Source: Halobellus sp. LT62 (GTDB taxonomy: Archaea; Halobacteriota; Halobacteria; Halobacteriales; Haloferacaceae). From it: 64,000 nt of DNA. The notes under the pieces were generated by a model, which worked only from the letters and a program-made list of their open reading frames with translations, had not been told where the DNA came from and did not search any database. Both the position numbers and the translations under genes were made by a program. The stretch covers positions 558,001 through 622,000 of the forward strand of contig NZ_JAYEZO010000002.1 in assembly GCF_037031285.1 (NCBI RefSeq), written 5' to 3'. This document shows positions 1-64,000 of this stretch, piece by piece. Each line of letters starts with the position of its first letter. Position 1 is the stretch's first letter.

Positions 1-11
1 ACGTCCAGCGT

Positions 12-857
12 ATGACTTCGGGATCTGATACAGAGCCTGCTGGGGCCTCACTCTCGTATCGTAACATTCTGGAGCGCGAGATGGAAAACGCGCTCAAGGA
101 GATCAACCGCCCTGCGACAGGCGTGTTCCTCTCCGGACTCTCTGCTGGCCTCAATCTGAGCTTCGGCGCGCTACTGATGGGGATGGCGCTAACGTTCTCC
201 GGCGGTTTCGAGTCGACGCTCGTTCAACAGCTCACTCTCGGTGGCGTCTCCTCGATCGCGTTCTTGTTCGTCGTCATCGGTCAAACGGAACTGTTCACGG
301 CCCATTCGACGATGGCGATTTTGCCGGTACTCGACGGCAGAGCCTCGTTGAAAGAACTCGGACGCGTGTGGGGTGTAACGTACACGTCGAATCTCGTGGG
401 CTGTGCGCTATTCGCTGGCCTCATTACGATCCTCGGGCCAGCGCTCGGAATTCTCGACGCGGACGCGTTCGGCACGTTGGCCTCTGCGCTGCTTCCGTTT
501 CCGTGGTGGGTGATTTTCCTGAGCGGTGTGATCGCCGGCTGGCTAATGGGCCTTGTCACGTGGCTCTCTGCGGCCAGTCGCGACACCGTCAGTCGGGTTC
601 TCTTCGTGCTGATCGTCACGGCCGTAATCGGTTTCGGACCGTTCCACCACAGCATCCTCGGAACGACGGAGGTCCTTTCAGCGATGTTTCTGGGCCAAGG
701 CGTCGCTCTCGGGGAGTTTGGCCACTTTCTTCTCTGGACGACAATCGGCAACATCGTCGGTGGAGGTGTCTTTGTCGGCCTGCTCAACTATGGCCACGTT
801 GCGTTGGCCGGGGAGAAGCAGGACGTCGACTTCGAGGCCGCAGATACGAACGAGTGA
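12..857 (+). CDS. Formate/nitrite transporter (FNT) family channel
   Basis: A 281-residue membrane protein whose length and six-segment hydrophobic pattern match the FNT family, pentameric channels that pass formate, nitrite, hydrosulfide or similar small anions. After a soluble N-terminus (about 30 residues) come hydrophobic helices at roughly 38-62, 75-95, 122-145, 165-188, 195-212 and 237-258. The segment GFGPFHHSILG lies where the family carries its conserved pore histidine region, and GNIVGGGVFVGLLNYG is the typical last-helix glycine motif. The C-terminus is acidic. It starts 12 bases into the window, so its promoter is not visible. It converges on the binding-protein gene to its right. 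The substrate cannot be read from the sequence. Confidence 0.85.
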   Translation: MTSGSDTEPAGASLSYRNILEREMENALKEINRPATGVFLSGLSAGLNLSFGALLMGMALTFSGGFESTLVQQLTLGGVSSIAFLFVVIGQTELFTAHSTMAILPVLDGRASLKELGRVWGVTYTSNLVGCALFAGLITILGPALGILDADAFGTLASALLPFPWWVIFLSGVIAGWLMGLVTWLSAASRDTVSRVLFVLIVTAVIGFGPFHHSILGTTEVLSAMFLGQGVALGEFGHFLLWTTIGNIVGGGVFVGLLNYGHVALAGEKQDVDFEAADTNE

Positions 858-985
858 GTGGTCACGGAACGAGACACCGTCGCTCGCGCCTTCGCGAACG
901 TGACGCTCTGAACAGGCAGTTGCAAAACGTGTCGGCGTGCCGTCCGATTGACCGCTTCGCGTGAGTGGGTTCTTTCAGTACGTCC

Positions 986-2176
986 TCAAATCGCTCCGTT
1001 GACGATATCTGCCACCCGCTGTCGGTCGAACAGCTCCGAATCACTCGTCACTGCGCCGAACACGTCGGGATAGAGCTGCTTCGCCGCCCGTTCGGTCAGG
1101 AACAGGTTGTGGATCGGTCCCTGATTGAGGTAGCCACCGCGGTAGACGCGTGCGTTCTTCACGGCGGTTAGTTCACCGCCGACCGGGTGGTCCTGCATAT
1201 ACGCGAGCACCGTCTCGCGGAACTCGGATGCCGACTTCCGTTCGTGTCCGCGAACGAGGATGACGTCCGGACCGACCTCCAGCAGATTCTCGTAGTCGAG
1301 TTCGCCGCGATTCGTGGTGCTGAGGTTCTGGATGTCCGTTCCCGCCAGTGCGTCGCTGACTCCGAGGTCGCGCCACTGCTTCTTACTCGTGCCCTTGTCG
1401 TTGAGGCGGTACGGCGAGAAGGTCTCGGGTTCGGTGGTCCCCTCGTAGGTGAGAAACACGTTCGGTCGCTCATCGACCGGTGGTAGCTGTCGTTGAATCT
1501 CCGCGATGAAGTCGTCGTGGAGTCGCTCGAACGCTTCGTAACGCTCCTGCTCTCCGAACACCTCCGCTACCTTCTCGAAGGCCTCATACAGGGTGTAGTA
1601 CCGATAGTCGTGCCATCCATCCGACCGGCGGAAGATCAGGTTGCCCAGAAACGGGGCGACGTTGTCGGCGATCTCCTCGACGTCTGACTGCCCCCAGTCG
1701 AACCAGTGGACGAGCATGTTCGGATCATACAGGTGGACGTCGTTGTCGAGTTCGTAGAACTGCTCTTTCGTCCGTACCTCGGGATTCGCCTCGATTCGCT
1801 CTCGGTCCACGCTTACGCCGGGAAGTTCATCGTAGACGTAGGTGTAGTAGCGGTCGGCACCGCCGATACCCGTTATTCCGTCTCCTTTGCCGAGTGCGAC
1901 GCCCATATCGGCGTAGCCTCCGTCGTACGCGATCCACCGCTTAGGGACCGACTCGAATGTCACAGTTCCAACTGGCTCCATCGAGACGGTGTAGGACTGA
2001 TCGTCGGCTGTCGGTTGTGCGGTCTCCTCGGCTGAGGCGTCGGTCTCGGTCGACGCCGTACTCGCTCCCGAACCACCGGTGCAGCCGGCGAGTAGTCCGC
2101 CACCGACGACTGCGCCGCCGTATCTTACGTAGTCACGTCGCGTCAGTGCCGCGTTCCGCTTCGGTTTACGGTTCAC
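986..2176 (-). CDS. ABC transporter substrate-binding lipoprotein, probable Fe(III)-siderophore/heme type
   Basis: A FepB/BtuF-like periplasmic-binding-protein-2 fold protein that should capture an iron chelate outside the cell for an ABC importer not present nearby. The N-terminus has a twin-arginine signal (TRRDYVRYGG) followed by a lipobox-type LLAGC, so it is exported folded and lipid-anchored. I start it at the GTG at 2176: the in-frame upstream extension would read through two iron-box palindromes and has no protein-like character, and the signal sequence follows this GTG within about 12 residues. That gives 396 residues. Two perfect TTAGG-N4-CCTAA sites lie immediately upstream, which strongly supports iron-responsive control by a DtxR/IdeR-type repressor. 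The exact ligand is inferred, not seen. Confidence 0.85.
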   Translation of the reverse strand: MNRKPKRNAALTRRDYVRYGGAVVGGGLLAGCTGGSGASTASTETDASAEETAQPTADDQSYTVSMEPVGTVTFESVPKRWIAYDGGYADMGVALGKGDGITGIGGADRYYTYVYDELPGVSVDRERIEANPEVRTKEQFYELDNDVHLYDPNMLVHWFDWGQSDVEEIADNVAPFLGNLIFRRSDGWHDYRYYTLYEAFEKVAEVFGEQERYEAFERLHDDFIAEIQRQLPPVDERPNVFLTYEGTTEPETFSPYRLNDKGTSKKQWRDLGVSDALAGTDIQNLSTTNRGELDYENLLEVGPDVILVRGHERKSASEFRETVLAYMQDHPVGGELTAVKNARVYRGGYLNQGPIHNLFLTERAAKQLYPDVFGAVTSDSELFDRQRVADIVNGAI

Positions 2177-2180
2177 ATTT

Positions 2181-2194
2181 TTAGGCCTACCTAA
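2181..2194. promoter_or_regulatory. Iron box 1 (DtxR/IdeR-type operator)
   Basis: Perfect inverted repeat TTAGG-CCTA-CCTAA, matching the core of the DtxR/IdeR/SirR-family consensus. It ends only 4 bases upstream of the GTG start of the binding-protein gene, so a bound repressor would cover the start of a leaderless transcript. Confidence 0.75.
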
Positions 2195-2216
2195 TACTAC
2201 AAATGGCTTCCTATTT

Positions 2217-2230
2217 TTAGGTGTGCCTAA
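2217..2230. promoter_or_regulatory. Iron box 2 (DtxR/IdeR-type operator)
   Basis: Second perfect inverted repeat TTAGG-TGTG-CCTAA, 36 bases upstream of the first in the direction of the minus-strand gene. An A/T-rich stretch (AAAAATA on the minus strand) between the boxes is at about the TATA-box distance from the GTG start, so the two boxes bracket the likely promoter. Confidence 0.75.
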
Positions 2231-2393
2231 ACAGGCTGCACGTGCCCCATCTGTAGCCTCCTGTAGCGGGAGCATCGCGGACTGTTCTGGCGGGGGCTGC
2301 ACTGTGCTGGGTCGCCTGCTCCCGCGTTCGCATCCGAACTCCGCTCGAACCGTCGCGCTTTTGCCCGCGGATCGGATACCTCATACCGACTGA

Positions 2394-3647
2394 ATGGCCC
2401 GATACCACATCGAGACGTACGGTTGCACCTCCAACCGCGGCGAGAGCCGGCAGATCGAGAGCGCGCTCCGCGACGCCGGCCACTACCCCGTCGACGGTCC
2501 GGAGGCGGCCGACGTCGCCATTATGAACACCTGCACGGTGGTCGAGAAGACGGAGCGCAATATGCTTCGTCGGGCCAAAGAACTGCAGTCGGAGACGGCT
2601 GATCTCATCGTCACGGGCTGTATGGCGCTCGCACAGGGCGAGGAGTTCCGCGAGGAGGGTGTCGACGCACAGATCCTCCACTGGGACGACGTCCCCGCGG
2701 CGGTCACGAACGGCGAGTGCCCGACGCCCGGACCGGGGACCGAACCGATTCTCGACGGCGTCGTCGGTATCCTCCCCATCGCTCGGGGCTGCCTGTCGAA
2801 CTGCTCGTACTGCATCACGAAGTTCGCGACCGGCCGCGTCGACTCCCCGCCCGTCGAGGAGAATGTCGAGAAAGCTCGCGCGCTCGTCCACGCGGGCGCG
2901 AAAGAACTCCGGATCACGGGACAGGACACCGGTGTCTACGGCTGGGACACCGGCGAGCGCAAACTCCCCGAACTCCTCGACCGAATTTGTACGGAGATTG
3001 AGGGCGACTTCCGCGTCCGCGTGGGGATGGCGAATCCCGGCGGGATCCACGGCATCCGCGAGGAACTGGCCGCGGTGTTCGACCGTCACGACGAGCTGTA
3101 CAACTTCATCCACCTACCGGTCCAGTCGGGCTCCGATACGGTCCTTGAGGATATGCGCCGACAGCACCGCGTCGAGCAGTTCGTCGAGACCGTCGAGACG
3201 TTCGATCGAAAACTGGACTACTGGACGCTCTCGACGGACTTCATCGTCGGCTTCCCGACTGAAACGGACGCGGACCACGCCCAAAGTATGGCGCTGTTCC
3301 GCGAGGTGAAGCCAGAAAAGGTGAACGTCACCCGGTTCTCGAAGCGCCCCGGCACCGACGCCGCCGAGATGAAAGGCCTCGGCGGGACGATCAAAAAGGA
3401 GCGCTCGAAGGCGATGTCAGAACTGAAGCGGGAGATCGTCGCCGAGGCCTACGAGTCGATGATCGGCGATAGGCATCGGGTAATGGCCGTCCGCGAGGGA
3501 ACGGGCGACTCGATGAAGTGCCGCGACGAGGCCTACCGACAGATCATCGTCCGCAACGCGGACGAGCAGGAAATCGAACCCGGTGACTTCCTCGATGTCG
3601 AGGTCACGAGTCACCAGACGGTCTACGCGTTCGGCGATCCGGTCTGA
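2394..3647 (+). CDS. tRNA (t6A37) methylthiotransferase, archaeal MtaB/Cdkal1 type
   Basis: A 417-residue radical SAM enzyme that adds a methylthio group to t6A at position 37 of ANN-decoding tRNAs. The three UPF0004 cysteine sites are present (YGCTSN near residue 10, NTCTVV near 46, TGCMAL near 77), followed by the radical SAM motif GCLSNCSYC (CxxxCxxC) near residue 135 and a C-terminal TRAM-like region. This matches the archaeal/eukaryotic e-MtaB branch in length and order. The ATG at 2394 is the first sensible start, just after a GC-rich leader containing ATACCTCATACC. The longer reading frame on the opposite strand is a shadow. Confidence 0.93.
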   Translation: MARYHIETYGCTSNRGESRQIESALRDAGHYPVDGPEAADVAIMNTCTVVEKTERNMLRRAKELQSETADLIVTGCMALAQGEEFREEGVDAQILHWDDVPAAVTNGECPTPGPGTEPILDGVVGILPIARGCLSNCSYCITKFATGRVDSPPVEENVEKARALVHAGAKELRITGQDTGVYGWDTGERKLPELLDRICTEIEGDFRVRVGMANPGGIHGIREELAAVFDRHDELYNFIHLPVQSGSDTVLEDMRRQHRVEQFVETVETFDRKLDYWTLSTDFIVGFPTETDADHAQSMALFREVKPEKVNVTRFSKRPGTDAAEMKGLGGTIKKERSKAMSELKREIVAEAYESMIGDRHRVMAVREGTGDSMKCRDEAYRQIIVRNADEQEIEPGDFLDVEVTSHQTVYAFGDPV

Positions 3648-3655
3648 CCGGCGGT

Positions 3656-4723
3656 TCACTGTTTGTCGTTGTCGACATCGCGAGCGCCACCGCTACTGTC
3701 ATCGTCAGCGGTGTCGCTATCCTCGCCGCCAGTGCCATCGCTATCTTTGGCGCGGTCACCGTCCGACCGTCGCTCTCTGGGCACGTTGCCTCGCTCTCGC
3801 GCGATTGCGGTCCCGATGAGCCGCTTCGCCTCGGCGTTCTCCTTCCACTCGCCGAGTTCCTTCGGGTCGACGTGGACGAACACGTCATCGACCTCCGGCA
3901 TCTCCCGGATCGACTGGACGACGGCGGACTCGATATTGTGGGCCTCGAACAGCGTCATATCGCCCTCGACCTCGATGTGGAGACTCACGTCGACCTCGGG
4001 GCCGACGTAGTGGGCGACGACGTCGTGCGCGCCGCGGACCTGCGGGTGCGCCAAGGCGCGTTCGAGGATCTCGCGGCGGAGTTCCTCCGGCGGGGCCGCG
4101 CCGACGAGGTAGTTCACGTTGTCGCGGACGATCTCATAGCCCGTGTAGAAGATGCCGAGCGAGACCACGCCGGCGGCGATCGGGTCCAACACGGGCGCGC
4201 CGACGGACGCGCCGACGACGCCGACGAGCGCCGCGCCGGCGGTGAGGATGTCGTTTCGGTTGTCGAGTGCGGCGGCGACGATGGCGGGCGAGTGGCGCTC
4301 TTCGCCGACTCGGAGACAGTAGCGGTAGAGGCCGTACTTCGCGCCCGCGGTTCCGAGCAGCACGGCGACGCCAGCCGCACCGGCCTCGACGCCGTAGGTG
4401 CCGTTGAGCACCGACATCGTCGCGTTCCACAGCACCGCCGCTCCCGCGGCGAAGACGCCGACGGCGACGAACAGCGAGACGAACGGCTCGATGCGTTCGT
4501 GGCCGTGCGGGTGCTCGAAGTCCGGCGGCTGCGTCGTCAGATAGAGTCCGGCGACGACGACGAGGCTGTACACGCTGTCGGCGAGGCTGTTGACGGCCTC
4601 CGACCCGATCGCGAGGCTGCCGGTGACGCCCCAGACGCCGCCCTTCGCGAGCACGAGTGCGAGGTTGACCGCGAGGATGACGAGCCCCACGCGGCGGACG
4701 GTTCGCCTCCGGTCGTCGCTCAT
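3656..4723 (-). CDS. Cation diffusion facilitator (CDF) exporter, Mn-type metal-site signature
   Basis: A 355-residue CDF-family metal/proton antiporter with about six membrane helices (residues 12-215) and a cytoplasmic ferredoxin-like domain (about 215-290), plus a 45-residue acidic, low-complexity tail. The loop motif HPHGHERIEP is the usual CDF signature. The metal-site positions read N45-xxx-D49 in TM2 and D154-xxx-D158 in TM5. That NxxxD/DxxxD combination is the one described for manganese exporters, whereas zinc CDFs use HxxxD, so I favour Mn(II) efflux. It is transcribed away from the intergenic RNA candidate and converges with the methylthiotransferase, leaving 8 bases between their ends. 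Confidence 0.88.
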   Translation of the reverse strand: MSDDRRRTVRRVGLVILAVNLALVLAKGGVWGVTGSLAIGSEAVNSLADSVYSLVVVAGLYLTTQPPDFEHPHGHERIEPFVSLFVAVGVFAAGAAVLWNATMSVLNGTYGVEAGAAGVAVLLGTAGAKYGLYRYCLRVGEERHSPAIVAAALDNRNDILTAGAALVGVVGASVGAPVLDPIAAGVVSLGIFYTGYEIVRDNVNYLVGAAPPEELRREILERALAHPQVRGAHDVVAHYVGPEVDVSLHIEVEGDMTLFEAHNIESAVVQSIREMPEVDDVFVHVDPKELGEWKENAEAKRLIGTAIARERGNVPRERRSDGDRAKDSDGTGGEDSDTADDDSSGGARDVDNDKQ

Positions 4724-4831
4724 CGTCTGAGCGTATTCGCGGGGGCGCTAAGTCGCTTCGGTCGCCATTCGAACCATTGGGAGACAGACCAGTTGCTAAT
4801 GACACGGGGACGAGGAGGCCCCCGGAAGCCC

Positions 4832-4895
4832 CCGCGCTCTCGACTCACTCCGTTCGCTGCGGTGCTTTCGTCGCGCGCCGTCGTCGAGAGCGCGG
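4832..4895. repeat. Long imperfect hairpin with 13-bp perfect arms
   Basis: Arms CCGCGCTCTCGAC (4832-4844) and GTCGAGAGCGCGG (4883-4895) are perfectly complementary across a 38-base loop. After a short internal mismatch the pairing resumes with GGAAG (4824-4828) and CTTCC (4899-4903). It lies about 28 bases beyond the 3' end of the RNA candidate and could be a 3' processing or termination structure or the end of an old insertion sequence. Confidence 0.6.
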
Positions 4896-4922
4896 CCCCT
4901 TCCATTCCCGCCCTGTTGTTTC

Positions 4923-5096
4923 TTGGACAGCAATCGCCTGCCGAAGGTACTCGTTTGTCGTAGAGCCGAGGCTGCGTAGTGGCGAACAGTCGGCACCCGC
5001 CGTCAACGACGTGCCCCTCCTCCCGTCGTCGCTATCGTTTCCCCGCGCCGACGTGCCGAACAACCGCTGCCCGGCGCGGGACTGTCGTCAGATCAC
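4923..5096 (-). ncRNA. Candidate structured non-coding RNA, copy 1
   Basis: Homologous to the element at 62313-62466. The block at 5041-5080 matches the second copy at 33 of 40 positions and folds as a 9-bp stem (CCCGCGCCG with CGGCGCGGG). In the other copy the same stem is CCCGCGTCG with CGACGCGGG, a compensatory C-G to T-A change. A second block (4976-5000) reads GCGGGTGCC, two variable bases, CTGTTCGCC, one variable base, CTAC. The 3' ends share TGCTGTCCAA (4923-4932). Both copies begin with GTGA exactly 30 bases after the start of a TTTATAT box. The pattern of conserved stems with variable loops and no conserved frame argues for RNA rather than protein. I do not recognise it as tRNA, SRP RNA or RNase P RNA. 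The ends are inferred from conservation only. Confidence 0.62.
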
Positions 5097-5126
5097 GGGC
5101 CGTCTGGCCCCGTGTTCGTATATAAA
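5097..5126 (-). promoter_or_regulatory. TATA-type promoter of RNA candidate copy 1
   Basis: TTTATAT on the minus strand (5126-5120), 30 bases from the conserved GTGA taken as the RNA start, which is the usual haloarchaeal TATA-to-start distance. Between them lies a hairpin-capable stretch (CACGGG and CCCGTG arms) and the motif CGAAC, also present in copy 2. Confidence 0.5.
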
Positions 5127-5162
5127 GATTCGGCTGAATTGGAATCGGGAGCGGATGCCGGC

Positions 5163-5744
5163 TCAGTCGTCGAAATCGAGTCTGACGGCGCGCGTCGGGC
5201 CGTCGGTCTCGATATCGTGCTCACTCTCGACTTCGTCGGTCGCCGCCGGAAGCGACGCGAAGGCCTCGTGCAGGCGGTCGTAGGTGTCGTCGAGGGCCTC
5301 GACGATGACTTTCGTGTCTCCGATCACGGGCATAAAGTTCGTATCGCCGCCCCATCGGGGAACCAGATGCGTGTGGACGTGCGCGTCGATCGACCCGCCC
5401 GCGGCGCTGCCGCCGATGTTCTCGCCCGCGTTCACGCCGTCGGGGTTCAGCGCCGCGTCGAGGGCGTCGATCGCGGCGACTTTCAGCCGCGCGTGATCGA
5501 GGAGTTCCTCGCTCGGGAGATCGCCCCACTCGCCCGTGTGGCGATATGGGATGATCATCACGTGCCCCGGGTTGTACGGGTAATTGTTCAGGATGACGAA
5601 CGCGTGCTCGCTGCGTGCGACGATCCGGCTTTCCCTATCCGCATCGCGCTCGGGCAGCACGCAGAACGGGCAGCCGTCGATGTTCTTCTCCTCGGGGTCG
5701 CGCTCGACCCACTCGATCCGCCACGGGGCGAAGACCTGCTCCAT
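5163..5744 (-). CDS. HIT-family nucleotide hydrolase/transferase
   Basis: A histidine-triad protein of about 193 residues, acting on nucleoside monophosphate esters such as AMP-linked substrates. The triad appears as HVHTHLVP and the upstream HIT-fold motif as NNYPYNPGHVM. A CPFC pair near residue 25 with downstream histidines suggests the zinc site found in some HIT proteins. I prefer the ATG at 5744 (MEQVFAPWR). A GTG at 5759 would add five residues and overlap the methionine aminopeptidase stop by 4 bases (GTGA), so the two genes are translationally coupled either way. Confidence 0.9.
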   Translation of the reverse strand: MEQVFAPWRIEWVERDPEEKNIDGCPFCVLPERDADRESRIVARSEHAFVILNNYPYNPGHVMIIPYRHTGEWGDLPSEELLDHARLKVAAIDALDAALNPDGVNAGENIGGSAAGGSIDAHVHTHLVPRWGGDTNFMPVIGDTKVIVEALDDTYDRLHEAFASLPAATDEVESEHDIETDGPTRAVRLDFDD

Positions 5745-5755
5745 CGTTCTCTCGC

Positions 5756-6646
5756 TCACGCTGTCAGGATCTCACAGCCGTCCTCGGTCACGACGACGGT
5801 GTGCTCCGCTTGGCTGACGAGCTCGCCGTCGTCTTCCTTTAACACCGGATAGCCGTGGAGAATTCCCTGCTGTTTCAGCCGCTTGACGGCCATTTCCGCG
5901 CGTGGGTCGTCGAGCCAGCGGGCCGCGAACGGCAGCGTCTTGTACTCCTCTTTCACCTGTTCGAGGACGTTCCGTGCTGACCGATCTCTGACCGAGCGGT
6001 CGCGTTCGAGACTGTAGATCTCCTCTTTCGAGCCCTCGGTCACTTTCCCCCGGCCGGTCGTCGCGAACGGCTCGATGGCGACGACGTCGCCGACTTCGAG
6101 TTCGACGCCCCGCTCGGTGCCGCGGTTGGGGATCGTCGGCCCGGTGTGAGCGTCCCACTGCGAAACGCCGTGACCTGAGAGGTTCAGGACGGGCGTGTAG
6201 CCGTAGCCGCGGATCACGTCCTCGATCTCAGCGCCGACTGTTCCGCTCTGGACGCCCGGCCCCACCGCGTCGAGCGCGGCGTCGAGCGCCTCTTCTGCGG
6301 CTTCGACGAGTTCCGGATTGCCAGAGAGATCGACCGTTACCGCGGCGTCGGCGATGTAGCCATCGACGTGGACGCCGCAGTCCAAACAGACCATCTCCTC
6401 GCCGAACTCGGTGTCGTCGTCGCGTCCGGGGGAGGCGTGCGAGGCCTCCTCGTCGACGCTGATGTTCGCGGGGAACGCGCAGCCGTCGGCGAGTTCGCGG
6501 ATTCGAGACTCGGCGAAATCGGCCACTTCCAACTGCGTGACGCCGGGTTCGACCTTCTCGGCGGCCTCGTCGAGCACCTCTCGGAGCACCGACCCGGCCT
6601 CTCGGTACTTCTCCAGCGTTTCGTCGTCGAGGGGTCCGTCGCTCAT
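5756..6646 (-). CDS. map: Methionine aminopeptidase, type II
   Basis: A 296-residue type II methionine aminopeptidase that removes initiator methionine from new proteins. The dinuclear metal ligands are in place: two aspartates in DGYIADAAVTVD, His in NLSGHGVSQ, Glu in AIEPFAT and Glu in SQAEHTVVV. The type II helical insert sits between the last two. The ATG at 6646 gives the normal haloarchaeal N-terminus (MSDGPLDDETLEKYREAG); the in-frame upstream extension is not protein-like. It is upstream of the HIT gene and overlaps or nearly overlaps its start, so the two are probably co-transcribed. Confidence 0.95.
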   Translation of the reverse strand: MSDGPLDDETLEKYREAGSVLREVLDEAAEKVEPGVTQLEVADFAESRIRELADGCAFPANISVDEEASHASPGRDDDTEFGEEMVCLDCGVHVDGYIADAAVTVDLSGNPELVEAAEEALDAALDAVGPGVQSGTVGAEIEDVIRGYGYTPVLNLSGHGVSQWDAHTGPTIPNRGTERGVELEVGDVVAIEPFATTGRGKVTEGSKEEIYSLERDRSVRDRSARNVLEQVKEEYKTLPFAARWLDDPRAEMAVKRLKQQGILHGYPVLKEDDGELVSQAEHTVVVTEDGCEILTA

Positions 6647-6782
6647 ACCGGTCCCAACGGATGAGCGACCCAAAGAGGTTCCGAAGCAACCGGTCGTCAC
6701 GCGACCGAGAGCGCTCGCTGTCACGCGGCCGAGAGTAGTCGGTCGCGTGATCGAAAGTGCTCGTCGTGCGAACCGATCGAGA

Positions 6783-7433
6783 TCAGTCGTCGGCGACGAG
6801 CGCCGCGAGCAGTTCTTCCAGATACTCGATCTCCTCCTCGAAGATGCCGTGGCCGCGTCCCGTGTAGCGGTCGAAGCGCACGTCGGCGTTCAGGCGCTCG
6901 AAGACCTCCACGGTCTCCTCGGCGCGCGACATCGGGATGTGTGGGTCGTCGTCGCTGACGCCGACGAAGAAGGGCATCCCGTCGACATCGCCTTGGTGGT
7001 CGAACTCGGTTCCCTCCTCGCCGATCAGCCCACCCGAGAGGAGCACGAGGCCGCCGTAGCGCTTCGGCTCTCGCGCGACGAACTCGCTGGCGAGACACGC
7101 GCCCTGCGAGAAGCCGACGAGGAGCACCTTTTCGGTCGGAAGACCGCCGGACTGCGCCTCCTCGACCGCGCGGCCGACGTGCGCGAGTGCCGAGTCGAGA
7201 TGGGGCTGGTTCTGCTCGATCGGCGCGACGAAGCGGTTGGGATACCACGTGCCGCGCTGTGCCTGTGGTGCGACGTAGTGGACGCCCTCGCGCCCGAACT
7301 CGCGAGCGAGCTGGAGCATTCCGTCCGCGCGAGCGCCGCGCCCGTGAACGAGGACGACGGCCGCGTCGGCGTCCTCCGGCGACGCGCCCGCGGTTCTGAT
7401 CGGCTGGTCGCCGTGCGGGTCAGATCGGCTCAT
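6783..7433 (-). CDS. Phospholipase/carboxylesterase-type alpha/beta hydrolase (MhqD-like)
   Basis: A 216-residue serine hydrolase. The oxyanion segment is VVLVHGRGA, the nucleophile elbow is VGFSQGAC, the acid is in the GVSDDDPHIP segment and the histidine is in GRGHGIF. Length and motifs match the carboxylesterase/MhqD family. Its ATG overlaps the stop of the upstream ring-cleaving dioxygenase gene (ATGA), giving the pairing seen in the bacterial mhqD/mhqO quinone-resistance operons. A role in hydroquinone or electrophile detoxification is inferred from that context. Confidence 0.88.
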   Translation of the reverse strand: MSRSDPHGDQPIRTAGASPEDADAAVVLVHGRGARADGMLQLAREFGREGVHYVAPQAQRGTWYPNRFVAPIEQNQPHLDSALAHVGRAVEEAQSGGLPTEKVLLVGFSQGACLASEFVAREPKRYGGLVLLSGGLIGEEGTEFDHQGDVDGMPFFVGVSDDDPHIPMSRAEETVEVFERLNADVRFDRYTGRGHGIFEEEIEYLEELLAALVADD

Positions 7434-8464
7434 TCGGTCGTCCCTCCGTCGGCAGTCGTCTTGTCAGTTTCATTTTCTCCCGACTCGCTGCTCGCGTTGC
7501 CGACGGACCCGCCGCGGTCGACGGTGTCGTCCAGCGACGGCAGCGCCGACTCGATCCGCTCGCGCTCCTCTTCTAGCCACGACGGGAGTTTGAGCTCCGA
7601 TCCGAGTTCTGCGACCGACTCGTCGACGTCGAATCCGGGGCCGTCGGTCGCGATCTCGAAGAGGATCCCGCCGGGCTCGCGGAAGTAGATCGACCGGAAG
7701 TACTGCCGGTCCTTCTGCGGCGTCACGAACTGTCCCGCATCCGAGAGGCGGTCGCGCCATTCCAACTGCTCTTCTTCGTCGCTCGCGCGGAACGCGACGT
7801 GGTGAATGGTCCCGACGCCGGGACGACCGCGCGGCGGCCCGCGGTGGAGCACGTCGACGACGGTGGCGTGATCGCCCGCCGCGGCGTATCGCACGCGCTC
7901 TGCGCCGTCGTCGCGCTCGGCCTCCGAGCCGACACGCCGGAAGCCGAGCACGTCGAGCACGTTCGCCGTCGCGTCGGGCTCTGCGGAGTGAAGCGTGACC
8001 CCGAAGAAGCCGCGGATGCCGTACTCCTCGGGAACGGGGCCGCCGGTCCACGGCTCGATCGGCGAGTCGTCGTCGGTTGCGACGAGTTCGAGCGGCTGTC
8101 CGTCGTGGTCCTCGAACGGGAGCACGGCCGCGCCGAAGCGTGTCCGCCGCTCGTGGACTGTCGCGTCCGACTCGCGGAGTCTGTCGGCCCAGTAGTCGAG
8201 GCTCCCTTCCGGGACTTCGAAGGCTGTCGCGACCGCCTGTCCGCGCCCGGGTCGCCCCGCTCGCGTGCCCTCGAAGGGGAAGAACGTGAGCGCCGTTCCG
8301 GGCGAACCGGTCTCGTCACCGTAGTACAGGTGGTACGTCGTCGTATCGTCGAAGTTGACCGTCTGCTTGACGAGGCGCAGGCCGAGAACCTCGGTGTAGA
8401 ACCGGCGGTTCTCCTTTGCGTCGTCGGCGACGGCCGAGATGTGGTGGATTCCGTCTGTTCTCAT
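7430..8464 (-). CDS. Ring-cleaving dioxygenase, VOC family (MhqO-like)
   Basis: A 344-residue protein with two vicinal-oxygen-chelate repeats. Candidate metal ligands are His in GIHHISAV (N-terminal module), His in GTIHHVAF and Glu in GGILFEIAT (C-terminal module). Related MhqO proteins open hydroquinone rings. The ATG at 8464 follows a fair ribosome-binding sequence (AGAGGAG) 7-8 bases away, and the longer upstream frame crosses the promoter. The last 40 residues are a low-complexity acidic tail. It is divergent from the HxlR regulator and first in a two-gene operon with the esterase. Confidence 0.9.
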   Translation of the reverse strand: MRTDGIHHISAVADDAKENRRFYTEVLGLRLVKQTVNFDDTTTYHLYYGDETGSPGTALTFFPFEGTRAGRPGRGQAVATAFEVPEGSLDYWADRLRESDATVHERRTRFGAAVLPFEDHDGQPLELVATDDDSPIEPWTGGPVPEEYGIRGFFGVTLHSAEPDATANVLDVLGFRRVGSEAERDDGAERVRYAAAGDHATVVDVLHRGPPRGRPGVGTIHHVAFRASDEEEQLEWRDRLSDAGQFVTPQKDRQYFRSIYFREPGGILFEIATDGPGFDVDESVAELGSELKLPSWLEEERERIESALPSLDDTVDRGGSVGNASSESGENETDKTTADGGTTE

Positions 8465-8477
8465 TATTGGCTCCTCT

Positions 8478-8494
8478 GGTATCTCCTTGATACC
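8478..8494. promoter_or_regulatory. Perfect palindrome in the divergent promoter (probable HxlR operator)
   Basis: GGTATC-TCCTT-GATACC, a 17-base perfect inverted repeat lying between the dioxygenase start (8464) and the regulator gene. A TATA-like TACTAAAG follows at about 8495-8502. The position suits a site where the neighbouring HxlR protein controls both directions. The link to that protein is inferred. Confidence 0.55.
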
Positions 8495-8553
8495 TACTAA
8501 AGAAGCGAAACCATATGTACCTTCCCGGACCAACGTGTCACCAAGTGACGTCC

Positions 8554-8970
8554 GTGTCCCCAAACTCTGACGACAAATACGACGAGGAAGCGTGCTCGGT
8601 GATCGACTCGCTCGAACAGATCGGCTCGCAGTGGCGACTCATCGTCCTGCACGACCTCCAAGACGGGGAGAAGCGCTTCAACGAACTCAAGCGCTCGACG
8701 GACGCCAGCTCGCGGACGCTCTCGCGCGTCCTCGACGACCTCCAAGAGCTCGGGTTCGTCAACCGCCGACTGGAGGAGGACGCCCCGGTGGCGACGTACT
8801 ACTCGCTGACGCCGAAGGGGCGCTCGCTCTGCCCGGTGTTCGACGAGATCGAGTCGTGGGCCGACGAGTGGCTGCACGCGACGCCGACGGGCGAGGACCC
8901 CGCAGCGGTCGCGGCCGACGGTGGGTCGTCGGATTCGGACGCGGAGACCGACGCCGAACCGGCCGAGTAG
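8554..8970 (+). CDS. HxlR-family winged-helix regulator
   Basis: A small DNA-binding protein with the HxlR/DUF24 core: DEEACSVIDSLEQIGSQW, then the helix-turn-helix and wing (FNELKRST, SSRTLSRVLDDLQELGFV, YYSLTPKGRSL). Relatives sense quinones or electrophiles, often through a cysteine near the N-terminus, and one is present here just before the recognition region. I choose the GTG at 8554 because the probable TATA box at about 8495 would place transcription start near 8525; an ATG at 8515 would extend the protein by 13 unconserved residues. The tail after residue 115 is acidic and disordered. It is divergent from the detoxification operon. Confidence 0.85.
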   Translation: MSPNSDDKYDEEACSVIDSLEQIGSQWRLIVLHDLQDGEKRFNELKRSTDASSRTLSRVLDDLQELGFVNRRLEEDAPVATYYSLTPKGRSLCPVFDEIESWADEWLHATPTGEDPAAVAADGGSSDSDAETDAEPAE

Positions 8971-9001
8971 TTCGCTTCCAGCTACGTCGTCAATTCCGGA
9001 C

Positions 9002-9658
9002 TCAGACGCCCTCGACGAGCCGTTCGAGCTGTTCGGGCGGGACGGCACCGCGCGCGGCGTGGTCGTCGTAGACGAACGTGGGAACGCCGGTGATTCTTCG
9101 CTGTTGCGCCTCGCGGAACTGTTCGCGTAGCGCCGCACGGCGGTCGTCGTCAGCTAAGGCGTTGCGGACGACGTCAGCGTCGACACCCGCGTTCTCCGCG
9201 ATGTCGACGAGGACCTCCTCCTCGCCGATGTCGCGCCCGTCGTGCCAGAGCGCCGCGAACACGCCCTCGTCGAAACCGAGCCACGTCTCGTAGTCGTACC
9301 GCTCGCGGATCGCCACCGAGACGAGCTGTGCGGGCAGGGAATCGACGTCGGTGGCGAGTTCGACGTCCATCTCGTCGGCTCCGTACTTCTCTCGGAGTTT
9401 CTTCACGTTCGCTTTGGCTTGCTCGTAATACGCGTCGTCCTTGCCGTCGTCGGCGCCGTGATCGATCGTGCCGTCCGCGTTTCGCTTCCCCGAGCGGAGG
9501 TCGAAGGGCCGCCAGTCGATTTCTAGGTCTTCGTCGCGCTCGGCCTGATACGTCGAGAGCGACTCCCGCCCGAGGTAGCAGAACGGGCAGACGTAATCCG
9601 AGTAGATCGTGATTCGGTCGGTCTCCGACTCCGTCGTCTCGTTCGTGGCGTCGGTCAT
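9002..9658 (-). CDS. DsbA-family oxidoreductase (FrnE-like)
   Basis: A 218-residue thioredoxin-fold protein of the DsbA/FrnE group, with the active-site motif CPFCYLG near residue 28 and the cis-proline segment GVPTFVYDD near the C-terminus. There is no signal peptide, so it should act in the cytoplasm as a thiol-disulfide oxidoreductase or isomerase. The ATG at 9658 removes eight unsupported residues. It converges on the HxlR gene, and a stress-response association with the quinone-detoxification cluster is plausible but only positional. Confidence 0.88.
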   Translation of the reverse strand: MTDATNETTESETDRITIYSDYVCPFCYLGRESLSTYQAERDEDLEIDWRPFDLRSGKRNADGTIDHGADDGKDDAYYEQAKANVKKLREKYGADEMDVELATDVDSLPAQLVSVAIRERYDYETWLGFDEGVFAALWHDGRDIGEEEVLVDIAENAGVDADVVRNALADDDRRAALREQFREAQQRRITGVPTFVYDDHAARGAVPPEQLERLVEGV

Positions 9659-9797
9659 CAGTCGATCCAACGGGTCGCGCACGTAAGAACTCGTTCCGTC
9701 TGTGCGCGAGCGCGGCCCATCGTCGAACGCCGAGAGCGATGCACTGCTTCGAGAAGCAGTACACCTACGGTCTCCGAGTGAGAAGCGACGCCCGGTG

Positions 9798-10658
9798 ATG
9801 AAAGCGCAGGATTTCCTCGCATCTGATTGGGATTACTGTCTAGTCCTCGATGCGTGCCGATATGATGTGTTCTGCGACGTCTATGACGAGTATCTCGACG
9901 GGACCGTCGAAAAGCGACGGAGCGTCGGGTCTTCGACGCCGGAGTGGGCGTACCGGACGTTCACGGACCGCCACGATATCGCGTATTTCTCCGGCAACCC
10001 CTTCATCAACGATCTCGGGATCCCGCTGAACGAGCTGAAGTGGGGGGCCAGCTGCGACTACGAGTGGACCGCAAACGAGCACATCGCCGACGTCGTCGAC
10101 GTCTGGAAACACGGCTGGGACGACGACCTCGGAACCGTGCCTCCCGAAAGCCTCGAAGCGTCGCTCGACGAGCACCCGGAAATCGTCGAACGCAACGAGC
10201 GAACGGTTCTCCACTATATGCAGCCGCACGCGCCGTATCTCTCCCGCGGAGCGGGCCAGAAACTCAAGCAGATCCAGAAAGGCATCCGAAAGCAAGAAGA
10301 GCGTCAGAAGGCGGCGACCGACGGCAGCGGCCGGATCGCTTCGATCGGCGAGAGCGTCCGTCCGCGTATCGAGAGCGCGCTCGAAGGCAGCGAGCTCGCC
10401 CAGAAGGCGGGGCTGTGGCTCGAACTCGACCCCGTCGATCTGGTGCAGAACGGGACGCGCGAGACCGCCTTCGAACTCCACGAGGAGAACCTCCGCATCG
10501 CGCTCGAATCGATCGCGGAGTTGGTTCCGACGCTCGACGGAACGGTCGTCGTCACCGCCGATCACGGCGAGGCGTTCGGCGAGGACGGCGTCTGGGAGCA
10601 CCACATCGAGACGCACATTCCACCGCTCGTCGACGTGCCGTGGCTCGTCGTCGAGTGA
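9798..10658 (+). CDS. Alkaline phosphatase/sulfatase-superfamily hydrolase
   Basis: A 286-residue protein with the haloarchaeal sulfatase-like core. The first metal/nucleophile motif is VLDACRYDVF, a middle motif is HYMQPHAPYL, and the last metal motif is TADHGEAFGE. No signal peptide or membrane segment is seen. The ATG at 9798 directly follows a GGTG; the longer in-frame region upstream is not conserved-looking. Relatives act on phosphate or sulfate esters and often belong to surface glycan or lipid pathways. The substrate is unknown. Confidence 0.8.
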   Translation: MKAQDFLASDWDYCLVLDACRYDVFCDVYDEYLDGTVEKRRSVGSSTPEWAYRTFTDRHDIAYFSGNPFINDLGIPLNELKWGASCDYEWTANEHIADVVDVWKHGWDDDLGTVPPESLEASLDEHPEIVERNERTVLHYMQPHAPYLSRGAGQKLKQIQKGIRKQEERQKAATDGSGRIASIGESVRPRIESALEGSELAQKAGLWLELDPVDLVQNGTRETAFELHEENLRIALESIAELVPTLDGTVVVTADHGEAFGEDGVWEHHIETHIPPLVDVPWLVVE

Positions 10659-10829
10659 CCACACGCCGCCGAGTAACGCGCATTGTTCCCGTCCAAAGAC
10701 CGCTCACGTCGCGGTCGGCCGGACGCAACGTGTAATTCCCCGTTTCGGGCAGTATTTGCGGCAACAACGCCGTCTATCGGACCGATAACGGCAGTAATTT
10801 ACGCCCGGTGCGGAAAGGGACGGATGTTT

Positions 10830-12092
10830 ATGAGCTACGACCAGATCGAAGTCCCCGATTCCGGGGAGAAGATCACGCTCGCCGACGAGGAAACCGGAGA
10901 GTTGAACGTTCCGGACACCCCGATCATCCCGATCATCCACGGCGACGGGATCGGTACCGACGTCGGTCCGGCGGCGCAGAAAGTCCTCGACGCCGCCGCG
11001 GAGGCGACGGGCCGGTCTGTCTCGTGGATGCGTATGTACGCCGGCGCGTCCGCCCGCGAGAAGTACGGTGAGAACCTCCCTGACGACACCGTGAACGCGA
11101 TCCGCGAGCACCGTGTCGCGATCAAGGGCCCGCTCACGACGCCCGTCGGCGCGGGCTACCGCTCGCTGAACGTCGCGCTCCGCCAGAAACTCGACCTCTA
11201 CGCGAACGTCCGCCCGACCTACCACATCGACGGCGTCCCCTCGCCGGTCAAGAACCCCGAGGAGATGGATATGATCACCTTCCGGGAGAACACCGAGGAC
11301 GTCTACGCGGGCATCGAGTGGGAGGCCGGCACCGACGAGGTCCAGCAGGTCAAAGAGTTCGTCGAAGACGAGATGGGTCAAGACGACGTGATGCACGACG
11401 GCCCTATCGGCATCGGCATCAAGCCCATCACCGAATTCGGCACGAAACGCCTCGTCCGCGAGGCCATCGACTACGCGCTCGAAAACGACCGCGATTCGGT
11501 CACGCTCGTCCACAAGGGCAACATTATGAAGTTCACTGAGGGCGCGTTCCGCGACTGGGGCTACGAGGTCGCAGAAGAGGAGTACGACGACTCGGTCATC
11601 ACCGAGGACGAGCTCTGGGACGACTACGACGGCGAGGCCCCCGACGACGTGCTGGTCGTCAAAGACCGCATCGCCGACAACATGCTCCAGCAGCTGCTCA
11701 CCCGGACCAGCGAGTACGGCGTCATCGCGACGATGAACCTCAACGGCGACTATATGTCCGACGCCGCCGGCGCGCAGATCGGCGGGCTCGGCATCGCGCC
11801 GGGCGCGAACTTCGGTGAGGGCCTCTGTCTGGCCGAACCGGTCCACGGCTCCGCGCCCAAGTACGCCGGCGAGGACAAGGTCAACCCGACCGCGATGATC
11901 CTCTCGGGTCGAGAGATGTTCGAGTACATAGGCTGGAAGGACGCCGGACAGCTCATTCGCGACGCCGTCGAGAAGACGATCTCGGAGGGCAACGTCACCT
12001 ACGACCTCCACCGACAGATCGAGGGCGGCACGAAACTGGCGACGTCGGAGTTCGCCGACGCCGTCGTCGAGAACATCGAAGAGCTGTCCTAG
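10830..12092 (+). CDS. icd: Isocitrate dehydrogenase (NADP-type)
   Basis: A 420-residue TCA-cycle enzyme converting isocitrate to 2-oxoglutarate. Recognisable segments are IPIIHGDGIGTDV at the N-terminus, the substrate loop GYRSLNVALRQKLDLYANVRP, the TFRENTEDVYAG motif and the metal/cofactor region around GDYMSDAAGAQIGGLG. The start MSYDQIEVPDSGEK matches known haloarchaeal enzymes, so I use the ATG at 10830 rather than the longer frame. A T-run at about 12117-12123 after the stop is a likely transcription end. A 469-codon frame on the opposite strand is a composition shadow. Confidence 0.96.
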   Translation: MSYDQIEVPDSGEKITLADEETGELNVPDTPIIPIIHGDGIGTDVGPAAQKVLDAAAEATGRSVSWMRMYAGASAREKYGENLPDDTVNAIREHRVAIKGPLTTPVGAGYRSLNVALRQKLDLYANVRPTYHIDGVPSPVKNPEEMDMITFRENTEDVYAGIEWEAGTDEVQQVKEFVEDEMGQDDVMHDGPIGIGIKPITEFGTKRLVREAIDYALENDRDSVTLVHKGNIMKFTEGAFRDWGYEVAEEEYDDSVITEDELWDDYDGEAPDDVLVVKDRIADNMLQQLLTRTSEYGVIATMNLNGDYMSDAAGAQIGGLGIAPGANFGEGLCLAEPVHGSAPKYAGEDKVNPTAMILSGREMFEYIGWKDAGQLIRDAVEKTISEGNVTYDLHRQIEGGTKLATSEFADAVVENIEELS

Positions 12093-12234
12093 ACCGCTTT
12101 TCGAGCGCTCCAACAGACTTTTTGAGAATATCGACGAGCACGTCAGATCAACGCGACGTACTCGTTACCGTCCCGTTTTTTCCGTCCGTTAACGGCTCTC
12201 GGTGAGGCCGTAGCCGGGATAGCCACACCTAATA

Positions 12235-12247
12235 ATCACTGGGTAAT
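12235..12247 (+). promoter_or_regulatory. Thiamine-type operator candidate A
   Basis: ATCACTGGGTAAT, 10 bases before the start of the thiamine-binding protein gene. It is part of an 18-base stretch that matches the element before the divergent-partner thiamine binding-lipoprotein gene at 14 of 18 positions. Confidence 0.5.
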
Positions 12248-12257
12248 ACTACTCGGT

Positions 12258-12572
12258 ATGACCGTCTTTGGAATGCTGCGAGTTACGCCCGTCACGGAGG
12301 AGGACGTCACCGAAGAGATCGCGGCTGCCATCGATGCGTTGGAGGAGTACGACGTCTCGTACGAGACGAATCCGATGTCGACGGTCGTGGAGGCCGACGA
12401 CGTCGACGAACTCCTCGCGGCCGTCGGAGCGGCCCATCGGGCGGTTCCCGGCGATCGCGTGAGCACGTTGCTGCAGATCGACGACTACCGGACCGACGAG
12501 CTCGAGGCCTGCGAGAAGGTATCGGCAGTCGAGTCGGCGCTCGGCCGAGAGGCGACGAGCGAACGCGAGTAA
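12258..12572 (+). CDS. MTH1187/YkoF-family thiamine-binding protein
   Basis: A 104-residue protein of the MTH1187 family: small ferredoxin-like proteins (MTVFGMLRVTPVT, then YETNPMSTVVE) that bind thiamine or its derivatives in the cytoplasm. It sits tail to tail with the thiamine ABC transporter binding protein, which supports the role. It starts at the ATG at 12258, 10 bases after the operator-like motif shared with that neighbour. Acidic residues are concentrated at the C-terminus. Confidence 0.88.
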   Translation: MTVFGMLRVTPVTEEDVTEEIAAAIDALEEYDVSYETNPMSTVVEADDVDELLAAVGAAHRAVPGDRVSTLLQIDDYRTDELEACEKVSAVESALGREATSERE

Positions 12573-12583
12573 CTGTCCTTCGA

Positions 12584-13693
12584 TCAGGACTCGGCGATCG
12601 TTCGCTCCCAGCCACGCAGCCACTCATCGAGGTTGTCGGCGAGCGCTTCGTAGGAGTACATCTGTGGATTCGGCGGTTCCTTCGCGTGCTCTTCGAAGAC
12701 CGACGGGACTGACGCGTGATCCGTTACCGGAAACGACACGTTGAGCTCCGCGAGCTTGCCTTGGGCTTCGGGACTCAGCATGAAGTCGAGAAACGCCTCG
12801 GCGAGTCGGTCTTGGTCGGACGGCGCGAACGTCCCCATCCCGCTCAGGTTCGTGTAGCCGTTATCGTTCGGGAACGCGACGCGATGTTTTTCGAGGTTCT
12901 GATCGCTCCGCTCGGCGTACACCCGATCGTTCGAGTAGGACGTGATGACGTCGACTTCGTCCTCGCTGAACGCCTGATAGACGCTTCCCCACGAGTCCAG
13001 CACTGATACGCCGTTCGCGAGTAGCTCTCGCCAGTAGTCGCGATAGCCGTCGGGTCCGAACTCCTTGATCGTCCACAGCAGGAAGTACAGCCCCGTGTTG
13101 TCGGACGTGGGGTTTTGAACCAACACGTTGTCCTCGTAGGTATCCGTCGTCAGCGCGCGGAGCGTCGACGGCTCCGAGACGTCGGTCCCGTCGTAGACGA
13201 AACTGCAGTAGCCCGTGAACACCGGGAGGAGTCGGTTTCGCTCGTCGAACTGTCTCGACGTGACGTGCTCCCAGTTCGAGAGGGCGTCGAGATCCGGCCG
13301 CTCGAAGAGCTCCCCGTCGGTCTGCTGGTCGACCCGAACCAACTCCGGTACTTTCAGTCCCACGTAGGCGTCGGCCTCCAGCGCCGCGTCGGCGTTGAAT
13401 CGCTGGATGTAGTGATTGATTCCACTCTCCGGGGTCACCCATTCGAGCGTCGCGTTGGGATACCGCCTCTCGAACTCCTCTTTGAGCCACGGCCCCGGAC
13501 TGCTCGACGGCGCGTCTACGAACGAGCCGTAGGTGGCCACGGTGAGCGTTCCGGACGGCTCGGTCGCTGTCGACGTTGCTGTCCCCGTCGACGCCGCTGA
13601 CGACGTTTCGCCGGGACTGTCCGATCCGGTGCAGCCGGCGAGACCGAGCGCGCCGCCGACGGCTGTCGCGAGATACGTTCTCCGTTTCATCAT
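12584..13693 (-). CDS. thiB: Thiamine ABC transporter substrate-binding lipoprotein
   Basis: A 369-residue TbpA/ThiB-type extracellular binding protein. The N-terminus KRRTYLATAVGGALGLAGC combines a twin-arginine signal with a lipobox, so it is a Tat lipoprotein, followed by a Ser/Thr-rich linker. The mature domain has LTVATYGSFVDAP and DNTGLYFLLWTIKEFG, typical of this family. Membrane and ATPase components are not in the window. The promoter shows TTTATTTTT (13725-13733, minus strand) with a palindromic ATTACTTAGTAAT overlapping the likely start site, which suggests repression by thiamine status. Confidence 0.88.
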   Translation of the reverse strand: MMKRRTYLATAVGGALGLAGCTGSDSPGETSSAASTGTATSTATEPSGTLTVATYGSFVDAPSSSPGPWLKEEFERRYPNATLEWVTPESGINHYIQRFNADAALEADAYVGLKVPELVRVDQQTDGELFERPDLDALSNWEHVTSRQFDERNRLLPVFTGYCSFVYDGTDVSEPSTLRALTTDTYEDNVLVQNPTSDNTGLYFLLWTIKEFGPDGYRDYWRELLANGVSVLDSWGSVYQAFSEDEVDVITSYSNDRVYAERSDQNLEKHRVAFPNDNGYTNLSGMGTFAPSDQDRLAEAFLDFMLSPEAQGKLAELNVSFPVTDHASVPSVFEEHAKEPPNPQMYSYEALADNLDEWLRGWERTIAES

Positions 13694-13701
13694 TTGGTGG
13701 T

Positions 13702-13714
13702 ATTACTAAGTAAT
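13702..13714 (-). promoter_or_regulatory. Thiamine-type operator candidate B
   Basis: ATTACTTAGTAAT, a near-perfect palindrome 8 bases before the binding-lipoprotein start and about 27 bases from the centre of the TATA-like TTTATTTTT, so it should overlap the transcription start. It is similar to the element at 12235-12247. Confidence 0.5.
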
Positions 13715-13776
13715 CAACCGTCGAAAAATAAAGGTTCTCGTTCGGATTCCCGCAGTCACGTCTCGGGGCGTTGCAG

Positions 13777-15552
13777 TCACACAGGCGGCAACGGAAGCGA
13801 CTCCGTCAGCGACACGTCGGACCGGGGCGGATCGAAAGCGAGCAGCCCCAGCGCGGCGAGCGTCCGCAGCGCGTAGAGGTTCTTCGCCGGTTCGAAGCAA
13901 GCGTCGGCCTCCGCGGGGTAGATCCCGTACCACCGGAGCGGATAGTTCCCCCGCGATTCGATGGCCGCGTCGGCGGCGGCCTGCGTGCCGAGCCACGCCT
14001 CGAAGCCTGTGCCCGTGTGATCTCCCTGCGCTGTGTGAATCGCTTCGGGTCGCGTCTCCAAAGTGCGCCGCACCTGATCGAACGGTGTCCAGTCGCGGTC
14101 CGTCCGATCGGCGACGGCCGCCGCGTCGTCTCCCACCTCGGCGACGCGCTTTCGAGCGTACTCCCGCTGGAGGGCCTTTTTGTGCCGATGAGCGAGCGGC
14201 ACGGACGCCCAGAACTCGACGTACTCTCGATCCCAGAGCGGGAGCCACCAGTCGAAACCGAACCACTCGTAGAGCCGGCAGTCGCCGTTGGTGAACGTCG
14301 TCATCCGCGTCGCCCACTCCCACCGTTCGTAGGCCGCTACCGCCTCCGTGGCGTCGCGAACGGTCGTGAGCCCCGCTTCCGCCTTGATGCGGTCGACGAA
14401 CCGTTCGCGGAAATCGGCGTCACTCCACTCCCAGAGGGAGTAGTGGGTATCGAGGATGTGTTCGACGACGTCCGCTGTCGTCGGCGCGTCCCCGCGCGTT
14501 CCCTCTTCGGCGGCCGTCACCCACGCGTCAGGAACGCGCTCGCTCGGCGTGGCGACGGTGTGTCCCGGACAGACCAGCGCATCCTCCGGAACGTCGCCCC
14601 GTTCGAGGAGCTCGGCGACGGCCGGCCACTCGGCGAGGAAGGGAAGCGAATCGAGGTTGAACGCGTACTCGTGGTAGCGCCGACGCGCGGGCGAGTGATA
14701 CCAGTCGTGCCAGCGGTCGGTCGTGTACTCGACCCACTCCCAGTCGATCCCGAGTGCCGAGGCGATGTCTCGGCTGACTTCGACGTCACCGTGTCCGTGC
14801 GCGCCGAACGTGAACCCGACGACCTCGACGTCCCGCGCGACGAGTTCGGCCGCGACGAGACGCGAATCCCAGCCCCCGCTGAGCGGCACCAGCACCGGAC
14901 GCCCGTCGGCGACACGGACGACCCGGTCGAAGACGCGGGCCATCGTCGACGCCAACGAGTCGTGCAGGTCCTCACGGGTCGACGAGTCCGGGTAGGACGA
15001 TTCGCGGTCGGTCGATTCGCAGTCGGTCGGTTCACGGTCGATTGATTCGCTGTCGGTCGATCCGCGGTCAGCAGCGGTCATCGGCCGATACTCCGCATAC
15101 TGCGAGCGCTCGAACCCCGCCGTCGACCCGCGAGGAATCGTCACGATCTCGCCGGCTCGAACCGCTTTGACGTCGTCTCTGAGTGTCTCTCCGCACGAGA
15201 CGTACCGAGTCAGCGCGAACTCGCTCGCCGCCGTCGGGTCGTACGCGTCGGGTCGCTCCGGTTCGAGTTCGAGTGCCACGTCTCCGATCGCGGTCGGCGT
15301 CTCGGTCGTGAAGTAGAGCGGGATACTCCGCGCGACGTCACAGACGAGTATATCCGCGTTCGATCCGCGGACGATGGCGGCGAAGAAGCCGGACAGCTGG
15401 GCCGCCACGTCCGCCGCGGCTTCGGGAGAGTCGCAGCCGTCGAACGCCTCGGCGGGGTCGACGGCGCGGTCGTCGGCGTCGAACGCCAGTCCCCGGGCCG
15501 TGGCGTTCCCGACCCGCGTCCACGCGTCCGAGGCGAGACGGACTTCGGCCAT
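13777..15552 (-). CDS. Asparagine synthetase-related protein
   Basis: A 591-residue protein with a degenerate N-terminal Ntn/glutaminase-like region (1-190) and a C-terminal PP-loop amidotransferase-type domain. The ATP-binding motif is LVPLSGGWDSRL. The N-terminus (MAEVRLASDAW) lacks the catalytic cysteine that real glutamine-dependent asparagine synthetases expose after methionine, so ammonia or another donor is more likely. A Ser/Asp/Glu-rich linker between the domains is encoded by a 15-bp tandem repeat. Relatives often sit in surface-glycan gene sets; nothing here fixes the substrate. The start is the ATG at 15552. Confidence 0.75.
   Translation of the reverse strand: MAEVRLASDAWTRVGNATARGLAFDADDRAVDPAEAFDGCDSPEAAADVAAQLSGFFAAIVRGSNADILVCDVARSIPLYFTTETPTAIGDVALELEPERPDAYDPTAASEFALTRYVSCGETLRDDVKAVRAGEIVTIPRGSTAGFERSQYAEYRPMTAADRGSTDSESIDREPTDCESTDRESSYPDSSTREDLHDSLASTMARVFDRVVRVADGRPVLVPLSGGWDSRLVAAELVARDVEVVGFTFGAHGHGDVEVSRDIASALGIDWEWVEYTTDRWHDWYHSPARRRYHEYAFNLDSLPFLAEWPAVAELLERGDVPEDALVCPGHTVATPSERVPDAWVTAAEEGTRGDAPTTADVVEHILDTHYSLWEWSDADFRERFVDRIKAEAGLTTVRDATEAVAAYERWEWATRMTTFTNGDCRLYEWFGFDWWLPLWDREYVEFWASVPLAHRHKKALQREYARKRVAEVGDDAAAVADRTDRDWTPFDQVRRTLETRPEAIHTAQGDHTGTGFEAWLGTQAAADAAIESRGNYPLRWYGIYPAEADACFEPAKNLYALRTLAALGLLAFDPPRSDVSLTESLPLPPV
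14999..15073. repeat. 15-bp in-frame tandem repeat, about five units
   Basis: Five degenerate copies of a 15-base unit (first GATTCGCGGTCGGTC, then GATTCGCAGTCGGTC, and so on) inside the asparagine-synthetase-like gene. On the coding strand they give pentapeptides of the TDRES type, forming an acidic flexible linker. Copy number may vary among strains. Confidence 0.8.
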
Positions 15553-15681
15553 ACCACGGATGACTACCGACTCGACGAACAAAGCTTCGGTCGATCGGCG
15601 AGCGGGAGGGTGACGACGGTGAGGGTCGCGGATCGAGTTCCGAGCCGAACGTTCAAATCGGATCCCGAACAACGGGACGGT

Positions 15682-16221
15682 ATGTACGCCGTCGTCGGCT
15701 GCACCGACTGCGAAAACCTGTGGCTCCTGAAGGACGCCCGCGCCGCGGAGACCGCGACCTGTCCGCGTTGCGGGCGGACGCACCAGACGAAGAAGCTCCG
15801 GCGCTTCGTCGAGGAGGAGAGCCGAGATGCCGCTCGACAGGCCCGCTCGGCGCTGCTCGCGAAGCAGGGCGGCAACAGCGAGGCGTTCGCGGAGACGGCC
15901 CACGTCGCGGAGCTGGAGCGCGAGATCGACGAACGGGGGGCCGCCGTCGACGACGACGAGTACCTGACGGGGTCAGGCCTCGACGCCGACGCGGTCGAAG
16001 CCGCGGGCGAGCGGGCCGAGGCGGGAACGAGCACCGGGTCGGGAAGTCAGATCGACGTCGTCCGCGGCGCGCTGCGGGAACTTGACGCGCCGACCGAGGA
16101 CGAGGTCACCGAGTACGCGGCCGAACGCGGCGTCTCGGCCGAAAAGGCGCGGGATCTCCTCACCAAACTCGCTCGGCGCGGCGAGGTGACCGAATCCGGC
16201 GGCGTCTACCGCCCGCTTTGA
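15682..16221 (+). CDS. Zinc-ribbon plus winged-helix protein (DUF5817-like)
   Basis: A 179-residue haloarchaeal protein. The first 45 residues form a zinc ribbon (GCTDCENLW and CPRCGRTHQ, giving CxxC pairs). A coiled, charged middle follows, and the C-terminal 60 residues look like a winged helix (VRGALRELDAPTEDEVTEYA, then KLARRGEVTESGGVY). This suggests nucleic-acid binding. I use the ATG at 15682 (MYAVVGCTDC), because the frame upstream of it overlaps a promoter region. The downstream small membrane protein starts 7 bases later and is probably co-transcribed. The function is unknown. Confidence 0.8.
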   Translation: MYAVVGCTDCENLWLLKDARAAETATCPRCGRTHQTKKLRRFVEEESRDAARQARSALLAKQGGNSEAFAETAHVAELEREIDERGAAVDDDEYLTGSGLDADAVEAAGERAEAGTSTGSGSQIDVVRGALRELDAPTEDEVTEYAAERGVSAEKARDLLTKLARRGEVTESGGVYRPL

Positions 16222-16227
16222 TCGACA

Positions 16228-16608
16228 ATGTCAGCCACTACTCGCTCCGGAATCGTCGGCTGGATCGTCCGCATCTTCGTCGCCGTCTGCTTCGTCGGGG
16301 GCGCGGTCGCGGCCGTCTCGGGACGACTCGTCGTCGCGGGCGTCGCCTTCCTCGTCGGGCACACGTTCCTCGCGGGCGCGGCGGTCGTGGAGGGGCAGCG
16401 ACGCCGCGGTCTCGGTCTCTCACTGTCGGGCGTCGGGTGGGTCGCGCTCGCGGTGGGTTTGGGCGCGAGCGGCACCGAGAGCGGTGCGGGCCTCCCGACG
16501 ACGGCGCTGCTCATCACCGGGTTCGCGCTCGTGACGGTCGGGACGCTCTTGGTCCTCGTCGCGTTCGGGGCCGATGCGAGCGGACCGGAGCCGCCACTCG
16601 AACAGTAA
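16228..16608 (+). CDS. Hypothetical four-helix membrane protein
   Basis: A 126-residue protein with about four hydrophobic segments (residues 9-30, 30-52, 62-80 and 88-112) and a short acidic C-terminus. I recognise no family. It follows the zinc-ribbon protein by 7 bases and converges with HMG-CoA reductase 12 bases downstream. The gene is supported by the hydrophobic periodicity and by haloarchaeal codon use. Confidence 0.65.
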   Translation: MSATTRSGIVGWIVRIFVAVCFVGGAVAAVSGRLVVAGVAFLVGHTFLAGAAVVEGQRRRGLGLSLSGVGWVALAVGLGASGTESGAGLPTTALLITGFALVTVGTLLVLVAFGADASGPEPPLEQ

Positions 16609-16619
16609 GCTCTCGCCGT

Positions 16620-17879
16620 TCAGCGACCGAGCTCGGCGTGCGCGCTGGAGAGGTGCCGCGAGGCGAGCGCCGACAGTAGCGACAGCTCTCCCGCCAGCGT
16701 GCCGACGGCGATGTATTCCGCCAGCGCGTCGGCGTTCGAGCCGGCGGGGTCGCCGCCGCCGCGGACGCCCAGCACGTCGAGGCCCTCGGCTTGGGTGGGG
16801 AGCTTCGTCCCGCCGCCGACGGTGCCGACTTCGAGCGACGCCAGCGACACCGAGAGATAGAGGTCGCCGCCGGACGACGTCCGGCGAGCCTCCGAGTCGG
16901 GCGACTCGGAGACGCCGTCGCGCGCCTCCGCCGTGGTGATCGCGTTCGCGCCTTCGACGACCTGCGCCTCGTCCTGCCCGGTCGCGAGGAACATCGCGGC
17001 GACGACGTTGGCGACGTGGGCGTTGAACCCGAGACTGCCCGCCTTCGCCGACCCGACGAGGTTCTTTCTGGTGTTCAACTCCGCGATCGCCTCCGGCGTC
17101 GTGTGCAGGCGCTCTTCGACGATCTCGCGGGGAATCGTCACGTCCGCGGTGACCGAGCGACCGCGACCCTCGACGGCGTTGATCGCGGCGGGCTTTTTAT
17201 CTGTACAGAGGTTCCCCGACAGCGCGACGAGGTCCGCGCCGGTCTCGCTCTCGACGACGTCGCAGGCAGCCTCGGTGGCAATGGTGGCCATATTCATCCC
17301 CATCGCGTCCTTCGTGTCGTAGCGGAATCTGAGATAGACGGAGTTGCCGACGACGTACGGCGTCACATCTAAGAGTTCGCCGTGGCTCGTCGTCGACTCC
17401 GCCGCCTCGATCAGTTCGGCGACGTTGTCGCGGACCCACGAGACCAGCGCCTCCGCCTCGACGACGTCGGCGACGCGGAACACCGGCGCGCGAGTCATCC
17501 CCGACTTGAGCACGCGAGCGTTCGCGCCACCCGCCGACGAGAGGACCGAGCAACCGCGGTTGACGCTCGCGAGCAGCGCGCCCTCGGTCGTCGCCAGCGG
17601 GAGGTACGTCGTCCCGGACGCGGCTCCGCCGTTCACGTCGACCGGACCGGCGACGCCGACCGGGACTTGGACCGTCCCGAGCATGTTCTCGATGTTCGAT
17701 TCCGCGCGCTCGGCCGGGAAGCCGTAGTCGCCGACGGCGTCGAGCGTCGCGCCGGTCTCGCGCTCGACGAACAGCCGACGGGCCTCGGCGGCGGTGTCGG
17801 CGTCGGCGTGGTCGTCCAGTTCGTGAAGCCGGAGGTCGCCCTCGCGGACGCGTGCGGCGAGGTCGGCGGCGTCTGTCAT
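16620..17879 (-). CDS. hmgA: 3-Hydroxy-3-methylglutaryl-CoA reductase
   Basis: A 419-residue class I HMG-CoA reductase, which reduces HMG-CoA to mevalonate with NADPH at the committed step of archaeal isoprenoid lipid synthesis. Visible motifs are ENMLGTVQVPVGVAGPV (substrate site), the NADPH motif DAMGMNM, and the C-terminal GTVGGGTKLPTQ. A short insertion before the SLASLEVGTVGGG segment contains SESPDSEARRTS. It starts at the ATG at 17879. It is divergent from pyrF, with about 140 bases of promoter space between them. Confidence 0.96.
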   Translation of the reverse strand: MTDAADLAARVREGDLRLHELDDHADADTAAEARRLFVERETGATLDAVGDYGFPAERAESNIENMLGTVQVPVGVAGPVDVNGGAASGTTYLPLATTEGALLASVNRGCSVLSSAGGANARVLKSGMTRAPVFRVADVVEAEALVSWVRDNVAELIEAAESTTSHGELLDVTPYVVGNSVYLRFRYDTKDAMGMNMATIATEAACDVVESETGADLVALSGNLCTDKKPAAINAVEGRGRSVTADVTIPREIVEERLHTTPEAIAELNTRKNLVGSAKAGSLGFNAHVANVVAAMFLATGQDEAQVVEGANAITTAEARDGVSESPDSEARRTSSGGDLYLSVSLASLEVGTVGGGTKLPTQAEGLDVLGVRGGGDPAGSNADALAEYIAVGTLAGELSLLSALASRHLSSAHAELGR

Positions 17880-18016
17880 ACCGGCCCATTCCGCGGGGTG
17901 ACCCTAACGGTTTCCGGTTTCTGCGACTGACGTGAGCCCCGCCCCGTTCGCACCGACGGGGGCCACACCGCGCACCGAAGGGAAACCTACTCCTTTCCCG
18001 GCGGGGAGCATCGACT

Positions 18017-18823
18017 ATGACCGCGCCGTTCTTCCAGCGACTCGGCGACCGGATCGAACGGGTCGACAGCGTCGTCTCCGTCGGTCTCGACGCCGATCGC
18101 TCGCGACTCCCCGAGCACCTGCTAGACAAAGATCTCCCGCAGTGGGCGTTCAACCGCCGAATAATCGACGCGACCCACGAGCACGCCGCCTGCTACAAGC
18201 CGAACGCGGCGTTCTACGAGGACGCCGAGGGCTGGCGGGCGCTTCGAGAGACGATCGCTTACGCCGAGGGCAAGGACGTCCCCGTCCTCCTCGACGCCAA
18301 GCGCGCCGACATCGGCAACACGACGCGACAGTACGCGAAACTGCTCGACGACGTCGACGCGATCACCGTGAACCCGTATATGGGCCGGGACTCCCTGCAG
18401 CCGTTTCTGGATCGCGAAGACAAGGGCGTCTTCGTCCTCTGTCGGACCTCGAATCCCGGCGGCGCGGACCTGCAGGACTTGGAGCTGGAAAGCGGTGAAC
18501 CCCTCTACGAGCGCGTCGCCGCGCTCGCGGACCTGTGGAACGAACACGGGAACGTCGGTCTCGTCGTCGGCGCGACCGCGCCCGAGGAGTTGGAATCGAT
18601 CCGCGAACAGGTCCCGGACCTCCCGTTCTTGGTTCCGGGCATCGGCGCGCAGGGCGGTGATGCTGAGGCCGCTGTCGAGTACGGCCTCACCGATGGCATC
18701 GGCCTCGTCAACTCCTCGCGCGGGATCATCTTCGCCGGCGAGGACCAAGGAGAGGCGTTCGCGAAGGCCGCTGGGGACGCCGCGCGTCGGCTCAAGCGGC
18801 AGTTGAACCAGTACCGTGACTAA
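18017..18823 (+). CDS. pyrF: Orotidine 5'-phosphate decarboxylase
   Basis: A 268-residue OMP decarboxylase of the longer type 2 group, making UMP in pyrimidine synthesis. The catalytic motif is LLDAKRADIGNT (Lys-Asp network), and the phosphate-binding end segments are PGIGAQGGD and GLVNSSRGIIFAG. It starts at the ATG at 18017, following the A/C-rich AAACCTACTCC promoter-like stretch. It converges with the small zinc-finger gene. Confidence 0.95.
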   Translation: MTAPFFQRLGDRIERVDSVVSVGLDADRSRLPEHLLDKDLPQWAFNRRIIDATHEHAACYKPNAAFYEDAEGWRALRETIAYAEGKDVPVLLDAKRADIGNTTRQYAKLLDDVDAITVNPYMGRDSLQPFLDREDKGVFVLCRTSNPGGADLQDLELESGEPLYERVAALADLWNEHGNVGLVVGATAPEELESIREQVPDLPFLVPGIGAQGGDAEAAVEYGLTDGIGLVNSSRGIIFAGEDQGEAFAKAAGDAARRLKRQLNQYRD

Positions 18824-18862
18824 CGCCGGAGCGACGCCGCGGCGTCGGTTCCCGCGCCGGGG

Positions 18863-19051
18863 CTACCGGAACTGCGGAACGTCGCTCTCGCCTTCGACAA
18901 AGATGTCGTCGGCACCGTCAGATCCCGCGCAGTTGACGCACACGCCTTGGTCCGTCTCGAAGTGGAGCGAGCAGACGGCCGCGCCGCAGCGGTGGCAGGC
19001 GTACTCGGCCTCCCGACGCTCACAGATCTGGCAGAGCCCCGTGACGCTCAT
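18863..19051 (-). CDS. Small zinc-finger protein (HIT-type-like)
   Basis: A 62-residue protein with an ordered set of zinc ligands: CQIC, CHRC, CSLHF and CVNC. That gives eight Cys/His ligands for two zinc ions, in the pattern of HIT-type or treble-clef fingers. Single-domain zinc microproteins of this size are common in haloarchaea, and most have no known role. The ATG at 19051 gives MSVTGLCQIC. It is divergent from the glutaredoxin gene, with 125 bases between them. Confidence 0.75.
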   Translation of the reverse strand: MSVTGLCQICERREAEYACHRCGAAVCSLHFETDQGVCVNCAGSDGADDIFVEGESDVPQFR

Positions 19052-19176
19052 ACGAGAACTCACGCGGCGCGTTCACTTTAGTCACGGGGGCGAGGTGCGT
19101 AGTCACGGTGGCGACGTACGGCCTCCGAGCCCGCGAACGGGCAAACCTCTTTGCTGCGGCGTCCGCAGAGACGGCT

Positions 19177-19422
19177 ATGAGCATCACGCTGTACGCGCTC
19201 GACGGCTGTCCGTACTGCATTGCGGTCCACGACGCGCTGCAGGAACACGATATCGACTACGAGACCGTCTGGGTCGACGGCCTGCACTCCGAGCGCGACG
19301 AGGTCAAGCGCGTCAGCGGCCAGCGCGCCGTCCCCGTTCTCGTCGACGACGCGCGCGGCGTCACGATGAACGAGAGCGAGAACATCCTGACGTACGTCGA
19401 ACGCACGCTCGCCGGCCAATGA
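19177..19422 (+). CDS. Glutaredoxin-family protein
   Basis: An 81-residue glutaredoxin-like protein with the redox motif CPYC at residues 11-14, the cis-proline motif RAVPVLVDD and a short C-terminal helix. It should reduce disulfides or mixed disulfides in the cytoplasm using a small thiol. The ATG at 19177 is chosen because the longer upstream frame is unconserved. Its stop overlaps the start of the next gene (ATGA), so it is coupled to the cobalamin adenosyltransferase. Confidence 0.9.
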   Translation: MSITLYALDGCPYCIAVHDALQEHDIDYETVWVDGLHSERDEVKRVSGQRAVPVLVDDARGVTMNESENILTYVERTLAGQ

Positions 19423-19952
19423 AGATCTACACCGGCCGCGGCGACGAGGGGATGACCGACCTGCGCGATATGTCGCGCGTCTCGAAGACGAGTCCGCGGA
19501 TCGAGGCGTACGGTTCCGTCGACGAGGCGAACACGCTCGTCGGCACCGCTCGCCCGACCGGATACGACGATGTCGACGAGACGCTCGAACGGATTCAGAA
19601 CCACCTGCACATCGTGCAGGCGGACTTCGCGAACCCCGATCCCGACGAGGGCGATCCGGTCGTCACCGCCGATCACGTCGAGGAGTTAGAGGACGCCATC
19701 GACGAGGCCGACGAGGAGCTCGATCCGCTGACATCGTTTATTCTCCCCGGCGGAAGCGAGGCGGGCGCGACGCTGCACCACGCCCGCGCGGTCGTCCGTC
19801 GGGCGGAGCGGCGGGCGGTCGATTTCGCGGCCGACGAGCCCGCGAACGCGGAGGCGATTCGATATCTCAATCGGCTTTCGGACGCCCTGTTCGTACTCGG
19901 ACGACTCGTCAACGCCCGCGACGGCGTCCCCGAGGAGTCGCCGTCGTACTGA
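19419..19952 (+). CDS. Cob(I)alamin adenosyltransferase, PduO type
   Basis: A 177-residue PduO-family enzyme that attaches the adenosyl group of ATP to Co(I) corrinoid. The family motifs are KIYTGRGDEGMTDL near the N-terminus (ATP loop), AYGSVDEANTLVG, and the helical-bundle segments LPGGSEAGATLHHARAV and YLNRLSDALFVLGR. Length and order are standard. It begins within the stop codon of the glutaredoxin gene, suggesting a two-gene operon. Confidence 0.93.
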   Translation: MKIYTGRGDEGMTDLRDMSRVSKTSPRIEAYGSVDEANTLVGTARPTGYDDVDETLERIQNHLHIVQADFANPDPDEGDPVVTADHVEELEDAIDEADEELDPLTSFILPGGSEAGATLHHARAVVRRAERRAVDFAADEPANAEAIRYLNRLSDALFVLGRLVNARDGVPEESPSY

Positions 19953-20036
19953 GCGTTCTCGGTTGTCCCAGTGTCGCGGTCGTCGACGCCCTGAAAAAGA
20001 ACGCTTAAGTCCGGCCACGCGGAACGTTCAGTGCAC

Positions 20037-20111
20037 GGGTCGGTGGTCTAGTCCGGTTATGACGGCTCCTTCACACGGAGCAGGTCGGCGGTTCGAATCC
20101 GCCCCGACCCA
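20037..20111 (+). tRNA. tRNA-Val (anticodon CAC)
   Basis: A full cloverleaf: acceptor stem GGGTCGG (20037-20043) with CCGACCC (20104-20110), anticodon stem GCTCC/GGAGC with loop TTCACAC (anticodon CAC at 20072-20074), T arm GGCGG-TTCGAAT-CCGCC, and discriminator A at 20111. CCA is not encoded. Its last 14 bases are the left attachment site of the integrated element that follows. Confidence 0.97.
20098..20111. repeat. attL: 14-bp core within the tRNA-Val 3' end
   Basis: TCCGCCCCGACCCA, identical to 27421-27434. Integration into the 3' end leaves the tRNA intact, as expected for a tyrosine-integrase element. Confidence 0.8.
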
Positions 20112-20269
20112 TGTTTCTGCGGCGCACCGCGAGGAACGGAAGTCTCGACGTCGACGCGAGGCTCTCGAAGCGAACTTAGGGCAGTACGCGATCACAGATG
20201 GCGGCCAACGGATCGATCACGGTGATTGACAACGGTCGCTGAGCAGTTATTCATTGCCTGCTAACTCAG

Positions 20270-20827
20270 TCAGTTATCGATTGCAACCTCCGCAATAACT
20301 GGAGCGTGGTCGCTCCTGTACGTTCCCTTGCTTCGCATCCCGTTGGGTGAGCCCTTATGACCGTTTCAGATCTCACACTTATTCGCCGTGAAGTGGTCGG
20401 AAACGAGGATGTGATCTAATCGCTTCTTCGACGGGTTACCGTTGTGAACGATGTGTGTATACTCCTCTGTACTCGCCTCGTATGTCTCAGTAGGAGACGC
20501 CAGATACGTATCTCGCATATCCCACTCTCCGACGTCTTGGTCGAAGAGTTGCTTCTCTGCTTTCCGCCACCGCTGTCCGAACGTGTGCTCTACGGTCTCG
20601 TCCGTCTCTTCTTGGAAGTAATACGGGTGGCCATAGGGGATAGTTCGTGTACGCTGATCCACCGTGTGGAACGATTTGGCCATCATATGTCTCTTTCAAC
20701 GGTGCGTTGAAGTCACCTCCCAGAATTACGGGGTGATCCATCTTTTTGCTCTGAAGGTAGATCCGGATCCTCTCAGTTGGATATTTTTCTATCTTACGAG
20801 CAAGAGTATCTCAGTTACAAAATGTTC
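20270..20827 (-). pseudogene. Endonuclease/exonuclease/phosphatase-family protein, broken remnant
   Basis: The minus strand carries the family's motifs in order but in different frames. MDHPVILGGDFNAPL (about 20741-20697) is the metal-binding GDFN motif. A frameshift follows near 20690, then RLDHILVSDHF (about 20410). There is an in-frame TGA at 20366-20368, after which the same frame continues to SDHAPVIAEVAIDN, ending at 20270. The catalytic GDFN and final SDH motifs are thus both preserved, but the gene cannot be expressed whole. The N-terminal half is missing; the remnant abuts the insertion sequence at 20828. Confidence 0.8.
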
Positions 20828-21721
20828 GGCTCTGGTGAATGGCTGTACTGCGGCAGGATAGGTCGTCAAATCAAAAGAAGTGAAGCGGGAAATCCGCGGT
20901 GGTTATGTCGAAGATCTCCCGCTTCACAACGAAAGCGGTCACGTTAGCTAAAAATGTTGTTGGTGGCCGAGGCGAAGTCGCCGCCCCCGAAGGGGGTGGC
21001 GGCTTCGCCGATTACGCTCTTGTATCGCTACACTGTCTACGGATTTACCTCGATGAGTCGTACCGCAATACCCTCGATCTGCTGAGCGAGATGTCGCATA
21101 TTTTGGCCGAGATCGGCCTCGAAGAGGGCGATCTCTCTGACCACTCGACGTTGGTAAAGGCGTTTGATAAGTTCGAGATGAAGGTCTGGCGAGTGCTGCT
21201 GCGCCTGTCGGCGCAGCTGCACGACACCGCCGATCACGCTGCGATGGACGCGACGCTTTTCGACTGTGAAACCGCCAGCAAGCACTACTGCCGCCGGACG
21301 AACTACCGCGTTCAAACGCTGAAAACGACCGCGCTCGTCGATACGAAAACACAAGCTGTGCTCGACGTTCACTGTACGACCGAGAAACGCCACGACACGC
21401 GGATCGGCTGGCAATCTCGCCGCTGACAAAGGCTACGATTGGATGCGATTACGCGAGAAATTGCGCGAAGAAGGCGTGAGACCGCTGATCAAGCACCGCG
21501 AGTTCCGACCCATTGATCGCGCGCATCGATGGGTCTCTGTATGGCCAGAGAGCACTGTCTGAGACCGGCTTCTCGACGATTAAGCGTACGCTCGGCCACG
21601 CGGTGCGTGCCCGAGCGTGGTACCGCGAATTTCGTGAGATCGTCCTGATGTGTGCGGTCTACAACATCAAGCGCGCCGTGAACCAGTGAAATCAAACGCC
21701 ACCTGGCGATTCACCAGAGCC
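20828..21721 (+). mobile_element. IS5-family insertion sequence (decayed), 894 bp
   Basis: Terminal inverted repeats GGCTCTGGTGAAT (20828-20840) and ATTCACCAGAGCC (21709-21721) match perfectly over 13 bases and flank one transposase gene. Size and transposase sequence fit the haloarchaeal IS5-type ISH elements. I see no clear target-site duplication, which suggests an old or rearranged insertion. Confidence 0.8.
20905..21689 (+). pseudogene. IS5-family transposase, frameshifted
   Basis: Starts MSKISRFTTKAV at the ATG at 20905 and reads through FADYALVSLHCLRIYLD and the first catalytic-aspartate region AAMDATLFDC. A frameshift occurs near 21410 (at RIGWQ). The reading continues in a second frame (LAADKGYDWMRLREKL to RPLIKHREFRPID), shifts again near 21520, and ends IDGSLYGQ ... 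CAVYNIKRAVNQ with TGA at 21687-21689. At least two indels and small deletions inactivate it. Confidence 0.85.
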
Positions 21722-21734
21722 CATCAAGCATACG

Positions 21735-21779
21735 GTGAACTCGTGAAATCAAGCTACGTCTGGCGATTCACCACGGCCC
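21735..21779 (+). repeat. Second, solo copy of the insertion-sequence right end
   Basis: This 45-base stretch repeats 21678-21722 imperfectly: both read GTGAAC, a few variable bases, GTGAAATCAA, variable bases, then CTGGCGATTCACCA. It probably marks the end of a related but otherwise lost insertion sequence. Confidence 0.6.
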
Positions 21780-21916
21780 TACATTCCTATCGTCGACGTG
21801 CAGCCACCCAGTTCCTGGAGGGGAGAACGACGCGCTTCCGAGTATTAACATCTTACTGAAGACCTCAGTTCGCTATCGTGATTTATAACAAAGTACGCTG
21901 GAGCAGTTGACGTCCT

Positions 21917-23977
21917 ATGGTCGAATTAGACGAGCCTGTTAAGTCATCGGAGCCGGATCGACTGCAAGCGGGAGGGACAGCGTCTCGGCGACGCGTTCTC
22001 GCGGCCTTCGGTGGTGCAGGTGTCGCACTCGGGATGCCGGGATTGTTCGTTCAGCAGTCCCAGACGATCGAACTCGACGGAGATACAGCGGCGTGGATTG
22101 GTCGTGCGCCGGAGTCGATCGCTGGAACCGAAAACCCCACACTGGAACTGGAAGCCGGCCAAGAGTACGAAATCACGTGGGAGAACGTCGACGGACAGCC
22201 ACACAACATTGCCATTCAGGACAGTGAGGGGGAGAACATCGAGGCTACAGAGACGATAAGCGAACAGGGCGCGACACAGACGTTGTCGTTCACTGCGAGC
22301 AGAGAGATGACCACGTACATCTGTGAAGTTCATCCTACGACGATGGTAGGTGACGTTTCGGTGGGTGGCGGAAACGGGGACCAGACGACACAGGAGGGGG
22401 ACTCGACCGAAGAGCCACCTGACGCCGGTTTCTTCGAGGAGGGGACCGAAATCGGCGTCGAGACGGTCGCGGAGGGGATGACCGCGCCGACGGACTACGC
22501 GATCCCCGGCGACGACAGCGGGCGCCAGTTCGTCGCCGACCAGACGGGGGAGGTGTGGGTCGTCGGCGACGACGGATTGCTGGACGAACCGTTCATCGAC
22601 GTGTCCGACCGTATGGTCACACTCGGCGAGTTCGACGGTTCCTACGCCAATCCCGAATCGATGTACGACGAGCGCGGCCTGCTCGGCGTAGACTTCCACC
22701 CGGAGTTCTCGGACAACGGCAGGTTCTTCCTCCATTACAGTGTGCCGCCGAACGACGAGACGCCGGACGGCTGGGATCACGTCGAGGTCGTCTCGGAGTT
22801 CCAGACGAGCGACGACGGCCAGTCGGCAGATCCGGAGTCCGAGCGCGTCCTCCTGGAGTTCCAGAAACCGCAGTACAACCACAACGGGGGACCGATGGCG
22901 TTCGGGCCGGACGGCTACCTCTACGTGCCGATGGGTGACGGTGGCGGTGCGAACGACGATATGTACGGTCACGTCGAGGACTGGTACGATCGAAACAGCG
23001 GCGGGAACGGCCAGGATGTCACGGAGAACCTGCTCGGTGACATCGTGCGCATCGACGTCGATTCGGAGGGCAATGACACTCCTTACGGGATCCCCGAGGA
23101 CAATCCGTTCGTCGGCACCGAGGGCCGGGACGAGATCTACGCCTACGGGTTCCGCAATCCCTACGGCGTCTCCTTCGACAGCGAAGGGAACCTGTTCGTC
23201 GCTGACGCCGGCCAGAACCTCTTCGAGGAGATCGACGTCGTCGAACGCGGCGGCAACTACGGTTGGAACGTCAAGGAGGGGACGCACTGCTTCAGCACGG
23301 AGAGCTCGAGCGACCCGGACGCGATCACGGATTGCCCGACGAGCGAACCGGACGAGGCGCCGTACACCGGGCAGGAGTTCATCGACCCGGTCGCCGAGTT
23401 CCCTCGCGTGTATCAGGACGAGAGCGTCGGAATCGTGGCGATCGGTGGCCACCGCTACGAGGCGAGTGCCATCCCGGATCTCGAGGGGAAGTACGTCTTC
23501 GGTGCCTGGACGACCGACCCCGCGCGCGACGAACCCGACGGACGCATCCTCGCGGCGACGCCGCCCGAGGACTTCGGTGATGGAGAGATGGACGATCCCC
23601 CGGACGAACTCTGGGAGATGGAGGAACTCGTGGTCAGCGGCGGTCTCGGTTACTTCGTCCGGATGTTCGGTCAGGGAGCGGACGGCGAGGTGTACGTTCT
23701 CGCCAACCAGCGGGGAGTTCCGGAGGGCGACACTGGAGTGCTCCTGGAGATAGTTCCCCCGGAGGAGGAAAACGGTGATACTGAGACGGCGACGGAGGGG
23801 GACACTGCTACGGACACTGAAACCGAGACGGAGGGTACGGACGAAGCGACCGGTACGGACGGCGGGAATGGGACCGAAACAGAAACGCCCGGGTTCGGCG
23901 CCATCACGTCGGCGGTTGCCGTACTCGGCAGCGTGGGACTGATGCTCTGGCGTCGCAATAACAACGAAGACGACTGA
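21917..23977 (+). CDS. Surface-anchored cupredoxin - PQQ-type sugar dehydrogenase fusion
   Basis: A 686-residue secreted protein. Residues 1-48 hold a twin-arginine signal (ASRRRVLAAFGG). Residues 50-150 are a halocyanin/plastocyanin-like domain with a complete type 1 copper set: H96 (QPHN), C136 (YICEVH), H139 and M143. Residues 176-600 form a beta-propeller of the glucose/sorbosone dehydrogenase family, with ERGLLGVDFHPEF and QYNHNGGPMAFGPDG. A Thr/Glu/Asp-rich stalk leads to ETPGFGAITSAVAVLG, a PGF-CTERM anchor processed by archaeosortase A. It probably oxidises sugars outside the cell, passing electrons through its own copper domain. It is intact and GC-rich inside a decayed element. Confidence 0.88.
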   Translation: MVELDEPVKSSEPDRLQAGGTASRRRVLAAFGGAGVALGMPGLFVQQSQTIELDGDTAAWIGRAPESIAGTENPTLELEAGQEYEITWENVDGQPHNIAIQDSEGENIEATETISEQGATQTLSFTASREMTTYICEVHPTTMVGDVSVGGGNGDQTTQEGDSTEEPPDAGFFEEGTEIGVETVAEGMTAPTDYAIPGDDSGRQFVADQTGEVWVVGDDGLLDEPFIDVSDRMVTLGEFDGSYANPESMYDERGLLGVDFHPEFSDNGRFFLHYSVPPNDETPDGWDHVEVVSEFQTSDDGQSADPESERVLLEFQKPQYNHNGGPMAFGPDGYLYVPMGDGGGANDDMYGHVEDWYDRNSGGNGQDVTENLLGDIVRIDVDSEGNDTPYGIPEDNPFVGTEGRDEIYAYGFRNPYGVSFDSEGNLFVADAGQNLFEEIDVVERGGNYGWNVKEGTHCFSTESSSDPDAITDCPTSEPDEAPYTGQEFIDPVAEFPRVYQDESVGIVAIGGHRYEASAIPDLEGKYVFGAWTTDPARDEPDGRILAATPPEDFGDGEMDDPPDELWEMEELVVSGGLGYFVRMFGQGADGEVYVLANQRGVPEGDTGVLLEIVPPEEENGDTETATEGDTATDTETETEGTDEATGTDGGNGTETETPGFGAITSAVAVLGSVGLMLWRRNNNEDD

Positions 23978-24460
23978 CGCTCGAGTCCCCCACCACTGCG
24001 GTTTTGACTTCCCAGCAACCGGGTGTCTACGGGGTGTGCGTATCTGTCCATCGAGCCTCAGTCGCCTCCTTCACCGCCGACGCATTCCGTGCCACTCGCA
24101 ACACCGTCCCGAGTTCGTCGGCGAGGTCGTTCTCACCGGGTCCGACACTTCGAACCTGGTAGCTTCTATGTCCGTGCGTGCATATCGGGTCGTGCATCCC
24201 ATCGGGCGACTGTCGTGACGGAGTTTCCGCAGGATGCTGTAGACGTGTTCGTATGCTTCGTCGACGAGTTCGTTGTTCTCTATAGCTCCTGTGATGGCGT
24301 ACTTGAGGAATGTCATTCCTCCTTCAACGACCGGTGTACCGACGTATTCCGCTGCAGTCTAGTGTTTCACCACAGTCAAATGTTCGTTAACGCTTCAAGG
24401 AAACCACCTCAGTAACGATCGGCGTACCGAACGCAGTCATCAATAGGGCGAATAGAATGA
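23978..24460. other. 483-bp interval without an intact gene
   Basis: Lies between the dehydrogenase fusion and the nuclease unit inside the element. It has lower GC than the flanking genes. It contains one protein-like fragment on the minus strand (24071-24358, listed separately) and no promoter-gene arrangement I can support. Confidence 0.5.
24071..24358 (-). pseudogene. Gene remnant of unknown family
   Basis: A minus-strand frame whose first 45 residues look like real protein (TAAEYVGTPVVEGG, then MTFLKYAITGAIENNELVDE, AYEHVYSILRKLRHDSR) and whose remainder looks like non-coding sequence read through. A stop codon lies directly before the readable part, so the N-terminus is lost. I do not recognise the family. 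The helical, charged character would suit a small regulatory or plasmid protein. Confidence 0.35.
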
Positions 24461-25543
24461 TCAATCACTCCCGAACGTCGCTGCGGGGCCGATAATCATC
24501 GGTTGGCTCATATCAGCTTTGGCGTATTGGATCATCTCCCGATAGTCCACTCGACTGTCTTCGCCATATCGATCACGGCGATAGAAGTCACCAATTATTG
24601 CGACAGGATCTTGGCAGACGACTGGAATAACTTTGTCCTCGGATAGATTCCATTCCGTAGCGAACAGAGTAGCATAGATAGCTGCCTGCCCTAGGCCCTT
24701 TAGAAACGGTCTAGTCGCTCTCTCAGGTGGACCTCGTTTAATTTCCACAACAAACCAGTGGTCGTCAGCCTTCACAAGTAAGTCTGCTCGCCGAGCAGAT
24801 GGTCTCGACGACGAGAGCTGTGAGCCGATCGGAATTTCGCGATACGTACGGAGATCATTAAATCCGAATACATCTGACAGCAACGTACAGAAGTCTTGAG
24901 CAACCGACTCCTCAGCCTCACTCTGGAGCGTTTCACCCGATTCTGTCGCTAACCAAGACTCACAGGATGAAGTGTCTTCAGGCGCGCTCGGCGCAAACAT
25001 ACTTGGCGACAGTGTTCGCCACCGACCAGATTCGAGGTAGTCAACATCAATGCCGAGGTTGTGACACTCCGCAAGGATAGGCGCAGCAGCGGCGTCAAGG
25101 TTACAAACGACGAGTCGTTTGTCGATCCACTTGAGCTCCGGTTTTGGTCGATAGGTCTTCAGTGAATCTCCGTCAGAGTACTGGAAGATGTGAGACTCGA
25201 AACCACTAATCTCTCTCTTCGTCTCCCAGTCGGTACCACGATCGGCGTACCACTTTCGGACAATGTCTCGGTCACGCTTCCTGAGATACGAGTAGATGAG
25301 TAGTTGTCCGATTCCAGTAAATGTGGGAGTGCGCTTACACTCAATGAGTGTTTCCTCAGCACTATCAGAAGCAGACTGAATTCCGTCAGCGCTCATAGCG
25401 AGCGGACCCTGAGAGCCTCTAATTAATGACTTCTCATCCTTCAGGAGACAGTTCCCAATCGGTACTTCACGCAGAACTTGCGTCGTCTGAGCATCTATGT
25501 ATGCTGTACAACACTCTTCTTCGGATCGCGATTGCTTTGTCAT
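24461..25543 (-). CDS. Protein with two tandem PD-(D/E)XK nuclease-like domains
   Basis: A 360-residue protein built as an internal duplication. The first half has REVPIGN (25-31), D53, E68-C-K70 and GIGQLLIYS (Q80). The second half has REIPIGS (235-241), D254, E267-I-K269 and GLGQAAIYA (Q286). Each half thus keeps the Asp, Glu-x-Lys and downstream Gln of the PD-(D/E)XK fold, in the style of RecB/NucS-type nucleases (compare VVEIKRG). A linker of about 130 residues separates them. Its ATG overlaps the stop of the preceding gene (ATGA). Function unknown; DNA cleavage in defence or element maintenance is a reasonable guess. Confidence 0.7.
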   Translation of the reverse strand: MTKQSRSEEECCTAYIDAQTTQVLREVPIGNCLLKDEKSLIRGSQGPLAMSADGIQSASDSAEETLIECKRTPTFTGIGQLLIYSYLRKRDRDIVRKWYADRGTDWETKREISGFESHIFQYSDGDSLKTYRPKPELKWIDKRLVVCNLDAAAAPILAECHNLGIDVDYLESGRWRTLSPSMFAPSAPEDTSSCESWLATESGETLQSEAEESVAQDFCTLLSDVFGFNDLRTYREIPIGSQLSSSRPSARRADLLVKADDHWFVVEIKRGPPERATRPFLKGLGQAAIYATLFATEWNLSEDKVIPVVCQDPVAIIGDFYRRDRYGEDSRVDYREMIQYAKADMSQPMIIGPAATFGSD

Positions 25544-26118
25544 TTCGCTGGCTTCACCTCTTCGTACTTATATGGTGAATAGACGTCCCGTGTCTCCCAG
25601 AGCGGATCAGGTTCTTTCCTTGCTTCCGTCGGTGGTTCATCCGCCACAATCAGTTCTGACCGGGTCGTGCTCTCGGTGCTATTACCCCAGGGAATCATAG
25701 TTTTGGTCGGGAGAGTATATGTGGGTGGTGGCGTCTCCTTGGGGAGGCTCGTTTTGCCCGTTTCAGTCGAATTTCCAGCCGATTCTTCGTAACTAATCGA
25801 AATATCGAGTGTATGTGATCCTTTGGACAGAGGATCTCTCAGAGTCCAGTATTCGATTCCGTATCCTGAGTGGACCTCATCCAGAAGCGGAATTGGCTCG
25901 CCGTCAATGCAAACCGTAAGTTCGCTACGGCGCAGAAGTCGTCGCTGGAATGCCAGAAGCTCACGGGCAGTCGCTGACATATCTTTGTCGAAGGGGGGAT
26001 ATGGTAGGGGTTGCAGCGCACACCAGTACATAATATGAGTGTCGCGAGGAACCGTAATCTGCGTCGGATCCCCCGGCTCTAGCGGGACAGCTACCGGGAC
26101 CACGCCGGTCAAATCCAT
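25540..26118 (-). CDS. Unknown protein coupled to the tandem-nuclease gene
   Basis: A 192-residue soluble protein that I do not recognise. The N-terminal half is beta-rich (MDLTGVVPVAVPLEPGD, then ITVPRDTHIMYWCALQPLP), there is a helical patch (ATARELLAFQRRLLRRSE), another beta-rich stretch (YWTLRDPLSKGSHTLDISIS), and the last 70 residues are Pro/Thr/Glu-rich and probably disordered. I use the ATG at 26118 because a TATA-like CACTATATTAGG lies 28 bases upstream, the standard distance for a leaderless haloarchaeal transcript. It is first in a two-gene operon with the nuclease. Confidence 0.6.
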   Translation of the reverse strand: MDLTGVVPVAVPLEPGDPTQITVPRDTHIMYWCALQPLPYPPFDKDMSATARELLAFQRRLLRRSELTVCIDGEPIPLLDEVHSGYGIEYWTLRDPLSKGSHTLDISISYEESAGNSTETGKTSLPKETPPPTYTLPTKTMIPWGNSTESTTRSELIVADEPPTEARKEPDPLWETRDVYSPYKYEEVKPAK

Positions 26119-26140
26119 ACTTGGAGTCGATGACTTGAGT

Positions 26141-26152
26141 CCTAATATAGTG
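26141..26152 (-). promoter_or_regulatory. TATA-type promoter of the nuclease operon
   Basis: CACTATATTAGG on the minus strand, centred about 28 bases before the ATG at 26118. It supports a leaderless start and a dedicated promoter for the two-gene unit. Confidence 0.5.
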
Positions 26153-26344
26153 TGTGTCACTGGTAGAGGAGTATTCGTACTACGCTCTAATGGTAGCTTC
26201 ACCGAAGCAACTTGCCAAGTATGTAGTCTATTCTATGGCTTCTCCCGAATGTTCTGTGGAGTTTACAAAAAGACGCTATGAGTCTTCTTCAAGTGTTTCT
26301 GGAGGGTCTGACTCCTCACAACTGGCCCACTATTATTGAGTTAT

Positions 26345-27342
26345 TCAGACGTTGTCTAGGTATCCTCTCCGCTGCTCAAGTTTGACCTCTTCTGAACGCT
26401 TGTCGTAGTGCTGGTCAAGCACGTCTCGACTGACATTCATCCGATCACTCACGGCCTCTGCAGGGACGTCCTTCGTCAGGAAGTGGGTGATGCTCCCTCG
26501 TCGAATTGCGTGAGGACCAACTGCCTCCGGACACTTCTTGTCGAAACTGTCGACGCAGTCCGGACAGGGTTCTCCTTGGAAACAAGGTGCGGTCGTGTCG
26601 TAGGTGATTCGGCGGAACGAGTTTCGAGACAGGCGTCCGAACTTACTCGTGACGAGCGGCTTTCGACCTGCGTCGTCGACTTTGTCTTTCCGTGTATTCT
26701 CGATGTACTCATCCAGCAATTCGACGAGGTCCTTGGTGATGGCAATCGGTCTCTCACCGCTTTTGCCGTTTTGAGTGTCGTCCCGTTGTCTGAACGGTGT
26801 ACCAGCTCGATATACCCTTCGTCGAGATGTACGTCCTCCAGATCGATAGAGTGCGCTGCTCCGGTCCTAATTCCCGTCTCCCAGAGCAGGGCGATGATAA
26901 TGTGCCGTCGAGATGCGAAGTGATACTTTTCCAGGTACTGCAGAAGCTCCTGTGCCGTCTCAGCGTCGAGCATATCATCACGCTGGCGCTCTCCGCGACC
27001 GACTTGTGGAACCATTACCTTATCATAGAGATCTGGAGGGACTGCCTCGATAGAAGCCGCCCACTTGAGGAAGACACGCAGCGTACACATATGCTGGCGG
27101 AGCGTGACCTGATTGATGTCGCCGCGGTCCATATGCCAGAGTCGGAACTGGTGGAGATCCCTCCCAGTGAGTTCGTTTAGATTGTCGATGTCGTTCTCGT
27201 CGCACCAGTTGATGATGTGCCTGGTCCGGTAGTCGTGGCTCTGGACTGTTGCTTCGCTACAGTGGGTCGCCTTGTGGTCGAGGTATAGCTCGCGCGCGGT
27301 TCTCGGATCGATGGGTTCGAGTTCATCTCGGTGTGCTGTCAT
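26345..27342 (-). pseudogene. Tyrosine integrase of the element, split by one frameshift
   Basis: A phage/XerC-like integrase of about 330 residues. The first frame runs MTAHRDELEPIDPRTARE through the SAM-like N-terminal domain and the first catalytic arginine (WETGIRTGAAH). Near 26769-26772 a run of four A (minus strand) should be five. With one base restored, the frame continues GERPIAITKDLVELLDEYIE to the HxxR motif (HAIRRGS) and the catalytic tyrosine in LDQHYDKR, ending at 26345. All visible catalytic residues are intact, so this is either a recent inactivation or a sequencing error in a homopolymer. Confidence 0.85.
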
Positions 27343-27420
27343 AAGCACTCACGAGCCCCGTCGAGAGAGCGAGGCATTGCCAAACTCGGGTCGAAGAGAC
27401 CGCAACAGTAGCGTTCTGTG

Positions 27421-27434
27421 TCCGCCCCGACCCA
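27421..27434. repeat. attR: 14-bp direct repeat of the tRNA-Val 3' end
   Basis: TCCGCCCCGACCCA, identical to the tRNA end at 20098-20111. The bases beyond it (CTTTTTGACGGCGCA) resemble those after the tRNA (TGTTTCTGCGGCGCA), consistent with a duplicated target region. Confidence 0.8.
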
Positions 27435-27587
27435 CTTTTTGACGGCGCAACCCGACGAGCGGGGCGTGGCGCGAAGCACCACGGCGGGCGAGCGGCGAAG
27501 GCCGCGAGTCGGCGAGGAGCCTGCGCCGTCGAAGTGGGCACGCGGGGTCGAAGCGGGGAGGTCGCGCGCAGCGGAGCGAGCACGTCC

Positions 27588-27612
27588 GCGGGTCGAATCC
27601 GCCCCGGCCCGT
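27588..27612 (+). repeat. Third, diverged tRNA 3'-end-like fragment
   Basis: GCGGGTCGAATCCGCCCC followed by GGCCCG resembles the tRNA-Val T arm and acceptor 3' strand but lacks the rest of a tRNA. It may be an older attachment site left by an earlier integration at the same locus. Confidence 0.5.
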
Positions 27613-27719
27613 CTCTGATTTCTCGCGACGACGAGCGACAGCTAGGTCTATGGCATCGGGCTCATCGACCTCCGGATCGCCCGAAAATATTGAGTGCCCG
27701 CCAAACTACGATAGCGATC

Positions 27720-28283
27720 GTGGACGTTCTCATCTCCGACCTCCATCTCGATCACGACAACATCATCGAGTACTGCGACCGGCCGTTCGATTCGGTCACA
27801 GCGATGAACGAAGCACTCGTCGAGAACTGGAACGCGACCATCGATCCCGGCGATGAGGTGCTGTACGGTGGCGACCTCACCATCCGCTCGTCAGCCGCCG
27901 CTCTGCTGGATTGGCTTGAGGAACTCAACGGCGAAATCGTCTTTCTGTTGGGAAACCACGACGAGACCGTGCTACCGGAGTTAGCCCACGTCCGGTTCGT
28001 CGAGGAGTTCCGGTTCACGCACCGGGACGTCCCGTTTCACGCCGTGCACGACCCGGCAGACGGCCCCTCGAACCCGTCGGGGTGGCTCCTCCACGGTCAC
28101 CACCACAACAATTGGCCCGCTCAGTTCCCGTTCGTCGACCACGACGAGCGCCGCGTCAATTTCTCGATCGAGCTGCTGGACTACCGGCCGCTGTCGATCG
28201 ACCGCCTCGTAGACTACCTCGCTTGCGGTGAGCGGTTTCCCGACCGAACTACCGCTGAGGACGTTCTGGGACGCCGAGAGTGA
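27720..28283 (+). CDS. Metallophosphoesterase (calcineurin-like)
   Basis: A 187-residue binuclear-metal phosphoesterase with all signature blocks: SDLHLDHDN at the N-terminus, GGDLTI, GNHDE and HGHHHN. I use the GTG at 27720, which puts the first metal motif at residue 6 as in relatives; a TATA-like AAAATATT lies about 30 bases before it, fitting a leaderless transcript. Related small enzymes hydrolyse phosphodiesters or nucleotides; the substrate is not evident. It is the first chromosomal gene after the element. Confidence 0.88.
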   Translation: MDVLISDLHLDHDNIIEYCDRPFDSVTAMNEALVENWNATIDPGDEVLYGGDLTIRSSAAALLDWLEELNGEIVFLLGNHDETVLPELAHVRFVEEFRFTHRDVPFHAVHDPADGPSNPSGWLLHGHHHNNWPAQFPFVDHDERRVNFSIELLDYRPLSIDRLVDYLACGERFPDRTTAEDVLGRRE

Positions 28284-28415
28284 TCACGGGTTCCAAGTAG
28301 CGGATTCCGGGGGTGCGAATTCGACCGTGACGTCTGTCGACTCCCGACGTTTCCGTCCGTATCGTTTATCAAACCACCGACCGATTAGTCGGTAACCGAA
28401 TCCGGTCCCCTCGAG

Positions 28416-29243
28416 ATGACTACAAACCCGAATCGAGACCACCCGCTGATGGCGTTCGACGAGGTCGAGGTCAGCGAGTATATGACGACCGATGTCGACA
28501 CCGTCAGTCCGGGGGCGTGGGTGACCGACGTGGTGGATCAATTGAAAAGCGGCTCGCGGTACAGCGGACTCCCGGTCGTCGACGCGGACGGGCACCTCCT
28601 CGGATTCGTCGGCGCGATCGACCTCCTCGAAGTGAACGGCGACGAGCTCGTCGAGGAGGTGATGACGCGCGAACTCATCGTGGTCCGCCCGGAGATGACC
28701 GTCAAAAACGCCGCGCGCGTCATCTTCCGCACGGGACATCAGTTCCTGCCCGTCGTCGACGACGAGCGCAGGCTCTTGGGGATCTTCTCGAACGGCGACG
28801 CCGTCAGGAGTCAGATCGAACGGACGACGCCGACAAAGGTACAGAGCACTCGCGAGATGCTCGAACGGCGCTACGACACCGCCGTCGATGTGACCGAACG
28901 GGAGGTCGCCGTCTCCGAGTTGATCCCGACTCAGCGCGAGGTGTACGCCGACGAGCTTGAGGGGCGGACGTACGAGCTCGAACACGACCTCGCGGAGCCG
29001 CTCATCGTCGTGTCGTACGGTTCCGAAACCTACCTCGTCGACGGACACCACCGCGCACTCGCGGCCCGAAGCCTGGGTATCGACCGCGCGCTCGCCTACG
29101 TGCTCTCGGTCTCGCCGGACGACGTCGAGGAACTGGGGTTCGCGACGGTCGCTCGCCGAGGTGGGCTGCGCTCGCTCGAGGACGTCGCGGTCAACGACTA
29201 CGTGCACCACCCGCTCATCGAGAAGACAGAACCGGATCTGTAA
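28416..29243 (+). CDS. CBS-domain pair fused to a ParB/Srx-like domain
   Basis: A 275-residue protein. Residues 12-130 form a Bateman module of two CBS repeats (GSRYSGLPVVDADGHLLGFV and TGHQFLPVVDDERRLLGIF), which usually bind adenine nucleotides. Residues 145-235 form a ParB-N/sulfiredoxin-like fold (EVAVSELIPTQREVYADEL, YLVDGHHRALAARSLG); the DGHHR segment corresponds to the nucleotide-binding GxxR/H motif of ParB CTPases. Such fusions suggest a nucleotide-regulated ATP/CTP-dependent activity. No partner gene is visible, and a plasmid-partition role is unlikely. Confidence 0.82.
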   Translation: MTTNPNRDHPLMAFDEVEVSEYMTTDVDTVSPGAWVTDVVDQLKSGSRYSGLPVVDADGHLLGFVGAIDLLEVNGDELVEEVMTRELIVVRPEMTVKNAARVIFRTGHQFLPVVDDERRLLGIFSNGDAVRSQIERTTPTKVQSTREMLERRYDTAVDVTEREVAVSELIPTQREVYADELEGRTYELEHDLAEPLIVVSYGSETYLVDGHHRALAARSLGIDRALAYVLSVSPDDVEELGFATVARRGGLRSLEDVAVNDYVHHPLIEKTEPDL

Positions 29244-29257
29244 GCGGGACTGCCGCC

Positions 29258-30403
29258 TCAGAACAGCCGTTCCGTGGCGACTTCCGCGCCGTCGACGACC
29301 GCCTCCAGCTTCGCCCACGCGATCTCGGGGTGAACCATCGCCATTCCGGCCTGCGTGTCGAAGCCGCAGTCGGGTGCGGCGACGATCCGGCTCGGGTCGC
29401 CGACGGCGTCGGCGACGCGCTCGATGCGGTCGGCGACGACCTCGGGGTGCTCGACGACGTTCGTCTTCACGTCGACGACGCCCGGGATGAGCGTCCAGTC
29501 CTCGGGCAGCGGGTGCTCGCGGAAGACGCGGTACTCGTGTTGGTGTCGCGGGTTCGCCTCCTCGATCGAGAGCCCGCCGATGTTCAGGTCATAGAGGATC
29601 GGAATGATCTCTTCGAGCGGCTTGTCGCGGTGGTGCGGCCCCTCGTAGCTCCCCCAACAGGTGTGGACGCGGATCTGCTCGTCGGGGATGTCCTTCGTCG
29701 CCTCGTTGAGCGCGTCGACGTGCATTCGGACGATCGGTTTGAGCTTCTCGATCGGGCGGTCGCCGAAGCCGCGGTGGCCGGTCGTCAGCAGGTCCGGCGC
29801 GTCGAGCTGGAGCGTCGCGCCCGTCTCGGCGATGAGCTCGTATTCCTTCTTCAGCGCCTCGCCGACGACCGAGAGGAACTCCTCGTGGGAGTCGTAGTAG
29901 TCGTTGACGAGCGTCGCCCCGGCGATGCCGGGAGAGGCCGCGGTGATGAACGTTCCCTCGAAGTCGTGCCCGCTCGCTTCGAGCAGCTCGAAGAACGTCT
30001 CGATCTCCTCGCGGGCGGCGTCCTCGCCGACGTATTCGACGGGTCCCGTGACCGACGGCTGTTTGGTCAGGTCGATTCCTTCGGCGTGGAACGCGTCCTC
30101 GGCGTACTCGGGGTAGTCCGCCAGATCGTCCCACAGCGGGGCGTCTCGCGTGTCTCCGATACCCGAGAGACGATTGGCGACGTACCAGTTAAAGGAGACG
30201 CGCGGCTGTTCGCCGTTGTTGATGATATCGAGGCCGATGTCCGCCTGCCGCTGGATGACGGTCTCGGTCGCGTCGACGACGGCGTCGTGCCACTCGCCCT
30301 CGTCGACCTCCTCGCCGTCCTGTCGGCGCGTCAGGAGTTCGAGCAGTTCCGGCGTTCGTGGGAGACTTCCGATGTGTGTCGTCTGGATGCGGTCGCGAGT
30401 CAT
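29258..30403 (-). CDS. Cobalamin-independent methionine synthase (MetE C-terminal type)
   Basis: A 381-residue single-barrel MetE-like protein that transfers a methyl group to homocysteine. The zinc ligands are visible: His and Cys in RVHTCWG, Glu in SIEEANP and Cys in APDCGFDT. The N-terminal motif is TTHIGSLPRTPELLE. Archaeal enzymes of this length use a corrinoid or other methyl donor instead of polyglutamyl folate. It starts at the ATG at 30403 with a TATA-like ATATTAATG 27-33 bases upstream, so it is probably leaderless. It converges with the CBS-ParB gene. Confidence 0.9.
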   Translation of the reverse strand: MTRDRIQTTHIGSLPRTPELLELLTRRQDGEEVDEGEWHDAVVDATETVIQRQADIGLDIINNGEQPRVSFNWYVANRLSGIGDTRDAPLWDDLADYPEYAEDAFHAEGIDLTKQPSVTGPVEYVGEDAAREEIETFFELLEASGHDFEGTFITAASPGIAGATLVNDYYDSHEEFLSVVGEALKKEYELIAETGATLQLDAPDLLTTGHRGFGDRPIEKLKPIVRMHVDALNEATKDIPDEQIRVHTCWGSYEGPHHRDKPLEEIIPILYDLNIGGLSIEEANPRHQHEYRVFREHPLPEDWTLIPGVVDVKTNVVEHPEVVADRIERVADAVGDPSRIVAAPDCGFDTQAGMAMVHPEIAWAKLEAVVDGAEVATERLF

Positions 30404-30416
30404 TCGGTACTCGAAG

Positions 30417-30447
30417 CAACCACGTGGCCATTAATATGACTTGTGGT
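30417..30447. promoter_or_regulatory. Inverted repeat around the methionine synthase TATA box
   Basis: AACCAC (30417-30422) and GTGGTT (30442-30447) flank the TATA-like ATATTAATG of the methionine synthase gene. The symmetry around the box suggests a repressor site that would block TBP binding. Confidence 0.4.
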
Positions 30448-30575
30448 TACTATCTGTACAATAAATATGTCCATAAGTTATCTTACGATCGGGTTCGAGT
30501 GCATAATACCGGCTTACTCCGGATTCAGCGGGTTGGCTGCGTATAACTAATCCGCCCGCTCCCCTCCAGAGTGGT

Positions 30576-30797
30576 ATGCTGCTCAACACAGCCTCGCTCG
30601 TTCCGACGCCGACTTCGCTTACGTCCGTCCCGCTCCAGTTCTCCGGTGAGTTCTTAGAGTGGGCGATCGTGTTCTTTCTGATCGCCATCGTCGCCGCCGT
30701 CGTCGGTGCTCGCGGCGTCGCCGGCGTGACGATGACCGTCGCGAAGTGGTTCGTAATTATCTTTCTCATCCTCGCGGTCGTTTCGATTCTGTTGTGA
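30576..30797 (+). CDS. Small DUF1328-type membrane protein
   Basis: A 73-residue protein with two membrane helices (about 28-46 and 52-72) and the family-like segments FLEWAIVFFLIAIVAAVVG and GVAGVTMTVAKWFVIIF. DUF1328/UPF0391 proteins are widespread and uncharacterised. An A/T-rich promoter region (30425-30560) is shared with the divergent methionine synthase gene. Confidence 0.82.
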   Translation: MLLNTASLVPTPTSLTSVPLQFSGEFLEWAIVFFLIAIVAAVVGARGVAGVTMTVAKWFVIIFLILAVVSILL

Positions 30798-30955
30798 GGT
30801 CGTGACAGAGGCGTTCGCCGCGGCACGGATTGGAACGCTCGCGTCCGACCATCTCTCCAGCACACCTCGATTCCGCCTCCCGGTTTCGCTTCGGTCTCTC
30901 GATGATCCCCCGTTACGCGCCGCATAGCAATACGCCGGCGAACCGCAGCAGGGGT

Positions 30956-32263
30956 ATGCGACTGGTACAGTTGCTCCTCGCCGAAGAGGACACAGAACGG
31001 ATCCTGTCGATTCTCGACGACGAGGGGATCGATTACCTCCTCTTCGAGACCGCCGGTTCCGACGGCGAGGGCGTAGACGGCGATAAGTCTGTAGACGGCG
31101 ACGTGCTCGTGGAGTTTCCGCTGCCCGATCAGGCCGTCGAGTACGTCGAAGACAGGCTCGGCGAGGCGGGAATCGAACAGCGGTACGTGATCACCCTCGC
31201 CGCCGAATCGGCACGGACGGAGCGCTTCGCGGAGCTCGAAGACCGCTTCATCACGGGTACCGAGGAGGGTGACAGCATCTCGCCGGCGGAACTCCGAACG
31301 ACCGCCTTGAACCTCCACCCCGATCCGCTCCCGTACTATTCGATGACGGTCGTGAGCGCCCTCGTTGCGGTCGCGGGACTGCTGGTCGACTCCGCCGCCC
31401 TTGTCGTCGGCGCGATGGTCATCGCCCCGCAGGTCGGCTCCGCGCTCACCGCGAGCGTCGGCGCGACGATCGGCGACTGGGAGATGCTCGACGACGGCGT
31501 GCGCGCACAGCTACTGAGTCTCTCGCTCGCGGTTCTCGGTGCCGCCGCGTTCGGGGTCGCATTACAGTTCACGGGATTCGTCTCCCCGACAGTCGACGTC
31601 GAGACGATCGCACAGGTCGGCGAGCGGACCTCGCCGGGGCTGCTCACGCTCGCGGTCGGGCTCGCAGCCGGCATCGCTGGTGCAGTCGGACTCGCCACGG
31701 CGCTTCCCGTCTCGATCGTCGGCGTGATGATCGCGGCGGCACTCATCCCCGCGGCCGCCGCCGTCGGGATCGGCATCGCGTGGAGCGAACCGGGCGTCGC
31801 AATCGGCGCGTCCGTCCTCCTCGTCGCGAACCTCGTGTCGGTCAACGTCGCCGGCTTCGCGACGCTCCGCGCGTTCGGCTACCGATCGGCGGATACGGAC
31901 ACGTCATCGGGGCCGCGACTCGGTCCCGTCCTCCTCGCGCTCGCGCTCGTCGCCGCGGTCCTCGCGTCGGGAGCGCTCTTCACCGCGCAGGCGTCGTTCG
32001 AGAACGAGGTCAACAGCGCCGTCGGCGACGTCCTCGACGACGAGGCGTACGACGACCTCGAATTAGTCCAGACGCGCGCGGAGTTCGTCGTCGTTCCCGG
32101 GTCGTCGCCGCCGGACGTCCGGGTCGTCGTGCACCGACCGGCCGACGAGCCGTTTCCGGATCTCGCCGCTGATCTCGGGGGAGTGATCGAGGACAGAACG
32201 GGTCGGGAAGTGAACGTCGGGGTCGAGTTCGTCGAGGTGCAGCGGTACGAGGCGGAGGGGTGA
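30956..32263 (+). CDS. DUF389/TIGR00341-family membrane protein
   Basis: A 435-residue protein with a soluble N-terminal domain (MRLVQLLLAEEDTERILSIL, about 1-120) and a C-terminal membrane domain of about six helices (about 125-340) containing the typical SALVAVAGLLVDSAALVVGA and VIAPQVG segments, then a soluble tail. The family is uncharacterised. I use the ATG at 30956 because the soluble domain clearly begins there; the 42 codons before it look like leader sequence. It follows the DUF1328 gene on the same strand. Confidence 0.85.
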   Translation: MRLVQLLLAEEDTERILSILDDEGIDYLLFETAGSDGEGVDGDKSVDGDVLVEFPLPDQAVEYVEDRLGEAGIEQRYVITLAAESARTERFAELEDRFITGTEEGDSISPAELRTTALNLHPDPLPYYSMTVVSALVAVAGLLVDSAALVVGAMVIAPQVGSALTASVGATIGDWEMLDDGVRAQLLSLSLAVLGAAAFGVALQFTGFVSPTVDVETIAQVGERTSPGLLTLAVGLAAGIAGAVGLATALPVSIVGVMIAAALIPAAAAVGIGIAWSEPGVAIGASVLLVANLVSVNVAGFATLRAFGYRSADTDTSSGPRLGPVLLALALVAAVLASGALFTAQASFENEVNSAVGDVLDDEAYDDLELVQTRAEFVVVPGSSPPDVRVVVHRPADEPFPDLAADLGGVIEDRTGREVNVGVEFVEVQRYEAEG

Positions 32264-32363
32264 GAAGTGCCCGAAACGTCTACGTTCCCTATCACGTCGC
32301 AGTCATCTTACTTGTGGATGGGTAACGCTTAACACATTCTGCAGCCCTCTATTCATAGATCTG

Positions 32364-34595
32364 ATGACTGACTCGAACGGGGAGCACGCGGACTTCCCCG
32401 AGGACGACGGACGCCGCCGTGTGTTGGGATATGCGGGGCTCGCGGCACTCCTCGGAAGCGGTGGGGCCGGTTCGTGGTACGTTTCGCGGCGGGAAGACAC
32501 TGGTAACGGGGACAGCGAGGGATACGTGTCGACGCCCGGCGACGACGAAGGCGTGGTCGACGCCCCCGAAGGGATTCCTGCGATCGTTGAGCGATACGCG
32601 CCCGACCTGTACTTCGGCGCGTTGGAGAAGTGGTATCCGACTGATCCGCGGCCGTATGTCGTCGAAACCGACGACGGGTCGGTCGTAGACGGGTTCGCCG
32701 CGCTCGAGGAGTACTCGGCGGCGTTCCGCGAGGCGGGCGCTCCGCCCGCGCCAACCGTGTTTTACAACGTCGTCGAGGCGGCAGCGGGGATCGACGCGGT
32801 GCAGTACTGGCTCTACTTCGCGTTCGATCAGTTCACCGTCAATTTCCACTGGCACGATTGGGAGCTGTTGCAGGTGTTCGTCGACCGGCAGACCGGCGAG
32901 CCGCTGTTGCTTTCGGCGAGCGCGCACTCGCGGAAGAGTCCGAACAACGAGTTCCTCGATCCGGCGATCCCCGAGGGATCGCGCCCGGGGATCCTCTCGG
33001 AGGTCGGCTCGCACTCCAGCGCCAGCGAGGTCAACGAACTCGTCCCGAGCTTCGAGCGGCTCCCGACCGCCGACCTCACCTCCGACGTGACCAACGACGT
33101 CATTGACGTCTCGTCATCGCTTCGCGGCCCGTTCGCGTACGGACTCCCGCGCGATGAGGGCGCTCGCCTCCCCTTCGTGCTCCCGGAGCTCGATGGCGTC
33201 CCACTCTACGAACACCCGTCGTTGTCGATCGATCGAGCCGACCTGATCGACGAACGCGTAACCGTCGGTTCGTGGCGTGGACTCCCGACGCCGCCTGCGG
33301 ACCTCCCGTTGCGCGAGCCCGGACTCGTGCTCGCTCATCCCGACAGCGCGATTGCGACCGACGAGGCGGATGCGACCTACGTGCTCGAACCGCTCGCTTC
33401 TCTCCAAGACGTCATCGACGATTTCGTCGGCCCGCAGTTGAGCTTCGAGTTCGCGATCCCAGGATTCGTCGAGGACGCGATCGCGAGCCACATCACGTCG
33501 GTCGGCATCCCGTGGGAACAGGAACGCTTCACTGACCCGCTCGCCGACGTGACCGATCCACGTCACCGGCGTCGGATCGACGGTGCCGAGCCTGCAGGGT
33601 TGCGGAACCGGCTCGTCGGACGGGTCCGACAGCTTCGCAGCGGTGTCGACGGCGCGCTCGACGGGATCAGCGATGGGGCACGGGACGCGGTCGCCGACGT
33701 CGCCAGCGTCTCGTTGTACGCGCCGCCGGTGGAGTTGGCCGCTCGCCTCGCGAGCGACGACCCGACCGCGGTGGTGACCCGTGGCGGGTCCTTCGGCTAT
33801 CTCCACGTCGAGTCCGGGCCGCATCTGCTCGTCGTCAACGGCCCGGGGATCGCGCCGCTCGCGGAGCGATTCGTCCACGAGGGCGGGCTCGTTCGAGCCG
33901 GCGACGACGGCGAACTCACGGTGGTTGCGACCGAGGACGCCGGGTGGATCCGAGGCGAGGCCCGGGAGACGACCGGGGTCTCGCGCGTCCGCGTGATCGA
34001 GGACTACGCGGGCGTCGTCTACGACGGCGAGCCGGTCGAGTCGGATCGCTTCGCGGTCGCGGTCCACCGCGAGGGTCGCTACACGGTGGAGGTCGTCGAC
34101 CGCGACGGTCGCCTCGGAGCGTATCGAGTCACTCCAGACTCCTTCGACGACGACGGGAACGCGATTCGAGCGGGGATCCGGACCGGTAAACTGTCTCTCA
34201 CGAGAACGCTTCGGGACGAACTCGACGAGTTGTACGTCCTCGCAGAGACGTTGGCGGGGGCCGACGCGGATGAGACGACCGATACAGCCGAGACGACTGA
34301 TACGGCGGACAGCGACACCGATCGCGACCGCACTGGAGATACCCAAGATTCGGTGCTCGATCGCCTCCGGCGTGCCGTCTCTCTCGCCGATGAGGCGGTC
34401 ACCGCCGCCGAAAACGGCGACGAGGGGACCACGGACGAGCGGCTCTCCTCGGTCGTTTCGGTGCTCTGGGACGTCCGTGAAACCCTCGTCGACGAGGGGC
34501 AGGGCGGCTACGACGACGAGGCTGTCGCGGCGATCGAGCCGAAAGTGGGTGCGGGGATCGACCGCGCGAACGTCGCGCGGGATGCGGATCTCTGA
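32364..34595 (+). CDS. Large Vps62-like protein with possible Tat signal
   Basis: A 743-residue haloarchaeal protein of unknown function. An arginine-rich, hydrophobic N-terminus (RRRVLGYAGLAALLGSGGAG) suggests a Tat signal or anchor. Residues about 70-260 contain VQYWLYFAFDQFTVNFHWHD, then WELLQVFVD, resembling the HEGDWE-type motif of Vps62/DUF946 proteins, and SEVGSHSSASEVN. The middle (about 280-450) is unassigned. A late region (about 470-600) looks beta-rich. Around 640-670 there is an Asp/Thr-rich linker (TDTAETTDTADSDTDRDRTG) and then a helical tail. Exported or surface-exposed location is inferred. There are no obvious operon partners. Confidence 0.7.
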   Translation: MTDSNGEHADFPEDDGRRRVLGYAGLAALLGSGGAGSWYVSRREDTGNGDSEGYVSTPGDDEGVVDAPEGIPAIVERYAPDLYFGALEKWYPTDPRPYVVETDDGSVVDGFAALEEYSAAFREAGAPPAPTVFYNVVEAAAGIDAVQYWLYFAFDQFTVNFHWHDWELLQVFVDRQTGEPLLLSASAHSRKSPNNEFLDPAIPEGSRPGILSEVGSHSSASEVNELVPSFERLPTADLTSDVTNDVIDVSSSLRGPFAYGLPRDEGARLPFVLPELDGVPLYEHPSLSIDRADLIDERVTVGSWRGLPTPPADLPLREPGLVLAHPDSAIATDEADATYVLEPLASLQDVIDDFVGPQLSFEFAIPGFVEDAIASHITSVGIPWEQERFTDPLADVTDPRHRRRIDGAEPAGLRNRLVGRVRQLRSGVDGALDGISDGARDAVADVASVSLYAPPVELAARLASDDPTAVVTRGGSFGYLHVESGPHLLVVNGPGIAPLAERFVHEGGLVRAGDDGELTVVATEDAGWIRGEARETTGVSRVRVIEDYAGVVYDGEPVESDRFAVAVHREGRYTVEVVDRDGRLGAYRVTPDSFDDDGNAIRAGIRTGKLSLTRTLRDELDELYVLAETLAGADADETTDTAETTDTADSDTDRDRTGDTQDSVLDRLRRAVSLADEAVTAAENGDEGTTDERLSSVVSVLWDVRETLVDEGQGGYDDEAVAAIEPKVGAGIDRANVARDADL

Positions 34596-34903
34596 TACGG
34601 ACTGTCCGTTCTATTCGCGGCACTCACAATCGATGAGCGTTCCGACCGTCCCGTCGAGCGGAGTATCACGCTGGTTCTACGGACGTAATCGGTCGTCAAC
34701 GCGACCTTTGCAGATCTAAGATCAGGTATGAGGCCTCGGCACTCATAGGGTTCGTCGTCGCCGAGTGCCACCCCGGCTCGGAACGGTGCCGTCGTCATCG
34801 GCCGGTCGGCTATTGAAAGTCGGCTTCAAAGAGCGTTGCGAGGTCGCGACGAACTGTCGAAGTCGACAACACCTATTTACTGGTCGAAATAATCGTTCCA
34901 TCG
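34596..34903. other. 308-bp intergenic region
   Basis: No gene seen. A hairpin with 7-bp arms GGCACTC (34738-34744) and GAGTGCC (34763-34769) lies in the middle, and a TATA-like CTATTTAC at about 34871 precedes the small membrane protein gene at 34904. The reading frames here are shadows. Confidence 0.5.
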
Positions 34904-35206
34904 ATGCCCTCCAAAATCCGCGACGTCCTGTTCAGCGAGCCGTCCGGCCGGCGAACGGCGGCGGTGATGTTCGCCGGCTCGCTCGCCTTCGTGGCGCTCT
35001 ACGCCTACAACTGGATCGTCGGCGAGTCCGTGTTCGTGGGCGGGCTCTTCCTGCTCGTCGGCTCCGGGGTATCCGGCATCGCGGAGTCACTTCCGAAAGA
35101 CCGGCGACGGGCCGCGGGCGTCTTCCGCATCGTCGCGATTCTCGTCTTGCTCTCGCTGATCGCCATCGTCGTCTTCGCTCCGCAGTTAATCGTCGGTAGT
35201 CGATGA
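34904..35206 (+). CDS. Hypothetical three-helix membrane protein
   Basis: A 100-residue protein with a short basic/amphipathic N-terminus (MPSKIRDVLFSEPSGRRTA) and three hydrophobic segments at about 20-38, 43-60 and 72-95. I recognise no family. It converges with the aIF2-beta gene, leaving 20 bases between stops. A TATA-like element about 30 bases before the ATG supports the start. Confidence 0.65.
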   Translation: MPSKIRDVLFSEPSGRRTAAVMFAGSLAFVALYAYNWIVGESVFVGGLFLLVGSGVSGIAESLPKDRRRAAGVFRIVAILVLLSLIAIVVFAPQLIVGSR

Positions 35207-35226
35207 ATTCCGCAGTGAACAGCCTC

Positions 35227-35835
35227 TCAGACGACGCGGCCGAACGCCAGCGTCCCGCTGGTCCGTTCGACGATCGCACGGACGGTTTGGCCCTCTTGCG
35301 CGCCGGAGATGAAGATGGTGAACTTGCCTTTCTCGGCGACGCCGTCGCCCTTGCGACCCGTGCCGGTGATCTCCAGTTCGTAGGTCTGGCCCTCTTCGAC
35401 GGCCGGACCGGACTGGGTCTGCGTCTTCGCGGCGCGCTTTGCGACCGGGCGGAACGCACCGCAGGCCTCACAGCGGAGCATATCCACGCCGTCCTCGGTG
35501 ACCAGTCGGGTGTCCGGCAGGCCGCACTCCGTGCAGGTGACGTACTCGGCGACGTACTCGTCGATGGCGGCCTCGAAGTCCGCGACGCTGAACGAGCCGT
35601 TGTAGCGCGCGCGGTCGTCGTCGAGCTGGCCGTTCGTCCCGAGTTCGCGCTGGACGTTCCGGTGGACGTGTTCGACGTCGCGACCGAGCGCGTCGGCGAT
35701 GTCACCGAGGTTCGTCAGCCGGGTGAACGCGCCGTCCGTCTCGCCTTGAGGATCGGGGATGCTGAGCCGTGACTGCTCCTCGTTCCGCTCCGGAAGGGCC
35801 TCAAGCGCCCTGTCGAGAGAGTCTGCGTAGTTCAT
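35227..35835 (-). CDS. Translation initiation factor aIF2 beta subunit with C-terminal TRAM domain
   Basis: A 202-residue aIF2-beta, part of the heterotrimer that brings initiator tRNA to the ribosome. The IF2B/IF5 fold (LTNLGDIADALGRDVEHVHR, then YNGSFSVADFEAAIDEYV) is followed by the C4 zinc ribbon (CTECG ... CEACG) and a TRAM domain (YELEITGTGRKGDGVAEKGK) that haloarchaeal versions carry. I use the ATG at 35835 (MNYADSLDRALEALPERN); the in-frame upstream part is arginine-rich noise. It is downstream of deoxyhypusine synthase on the same strand. Confidence 0.95.
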   Translation of the reverse strand: MNYADSLDRALEALPERNEEQSRLSIPDPQGETDGAFTRLTNLGDIADALGRDVEHVHRNVQRELGTNGQLDDDRARYNGSFSVADFEAAIDEYVAEYVTCTECGLPDTRLVTEDGVDMLRCEACGAFRPVAKRAAKTQTQSGPAVEEGQTYELEITGTGRKGDGVAEKGKFTIFISGAQEGQTVRAIVERTSGTLAFGRVV

Positions 35836-35915
35836 ACCTCCAAGAATGGGTGGGGCCGTAAAGCCGTTCCGTGTGTCGCGTTCGCGCACGATGCCCACGT
35901 GAACGATTCTCCTAC

Positions 35916-37073
35916 TTACTCCGGCGGTTCGCCCGCGCGCTCTCGCGCGGCCGCGACGACGAGCGGCAGCGTGACGGTCGCGTCGCCGACGACGGTGACG
36001 TTCCGCGCGGACTTCTCTAATTTGCCCCACGAGCGCGCCTCATCGAGCGTCGCCCCGGAGAGCCCGCCGGTGTGATCCGGATCCATCGTCAACTGGACGG
36101 CGTAGTCGTACGCGCCGGGGATCGTCAGCATCGTCTGCAGCACGTAGTTCTTCGGGACGCCGCCGCCGACGACCATCGCGCCCGCCTTCTCGGCGTCGAA
36201 GGCGAGATCGGAGAGGTGCGTCATATCGCCCAACGCGTCCAACCCGAACTCGGAGGTCTGCGAGTACACCCACGCTTGGATTCCCAACACCGAGTCCTGA
36301 ATCGCCGGGCAGTAGATCGGCACGTCGTTCTCGTACGCCGCGGCGGCGATGCCGGCGTCCTCGTCGACGTCGCGCTCGCGGTTCTGCTCCGCGTTCGCGC
36401 GACCCAATTCTTCGGTGAACTCTTGGATCGACACCCGGCGCTCGACGTTCGGAAAGACGTTCTCGCGGAGGTGCGACTCGAAGAGCGCGAAGTGCTCTTG
36501 GGGGAGATACACGTTATAAATCCGATCGACGCCCTCGTCGCGGAGCGACTCGTCGTGATCGCGAGGAGTTTCGCCCGTCGGCTCTGCGTCCGGTGCGGCG
36601 GGGTGGGGGTCGTGCGGCTCCACGCGGCCGTGGTGGTGCTTGCCGCCGATCGCCTCGATGGCGTCGTGCGTCAGGTTCGCGCCGGTCGTCACGAGGGCGT
36701 CGATGTGGCCGTCGCGAATGAGGTCGACGACGATCTGTCTCATTCCAGCGGGGACCATCGCGCCCGCGAGCCCGAAGAGGTTCGTCACGTCGTCGTCTGC
36801 GAGCATCTCCGCGTAGACGTCGACGGCGCTGTCGACGCTCGCCGCGCCGATGCCCGCCTTGCCGTACTCCTCGGCCAGTTCGCCGACGGTCATCCCGGCG
36901 CGAACCCGCGTGTGGCCGATCGGTGCCTCGTGGAACTCCTCGCGGTGCGGCGAGTGCTCGTCGCTCGCGTCGGCCTCGCCGTCTGCTCCGCGCGTACCGT
37001 CATCGGTTCCGCTCGCACCCTCGTCGCCTCCGGGTTCGTCGCCGTCGGCTCCGTGCTCGTGGTCGTCGGTCAT
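35916..37073 (-). CDS. Deoxyhypusine synthase-type enzyme
   Basis: A 385-residue NAD-dependent enzyme that modifies the hypusine lysine of aIF5A. Visible are VTTGANLTHDAIEAIGG, the VGGGVPKNYVLQ segment and the catalytic lysine in SWGKLEKSA (about K351). Two haloarchaeal oddities are a 45-residue acidic N-terminal extension and a His/Pro-rich insert (HHHGRVEPHDPHP) after residue 140. Work in Haloferax showed the haloarchaeal enzyme uses agmatine instead of spermidine, and the agmatinase-like gene in this cluster supports the same route here. It starts at the ATG at 37073. Confidence 0.93.
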   Translation of the reverse strand: MTDDHEHGADGDEPGGDEGASGTDDGTRGADGEADASDEHSPHREEFHEAPIGHTRVRAGMTVGELAEEYGKAGIGAASVDSAVDVYAEMLADDDVTNLFGLAGAMVPAGMRQIVVDLIRDGHIDALVTTGANLTHDAIEAIGGKHHHGRVEPHDPHPAAPDAEPTGETPRDHDESLRDEGVDRIYNVYLPQEHFALFESHLRENVFPNVERRVSIQEFTEELGRANAEQNRERDVDEDAGIAAAAYENDVPIYCPAIQDSVLGIQAWVYSQTSEFGLDALGDMTHLSDLAFDAEKAGAMVVGGGVPKNYVLQTMLTIPGAYDYAVQLTMDPDHTGGLSGATLDEARSWGKLEKSARNVTVVGDATVTLPLVVAAARERAGEPPE

Positions 37074-37148
37074 ACCGGTTCCTGTGCGACCCGATCGGTT
37101 ATGTCTCGCGATCCGTCGTTTCTCCCTTTCGCCGTCGGGACCGACCGC

Positions 37149-37919
37149 TCACAGCCCCGTCGGATGCGACAGTACGGTCGTCTCGACCCCCCACTCCGAA
37201 ACGAGGTCGGCGAGGGCTTCGACGCCGAACGTCTCGGTCGCGTAGTGACCGGCGAGGAAGACGTTGATTCCCGCCTCGCGCGCCTCGTGGTAGACCTGCT
37301 GCTTTCCTTCGCCGGTGATCAACGCGTCCGCGCCGGCGTCGACGGCCTCTTCGAGCCAATCGACCCCCGAGCCGGTGACGATCGCGACGTCGCGGATCTC
37401 GTCGGGACCGAAACCGAGCACGTGAGGCTCTCGACCGCCCGTGTCAAGCCCCGCGAGCCGGTCGCGGACGGCGTCGACAGACCGGGGCTTCGAGAGTCGT
37501 CCTCGCTGTCCGATCGTGACCGGTCCCAGCTCGCCGAACGGCTCTCTGGAGTCCTCGTCGAGCCCGAGGTGGTCGGCCACCCTCGCGGCGTTGCCCAACT
37601 CTTGGTGCCCGTCGAGCGGGAGATGCGAGACGTAGAGCGCGATGTCGTTCTCGACGAGCGCGGAGACGTTCTCGTACTCGCGGTCGGTTACCCGATCTAA
37701 CCCACCCCAGACGAGGCCGTGATGGACGACGAGGGCGTCGGCACCAGCGTCAGCGGCGTCCTCGATCGTCGCCGCCGCGGCGTCGACTGCGAACGCGATG
37801 TGGTCGATTTCACCCTCCTCGGGGCCGATCTGCAGGCCGTTCGGGCTGGCGTCGACGTCGGCGTACGTGTCGGTGTCAAGTCGATCGTCGAGTCTGTCGG
37901 CGAGCGTCGAGAGTTGCAT
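37149..37919 (-). CDS. Nif3-like dinuclear-metal protein
   Basis: A 256-residue Nif3/YbgI-family protein with the metal-binding histidines in VVHHGLVWG, the SHLPLDGH segment, and the C-terminal GEGKQQVYHEAREAGINV ... GHYATET motif. These proteins form toroidal hexamers and have been linked to GTP cyclohydrolase-type or NAD-related chemistry, but the role is unsettled. It lies between agmatinase and deoxyhypusine synthase on the same strand, with spacers of 36 and 75 bases. Confidence 0.92.
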   Translation of the reverse strand: MQLSTLADRLDDRLDTDTYADVDASPNGLQIGPEEGEIDHIAFAVDAAAATIEDAADAGADALVVHHGLVWGGLDRVTDREYENVSALVENDIALYVSHLPLDGHQELGNAARVADHLGLDEDSREPFGELGPVTIGQRGRLSKPRSVDAVRDRLAGLDTGGREPHVLGFGPDEIRDVAIVTGSGVDWLEEAVDAGADALITGEGKQQVYHEAREAGINVFLAGHYATETFGVEALADLVSEWGVETTVLSHPTGL

Positions 37920-37955
37920 ACCCCGAGCGAGGTGCGCCGGGTGCTTGTATCTGTA

Positions 37956-38798
37956 TCAATCCGCTGTGCCGGCGTGAGAGAACACGAACTCCCGCGTGAG
38001 CTTCGCCGCGAGCGACGCCGCTTGGCCGTCGTCGCGGTCGTTGACCTCCACGACGTCGAAGCCGGCGGCGTGCGGCGCGACCGTCCGGACGACGTCGCGC
38101 ATCGTTCGCGGATCGAGTCCGAACGGTTCCGGGGTCCCCGTCCCCGGCGCGAACCCCGGATCGGCGGCGTCGACGTCGACGCTCAGGTACGCGCTGCGAC
38201 CGTCGAGGTGGGATTCGAGGTCGAAATCAGCGACTTCTTCGGGCGCGACGACGGTCACGTCTTCCCCCTCGGCGCGCTCCCACTCCTCGGGAGAGCCGGT
38301 CCGCGCGCCGAGGATGATCGCCTCGTCGACGTCGGCGTCGACACCGTCCGCTCGGTCGTCTCCGTCCAGAACCCGCCGCGTCACGGTCGCGTGACTGTAC
38401 GGGTTCCCGTCGTATGTCTCACGGAGGTCGAGGTGTGCGTCGAGACAGACGAACACGTCGGGATCGGCGGCCGCCACTCCCGCGGCGGTCACGGTGTGTT
38501 CGCCGCCGAGGACGAGCGAGACGGCGTCGTCGGCGACGACGTCTCGGAGTTCGCCCGCGAGCCACGCGAGGTACTCGGGGGCGTCGTCCCACGCGCGGAC
38601 GTCACCGTGATCGTGGACGGAACAGTCGGAAAAACGCAGGTCGGTTCGCCGGTCGTAGTCGTCGAACGGCCGGGCGAACCGCCGGATTCTCTCGGGACCG
38701 AAGCGGGTCCCGGGTCGAAACGAAGTCGAGATATCCAGCGGCGCGCCCACGACGACGTACGCGGCGTCGGTCCGTGATGCGGTCGCCCCTGGGAACAT
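37956..38798 (-). CDS. speB: Agmatinase-family ureohydrolase (hypusine pathway)
   Basis: A 280-residue ureohydrolase with the manganese motifs GGEHTVTAAG, CLDAHLDLRETYDG and SVDVDAADPGFAPGTGTPEP. Agmatinases release urea from agmatine. In haloarchaea the homologue next to aIF5A has been shown to act in the agmatine-based hypusination route, removing urea from the agmatine-derived intermediate on aIF5A. The gene starts 6 bases after the aIF5A stop, so co-expression is very likely. Confidence 0.92.
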   Translation of the reverse strand: MFPGATASRTDAAYVVVGAPLDISTSFRPGTRFGPERIRRFARPFDDYDRRTDLRFSDCSVHDHGDVRAWDDAPEYLAWLAGELRDVVADDAVSLVLGGEHTVTAAGVAAADPDVFVCLDAHLDLRETYDGNPYSHATVTRRVLDGDDRADGVDADVDEAIILGARTGSPEEWERAEGEDVTVVAPEEVADFDLESHLDGRSAYLSVDVDAADPGFAPGTGTPEPFGLDPRTMRDVVRTVAPHAAGFDVVEVNDRDDGQAASLAAKLTREFVFSHAGTAD

Positions 38799-38804
38799 CT
38801 CCGA

Positions 38805-39179
38805 TCAGATGATCTTCCGCTGGCCCTCGTAGTCGAGGTATTCGATCTCGTCGTCGGGGTTGAGATCCTCGTCCTCGGGGATGCGCATCGTGAACGTCTG
38901 GTAGGTCTCGAGGTCCATAATCTGGGCGTCGTTATCGGTGACGGAGACGACCTGCCCCTGCTTGCGCTCGATGATCGGGACCCACACCTTCGCGTCGACG
39001 GGCTGACTCAGCGATCGCTTCTTGCCGTCGAAGACGCCGCGGCCCTCAATTCGGGCCTTCGCGCTGCCGTGCTTTCCGGGCTTTGCGGTGCTGTAGGCGT
39101 TGATTTTACAGGGCGACTGATCCATCATCACGTAGCTGCCTTCCTGCAGTTCGCGGACCTGCTTCTGCTCTTTCGGCAT
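38805..39179 (-). CDS. eif5a: Translation factor aIF5A
   Basis: A 124-residue aIF5A, which relieves ribosome stalling at difficult peptide bonds. The hypusine loop is [14 protein letters not shown] with the modified lysine at K36, followed by the OB-fold domain. It starts at the ATG at 39179 and is first in the row aIF5A, agmatinase, Nif3, deoxyhypusine synthase, aIF2-beta, which places the protein and both enzymes for its lysine modification together. Confidence 0.97.
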
Positions 39180-39305
39180 ACGTCGGGATTGACGTGTGGT
39201 CGGTATAAACGGTTTGGAAACGCCGCGAGGATCGGTGAAACGCCGGTCCCACTCGTCGGTCGGGGATCGGTCGCGCGACGTCGACCCCTTCGCGACGACT
39301 GACTG

Positions 39306-39758
39306 TCAGACGTCCTCGGCGTCGCCGTCGGTCGGACGGGGGGTAGGTCGCGCCACCGATTGTTCCTCCGAGTTCTCGCTCGGCCCGTCCTGCCGTCTGG
39401 TCAGGCTTCCGAGCACGCCCGCGACGACGTTCGGGAGGCTCGCGCTCAGGAGAATGGCTGTCGTGGCTTCGCCGGCGGTATCGAGCAGCGGCAAGATTAA
39501 CTCGATCGGAAACGGCAGCGGGGCGTCGGTGACGACCGATAGCGCGACCAAGCCGGGGATGAGGACGATCCCCCACGCCATCGCCGTCAGAAGCCCGTGC
39601 CACGCGCCGTCTGCGAGTTCCTCGCCCGCGAGGTAGCCCGCGAGCGCGCTCCCGGCCAGACCGCCCACGAGCGTCACGCGCCCCGTCACCGCGAAGACGA
39701 GTGCCTCGCTACAGGCCGCGAGTGCGAATCCGCCGGCGACGGCGCGCCACCGCGTCAT
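39306..39758 (-). CDS. DUF5518-like haloarchaeal membrane protein
   Basis: A 150-residue protein with about four hydrophobic segments (5-22, 26-46, 53-78 and 84-112) rich in Gly and Ala, and a disordered acidic tail (SENSEEQSVARPTPRPTDGD). It resembles the small haloarchaeal DUF5518 group; the assignment is from memory of the pattern and not certain. It starts at the ATG at 39758. Function unknown. Confidence 0.65.
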   Translation of the reverse strand: MTRWRAVAGGFALAACSEALVFAVTGRVTLVGGLAGSALAGYLAGEELADGAWHGLLTAMAWGIVLIPGLVALSVVTDAPLPFPIELILPLLDTAGEATTAILLSASLPNVVAGVLGSLTRRQDGPSENSEEQSVARPTPRPTDGDAEDV

Positions 39759-39893
39759 ACGTGACGGTCCCGCTACCCGCCGATAAACCTACGTGTCAAA
39801 TCCTCACCACTGATAACGTGGATCTCGGCCGTCGAGTCCGTGTTTTCACCGCCGAGTCGGCGCTTCCGGCTGCCGCGGCAGCGACGAAACCCG

Positions 39894-41564
39894 CTACCGC
39901 TCTCGATCGCGACGCTCGCGCATACTCTGCCGCGTGAACTGCGGCTTCGCGCGGATACCCTTTCTCGTCCGGAACGACCGATACAGCGCGACGAGCGGCG
40001 GTAGGGTCAACACCGCCGCGACGGCCGCCGGGAGCACGCTCGACGGCTCGAACGCGTAGAGGATCGCCGTCGAGAGCGCGCCGACCGCGGCGAAGAGCCC
40101 GTAGACGATCCGCCGGGCGAGCCGGTCGAGCACGTCGTTCTCGTCTTCGAGTCGCACGTTAACCGCGAGGTTCTCGTTCTCGACGCGGTCCAGCGCGCGG
40201 TTCAGTTTCGGCGGCACCTCGAAGAGCGCACGCGAGGTCTCTCGGACCTGTTTCCCGCCCTCTTCGATCAGTTGTCGGGCGGTCTCCTCGTAGTAGCCCT
40301 CCTCTCGGAGGTAGTCGGTCGCGACCGAGATGAAGTCGAAGTCGGGGTCGAGCGTCACGCAGACGCCCTCGACGACGGTCGCGACTCGCAGGACTAAGGC
40401 GAGGTCGCGGGGCAGCCGCAGCGGGAACTCGTAAATCGTCGATTCGACCTGCTCGATGATCTGCTGGACGCGGTACTGTTCGATGTCCTCCCCGCGCGCG
40501 TCGGCGATGGCCAACTCCATCACGTCGCCCATCACCTGTCGGTCGGCCTCCGGCGACAGCGTCCCCATCTCGATGAGCGTGTCGAGGATCGCGTCGATGT
40601 CTTGGTTCGCCACGGCGACGTAGAAGTCGATGATCTTCTCTTGGATGAACGGCTCGACCGTCCCCGACATCCCGAAGTCGTAGAAGATGATCTCGCCGGT
40701 GTCGGTGACCGCGAGGTTCCCGGGGTGCGGATCAGCGTGGAAGACGCCGTCGTCGACGATCATCTGCAAATAGACCCGCTGGAGCGTCGTCGCTAGCTCG
40801 GTCCGGTCGATTCCCTTCTCGTCGAGCGCGTCGACGTCGTTGATCTTCGTCCCCGGGAGGTACTCCATCGTCAGCACGCGCGGTCCCGACCGCGCCTCAA
40901 TCGGTCGCGGAATCCGGACCGTCGGATTGTCGGCGAAGTTGCCCTTGATCTCCTCGAGGATCCGTTTTTCCCGACTGTAGTCCATCTCCTGTCGGATCGT
41001 CTTCGCGAACTCGTCGGCGAGGTTGTCCAGCGAGAACGCGCGACCCTCCCCGATGAACCGCCGGATGATCGGGATCGACCACCGAAGCACGCGGAGGTCG
41101 GCCTCGACGAGTTCCTCGATACCCGGTCGTCGAACCTTCACTGCGACGGGTTCGCCGTCGTAGCGGGCGGTGTACACCTGCCCGAGACTCGCGCCGCTGA
41201 TCGGCTCGCGGTCGAAGTCGTCGAACGCGTCGTCGACGGGGCCGAGTTCCGCTTCGAGCACCTGTTTCGATTCGGCCCACGGCGCGGGCGGAACGTCGTC
41301 TTGGAGGCTCGACAACACGTCGATGTACTCTTTCGGGAGGATGTCCGGGCGCGTCGACAGCAGCTGTCCGAGCTTGATGAACGTCGGCCCCAGCGTCAAG
41401 AGCGAATCGAGCAGCACTTCGGCGCGTCGGATCCGCGTCTCCTCGCCGACCCTCCGACGGCCGCCGAACAGGACGTACCGTCGACGGTCGCGAGTGTAGG
41501 CGACGATCAGCGGGAAGAACTGCCGGACGACGAGGAAAAACCGCCAGTACGCACGGAGGTTCAC
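39894..41564 (-). CDS. ABC1/UbiB-family atypical kinase
   Basis: A 556-residue AarF/UbiB protein, a membrane-associated atypical kinase or ATPase tied to quinone metabolism. Motifs are LGPTFIKLGQLLSTRPDILP (KxGQ), SGASLGQVYTARYDGEPVAV (A-rich loop and lysine), VFHADPHPGNLAV and IIFYDFGMSG (metal site). Two C-terminal hydrophobic segments (about 495-540) anchor it. The start is the GTG at 41564 (VNLRAYWRFF); the extra N-terminal frame overlaps the Hsp20 gene. The Hsp20 stop is 19 bases upstream, so they form an operon. Confidence 0.92.
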   Translation of the reverse strand: MNLRAYWRFFLVVRQFFPLIVAYTRDRRRYVLFGGRRRVGEETRIRRAEVLLDSLLTLGPTFIKLGQLLSTRPDILPKEYIDVLSSLQDDVPPAPWAESKQVLEAELGPVDDAFDDFDREPISGASLGQVYTARYDGEPVAVKVRRPGIEELVEADLRVLRWSIPIIRRFIGEGRAFSLDNLADEFAKTIRQEMDYSREKRILEEIKGNFADNPTVRIPRPIEARSGPRVLTMEYLPGTKINDVDALDEKGIDRTELATTLQRVYLQMIVDDGVFHADPHPGNLAVTDTGEIIFYDFGMSGTVEPFIQEKIIDFYVAVANQDIDAILDTLIEMGTLSPEADRQVMGDVMELAIADARGEDIEQYRVQQIIEQVESTIYEFPLRLPRDLALVLRVATVVEGVCVTLDPDFDFISVATDYLREEGYYEETARQLIEEGGKQVRETSRALFEVPPKLNRALDRVENENLAVNVRLEDENDVLDRLARRIVYGLFAAVGALSTAILYAFEPSSVLPAAVAAVLTLPPLVALYRSFRTRKGIRAKPQFTRQSMRERRDRER

Positions 41565-41583
41565 CAACCTAGCCACCCGGCGA

Positions 41584-41952
41584 TTACGCGTCGTCTCCGG
41601 CGGTCGTGATCGGAATCGTTCGCTCCGGGGCAGACTCGCGTTTCGGAAGGGTGACCGTGAAGACGCCGCGGTCGACTTCCGCGGACGCTCCCGCTCCGGT
41701 CGCGTCCGGCGGCAGCGGCAGTTCGGCGTCGACGAACAGCGACCGCTCCTCTTCGAGGTAGGTGAATTCGGGGGGAACCGACTTCTCGCGTCTCGCCTCA
41801 ACGACGAGTCGGCCGCGTTCGACGCGCAACTCGGCGGTCTCGGCCGTCACTCCGGGGAGATCGAGGACGATCCGGTAGGCGTCGTCGGACTCCAACAGAT
41901 CGGCGAACACCGACTCCGGCAGTTCTCGGAGCGCGTCCCGCAGTGCTGTCAT
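41584..41952 (-). CDS. Hsp20/alpha-crystallin small heat shock protein
   Basis: A 122-residue sHsp with a short N-terminal arm and an alpha-crystallin domain (YRIVLDLPGVTAETAELRVE ... GVFTVTLPKR), and a C-terminal IPI motif that docks onto neighbouring subunits. It holds unfolding proteins. It starts at the ATG at 41952, first in an operon with the ABC1 kinase. It is divergent from moeA, with about 210 bases between them. Confidence 0.9.
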   Translation of the reverse strand: MTALRDALRELPESVFADLLESDDAYRIVLDLPGVTAETAELRVERGRLVVEARREKSVPPEFTYLEEERSLFVDAELPLPPDATGAGASAEVDRGVFTVTLPKRESAPERTIPITTAGDDA

Positions 41953-42162
41953 ACCTTTCCCTAAGGATAGCGGATCGAAAAAGGCCGCGGTTGATTTTCA
42001 CGAATTCGGCCACAAGAGCTATGATCGACTGCCAGCGCGGCTTCTGTTCGTCAGCGCCGCCCGCCCCCCGGTACTCTCGACTCATCGGAGCAGTCTCCCC
42101 CGTCCGAACAGTACCCGGTCGCGTGCCGCGGCTCTTTTTGTACTTCCGGCCATACGTCGGGT

Positions 42163-43533
42163 ATGGATTCTGCGGACACCGACGAGACGTCGGACGGCGA
42201 CGACACGCCGCCCGAGCGGCACTCGGCCGGGTTCAAACACCGCACCCGGATCGACGAGGCCCGCCGCACGCTGCTCGACGCAACGACGCCACACGAGAGA
42301 ACCGAACGGCTCGCGCTCGTCCCCGCCGACGGCAGAGCGCTCGCCGAGTCCGTCTCCTCGCCGCGGGCGGTCCCCGACTACGAGCGCTCGGCGATGGACG
42401 GCTGGGCAGTCCGGGCCCGCGATACCTTCGGGGCCTCGGACCGCTCGCCGGGAATTCTCCGCGTGGCCGACGAGGAACCCCGGTCGGTCCCGGAGACCGA
42501 CGTCGCCCCCGACTCGGCCGTTCGCGTCCACACCGGCAGCGAACTCCCGGCGGGCGCGGACGCCGTGGTGATGATCGAGCACGCTGACCACGTCGGCGAC
42601 GACCTCGAAGTGTTCGACGCCGTCACGGAGGGTGAGAACGTCGCGCCCGCCGGCGAGGACGTCGCCGAGGGGCAGCAGCTGTTCGAGCCGGGACACCGCC
42701 TCCGGCCCTCCGATTTGGGCCTGCTGAAATCCGTCGGCATCGACCGCGTGAGCGTCTACGAGCGGCCGACCGTCGGCGTGATCCCGACCGGTGAGGAGTT
42801 GGTACAGGAGAATCCCGGCCCCGGCCAAGTCATCGAGACGAACGGGCTCACGGTCTCGCGGTTGGTCGATCGCTGGGGCGGCGAACCCACGTACCGGAAC
42901 GTCGTCACCGACGACGAGGCCGCGCTGCGGGCGGCGATCCAGCGCGACCTGACGAAGGATATCGTCGTGACGACCGGCGGCTCCTCCGTCGGCGAGCGCG
43001 ACCTCATCCCGGAGGTCGTCGACGAGTTGGGCGAGGTGCTCGTCCACGGCGTCGCGCTCAAGCCGGGCCACCCGGTCGCGCTCGGAATCGTCGAGGAGAC
43101 GCCCGTGATTATGCTGCCGGGCTACCCGGTCGCCGCAATCATCAACGCCGTGCAGTTCCTGCGCCCCCTTCTCAAGCACGTCGGCCACTTTCCGGAGGCC
43201 AAGTCGCCGACCACGCGAGCGAAGCTCGCGCGCAAGATCCCGAGCGAGCCCGGCGTGCGAACGTTCGCGCGGGTTCGGCTCTCGGACGAGGGCGAAGCGG
43301 GAGTCGATGCCGATGACGACGGTGACGACAGTGCTGACGCCGACGCTGACGACACGACCGACACCGAGACCGACACCGACGGCGCGGCCATCGCGACGCC
43401 GACGCGTGCGTCGGGCTCCGGCGTCCTCTCTTCGGTCGCGCTGGCGGACGGTTGGGTCGCCGTGCCCGAAGGTAGAGAGGGCTACGACGAGGGCGAGACC
43501 GTGACTGTCGAACACTGGGAGTGGTCGCCGTGA
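42163..43533 (+). CDS. moeA: Molybdopterin molybdenumtransferase MoeA (copy 1)
   Basis: A 456-residue MoeA/gephyrin protein that inserts molybdate or tungstate into adenylylated molybdopterin. Domains run in order: N-terminal (DYERSAMDGWAVRARDTFG), the MPT-binding domain (TTGGSSVGERDLIPEVVDEL) and the C-terminal beta-barrel. An Asp/Thr-rich insert of about 30 residues (about 380-410, DDDGDDSADADADDT) interrupts domain IV. Its stop overlaps the start of the second MoeA gene (GTGA). The AOR tungsten enzyme downstream in the window is a plausible client. Confidence 0.93.
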   Translation: MDSADTDETSDGDDTPPERHSAGFKHRTRIDEARRTLLDATTPHERTERLALVPADGRALAESVSSPRAVPDYERSAMDGWAVRARDTFGASDRSPGILRVADEEPRSVPETDVAPDSAVRVHTGSELPAGADAVVMIEHADHVGDDLEVFDAVTEGENVAPAGEDVAEGQQLFEPGHRLRPSDLGLLKSVGIDRVSVYERPTVGVIPTGEELVQENPGPGQVIETNGLTVSRLVDRWGGEPTYRNVVTDDEAALRAAIQRDLTKDIVVTTGGSSVGERDLIPEVVDELGEVLVHGVALKPGHPVALGIVEETPVIMLPGYPVAAIINAVQFLRPLLKHVGHFPEAKSPTTRAKLARKIPSEPGVRTFARVRLSDEGEAGVDADDDGDDSADADADDTTDTETDTDGAAIATPTRASGSGVLSSVALADGWVAVPEGREGYDEGETVTVEHWEWSP

Positions 43534-45476
43534 GCGACCGTCGGGAGTTCCACGACCTCGTCGATCCCACGGTCGCCCACGAGACGATCGAATCGCTGGA
43601 CCTCGACCCCGAGCCCGAATCCGTCCCACTCGCCGACGCCCGCGGCCGCGTCCTCGTCGAGCGCGTCGACGCCGACCTCGACGTCCCGGGATTCGACCGC
43701 GCGACGATGGACGGGTACGCCGTCCGCGGCCGCGACACCTTCGGCGCGGACGAGGTCGACCCGGTCGAACTCGACCTCGTCGGGACCGTTCACGCGGGCG
43801 TCGAACCCGACGTCGTCGTCGGCGAGGGCGAGGCCGCGGAGATCTCGACCGGCGCGGTGATGCCCGATGGCGCGGACGCCGTGGTGATGGTCGAACGGAC
43901 CGAAGAAGTCCGCTTGGGCGACGACGCCGAGAGTCAGGACGATCCCGGGCGTCAGGGCGACGACCCCGACGGCCCCCCGTCGGCCGTCGCCGTTCGCAAA
44001 GCCGTCGCCCCCGGAGACAACGTGATGCTGGCGGGGTCCGACATCGCCGCCGGTGCCCGCGCGCTCGGCCCCGGAACGCGACTGACGGCGCGCGATATCG
44101 GCCTCCTGTCGGCGCTCGGAATCGACGACGTGCCCGTCCGCGGCAAGCCCACGGTCGGCATCGTCTCGACCGGTGACGAGCTCGTCCGTCCGGGCGAGGA
44201 AGTCCACAGCGAGCGCGGCCAGATCTACGACGTCAACAGCTACACCATCGCCGCGGGCGTCGAGGAGGCGGGTGGCGAGGCGAAACTGTACCCCCACGCG
44301 GGCGACGACTACGACGAGATGGAACGGCTGCTCGTCGAGGCCGCCGACGAGTGCGACCTCGTCCTCTCCTCGGGGTCGACCTCGGCCTCCGCGGTCGACG
44401 TCATCTACAAGGTGATCGAAGAGCGCGGCGACCTCCGCTTACACGGCGTCGCGGTCAAGCCCGGCAAGCCGATGCTCGTCGGCGAGGTCGGAAACAGCGC
44501 GTACGTCGGCCTCCCCGGCTACCCGGTCTCGGCGCTGACGATCTTCCAGACGTTCGTCGCGCCCGCGATCCGCGACGCCGCCGGACTACCAGAGCCGCAG
44601 ACCGCCACGATCCGCGGGAAGATGGCCCTCCGTGAACGGTATGCCGAGGGGCGGCTCCGCCTGATGCCCGTCGGTCTCGTGACCGACGAGCGGGGCGAGA
44701 CGCTCGTCTATCCCGTCGACAAGGGCTCGGGCGCGACCACGTCGCTCGTCGAGGCCGACGGGGTCGTCGCGGTCGATCCCGACACGGAGTACCTCGGCGA
44801 GGGCGAAGAGGTCGAGGTCCAACTGTTCTCGCCGGACGTCCGCGCGCCCACGCTGTTCGCCGTCGGTGAGGCGGATCCGGCGCTCTCTCGGCTCCTCGAC
44901 CGACTCGAACGACCGCGGTTCCTCCCGGTCGGCAGCCGCGAGGGCCTCCGACGCCTCGGCGGTGGTGTCCCCGACGTCGCCGTCGTCGCCGGCCCGGTCG
45001 ACCGCGACGTCGAGAGCGTCGATCTCGGCGGCTGGACGCGCGAGTGGGGGCTGGTCGTGCCGGCGGGTAACCCCGAAGAAATCGAGGGGCTCGACGACCT
45101 CGTCGAACGCGACCTCGCGTTCGTCAACCGCAACCGCGACGCCGGGCTCCGCGCGAGCCTCGACGAGGTCGTCGACGCGCGCGGAGACGACGCTGCCCGA
45201 CGGGACGTCACCGAGTCGATCCGCGGCTACGAGGTCGGCACGAAAGGCGTCGAGAGCCCCGCCCGAGCGGTCGCGCGAGGCGACGCAGACGCGGGACTGG
45301 GCCTCCGCGCGACGGCCGAACGGCTCGGCCTCGGCTTCGTTTCGCTCGGAACCGAGTCGGTTCGGGTCCGCGCGAACCCGGAGCGAATCGAGAAACCCGG
45401 CGTCAAAGAGTTGCGGACGCGATTGGCGGCGGCTGCCGACATTTTCGCATCGCTCGACGGCTACGAGACCGACTAG
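43530..45476 (+). CDS. moeA: MoeA fused to a periplasmic-binding-protein-like domain (copy 2)
   Basis: A 648-residue protein. Residues 1-420 are a second MoeA (FDRATMDGYAVRGRDTFG, SSGSTSASAVDVIYKVIEE, PGYPVSALTIF). Residues 440-640 form a type 2 binding-protein (PBP-like) domain of the kind fused to MoeA in many archaea (LFAVGEADPALSRLLDRLE ... VPAGNPEEIEGLDDL). It may sense molybdate, tungstate or cofactor. I use the GTG at 43530, which overlaps the preceding TGA, rather than the GTG three codons earlier. The two MoeA copies may divide Mo and W or different insertion steps. Confidence 0.92.
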   Translation: MSDRREFHDLVDPTVAHETIESLDLDPEPESVPLADARGRVLVERVDADLDVPGFDRATMDGYAVRGRDTFGADEVDPVELDLVGTVHAGVEPDVVVGEGEAAEISTGAVMPDGADAVVMVERTEEVRLGDDAESQDDPGRQGDDPDGPPSAVAVRKAVAPGDNVMLAGSDIAAGARALGPGTRLTARDIGLLSALGIDDVPVRGKPTVGIVSTGDELVRPGEEVHSERGQIYDVNSYTIAAGVEEAGGEAKLYPHAGDDYDEMERLLVEAADECDLVLSSGSTSASAVDVIYKVIEERGDLRLHGVAVKPGKPMLVGEVGNSAYVGLPGYPVSALTIFQTFVAPAIRDAAGLPEPQTATIRGKMALRERYAEGRLRLMPVGLVTDERGETLVYPVDKGSGATTSLVEADGVVAVDPDTEYLGEGEEVEVQLFSPDVRAPTLFAVGEADPALSRLLDRLERPRFLPVGSREGLRRLGGGVPDVAVVAGPVDRDVESVDLGGWTREWGLVVPAGNPEEIEGLDDLVERDLAFVNRNRDAGLRASLDEVVDARGDDAARRDVTESIRGYEVGTKGVESPARAVARGDADAGLGLRATAERLGLGFVSLGTESVRVRANPERIEKPGVKELRTRLAAAADIFASLDGYETD

Positions 45477-45503
45477 CCGCCGTCGAATCAGATCGCTCGT
45501 AGA

Positions 45504-46220
45504 TCACTCGGCGGGCGAGGATTCGCGCCCGCCGTCGGTTGCGACGCCGCAACCGTCGGTCATCGGTAGTTCGTCGAACGAGCCGATCCGGTAGTCCGCG
45601 AGGACGCACCGCCCGCGGCGCTCCGGCGGGTGGCGCTCGACGTGGATTCCGTCCAGTCCGGCGTTCCACGCCGCCCCGATGTCGCTCGCGCCGTCACCGG
45701 CGAGGACGCCCCGACCGGGTCGCGCCGAGTCCACACCGAGCCCTTCGATCGCGTGATAGACCGGCGCGGGGTCGGGTTTCCAGCCGACGTCCGCGGTACA
45801 GGAGACGAACGTATCGAACCAGTCGCCGACGTCGAGGCGCTCGACGACCGGCTCGGCGAGGAACTCCTGACAGTGCGTCACGACGCCGATCGGCACGTCC
45901 GCGGCGAGGAGATCGCCCACGAGCGCCGCGGCGTCGTCGTGGAGGTACGTCGCCTCCGCGCGTGCGGTCGGGTCCTCGACGTCGTGAAAGGCCGGCCAGA
46001 ACGTCTCGGGGTCGATCCCCCACGCACGGAGTTGGGGGTCCCGCGCGCCGCCGAGGCCGTGCCAGATGACTTCGGCCTCCCGATCGCTGAACTCCCGACC
46101 CAGCCTGCGGCCGACGCGATCGAACACCTCGCGAGTGTAGGACCACTCGGCGTCGACGAGCGTCCCGTCGAGATCGAACAGCCAGAAGTCGTATTCGAGT
46201 GTGTCGGCGTCGCCGGGCAT
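45504..46220 (-). CDS. HAD-superfamily hydrolase
   Basis: A 238-residue phosphatase-like HAD protein. Motif I is LFDLDGTLVDAEW, motif II is the threonine in VVTHCQ, motif III is the lysine in GWKPDPAP and motif IV is AGDGASDIGAAWNAG. A helical cap follows motif I, as in phosphoglycolate-phosphatase-like enzymes. The substrate is unknown. It converges with the moeA-PBP gene. Confidence 0.88.
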   Translation of the reverse strand: MPGDADTLEYDFWLFDLDGTLVDAEWSYTREVFDRVGRRLGREFSDREAEVIWHGLGGARDPQLRAWGIDPETFWPAFHDVEDPTARAEATYLHDDAAALVGDLLAADVPIGVVTHCQEFLAEPVVERLDVGDWFDTFVSCTADVGWKPDPAPVYHAIEGLGVDSARPGRGVLAGDGASDIGAAWNAGLDGIHVERHPPERRGRCVLADYRIGSFDELPMTDGCGVATDGGRESSPAE

Positions 46221-46304
46221 CGAGAGAGTCTACGGCGCAGCGCCGTAAGTGCATTTCGTCGGTCTGTAGTCTTCGACCCGGTCATCGGTCGCCGGACCGC
46301 ACGT

Positions 46305-46682
46305 TCACGACCCGTCGTCGACGACCCGAATACTCGAGCCGAGATGCCTGTGAAGCACGTCGCGCGGGTCGCCGCCGTCGAACGCTTCGGGCGTCGATTC
46401 GATCGCCTCCTCCAGCGCTTCGCGGTAGGCCGCATCGAGCCGCAGTTCGGCGAACTGCACGTCGTCGACGGGGATCGACAGCCACGACGCCGCGAGCTCG
46501 CGAGCGTGGCGTTCGTCGCCGACGTTCCCGCGCCAGAGGACGTCCCGGAAGAACAGCCACTCGCCCTCGCCGGGCGGGTCGGCGTCGACTTCGACGACCG
46601 TCTCGACCGTCTTCGGAGAAACAGCGACGCCGGGAGCGGGATCGAACCGGACGGTCACGCGGAAGACGTAGACGGCATCCAT
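46305..46682 (-). CDS. LWR-salt family protein
   Basis: A 125-residue protein with the LWRG motif (FFRDVLWRGNVGDERHARE) that names this haloarchaeal family, in a small alpha/beta layout. The function is unknown. It lies 11 bases downstream of the pterin dehydratase gene on the same strand and may be co-transcribed. Confidence 0.75.
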   Translation of the reverse strand: MDAVYVFRVTVRFDPAPGVAVSPKTVETVVEVDADPPGEGEWLFFRDVLWRGNVGDERHARELAASWLSIPVDDVQFAELRLDAAYREALEEAIESTPEAFDGGDPRDVLHRHLGSSIRVVDDGS

Positions 46683-46693
46683 CGTCGGCCCGC

Positions 46694-46969
46694 TCAGTAT
46701 TCGGCGTTGAAGAGGTTCGCGAGGCGGATGTCCTTCTCGGTGATCCCGCCCTCCTCGTGGCTCGTGAGCCGGACCTCCACCTCCTCGTAGCCGACGCGGA
46801 TCTCCGGGTGATGAAACTCCTCTTCGGCGACTTCGCCGACCTGCGTCACGAAGGCGATTCCCGCGAGGTAGTCGTCGAACGCGTACATCCGCGCGATCTC
46901 GTCGCCGTCACGCTCCCAGCCGTCCGGTAGCCGCGTCTGAATATCGTCGTCGTCGAGTAATTGGGCCAT
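46694..46969 (-). CDS. 4a-Hydroxytetrahydrobiopterin dehydratase (PCD)
   Basis: A 91-residue pterin-4a-carbinolamine dehydratase with the active-site stretch EFHHPEIRVGYEEVEVRL and TSHEEGGITEKDI. It dehydrates 4a-hydroxytetrahydropterin; in organisms without aromatic hydroxylases it may protect other pterins, such as molybdopterin or methanopterin-like cofactors. I use the ATG at 46969 (MAQLLDDDDIQTRL), which gives the normal family length. It is downstream of hemA, in the same direction. Confidence 0.92.
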   Translation of the reverse strand: MAQLLDDDDIQTRLPDGWERDGDEIARMYAFDDYLAGIAFVTQVGEVAEEEFHHPEIRVGYEEVEVRLTSHEEGGITEKDIRLANLFNAEY

Positions 46970-47047
46970 ACGCCGTATGTCTCTCGCCGTCTGCATAACG
47001 TTTCTCCCGGTAGAACTCCCGTCGCCCGTCACCACACACGCGGCCGA

Positions 47048-48415
47048 TCAGTCGTCGGAGACGCTTTCGAGAACGTACTGCGGGACTTCCTTCTCGGAGC
47101 GCTCTGTCACGCTGTCGTCGGCCTCGGGGTTCGTCGTCTCGCGTCCGTCCCGCCGGGAGATTCCCGCCCGGTTCGTGCCGAAATCGGGATCGAAAAGCGC
47201 CATCGCCGTCTGAATCGTCGACCAGTCGTCTTCGATCGCGGCCTCCCGGAGGCTCTTCGTCGGCGGGGAGAGCAACTGGCCGACGAGCGCGTCGGCCATC
47301 GCTTCGACGGTCTCGCGCTGCTCGTCGGTCAACTCGCCCTGAGACTCCAACCGCGAGATAGCGGTGTCGACCTCGCGGGCCTTCACCCGCTCGGCGGCCT
47401 CGTACATCGTGCTGATCGCCTCGTCAGCCTGCCGCCGCTTGTAGGCGTCGAGCAACCGATCGAACTCCTCGTCGATCATCGCTTCTACCTCCTCGGCCGC
47501 GGTCTTTCGGGCGGCTCTCGTTTCCTCGGTGACGGACTCCAAGGCGTCGATGTCGTGGACAACGACCTGATCGACGCTCGCGGCCTCGGGATGGACGTCC
47601 CGCGGTTGTGCGAGGTCGATCACGAGCGTCTCGCCCGCGTCGTCGACGTCGCTCGTTCCCAGTAGGTACTCCGACGTGCTCGTCGCGGTGACGACGATGG
47701 CAGCCTCCGAAATCGCCTCGGACACCGACTCGAGCGCGATCGCCTGCGCGGGGATCTCCACGCTGTCTGCGATGTGCTCGGCGTGGGGGACCGTCCGGTT
47801 CGCGACGACGAGTTCGGTGATACCGGCGTCCGTCAGCGCCTCGGCGGCAAGTTTCCCCATCTCGCCGGCACCGACGACCAGCGCCGTCTCCCCGTCGAGA
47901 TCCAGTTCCGTCTCGGCGAGCCGTGCGGCGGCCGAGCCGATCGACATCGCGCCCTCGTTGATTTCCGTCTCAGTCCGCGCGCGCTCGCCGACGTGGACCG
48001 CCTTCGTGAGTCCGGTCTCAAGCGTCGGGCCGAGCGCGCCGGCGTTCCGCGCGATGTCGATCGCGCGCTTGAACTGTCCGAGGATCTGATCCTCGCCGAG
48101 GACGAGCGATTCGAGCCCCGCGGCGACCCGAATCAGATGCCGGAGGCTCTCCTCGTGTCCCATCTCGACGCGGACGTCCTCGCGTGCGTCCCCGTGAACG
48201 CGTTCGAGCGCCCGCCGTCCGACGTCGGCGCTGTCGGCGACGACGTACGCCTCCGCGCGGTTACACGTCTGGATGGCGAACGCCTCGCTGACGCCGTCGC
48301 CGTCGAGCAGCGTCTCGATGACCGCGCGCACGTCCTCACCTGCTGCGTCCTCGATGTCCTCGACGCCCGCTCGCTCGTGCGACACACGGGACCCACAGAT
48401 CACTCCCGCGTCCAT
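47048..48415 (-). CDS. hemA: Glutamyl-tRNA reductase
   Basis: A 455-residue enzyme reducing glutamyl-tRNA to glutamate-1-semialdehyde, the first step of C5 tetrapyrrole synthesis. The catalytic cysteine is C51 in IQTCNRAEAYV. The NADPH-binding domain has ALVVGAGEMGKLAAEAL, and a C-terminal helical dimerisation domain follows, plus an acidic tail. Its start overlaps the stop of the precorrin-2 dehydrogenase gene by 16 bases, so it is the last gene of a heme/siroheme operon. Confidence 0.96.
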   Translation of the reverse strand: MDAGVICGSRVSHERAGVEDIEDAAGEDVRAVIETLLDGDGVSEAFAIQTCNRAEAYVVADSADVGRRALERVHGDAREDVRVEMGHEESLRHLIRVAAGLESLVLGEDQILGQFKRAIDIARNAGALGPTLETGLTKAVHVGERARTETEINEGAMSIGSAAARLAETELDLDGETALVVGAGEMGKLAAEALTDAGITELVVANRTVPHAEHIADSVEIPAQAIALESVSEAISEAAIVVTATSTSEYLLGTSDVDDAGETLVIDLAQPRDVHPEAASVDQVVVHDIDALESVTEETRAARKTAAEEVEAMIDEEFDRLLDAYKRRQADEAISTMYEAAERVKAREVDTAISRLESQGELTDEQRETVEAMADALVGQLLSPPTKSLREAAIEDDWSTIQTAMALFDPDFGTNRAGISRRDGRETTNPEADDSVTERSEKEVPQYVLESVSDD

Positions 48416-49191
48416 CGGTCACCCCCAATCGTGTTCCGTATCACGCGTGTCGCCTCTCGACGGGGATTGGACGCCCCCGTACGTAAAGTCTTCCAAACCA
48501 GCGGGTCTCGAACCACCGCTCGGATCGCATCACGACGCGCCGACGGATCGAGTTCGGACTCTCGGAGCTCGGCGCGGAGTTCGGCCGTCAACGCCGCCAT
48601 CTCCTCTGCGCCCTCGATCTCGGCTTCGATCCGCTCGCGCAGGTACTTCGCCAGTGCCGGACTCCGCCCGCCCGTCGAGACGGCGACCCGCACGTCGCCG
48701 TCGGCGACGGTCGCCGGGACGACCACGTCTCTCGCCTTCGCCTCCGCTTCCGTGTCCGACTCGCGCGCTGTCGTCTCATCGGCCGTCTGAACCGCACTGC
48801 TGTCGGCGCGGTTGACGAGCAGGCCGCGTTCGCGACCCGCCGCCGCGACCGCCTCGTTCACCGCCTCGTCGTCGGTCGCGGCCACGACGAGCGCCGGTTC
48901 GACCCGTTCGATCCATTCGTCGACGCTGTCCGCGTCCGGGCACGCTCGTACCAGTTCGATCTCGGCGTTCGGCGCGCCACCGCGCTCGTCACCGAGGCCG
49001 CGCTCGCGGGCGTCGCTTTCGCCGTTACCGAAGTTATTCTCGCCGTTGCCGAAATCATGATCGCCGAAGTCGGGGCTGATCACGACGACGCGGGCCTCCG
49101 CGGCGAACCGCCGGGCCTTCCGCGCGCCGACGGCCCCGCCGCCGAAGACCAGTACCGTTTCGTCGGTGAAATCGTGGTATAACGGAATCAT
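48400..49191 (-). CDS. Precorrin-2 dehydrogenase/ferrochelatase (Met8/CysG-N type)
   Basis: A 263-residue siroheme synthase N-terminal-type protein: NAD-binding fold VLVFGGGAVGARKARRF, then the dimerisation and catalytic region with VAVSTGGRSPALAKYLRE. It oxidises precorrin-2 to sirohydrochlorin and may insert iron. Two acidic or glycine-rich inserts (GDHDFGNGENNFGNGESD and TADETTARESDTEAEAKA) enlarge the haloarchaeal version. It lies between the siroheme decarboxylase gene (28 bases upstream) and hemA (overlapping). Confidence 0.92.
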   Translation of the reverse strand: MIPLYHDFTDETVLVFGGGAVGARKARRFAAEARVVVISPDFGDHDFGNGENNFGNGESDARERGLGDERGGAPNAEIELVRACPDADSVDEWIERVEPALVVAATDDEAVNEAVAAAGRERGLLVNRADSSAVQTADETTARESDTEAEAKARDVVVPATVADGDVRVAVSTGGRSPALAKYLRERIEAEIEGAEEMAALTAELRAELRESELDPSARRDAIRAVVRDPLVWKTLRTGASNPRREATRVIRNTIGGDRWTRE

Positions 49192-49219
49192 CGTCCTCTC
49201 TCTGCGCGATCGATTCGAG

Positions 49220-50290
49220 TCACTCGGTGTTCGCCGTGGCGCGTTCGTCCAGTCTGATTCCGGTCTTCTTCAGAATCCGCGTCGAGAACAGCGAGTCCCA
49301 GTCGCCCTCGTCGACGTCCCAGTACTCGGCCATCGTCTCGCGCACCTGCTCGATCCGCCGATCGCTCTCTTCGACCGATCGGCCGTGCGTCATCGCGAAG
49401 AAGTTGTACGGCCAGACGTCCCCGTGTCGCGGCCGCTGGTAGCAGTGCGTGACGAACGGCAGCGACGCCACCGCGGGGCCGACCGCCCCGACGAGCTCGT
49501 CGGGGACGTTCCAGACGGTCATCCCGTTCTCCGTGTACCCGAGCGCGTAGTGGTTCGGGACGACGCCGACGCGACGGACCTTCCCCTCGCGCTCGAAGCG
49601 CTTGATCGTCTCGACGACCCACGCGGTGTCGGCGTCGGTCGCGGCGGCGACGTCCGCGTACGGCGTCTCGGTGATCGGCAGTCCGCCCTGAATCTCGACG
49701 ACGAGGTCGCGTTCGTCGGGCGTCAGCGTCCGTCGGTCTGTGGGGCTGACGTCCGGGCCGAGGTACGAGAGGTCGACATCGCCCTCGGAGACGGGGCCGT
49801 CGACGAGGAACTTCGCCTCGACGCGAAACTCCCGCCGTTTGGGCATATTGTACGTCTTCTCGCCGGTCTCTTCCTCGATTTCGGCGAGCACCTCTTCGAC
49901 GCGGTCCTCGTCGGCGACGCTGACGACGAACCACATATTGAGATACGGGTGCTCGCGCTCGTAGTTGTGCGCGACCTCCCGGTGGGCGTTGACCGCCTCG
50001 GCGACTTCCTCGAATCGGTCTTCTGGGGCGTGGATCGCGACCAGCGTGGCCGTGCCACCGATCTCCTCGGCGTTCACCAAGGCTCCGAACCGACTCAGCG
50101 TGCCCGCCTCGTCGAGTTCGCGGACCCGCTCGAGGAGTTCCGCGGCGCTCACGTCGACGCCGCGCTCGCGCAGGGCGGCCGCGGCCGGCTCGAACGGTCG
50201 CTCGACGACGGGGAATCCCCCCTGAAAGGCGTTGATGACGGCGCGATCGAGGGCCGACAGCTCCGGCCCCGCCGCGTCTGCCTCACTCAT
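49220..50290 (-). CDS. Siroheme decarboxylase, fused AhbA/AhbB type
   Basis: A 356-residue protein made of two Lrp/AsnC-like halves (about 1-170 and 180-350), as in the fused haloarchaeal siroheme decarboxylase. Matching elements include FQGGFPVVERPFEPAAAALR in the first half and IQGGLPITETPYADVAAATD in the second, and MWFVVSV and NFFAMTHGRS in the ligand domains. It removes two acetate carboxyls from siroheme to make 12,18-didecarboxysiroheme in the alternative heme route. The ATG at 50290 is preferred over a GTG two codons earlier. It is first in the heme operon. Confidence 0.92.
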   Translation of the reverse strand: MSEADAAGPELSALDRAVINAFQGGFPVVERPFEPAAAALRERGVDVSAAELLERVRELDEAGTLSRFGALVNAEEIGGTATLVAIHAPEDRFEEVAEAVNAHREVAHNYEREHPYLNMWFVVSVADEDRVEEVLAEIEEETGEKTYNMPKRREFRVEAKFLVDGPVSEGDVDLSYLGPDVSPTDRRTLTPDERDLVVEIQGGLPITETPYADVAAATDADTAWVVETIKRFEREGKVRRVGVVPNHYALGYTENGMTVWNVPDELVGAVGPAVASLPFVTHCYQRPRHGDVWPYNFFAMTHGRSVEESDRRIEQVRETMAEYWDVDEGDWDSLFSTRILKKTGIRLDERATANTE

Positions 50291-50336
50291 ACCCACGCTG
50301 GGGCCGCCGGAAGGATAAGCGTCTCGAACGAGGCGC

Positions 50337-51278
50337 TTACTCGCTGAGGAACGCCTGAAAGCCGTCGTTAACCTCCGAGACCATCGCGGCCTGCTCCTCG
50401 ACGGCGGCGCTGATCGCGTCGGTGTCGTCGCTGATACTCTCGGCGTTCGCGGCGGTCTGATCGATCATCGAGGCGATCTCCTCGGTGCTCGCGGCCTGCT
50501 CGTCGGTGGCGTAGGCGACCTCCTCGACGCCGGCGTTCAGTTCCTCGATGGAGTCGTCGATGTCTTCGAGCCGCGATAGTGTCGATTCGACCTCCTCGAT
50601 ACCGTCTTCGACGGCGACCTCGTTGTCCGCCAGTCCGTCGACCGCTTGCTCGGTGTTGGCCTGTACGCGATCGACCAGTTCCTCGATTTCGTTGGCGTGC
50701 CGCTGGGACTTCTCCGCCAGCGCTTTGATCTCCTCGGCGACGACGGCGAACCCCGCTCCCGCTTCACCCGCTCGCGCGGCCTCGATGGAGGCGTTCAGCG
50801 CGAGCAGGTTGGTCTGATCGGCGATGTTGTTGATCACCGCGACCATCTCGTCGATCTCCTCGACGCTGTCGTCGATGCGGCGGACGCGGCCGTCGACCTC
50901 GTCGGAGGCGGCGTCGATGCGCTGCATCGCATCGCGGGTGTCGCGGGCGGACGACCGGCCCTCGGAGGCGAGTCGGTTCACCTGCTCGCTCTCGCTCGCG
51001 ACCTCCTCGGCGGAGGAGGCGATCTCCTCGACCGCGGCGCTCATGTCCGCCACCTCGCTCTGTACCTCGTCCATCCCCTCGGCCTGTTCCTGGGAGAGCG
51101 TCGCGATACCCTCGGTTCGCGTGGCGATGTCGTCCGCGGCGCTGTGGAGTTCGACGAGGGCGTGCGCCGCCTCCTCGATGTCGTCGTCACCCTGCGACTG
51201 CGCGACGTCGACCGTGTCCTGCGTGTCTCTGACGTCCTGCGTATCCCTGACCGTCTCTTGTGGTTTCTCTGTTGACAT
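50337..51278 (-). CDS. Soluble methyl-accepting chemotaxis-type transducer
   Basis: A 313-residue, almost entirely coiled-coil signalling protein. The hairpin tip that binds CheA/CheW is present ([20 protein letters not shown], then [20 protein letters not shown]), with methylation-type Glu/Gln heptads on both sides. There is no membrane segment, and no separate sensor domain beyond about 40 acidic N-terminal residues that include a [11 protein letters not shown] duplication. It is therefore cytoplasmic and must sense indirectly, by oligomerising or through a partner. No other chemotaxis gene is nearby. Confidence 0.9.
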
Positions 51279-51397
51279 TCACACGCACAGTCGGTCGTAC
51301 GTCGCTTAAAGCTCGGCCCGAAAGTATTAGGGCTGATATTGCCAAGCCGGTGTTTTCTACCGATAGGCGGTTCGAAACTCGCGTTCGATACTCAGCG

Positions 51398-51796
51398 TCA
51401 CGGGACGGGCGTCACGCGATCGACGTGATCGAGCGATTCGAGATCGTCGGCGAGCGCCGCCTGCTCGGGGCCGGCCTCGTAGTAGAACACGAGATCGAAG
51501 GTCCCCTCCCGAAGCAGTTGCTGGCACTCCCAGACGAACGACTCGTCGTCCAGCGTGAGCCCCTGAAACTGGTTCGAGGCGAACTCGTCGGTGTCGTTGC
51601 CGGCGTAGATGTACGTCTCGCCCTTCTCGGCGTGCTCGGCGAGGAGGTCGTTGATTTCGACAGTGAGTTCCTGCATTTCCAAGTCCTCGTCGCTGCCCAG
51701 ATCGGTGTGCACGATCGCCCCGACGAGTTCGATCTCGCCGGGTTCCAAGAGCGCGAGGGTGCGCTGATAGAGGTCGTCGTCGATCGTCTCGCTCAT
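51398..51796 (-). CDS. DUF5778-like haloarchaeal protein
   Basis: A 132-residue acidic soluble protein with conserved-looking blocks GEIELVGAIVHTDLGSDED, FQGLTLDDESFVWECQQLLR and EGTFDLVFYYEAG. It resembles a haloarchaeal family I recall as DUF5778. The function is unknown. It is divergent from the MBL-fold hydrolase, with 80 bases between starts. Confidence 0.75.
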   Translation of the reverse strand: MSETIDDDLYQRTLALLEPGEIELVGAIVHTDLGSDEDLEMQELTVEINDLLAEHAEKGETYIYAGNDTDEFASNQFQGLTLDDESFVWECQQLLREGTFDLVFYYEAGPEQAALADDLESLDHVDRVTPVP

Positions 51797-51875
51797 ACCC
51801 GATCGTCGGCGGCGCGGAATATACGGGTGGCGATTCCGACGGAACGCTTTTTCCGTCGCACCCCGGCCATCGAGT

Positions 51876-52784
51876 ATGGCTATCGGCGACCGCTTTCGGG
51901 TTGACGGAACGGACGACGTCCACTACGTCGACGTCGGGCTTCACGGGGTCCCGCGGCACGGCGCGGTGTACGTCGCCGACGGCGACGAACCGGCGATCGT
52001 CGAGACGGGGACCGGACAGAACCGCGAATACGTCTTCGACGCGCTCAACGAACTCGACATCGATCGGGAGACCATCGAGCACATCCTCATCACGCACGTC
52101 CACCTCGATCACGCCGGGGGCGCGGGATACTTCGCAGCCGAGTGTCCGAACGCGACGGTGTACACCCACGAGATCGGCGCGCCGCACCTCGTCGACCCCG
52201 AACGCCTTATCGCGGGGACGAAAGACGCCGTCGGCGATCAGTGGGACTTTTACGCCGATCCGAAGCCGATCCCCGCCGAACGCGTCGAGTCGCTCGTCGA
52301 CGGCGACAAGGTCGATCTCGGCGATCGGACGCTCTCGGTGATCCACGCGCCCGGACACGCCCCGCACCAAGCGATGTTCTTCGACCCCGACGACAGCCTG
52401 CTGTTCCCCGGCGACGCCGCCGGCGTCTACGTCCCCGAGCGCGGCGTGATCAACGAGACGTCGCCGCCGCCGCAGTTCGATCTCGAAGGCTGTCTCGACG
52501 ACATCCGAACGGTCGAGGAGATCGCGCCCGAGACGCTCTGCTTCACGCACTTCGGCGACGTTCCGTACGATCCCGACCTGTTGGAGGCGTACAAGCGGAC
52601 GCTGGTCGAGTGGGTCGAGGCCGTCCGCCGGAAGTGCGCGGAGCTCGGCGACGACGAGGCCGTCGTCGAGCACTTCGAGAACCACTCCGAACTGGTCGAG
52701 GTGTGGGGCGAGCGGAAGGCGCGCGCCGAGGCGAGCCTGAACACGCGGGGCGTGCTCACGTCGCTCGACAGGCAGTCCGAGTAG
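51876..52784 (+). CDS. MBL-fold metallo-hydrolase
   Basis: A 302-residue metallo-beta-lactamase-fold protein. The metal motif is THVHLDHAGGAGYF, followed by the third-histidine region (HAPGHAPHQAM), the bridging Asp (FPGDAAGVY) and a late His (FTHFGDVPYDP). The helical C-terminus is haloarchaeal-specific. Close relatives include glyoxalase II and persulfide dioxygenases; the substrate is not clear. It starts at the ATG at 51876 and converges with the AOR gene. Confidence 0.88.
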   Translation: MAIGDRFRVDGTDDVHYVDVGLHGVPRHGAVYVADGDEPAIVETGTGQNREYVFDALNELDIDRETIEHILITHVHLDHAGGAGYFAAECPNATVYTHEIGAPHLVDPERLIAGTKDAVGDQWDFYADPKPIPAERVESLVDGDKVDLGDRTLSVIHAPGHAPHQAMFFDPDDSLLFPGDAAGVYVPERGVINETSPPPQFDLEGCLDDIRTVEEIAPETLCFTHFGDVPYDPDLLEAYKRTLVEWVEAVRRKCAELGDDEAVVEHFENHSELVEVWGERKARAEASLNTRGVLTSLDRQSE

Positions 52785-52831
52785 CCGCCAAAAAAACGGG
52801 TTCGCGTGGTTCGACGCTGTCGCGACCGCGC

Positions 52832-54769
52832 TCAGTCGTCGGCCGGTGCCGGGCTGTCGCCGCGGGAGACGCCCGTTCCGGGGCCGATGTCGATTTCGAG
52901 CTCTTCGAGGCGCTCGTCGGGGACGACTCCGTCGACCCATCCCCGCCGCTCGTAGTACTCGGCTTTCATCTCTTCGAGTTCGCAGAGCTCCCCGTCGGCG
53001 GCACCCTGTCCGGGGATGGCTTCCTCGCCCTCGACGAACCGCCCCGGCAGCGAGTCGTCGTCGCCGTCGAAGCCGACGAGGTTGTTGTAGTAGCGTTCGA
53101 GCGTGTAGATGCGGTCGCCCGCCGCCATCAGCTCGTCCTCGGTGACGTCGCGGCCGGTCATCCCGTTGTACTGGGCGACGTACTCGTCGATTCCCTCCGC
53201 GAAGGCGTTGAACTTGCAGATGTCGAAGGAATCAGAGATGGCGTGAAGGTCCTGAAAGAGCGCGCACAGCTCGCCTTTGCCCTCCCACTCGCTTGGATCG
53301 ACCTTCTCCGGAATGCCGAGGATCTCCGCCGACGGCGTGTACCCGCGGAGGTGACACGCGCCGCGGTTCGAGGTCGCGTACCCGATGCCCATCCCCTTCA
53401 TCGCACGGGGGTCGTAGGCGGCGATCGTCTGCCCCTTGACCGCCAGCGAGTTGTCGTGGGCGTCGCGCTCCTCTGCGACGCGGCGGGCACCCTTCGCGAG
53501 GAGCTCGCCGAGGTCGGAGTCGTGGTGTGCGATCTCCTCGAGCAGGTCGAGCATGTGCTCTGTGTCGCCCCACTCGACGCCGTCGCCGAGGTCGTCGAGC
53601 TTGCCCTGCTCGGTCATCTCCATCGCCATCGCGATCATGTTCCCGGCCTCGATGGTGTCGATTCCGAGGTCGTTGCACATATTGATCATCACGGCGATAC
53701 TGTCGCGGTCGTCGTTCATCGAGTTCGGGCCGAGCGCGTACGCGGACTCGTACTCGTAAGACTCGCCACGGACGTTCAGCTCCTCGCCCTTCCGCTCGTA
53801 GGTGACTTCGACTTCCTTCTTGCAGGCGACCGGGCAGGAGTGACACGTCGGCTCGTCGACGAGGATGTTCTCGCGGACGTTCTCGCCGGAGACCTTCTCC
53901 GCGTCGATGTTTGGATCGCTCGGATCATCCTCCGCCTCAGAGTGCGCCGAAGTGTATTTCCCGTTTCGGGTCGGTAGCCCGTCCATCTCCTCGGTCAGGT
54001 TCATTAGGACGTTCGTGCCGTACAGCGACAGCCCGCCCTCGTTGGGTCCGGTGACGTCGGATTCGCGGATGAGCTGCATCGCCTGCTGGTAGCCCTCGGT
54101 AAACGTCTCCGGTTTCTCGGGCTTCGGCATCTTCGTGCCGGACTTGATGACGACGGCTTTCAGGTTCTTCGAGCCCATCACGCAGCCGGTTCCGCCGCGG
54201 CCCGAGGCGCGGTCGTCCTCGTTCATAATACACGCGTACTTCGTGCCGTTCTCGCCGCCCGGGCCGATGGCCATCGCCGAGAGGTTCTTTCCGAACTGAC
54301 CGCCGTGACTCTCCTCGATGGCGTCCATCGCGTCGTGAACGCCGAGGCCCCACAGCTCGGAAGCGTCGCGGATCTCGACCTCACCGTCTTCGACGAAGGC
54401 GTAGACCGGCTCGTCGGCCTGTCCCTCGAACAGCAGGCCGTCGAAGCCCGACCACTTGAGCCGCGCTCCGGACCACCCGCCTTGGTGGGAGTCGGTCACG
54501 GTGCCGGTCAGCGGCGATTTCGTACAGACGGCGATCCGCCCGCTCATCGGCGCTTGCGTGCCCGTGAGCGGTCCGTTCATAAACGCGAGCAGGTTCTCCG
54601 GCCCCTCCGGATCGACGTCGGGCCCCTGATCGAACACGTATTTCACGCCGAGGCCGCGCCCGCCGATGTACTTTCGCGCGTCCTCCTCGTCGATTCCCTC
54701 GTAGCCGACGTCCCCGCTCGTGAGGTCGATGCGGGCGACGCGGTCGTTGAACCCTCCCAAATTGCTCAT
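52832..54769 (-). CDS. Aldehyde:ferredoxin oxidoreductase (tungsten/molybdopterin)
   Basis: A 645-residue AOR-family enzyme that oxidises aldehydes to acids with ferredoxin as acceptor. The bis-pterin-binding region includes YIGGRGLGVKYVFDQG and MSGRIAVCTKSPLTGT. The 4Fe-4S cysteines are CHSCPVAC plus the later Cys near FDICKFNAFA. It has the usual family length. It starts at the ATG at 54769; a near-consensus ACTAATT lies about 20 bases before it and a long inverted repeat 56 bases before. The MoeA pair at 42-45 kb could supply the cofactor metal step. Confidence 0.94.
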   Translation of the reverse strand: MSNLGGFNDRVARIDLTSGDVGYEGIDEEDARKYIGGRGLGVKYVFDQGPDVDPEGPENLLAFMNGPLTGTQAPMSGRIAVCTKSPLTGTVTDSHQGGWSGARLKWSGFDGLLFEGQADEPVYAFVEDGEVEIRDASELWGLGVHDAMDAIEESHGGQFGKNLSAMAIGPGGENGTKYACIMNEDDRASGRGGTGCVMGSKNLKAVVIKSGTKMPKPEKPETFTEGYQQAMQLIRESDVTGPNEGGLSLYGTNVLMNLTEEMDGLPTRNGKYTSAHSEAEDDPSDPNIDAEKVSGENVRENILVDEPTCHSCPVACKKEVEVTYERKGEELNVRGESYEYESAYALGPNSMNDDRDSIAVMINMCNDLGIDTIEAGNMIAMAMEMTEQGKLDDLGDGVEWGDTEHMLDLLEEIAHHDSDLGELLAKGARRVAEERDAHDNSLAVKGQTIAAYDPRAMKGMGIGYATSNRGACHLRGYTPSAEILGIPEKVDPSEWEGKGELCALFQDLHAISDSFDICKFNAFAEGIDEYVAQYNGMTGRDVTEDELMAAGDRIYTLERYYNNLVGFDGDDDSLPGRFVEGEEAIPGQGAADGELCELEEMKAEYYERRGWVDGVVPDERLEELEIDIGPGTGVSRGDSPAPADD

Positions 54770-54824
54770 AGTTAATGTCCATCAATTAGTACGGCCCGAA
54801 ATCTGTTAGTCGTTATCGCTCCCG

Positions 54825-54846
54825 GGTAACTGGAACCAGTTACCCT
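54825..54846. promoter_or_regulatory. 22-base inverted repeat upstream of AOR
   Basis: Perfect 10-base arms GGGTAACTGG and CCAGTTACCC separated by AA. It lies 56 bases upstream of the AOR start and 100 bases before the divergent archaeosine gene, so it is well placed as a regulator site. The regulator is unknown. Confidence 0.55.
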
Positions 54847-54946
54847 TCTCGGCCGGTATCGGCCCCTCACTGCCGGTCGCCCCGACGGCTCTCGAGGGCG
54901 CGCACAGACGACGGAGATTTACCGACCCGTCGAGTAGCGGTACCCA

Positions 54947-56044
54947 ATGAGTCAGTCGAGTCCGGAGGTCTACGAGCGGGGGAAGGGGATGGACGCCCAC
55001 AATCAGGTGATGCGGGAGATCAGAGGGGAGAAAGAGAAACACTACGATCCGCACGAGCCGACGCGGGTCTGGCTCGACGAGGACAACACGCCCGACGGCG
55101 TCGTCCAGTCGCTGACGATCATCCTCAACACCGGCGGCTGCCGGTGGGCCCGCGCCGGCGGCTGCACGATGTGCGGCTACGTCGCCGAGAGCGTCGAGGG
55201 CGGTAGCGTCGCCCACGACGCGCTGATGGACCAGATCGACGTCTGTCTGGAGCACGAAGAAGCGAACGCCGACGAGCCCGCAGACCTCATCAAAATCTAC
55301 ACGTCGGGGTCGTTCCTCGACGAGCGCGAGGTCGGTGCGGAGACTCGCCGCGCCATCGCCGAGACGTTCGCCGACCGCGAGCGCATCGTCGTCGAGTCGC
55401 TGCCGGACTTCGTCGACCGCGAGAAGATCGCGGAGTTCACCGACGTCGGCCTTTCCACCGATGTCGCGATCGGCCTCGAAACCGCGACCGACCGCGTCCG
55501 TCACGACTGCGTGAACAAGTACTTCGACTTCTCGGACTTCGAGGCCGCCTGCGCGGAGGCCCGCGACGCCGACATCGACGCCGACGGCGTCTCCGCGGGC
55601 GTGAAGGCGTACCTCCTGATGAAGCCGCCGTTCCTCTCGGAATCGGAGGCGATCGAGGATATGATCTCCTCAGTTCGGAAATGCGCTGCCGTCGACGGCT
55701 GTCACACCGTCTCGATGAACCCGACGAACGTCCAGCGGTACACGATGGTCGACGAACTGTTCTTCCGCGGCGGCTACCGCCCGCCGTGGCTCTGGTCGGT
55801 CGCCGCAGTGCTCGAAGAAACGGCCGACGTCGACGCCATCGTCGTATCCGACCCCGTCGGACACGGCTCCGACCGCGGCCCGCACAACTGCGGCGAGTGC
55901 GACGAGCGGGTGCAAAAGGCGATCAAGGACTTCGATCTGCGACAGGACCCCTCGGTGTTCTCGCAGGTCTCCTGCGACTGCGAGGACACGTGGGAGTACG
56001 TCGTCGAGGCCGAGACGAGTTACGGGATGCCGCTTACGCGGTAA
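54947..56044 (+). CDS. raSEA: Archaeosine biosynthesis radical SAM protein RaSEA
   Basis: A 365-residue Elp3-like radical SAM protein. The cluster motif is CRWARAGGCTMCGY, with further conserved segments IYTSGSFLDEREV, IGLETATDRVRHDCVNKYF and NPTNVQRYTMVDELFFRGGY. RaSEA works with the lysine transferase ArcS to convert preQ0-lysine tRNA to archaeosine at position 15 of archaeal tRNAs. ArcS is not in the window. It starts at the ATG at 54947. Confidence 0.92.
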   Translation: MSQSSPEVYERGKGMDAHNQVMREIRGEKEKHYDPHEPTRVWLDEDNTPDGVVQSLTIILNTGGCRWARAGGCTMCGYVAESVEGGSVAHDALMDQIDVCLEHEEANADEPADLIKIYTSGSFLDEREVGAETRRAIAETFADRERIVVESLPDFVDREKIAEFTDVGLSTDVAIGLETATDRVRHDCVNKYFDFSDFEAACAEARDADIDADGVSAGVKAYLLMKPPFLSESEAIEDMISSVRKCAAVDGCHTVSMNPTNVQRYTMVDELFFRGGYRPPWLWSVAAVLEETADVDAIVVSDPVGHGSDRGPHNCGECDERVQKAIKDFDLRQDPSVFSQVSCDCEDTWEYVVEAETSYGMPLTR

Positions 56045-56070
56045 CGCTTCATATCTTCGGTCGGAACCAG

Positions 56071-56583
56071 TCAGTTCAGCACCCAGAACTGGTAGTTGAG
56101 GTAAGCCGCAAAGGTAACCCAAAGGAGATAGGGCACGAGCAACAGCGCCGCGCGCCGGTCCACGCGGGCGAACGCCCACATCGTGGCCACGATGAGCGCC
56201 CAGAGGACGGCGATGACCGCGAGACCGAGGCCGATCTCCCGCATCCCGAAGAACGCGGCCGACCAGCCCAGATTGAACGCGAAGTGGACGGCGAAGACGA
56301 CGGCGGCGAGGCGGACTGCTTCGGGTACATCTGTCGCCCGCTTCCAGACGAGCCACAGCCCCGTTCCCATCAGCGCGAACAGCGCGGTCCACACCGGGCC
56401 GAAGACCCAGTTCGGGGGCGCGAGCGCGGGCCGGACGAGCGAGCCGTACCACGTGCCGAGCCCTTGGACGGTGAAAACCGAGCCCGACGCGCCCACGAGT
56501 TCGACGACTACGATCGAGAGGACGAGCGCGAGGAGCGGTCGTTCATCGGGTAACCGATCGAGTCTGGTCCGGAGGGACACCAT
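56071..56583 (-). CDS. tspO: TspO/MBR-family membrane protein
   Basis: A 170-residue five-helix TspO protein, binding porphyrins or other tetrapyrroles. Family segments are WYGSLVRPALAPPNWVFGPV, FNLGWSAAFFGM, and VPYLLWVTFAAYLNYQFWVL at the end. I use the ATG at 56583 (MVSLRTRLDRLPDERP); the longer frame lacks support. It converges with RaSEA. Possible links are tetrapyrrole handling or stress, but no neighbour confirms this. Confidence 0.93.
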   Translation of the reverse strand: MVSLRTRLDRLPDERPLLALVLSIVVVELVGASGSVFTVQGLGTWYGSLVRPALAPPNWVFGPVWTALFALMGTGLWLVWKRATDVPEAVRLAAVVFAVHFAFNLGWSAAFFGMREIGLGLAVIAVLWALIVATMWAFARVDRRAALLLVPYLLWVTFAAYLNYQFWVLN

Positions 56584-56662
56584 AGACGTACTTCCGCCGC
56601 AGGCGACATAATGGGTGCGGCGACAGGTCGGTTCTCGCGCGCCCGACAACAACGTCGAACGT

Positions 56663-57346
56663 TCAGACGAACGCCGAAAGAACGCCTTGACCGTCGACGC
56701 TCCGGCCGAGATCCGGAAGCGTCGCGCGCTCGGGGTGCGGCATCATCACGGCGACGTTCTCGCGCTCGCCGAGGATGCCCGCGACGTTGCCGCGGGAGCC
56801 GTTGGGGTTCGCCTCGTCGGTGACGTTGCCCGCCGCGTCGCAGTAGCGGAAGACGATCCGATCGTCGGCCACCAACTCCTCGTAGCGCTCCGCTGCGATC
56901 TCGAAGCGGCCCTCGCCGTGGGCGATCGGGATCTCGATCACGTCTCCGACCTCGTAGGCGGCGGTCCACGGCGTGTCGCTATTCTCGACGCGGAGGTGGA
57001 CGGATTCGCACTGGAAGCGCGCGCTGGCGTTCGTCGTGAACGCGCCGGGCGTCAGTTTCGACTCGCAGCCGACCTGCGCGCCGTTGCAGACGCCGAGTAC
57101 CGGAATCCCATCCTCGGCCGCGTCGCGGACCTCGTTCATAATCGGCGAGTGCGCGGCCATCGCGCCCGCCCGGAGATAGTCGCCGTAGGAGAAGCCGCCG
57201 GGGAGAACGATGCCGTCGACGTCGGCGGGCAGGCCGTCCTCGTGCCAGACGCGCTCGGCGTCGACGCCGATGTGCGCCAGCGCGCGGACCGCGTCGCGGT
57301 CGCAGTTCGAGCCGCCGAAGGTAATGACAGCGACCGTCACAGGCAT
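56663..57346 (-). CDS. purQ: Phosphoribosylformylglycinamidine synthase subunit PurQ
   Basis: A 227-residue class I glutamine amidotransferase that supplies ammonia to PurL. The nucleophile elbow is VLGVCNGAQVG, and the His and Glu are in MMPHPERATL. The oxyanion segment is LPGGFSYGDYLRAG. The ATG at 57346 (MPVTVAVITFGGSNCDRD) is clear. PurS is 49 bases upstream on the same strand; PurL is not in the window. Confidence 0.96.
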   Translation of the reverse strand: MPVTVAVITFGGSNCDRDAVRALAHIGVDAERVWHEDGLPADVDGIVLPGGFSYGDYLRAGAMAAHSPIMNEVRDAAEDGIPVLGVCNGAQVGCESKLTPGAFTTNASARFQCESVHLRVENSDTPWTAAYEVGDVIEIPIAHGEGRFEIAAERYEELVADDRIVFRYCDAAGNVTDEANPNGSRGNVAGILGERENVAVMMPHPERATLPDLGRSVDGQGVLSAFV

Positions 57347-57395
57347 CGACCTCCGTGTCGGGCGAGGACGGTCGCTGTCGGTGATGCGACCGTCA

Positions 57396-57647
57396 TCAGG
57401 CTTCGTCCACCTCGACGTCGTAGTCGTGGATCGTCGGGTTCGCGAGCAGGCGTTCGGCCATCTCGTCGACGCGCGCTTCGGCCGCATCGGCCGAAGCGGC
57501 GTCGAGGTCGATCTCGAACTGGTCGGTCGAGCGGAGGGCCGAGAGCTCGAAGCCGAGGCGTTCGAGCGCGCGCTTTGTCGTCTCGGCTTCGGGGTCCAAC
57601 ACGCCCCGCTTGAGGCGAACCGTCACTGTCGCGGTGTACGTCGTCAT
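57396..57647 (-). CDS. purS: Phosphoribosylformylglycinamidine synthase subunit PurS
   Basis: An 83-residue PurS, the bridging subunit of the FGAM synthase complex. Typical are YTATVTVRLKRGVLDPEAET at the N-terminus and LLANPTIHDYDVEV at the C-terminus. A TATA-like CTTTTACA lies about 28-35 bases upstream of the ATG at 57647, so it may have its own leaderless transcript in addition to following purC. Confidence 0.95.
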   Translation of the reverse strand: MTTYTATVTVRLKRGVLDPEAETTKRALERLGFELSALRSTDQFEIDLDAASADAAEARVDEMAERLLANPTIHDYDVEVDEA

Positions 57648-57734
57648 CGAGTCGTAGTGCGCGGTCGTGTGTAAAAGACGTTTTGGAGTGAAGCCGGATA
57701 TACAAGAACGTGGTAGTTGGGTGCCCCTAAGCCG

Positions 57735-58808
57735 TTACAGGTCCCGAACGGCGTCGACCGCGTCGGCGACGTCCGGCGCGTCGAACCACTCCCGTCCCGT
57801 GTAGGCGTTCGTCCCCGCGGCGTAGAGGTCCGAGACGGCGTCGAGCACCTCGGCCGGAAGCGACGACGGTTCGCGTTCACAGAGCGTTCGCCAGTCGGCG
57901 ACGCCCGCTTCGCGGGCGCGGGATTTCGCCTCCGAGACTGCCGCGACCCACTCGGGGTCGGTTCGCTTGTAGTACTGGCGGACGACCTCCTTCGAGAGCT
58001 CTTGGCCCTCGTATGAAAACCGGTTCTCGTCGAACGTGCCGGCGACGTCGGCGACCTCGATCTCGCCGTCGTGGTAGAGACACTCGATCTTGCCGTCCTC
58101 GTGGACGAATCCCCGCTCCTCGGCGCGTTCGTTGAGGACGTCGTTCACCGCGAGCGCGACCGATTCGAGCGCGTCGAGGTCGGCGACGCCCGCCATCCGC
58201 TCGGCCTCCTCCCGAATGAGGTAGCGGTCCTGCTCCTCGTACTTCGTGGAGAACTCGACGACCGGCTCGGGCAGGTCGACGACCTCGTCGGGCCACCCGT
58301 CACCGTCGAGGTCGGCATCGTCGGCGTCAAGTTCGACGCCGTACTCCGCGGGCGACCCCCGCGAGCGGAGGCTCGATCCGATCGGGACCGTGTTCCGAAA
58401 CACGATTTCGAGGGGAATCAGGTAGTTCTCGCCCGCGGCGTCGTGGTAGGCGTCGTAGTCGTACTCGCCGTCGCCGAGATAGGGGAGGTCGGGGACCTGC
58501 GTGAGCTCGATGGCCATCTCCGTCGGCGGCTCGTCGCACTCCTCGAGCGCGACGGGGATGTCGTCGGAATCCGACTCGCCTTCGGCGGTCCGATACACGC
58601 CCGCGTAGTGCGTCGGGACGTCGCGCTCGGCCAGCAACTCGAAGTTGTACGCGCCCATCGTGCACAGTGAGGCCCCCTTCTTCGGGACGTGGTCGGGCAT
58701 CTCCCCCCAGTCGAAGACGGAGTACTGGTCGGTGAAGACGAACCGGCCGCGTCCGAGCTCGGTCGCGGTCGGCTCCGATTCGACGCGGAACTCCTTGACG
58801 CTCGTCAT
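57735..58808 (-). CDS. purC: Phosphoribosylaminoimidazole-succinocarboxamide synthase
   Basis: A 357-residue SAICAR synthetase, longer than the roughly 240-residue bacterial forms but typical of haloarchaea. Motifs are [19 protein letters not shown], the substrate segment [17 protein letters not shown], and [21 protein letters not shown] use the ATG at 58808 ([18 protein letters not shown]); the 94-codon frame upstream crosses the cofH promoter. It heads the purC-purS-purQ row and is divergent from cofH. Confidence 0.95.
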
Positions 58809-58895
58809 ACGCCGAACTGACTCGGGAGCGCACAAGAACCCTTCCACTCTTATGCGTACCTGACTTCTATATCGACAGAACCTATCCACGTTTGC

Positions 58896-58910
58896 GCACA
58901 CTTTGTGTGC
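58896..58910. promoter_or_regulatory. Short palindrome in the purC-cofH intergenic region
   Basis: GCACAC-TTT-GTGTGC, a perfect 6+3+6 inverted repeat 86 bases upstream of purC and 80 bases before cofH. It could be a regulator site or a small hairpin; no further support. Confidence 0.35.
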
Positions 58911-58990
58911 CATCTCGGCGGTTCCCCCGCGCGGTCGACGAACGCCTCCGGCAAGCCCAGCTTTTTGGTTTCCGGTCCCCGGTACTCGGT

Positions 58991-60388
58991 ATGCGCGAGC
59001 CAGCGGGACCGACGGACGGCCACTCCGACTTCGAGTTCGATGTCGTCCCCGAAACGGACCAGTCGTTCGAGAACGCGTTGGCGAATGCACGCGCGGGCGA
59101 CCGTCTCACGGTCGACGACGGAATCGAACTGATCACCACCGGCACGGAGCGGGACGGCATCGATCCCGTCCGAAAGGAACGGGTTCTCGAAGCCGCCGAC
59201 AGGCGGCGCGCGGAGATCGTCGGCGACGACGTGACGTTCGTCGCGAACCTGAACAACAACGTCACGACCGCGTGCAACACGGGCTGTCTGTTCTGCAACT
59301 TCAAGGACACTGCCCACCAGTTCGAGGCCGACTCCGAGGGCGAACACGCTGGCTTCACGAAGACGCCCGCGGAGTCGCGAGCGATCGTCGAGGAAGCCCT
59401 CGAAATGGGCATCTACGAGGTGACGTCGGTGTCCGGACTGCACCCGGCGTTCGCGCTGGACGACGAGCACCACGAGATTCTCGCGTCGTTCGACGACCCG
59501 GCCAGCGCGGTCGATTACAAGCCGCCGGCGGTCTACGAGACCGACCCCGGAACCTACGTCGACCAGATGCGCGCGATGTCCGTCGGCGGCGTCCACCTCC
59601 ACTCGATGACTCCCGAGGAGGCCCAGCACGCCCGCCGCGGGACGGAGTGGTCCTACGAGGACGTATACCGAGAACTCCGTTCGGCGGGGCTCGACTCCGC
59701 GCCGGGCACCGCCGCAGAGATCCTCATCGAGGAGGTCCGAGAGGTCATCTGCCCCGGGAAGATCTCGACCGACGAGTGGGTCGCGGCGCTGGAGGGCGCA
59801 GTCGCCGCCGGACTCGACGTCACGTCGACGATGATGTACGGTCACGTCGAGAACGAGGCCCACCGCGTGGAGCACTTGAAAGTCATTCGTGACCTGCAGG
59901 ATCGAACCGGGGGCATCACCGAGTTCGTCCCGCTGTCGTTCGTCCACGAGCACACGCCGCTGTACGAACGGGGCGTCGTCGACGGCGGCGCGACCGACGC
60001 CGAGGACGAACTGCTCGTCGCCGTCGCGCGGCTCTTCCTTGACAACGTCGAAAACGTCCAGTCCTCGTGGGTGAAGTACGGCAACGCGAAGGGACTGAAA
60101 CTGCTCAACTGCGGCGCGAACGACTTTATGGGGACCATCCTCTCCGAAGAGATCACGACCCGCGCGGGCGGCTCCCACGGGGAGTTCCGCTCCGTCGCCG
60201 ACTACGTCGAGATGATCTCGGCGATCGGTCGACGGCCGGTCGAGCGCTCGACGGACTACCGGACGCGCCGCCCGGTCGACGTCGACGCGCCGGTCCACGG
60301 CCCGCGGCTCGGGCCGCGAGCGGACGGCACGCCGATGTTCGGCGAGGCGACCGACGAGGGGACCGATGCGGCGCACGCGGACGACTGA
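58991..60388 (+). CDS. cofH: FO synthase subunit CofH
   Basis: A 465-residue radical SAM protein that makes the first C-C bond of the F420 chromophore from tyrosine and aminoribitylaminouracil. The cluster motif is [10 protein letters not shown]. Typical downstream blocks are [32 protein letters not shown] and [12 protein letters not shown]. The ATG at 58991 ([16 protein letters not shown]) follows an upstream frame of arginine-rich noise. CofG is encoded 660 bases further on, on the opposite strand. Confidence 0.94.
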
Positions 60389-60467
60389 TCGTTCTCGTCT
60401 CTCACAGGCTCGGTTCCGACGGCCGGAGCCCGCAGTCTCAAGTCCGCCGCGTTCCTCCCTGCTATCG

Positions 60468-61016
60468 ATGATGGTCACCACGCACGTCGCCTCGGGACTC
60501 TTGCTCGCGGTTCCGGTGGCGATGGCCGCCCCGACGTTGGCCCTCCCCGCCGCGGTCGGTGCTGTCGTCGGCGGTATTCTCCCAGATATCGATCTCTTCG
60601 TCGGCGTCCACCGCAAGACGCTGCACTTTCCGGTGTACTACTCCCTCCTCGGGCTCCTCGCCGGGGGTGTCGCACTCGTCGCCCCCGGTCCCGCGACTGT
60701 CGCCGTCGCGCTCGCCTTGCTCGCGGCGGGAGTTCACTCGATCTCCGATTGGTTCGGCGCGGGCGAAGAGCTCAGGCCGTGGGAGCGGACGTCCGACCGG
60801 GCGGTCTACCTGCACCCGCGGCGACGCTGGTTGCGCCCGCGGTACGTCGTTCGCTACGACGGCGCGCCCGAGGACCTCCTTCTCACGGTCGCTCTCGCGG
60901 TACCCGCGGCTGCGACCTTCGAAGGCTGGCTGCGAGCGCTCGTCGTCGCCGGCGTCGTCCTCGCAGCGGCCTACACGCTACTCAGGAAACGCGTGCCAGA
61001 CTTGCTCGGAATCTGA
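60468..61016 (+). CDS. Membrane-bound metal-dependent hydrolase-like protein (DUF457/YdjM type)
   Basis: A 182-residue protein with four or more membrane segments. It has the family motifs THVASGLLLAV, ILPDIDLFVGVHRKTLHF (Asp/His cluster) and HSISDWFGAGEELRPWE, typical of DUF457/YdjM-like proteins, whose enzymatic role is unproven. Two adjacent ATG codons (60468 and 60471) are possible starts. It lies between cofH and cofG, same strand as cofH. Confidence 0.82.
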   Translation: MMVTTHVASGLLLAVPVAMAAPTLALPAAVGAVVGGILPDIDLFVGVHRKTLHFPVYYSLLGLLAGGVALVAPGPATVAVALALLAAGVHSISDWFGAGEELRPWERTSDRAVYLHPRRRWLRPRYVVRYDGAPEDLLLTVALAVPAAATFEGWLRALVVAGVVLAAAYTLLRKRVPDLLGI

Positions 61017-61044
61017 GCGCCGTCTCCACTCCTTCGCGACGGAC

Positions 61045-62220
61045 TCAGTCGTCGGCATCGACCGCTTGCGACGCGTCGACGTCGATCGGACCGTCTCGCT
61101 GCGCGACGCCGCGGTACCGCCGTCCGTGGACGTCGGCGGCGTTGAGCGCCCGCTCGATCGGCGACCCGAGCCACGTTCCGTCGGCCGGTCGCCCGTCGAA
61201 ATCGTCGCGTCGAAGGGATTCCGGAAGGTATCGGTCGTACACCGGCAGGCGCTCGTACAGCGGCACGCCGGCGTCGTCGGCCAGCGCTGTCAACCCTCTG
61301 AGCGCCGGCCACGCGTACTCGGGGTTGATGTAATCGTCCGTGACCGGCGAGACGCCGCCGAGGTCGTCGACGCCGCAGTCGAGCAACTCCCGCGTCGGCG
61401 AGAGGTTCGGCGGCACCTGCACGGACACCTCATCGGGGAGCGCGGCGCGCGCCATCGCGACGACCCGCCGCATCGTCTCGACGGACGGCCGATCGAAGTC
61501 CGAGCGCTCGTTGGGGACGACGTTCTGGACGATCACCTCTTGGATATGATCATAGCGGTCGTGGAGTGCGCCGATCGCGAGCAGGCTCTCGGCGCGGTCG
61601 CGCCACGTCTCGCCGATGCCGACGAGGATGCCGGTGGTGAACGGCACGCCGACCCGTCCGGCCGCGCGGATCGTGTTGAGCCGCTGGCCGGGAGTCTTCT
61701 GTCTCTTCCCCGAGTGCGCTCGCACGTCCGCGGTCGTCTCCAGCATCACGCCCATACTCGCGTTGACCGGCGCGAGCCGCTCGAAGTCGGCTTCGGTCAG
61801 GTCTCCGGGGTTCGAGTGCGGGAGCAGGCCCTCCGCCAACGCGATCTCACAGCACTCGCGGAGATACGCGAGGACGTCGTCGTACCCCCACTCGGCCAAC
61901 CGCTCGTGGATCTCCGCGTAGCGCTCGTCGGGCTTGTCGCCGAACGTGAAGAGCGCTTCAGTGCAGCCGGCGTCGGCACCCACGCGAAGCTGTTCGCGGA
62001 CCTCGTCGGGGGAGAGGAGCGTCGCCTCGCCGGGCACGTCGTAGTAGGTGCAGTACGTGCAGGTGTACCGACAGGCGGTCGTCAGCGGGACGAACGCGTT
62101 CCGCGAGAAGGTGAGTTCCCCTGCGGCCGAGACGTCGTCAGGTGTCACGGACAGCAGTTGCTCGACGTCGGCTTCGTCGATCTCGACGTCGACGCCATCA
62201 GTGTCGCCCGCGGGGACCAT
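61045..62220 (-). CDS. cofG: FO synthase subunit CofG
   Basis: A 391-residue radical SAM protein, partner of CofH in FO synthesis. The cluster motif is CRYTCTYCTYY (CxxxCxxC). Later blocks are LPHSNPGDLTEADFERL, QVPPNLSPTRELLDCGVDD and the WPALRGL region. The ATG at 62220 (MVPAGDTDGVDVEIDE) is used. The 266-base gap between cofC and cofG on this strand contains the second RNA candidate, on the opposite strand. Confidence 0.94.
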   Translation of the reverse strand: MVPAGDTDGVDVEIDEADVEQLLSVTPDDVSAAGELTFSRNAFVPLTTACRYTCTYCTYYDVPGEATLLSPDEVREQLRVGADAGCTEALFTFGDKPDERYAEIHERLAEWGYDDVLAYLRECCEIALAEGLLPHSNPGDLTEADFERLAPVNASMGVMLETTADVRAHSGKRQKTPGQRLNTIRAAGRVGVPFTTGILVGIGETWRDRAESLLAIGALHDRYDHIQEVIVQNVVPNERSDFDRPSVETMRRVVAMARAALPDEVSVQVPPNLSPTRELLDCGVDDLGGVSPVTDDYINPEYAWPALRGLTALADDAGVPLYERLPVYDRYLPESLRRDDFDGRPADGTWLGSPIERALNAADVHGRRYRGVAQRDGPIDVDASQAVDADD

Positions 62221-62282
62221 CGTGAGTTGACTTCGAAACCGACGCACAAAAACCGTCGTGCTTCGGGTAACTCCGCCGAGAG

Positions 62283-62312
62283 TTTATATCCGAACGCGCG
62301 GCCACTCGCGCT
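62283..62312 (+). promoter_or_regulatory. TATA-type promoter of RNA candidate copy 2
   Basis: TTTATAT (62283-62289) followed by CGAAC and a hairpin-capable GCGCG ... CGCGC, then the conserved GTGA exactly 30 bases after the box start, the same spacing as in copy 1. The box is nearly symmetric and might also serve cofG on the other strand. Confidence 0.5.
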
Positions 62313-62466
62313 GTGACATAGCAACGACCCCGCGTCGGGCTGCGGTTGCCTGGCACGTCGACGCGGGATGGGGTGACGACAGCGACGGCGTTGGAGTGGC
62401 CGCCGCGAGTCGCGAGCGGGTGCCAGCTGTTCGCCCCTACCGAATATCGGCTAGCCTGCTGTCCAA
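62313..62466 (+). ncRNA. Candidate structured non-coding RNA, copy 2
   Basis: The second copy of the element at 4923-5096. The stem block (62329-62368) forms CCCGCGTCG with CGACGCGGG, nine pairs, with one compensatory change relative to copy 1. Shared loop and flank bases include GCGGTTG and GGCACGTCG. The block at 62416-62440 has GCGGGTGCC, CTGTTCGCC and CTAC. The last shared word is TGCTGTCCAA (62457-62466). Between the blocks both copies have a hairpin of unrelated sequence, here GCGAC with GTCGC outside GGCG and CGCC. It lies antisense between cofC and cofG. Boundaries come from conservation only; I do not recognise the family. Confidence 0.62.
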
Positions 62467-62486
62467 ATCTCCCGATGTCCGAACAA

Positions 62487-63170
62487 TCAGGCCCGCTCGA
62501 CACCGATGCGTCCGTCGCCAGCGTCCGCTATCTCGAAGCCGGCATCGACGAGCCACGCTCGGGCCCGCCCGTCGCCGTGCAGCAACACTTCCGCGAGATC
62601 GGACGGTTCGTCGACGTCCGTCGCCAACCGCATCGAGTCGAGGACGCCCACAGAGAGGCCTCGCTGTTCCGCGATCCGCCGGTGGTCGCGGTAGGACGCG
62701 CCGTGGTAGTCGACCGAGAAGTCGGGGTCGCGGACGACGACCGCGTTGGTCCCGCCGCCGCGACCGGGCGCGATTACGACGTCGCCGCCGACGCCGAACA
62801 GCCGTCGAAGCGCCGTCGGCGTCGCGAGCGCGAGGTCCGCCATTACGACCGCCTGTTCCGCGGCGTCGGTGTCGTCGAGAGCGGCGTTCACCGCGGCACT
62901 CAACGGCCGCTCGTCGACCACTTGTGTCAGGGGACCGAGTACGTCTTCAGCGTCTTCGACGGCCGCAGGTAGTGACTGGCCGCTGTCGACGTCGCGACCG
63001 ACGTCTAACGGCTCCGTGACGAGCGGTTCAGGGTCGTGGCCGAGGGTTCGAAGGGCCTCGACGACGTCACAGAGCATCGCCAGCGCGAACTCCCGCCGCT
63101 CGCCCGCGGTGAGTGCCGAGGAGAGGCGGCTCTTCGGATCGAGAGTCGCGTACGGAACGAGGACGCGCAT
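62487..63170 (-). CDS. cofC: 2-Phospho-L-lactate guanylyltransferase CofC
   Basis: A 227-residue nucleotidyltransferase-fold protein that activates 2-phospholactate (or a related C3 acid) with GTP during F420 synthesis. The N-terminal motif VLVPYATLDPKSRLSSAL is the nucleotide-binding loop, followed by ADLALATPTALRRLFGVGGD and APGRGGGTNAVVVRDPDF. The start is the ATG at 63170. It lies 21 bases downstream of the secreted membrane protein gene, and upstream of cofG on the same strand. Confidence 0.93.
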   Translation of the reverse strand: MRVLVPYATLDPKSRLSSALTAGERREFALAMLCDVVEALRTLGHDPEPLVTEPLDVGRDVDSGQSLPAAVEDAEDVLGPLTQVVDERPLSAAVNAALDDTDAAEQAVVMADLALATPTALRRLFGVGGDVVIAPGRGGGTNAVVVRDPDFSVDYHGASYRDHRRIAEQRGLSVGVLDSMRLATDVDEPSDLAEVLLHGDGRARAWLVDAGFEIADAGDGRIGVERA

Positions 63171-63191
63171 CGAAACAGAGCGGATCCGCGG

Positions 63192-63977
63192 TCAGCCGAG
63201 CTTGTCGTAGCCCGACTGCTGGGAGCGCCAGTAGAGGAATCCCCCGGCCAACAGGCCGATCACGACGAGCCCGCCGACGCCGTACATCGCGAGCTGTATT
63301 CGCCGGTTCGACTGCTGAGTCTGTTCGGCTCGCTCTCGCGCCTGTTCGGCGAGGTCAGCAGCGAGGGTGAACTCCTCACCGTCGTAGGCTTCGATCGCGT
63401 TCTGGAGCCGGCGTTCGGCTTCCTCGTCGTCGACCTCCTCGACGGCCGTCACAGCCTCATCGATCTCGTTTCGAGCCTCGCGGCTCTCCTCGGTGTAGTG
63501 CGTCGCCGACCACGTTTCGATCTCGTTCGTCGAGCCGCCCTCACGCGTCTGTTCGAGCGCCATCACGGTGAACGACTGGGCTGGATCGTACGTGTAGTCG
63601 CCGACCTCCGGGACCGTCCCCGTGAGTCGGACCTCGACCCGGCTCGTGCCGTCCTCAGCGTTCACCTGCGCGCCGGAGAACGACTGCCCGTCGAAGGACT
63701 GCTGATCGACCTTCGCCCCGGTCTGGTCGTAGTACTCGACGGTCCACGTCACGTCGGTCAGTTCGGTGCTCCCCGCGAGCGTCCACGATTCGAGCGAGGG
63801 GTTCTGATACAGCTCGGTCAGCGTGGCTGTTGCGGTGACCTCCGTGCCGACCTCCTCGTCGCTAGGGACCGTCGTGTCGCCGACCGACACGGCGGCGACG
63901 GGGACCGTTGCGACGGAGAGGACGAAGAGACAGGCCAGCGCGAGTCTAGAAAAGCGACTCCAGCTCGTCTTCGTCAT
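63192..63977 (-). CDS. Secreted single-pass membrane protein, unknown
   Basis: A 261-residue protein with a Sec-type signal peptide (ALACLFVLSVATVPVAAV, about 12-30), a beta-rich outer domain (about 31-140: VGDTTVPSDEEVGTEVTATA, WTVEYYDQTGAKVDQQ), an acidic coiled-coil (about 165-220), then a C-terminal membrane helix (about 230-250) and a short basic tail. I recognise no family beyond haloarchaeal conservation of this layout. It is upstream of cofC and may be co-transcribed. Its start overlaps the 3' end of another gene running off the window. Confidence 0.75.
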   Translation of the reverse strand: MTKTSWSRFSRLALACLFVLSVATVPVAAVSVGDTTVPSDEEVGTEVTATATLTELYQNPSLESWTLAGSTELTDVTWTVEYYDQTGAKVDQQSFDGQSFSGAQVNAEDGTSRVEVRLTGTVPEVGDYTYDPAQSFTVMALEQTREGGSTNEIETWSATHYTEESREARNEIDEAVTAVEEVDDEEAERRLQNAIEAYDGEEFTLAADLAEQARERAEQTQQSNRRIQLAMYGVGGLVVIGLLAGGFLYWRSQQSGYDKLG

Positions 63978-64000
63978 CGTTGATGAGATTCTCCAGATTG
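63946..64000 (-). CDS. Partial CDS, C-terminal end only
   Basis: The minus strand entering from the window edge reads 17 codons of acidic protein ending NLINDDEDELESLF and a TAG at 63946-63948, overlapping the start of the secreted protein by 32 bases. Acidic haloarchaeal tails look like this. I recall that the tubulin-like gene cetZ1 lies near cofC in Haloferax, so a CetZ-type protein is possible, but the fragment is too short to decide. Confidence 0.4.
   Translation of the reverse strand, partial: NLENLINDDEDELESLF

Follow-up and report, generated by a model that had tools for sequence, protein, structure and literature searches.

The window analysed here is a stretch of 64,000 nucleotides from Halobellus sp. 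LT62, and the genes under study form a two-gene unit on its minus strand. A gene at 24461..25543 (minus strand) encodes a candidate tandem PD-(D/E)XK nuclease of 360 aa, here called nuclease A, and a gene at 25540..26118 (minus strand) encodes a protein of 192 aa, here called the partner, whose start is supported by homologues at two other loci (L038 and L039). Gene models were obtained with a simple gene caller of our own, and both coordinates and lengths agreed with the initial annotation, which had proposed a two-ORF unit with an ATGA overlap. This overlap, read from the sequence, joins the partner stop to the nuclease A start at 25540..25543 (minus strand) and suggests that the two genes are translationally coupled. 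A TATA-like box, TATATTA at 26149-26143 (minus strand), likewise read directly, is centred 28 nt upstream of the partner ATG, a position that fits a leaderless transcript.

The pair is cargo of a decayed integrative element of approximately 7.3 kb and is thus tRNA-borne, as the initial annotation had proposed. A tRNA-Val(CAC) gene was located by ARAGORN at 20037..20111 (plus strand), and its 3' end (20098-20111, plus strand) forms the first attachment site, the 14-bp repeat TCCGCCCCGACCCA. The second site is an exact copy of this repeat at 27421..27434 (plus strand), so that the two copies flank the element. It adjoins the start of a tyrosine integrase (26345..27348, minus strand) that a frameshift has split into pieces in different frames, 26476-27348 and 26345-26719. 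Other contents include transposase remnants and a sugar dehydrogenase gene, and the GC content is about 0.51 in the stretch carrying the pair versus about 0.66 in the flanks. A degenerate further copy of the tRNA-Val 3' end (27578..27610, plus strand, 88%) is likely the remnant of an older integration.

Four congeners were examined at the corresponding place. In three of them, the same tRNA-Val is followed by a metE-like gene (29258-30403 in the window) without the nuclease region, and one of the three carries several tRNA 3'-end fragments. In the fourth (L077), the window metE was not matched and a stretch resembling window positions 27326-27431 was; a related element may occupy that place. 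Based on the copies of the tRNA-Val 3' end and the comparison of congeners, the site is an integration hot spot. The sugar dehydrogenase gene inside the element (21917-23977) is of the glucose/sorbosone type; its product has a cupredoxin domain at the N terminus and may carry a PGF-CTERM anchor.

Nuclease A carries two sets of catalytic residues. The N-terminal half (residues 8-100 approximately; 25244..25522, minus strand) has D53, E68, K70, Q80 and Y84, and the C-terminal half (residues 206-312; 24608..24928, minus strand) has D254, E267, K269, Q286 and Y290, with Y84 and Y290 completing a RecB-like QxxxY in their respective halves. All of these residues are invariant in six intact nuclease A homologues, which are 33-70% identical and share 49 invariant columns out of about 347 (approximately 14%). 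Because the catalytic residues are invariant though few columns are, both sites look functional. The initial annotation had described a full site and a PIG motif in each half. The D/E-x-K/Q sets were as stated, but the PIG motif is well conserved in the C-terminal half only (PIG or PVG); the N-terminal half of the other members has PTG, VVG, TVG or KVA.

The six-member alignment was then split in two and the halves compared profile to profile. They matched each other with a probability of 92% and an E-value of 6.8e-7, compared to a best of 1.3% and an E-value of 0.04 in 30 column shuffles. The alignment placed D53 on D254, E68 on E267, K70 on K269, Q80 on Q286 and Y84 on Y290. By this comparison the halves are homologous and look like the product of an internal duplication. 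In an AlphaFold2 model built from four sequences, the C-terminal half formed an alpha-beta-beta-beta-alpha-beta core (pLDDT mostly 80-86); strand 2 carries D254, and strand 3 carries E267 and K269. The N-terminal half of the same model had a pLDDT of about 30 and no fold was obtained, and a Foldseek search with the whole model returned no match at E <= 0.001. The predicted PD-(D/E)XK core was therefore found in the model for the C-terminal half, which is further identified by Cas4 matches and residue invariance, but not for the N-terminal half, whose assignment as a PD-(D/E)XK half would follow from its homology to the C-terminal half together with the invariance of its own residues.

The nearest profiles to the C-terminal half were those of Cas4 (PADLOC, E 7e-5; NCBIfam, E 2.7e-4), and the Cas4-like PDB structure 4ic1 also matched (E 0.007); the D...ExK...QxxxY arrangement is shared by Cas4 and nuclease A. 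However, nuclease A scored 20.8 bits versus the NCBIfam cut-off of 65, its six-member alignment contains no invariant cysteine versus the four Fe-S cysteines of Cas4, and each chain has two nuclease halves. Membership in Cas4 was rejected based on the score and the lack of conserved cysteines. No CRISPR array was seen in a repeat search of 19900-30600. Other signals from the superfamily were weak: PDDEXK_1 in three of the six members and HSDR_N_2, all below cut-off, and among XisH and HSDR_N-type families, XisH at 0.002 and HSDR_N_2 at 0.0009 in some members, these being below curated cut-offs or confined to a single member. The partner had no XisI match.

Two known groups of single-chain enzymes invite comparison. 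Type IIT restriction enzymes such as Mva1269I and BsrI contain two different catalytic sites and generally cut both strands per binding event (PMC4081073). Nuclease A would resemble them, judging by its residues, in having two catalytic sites in one chain; their origin is described as the fusion of ancestral heterodimers and their recognition as sequence-specific, whereas nuclease A looks internally duplicated. Gene models of the window and of the homologous loci showed no methyltransferase beside the pair. Can1 is a defence protein with two nuclease-like PD-(D/E)XK domains in a single chain, plus two CARF domains, and one of its nuclease-like domains is without active-site residues (PMC6981274). 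In contrast, nuclease A has both sites intact and showed no CARF domain. Among PADLOC systems none matched the pair, with only the weak Cas4 matches for the nuclease and none for the partner, and our literature search found no paper on the pair or on DUF5787, a family considered below.

Nuclease A is rare. It was detected in four of 392 haloarchaeal genomes sampled across the order, a count that includes the window's own genome and a degenerate copy, and in two of 125 genomes of one family. Four records among GTDB contigs and six among plasmids also matched. Peptide patterns, by which relatives can be missed, were used to scan GTDB and the viral sequences. Such patterns revealed no relatives of either protein in IMG/VR, and a search of INPHARED with the partner revealed none of the partner, and a viral origin of the pair was rejected on these results. 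The degenerate copy (L042) is a seventh, distant relative, 22% identical, in which the catalytic lysine is gone from both halves (K to S and K to R). It adjoins, at L042 4047-7405 (G049), a CHAT-like (caspase-type) protein of 743 aa that has relatives on 25 haloarchaeal plasmids, and could possibly be a pseudo-nuclease adaptor of the protease.

Several observations concern individual copies. On pNRC100 of Halobacterium salinarum NRC-1 (L049 7678-8358), ISH8C truncates nuclease A after the N-terminal half; the gene is intact on PHS1 of strain R1. Plasmids CP040680.1 and CP046867.1 (L043 and L044; 316071 and 316107 bp) give the same nuclease match and were deposited under two genera, as Halostella pelagica and Salinibaculum litoreum; the plasmid may have been transferred recently, or the records mixed up. 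In Natrinema versiforme, nuclease A is intact and no partner was detected in the genome, which is 99% complete. This partnerless nuclease (L041 6770-8745) lies just upstream of a corrinoid adenosyltransferase gene; a corrinoid adenosyltransferase gene also precedes tRNA-Val in the window, by coincidence or as a common insertion neighbourhood.

The partner had no family match in Pfam, PHROGs, NCBIfam, PADLOC or PDB. It was present in 13 of the 392 haloarchaeal genomes and is thus commoner than nuclease A; 20 loci, which are a sample, were compared. The partner may be beta-rich, as the initial annotation had it, according to a low-confidence model from three sequences (pLDDT 46). Fold matches to this model were discarded as the model was too poor. 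The window partner falls in a deep clade with two other members, both without a nuclease neighbour, and is 24-25% identical to the partners of a clade formed by CP040679, PHS1 and G429. Exchange of partners, or else rapid divergence, may account for the window pair.

As shown by comparison of the loci, five of the six intact nuclease A genes have a partner homologue 0-727 bp away, in four orientations, in keeping with the initial annotation, which had expected the two genes to occur together; the carriers beyond the window are Halostella plasmids, a Halobacterium plasmid and a fourth genome (G429). The genes are ATGA-coupled in the window and divergent on Halostella CP040680; on CP040679 they share a strand in the downstream arrangement, on H. 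salinarum PHS1 they share a strand in the upstream arrangement, 727 bp apart, and in G429 they are convergent at 494 bp. On PHS1 the partner is disrupted by an IS and nuclease A is intact; an intact partner is found on PHS2.

CP040679 (HsP1), PHS1 and G429 group together as a clade whether the tree is built on the nuclease or on the partner, yet order and strand differ in each, so these genes remained neighbours while their arrangement changed. Partners occupy about 17 places in 391 genomes, from which we calculated that any one nuclease has a chance of about 1e-5 to 1e-4 of lying within 1 kb of one. If the three kin pairs are treated as a single case, three independent cases remain. The proximity is far above chance, and we therefore take nuclease A and the partner to be a functional pair.

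Nuclease A is the commonest neighbour of the partner (five of the 20 loci) and is accompanied by others. Three loci (L028, L030 and L050) encode an HsdR_N-type protein at a distance of 30-140 bp from the partner. On H. salinarum PHS2 (L051 5165-6256), the partner is divergent from a second tandem PD-(D/E)XK protein of 363 aa, family B, with the motifs ID..GIEIK..QVEEY and ADLVV..GVEVK..DQLPLY, which are conserved in a relative from Natrialba magadii. The family B halves matched each other (E 7e-5) and showed no match or detectable relation to family A, that of nuclease A; the two families were therefore treated as independent duplications. The C-terminal half of family B had weak matches to DUF5787 and sce7726. 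Its association with the partner is a single case, and the Natrialba magadii copy has no annotated adjoining partner. In G390, the nearest large gene, 721 bp from the partner, encodes a DUF4011/MTES_1575 protein, which is the PADLOC defence candidate PDC-S37.

Five partner loci adjoin small zinc-finger genes, instead of or besides nucleases, of two kinds in three loci each. At L031 6814-7107, L034 6503-6799 and L073 7436-7726, a gene for a zinc-ribbon protein (about 97 aa) runs 13-15 nt into the start of the partner gene, and a C2H2 protein of 69 aa is encoded upstream of the partner in L032, L033 and L034, the last having both kinds. At approximately half of the partner loci no neighbour resembles a nuclease, and the main job of the partner may be other than pairing with nucleases.

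We weighed three other accounts of the pair. The genes could be a toxin and its antidote: host DNA would be damaged by the nuclease whenever the partner was not there to neutralise it, an arrangement that keeps the element or plasmid in the population. The overlapping two-gene unit in the window, the small partner without enzyme motifs and the location on elements and plasmids all agree with such addiction, and orphan partners are common and orphan nucleases rare, as an inhibitor would predict. Nevertheless, the genes vary in order and strand where most antitoxin operons do not, and the partnerless Natrinema nuclease and the IS-disrupted PHS1 partner disfavour the strict form, even if the intact PHS2 partner could act in trans. 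We therefore consider this account unlikely, and element maintenance, one of the two roles offered by the initial annotation, is weakened as far as it means an obligate toxin and antidote.

Alternatively, a Cas4/RecB-like exonuclease might trim DNA ends while the element integrates, replicates or recombines, and the partner would serve as its loading factor. The Cas4-like profiles and the location on integrative elements and megaplasmids would suit this role. It is made quite improbable by the lack of a link to one integrase or replication type across loci, by the occurrence of the nuclease in just four of the haloarchaeal genomes sampled, and by its absence from viral contigs and phages as far as searched. 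We give slightly less credence still to the two genes being independent passengers in a cargo hot spot, brought together by island traffic with no joint function. Most partner loci are indeed without nuclease A, and the other two members of the window partner's clade have no nuclease neighbour; against this, in five of six cases the nuclease and a partner are at most 0.73 kb apart, with four orientations among them, and the three kin pairs stayed together through rearrangement.

Nuclease A thus has a tandem architecture with conserved catalytic sets, recurs near the partner and resides on mobile DNA. We favour, with a probability of roughly 0.55, its interpretation as a single-chain pseudodimeric DNase with a small, exchangeable regulating or targeting partner, probably serving in defence. 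By analogy with the single-chain Type IIT enzymes, two intact sites in one chain would point to a double-strand cut in one binding event, with DNA as the presumed substrate. The partner would most likely bind nuclease A and so activate, restrain or direct it, and the pair, which travels as compact cargo of integrative elements and megaplasmids, would most likely attack invading DNA. Defence is favoured as the purpose because, on mobile DNA, members of the partner family are found alongside nucleases of restriction type and beside a defence candidate. A broader proposal, which we regard as possible though doubtful, is that the partner serves haloarchaea as a general adaptor, activating or recruiting several unrelated PD-(D/E)XK nucleases, families A and B being independent pseudodimers, in a modular defence with a constant small subunit and exchangeable cutters.

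Among restriction enzymes, a few are known that combine two catalytic sites in a single chain. An internally duplicated archaeal nuclease of the Cas4/RecB type with a conserved small partner would be a compact case for studying the control of such enzymes, and the homologues in Halobacterium salinarum R1 make direct testing possible. If the partner serves several unrelated nucleases, it would mark an unrecognised component of haloarchaeal defence that may be used to find more systems.
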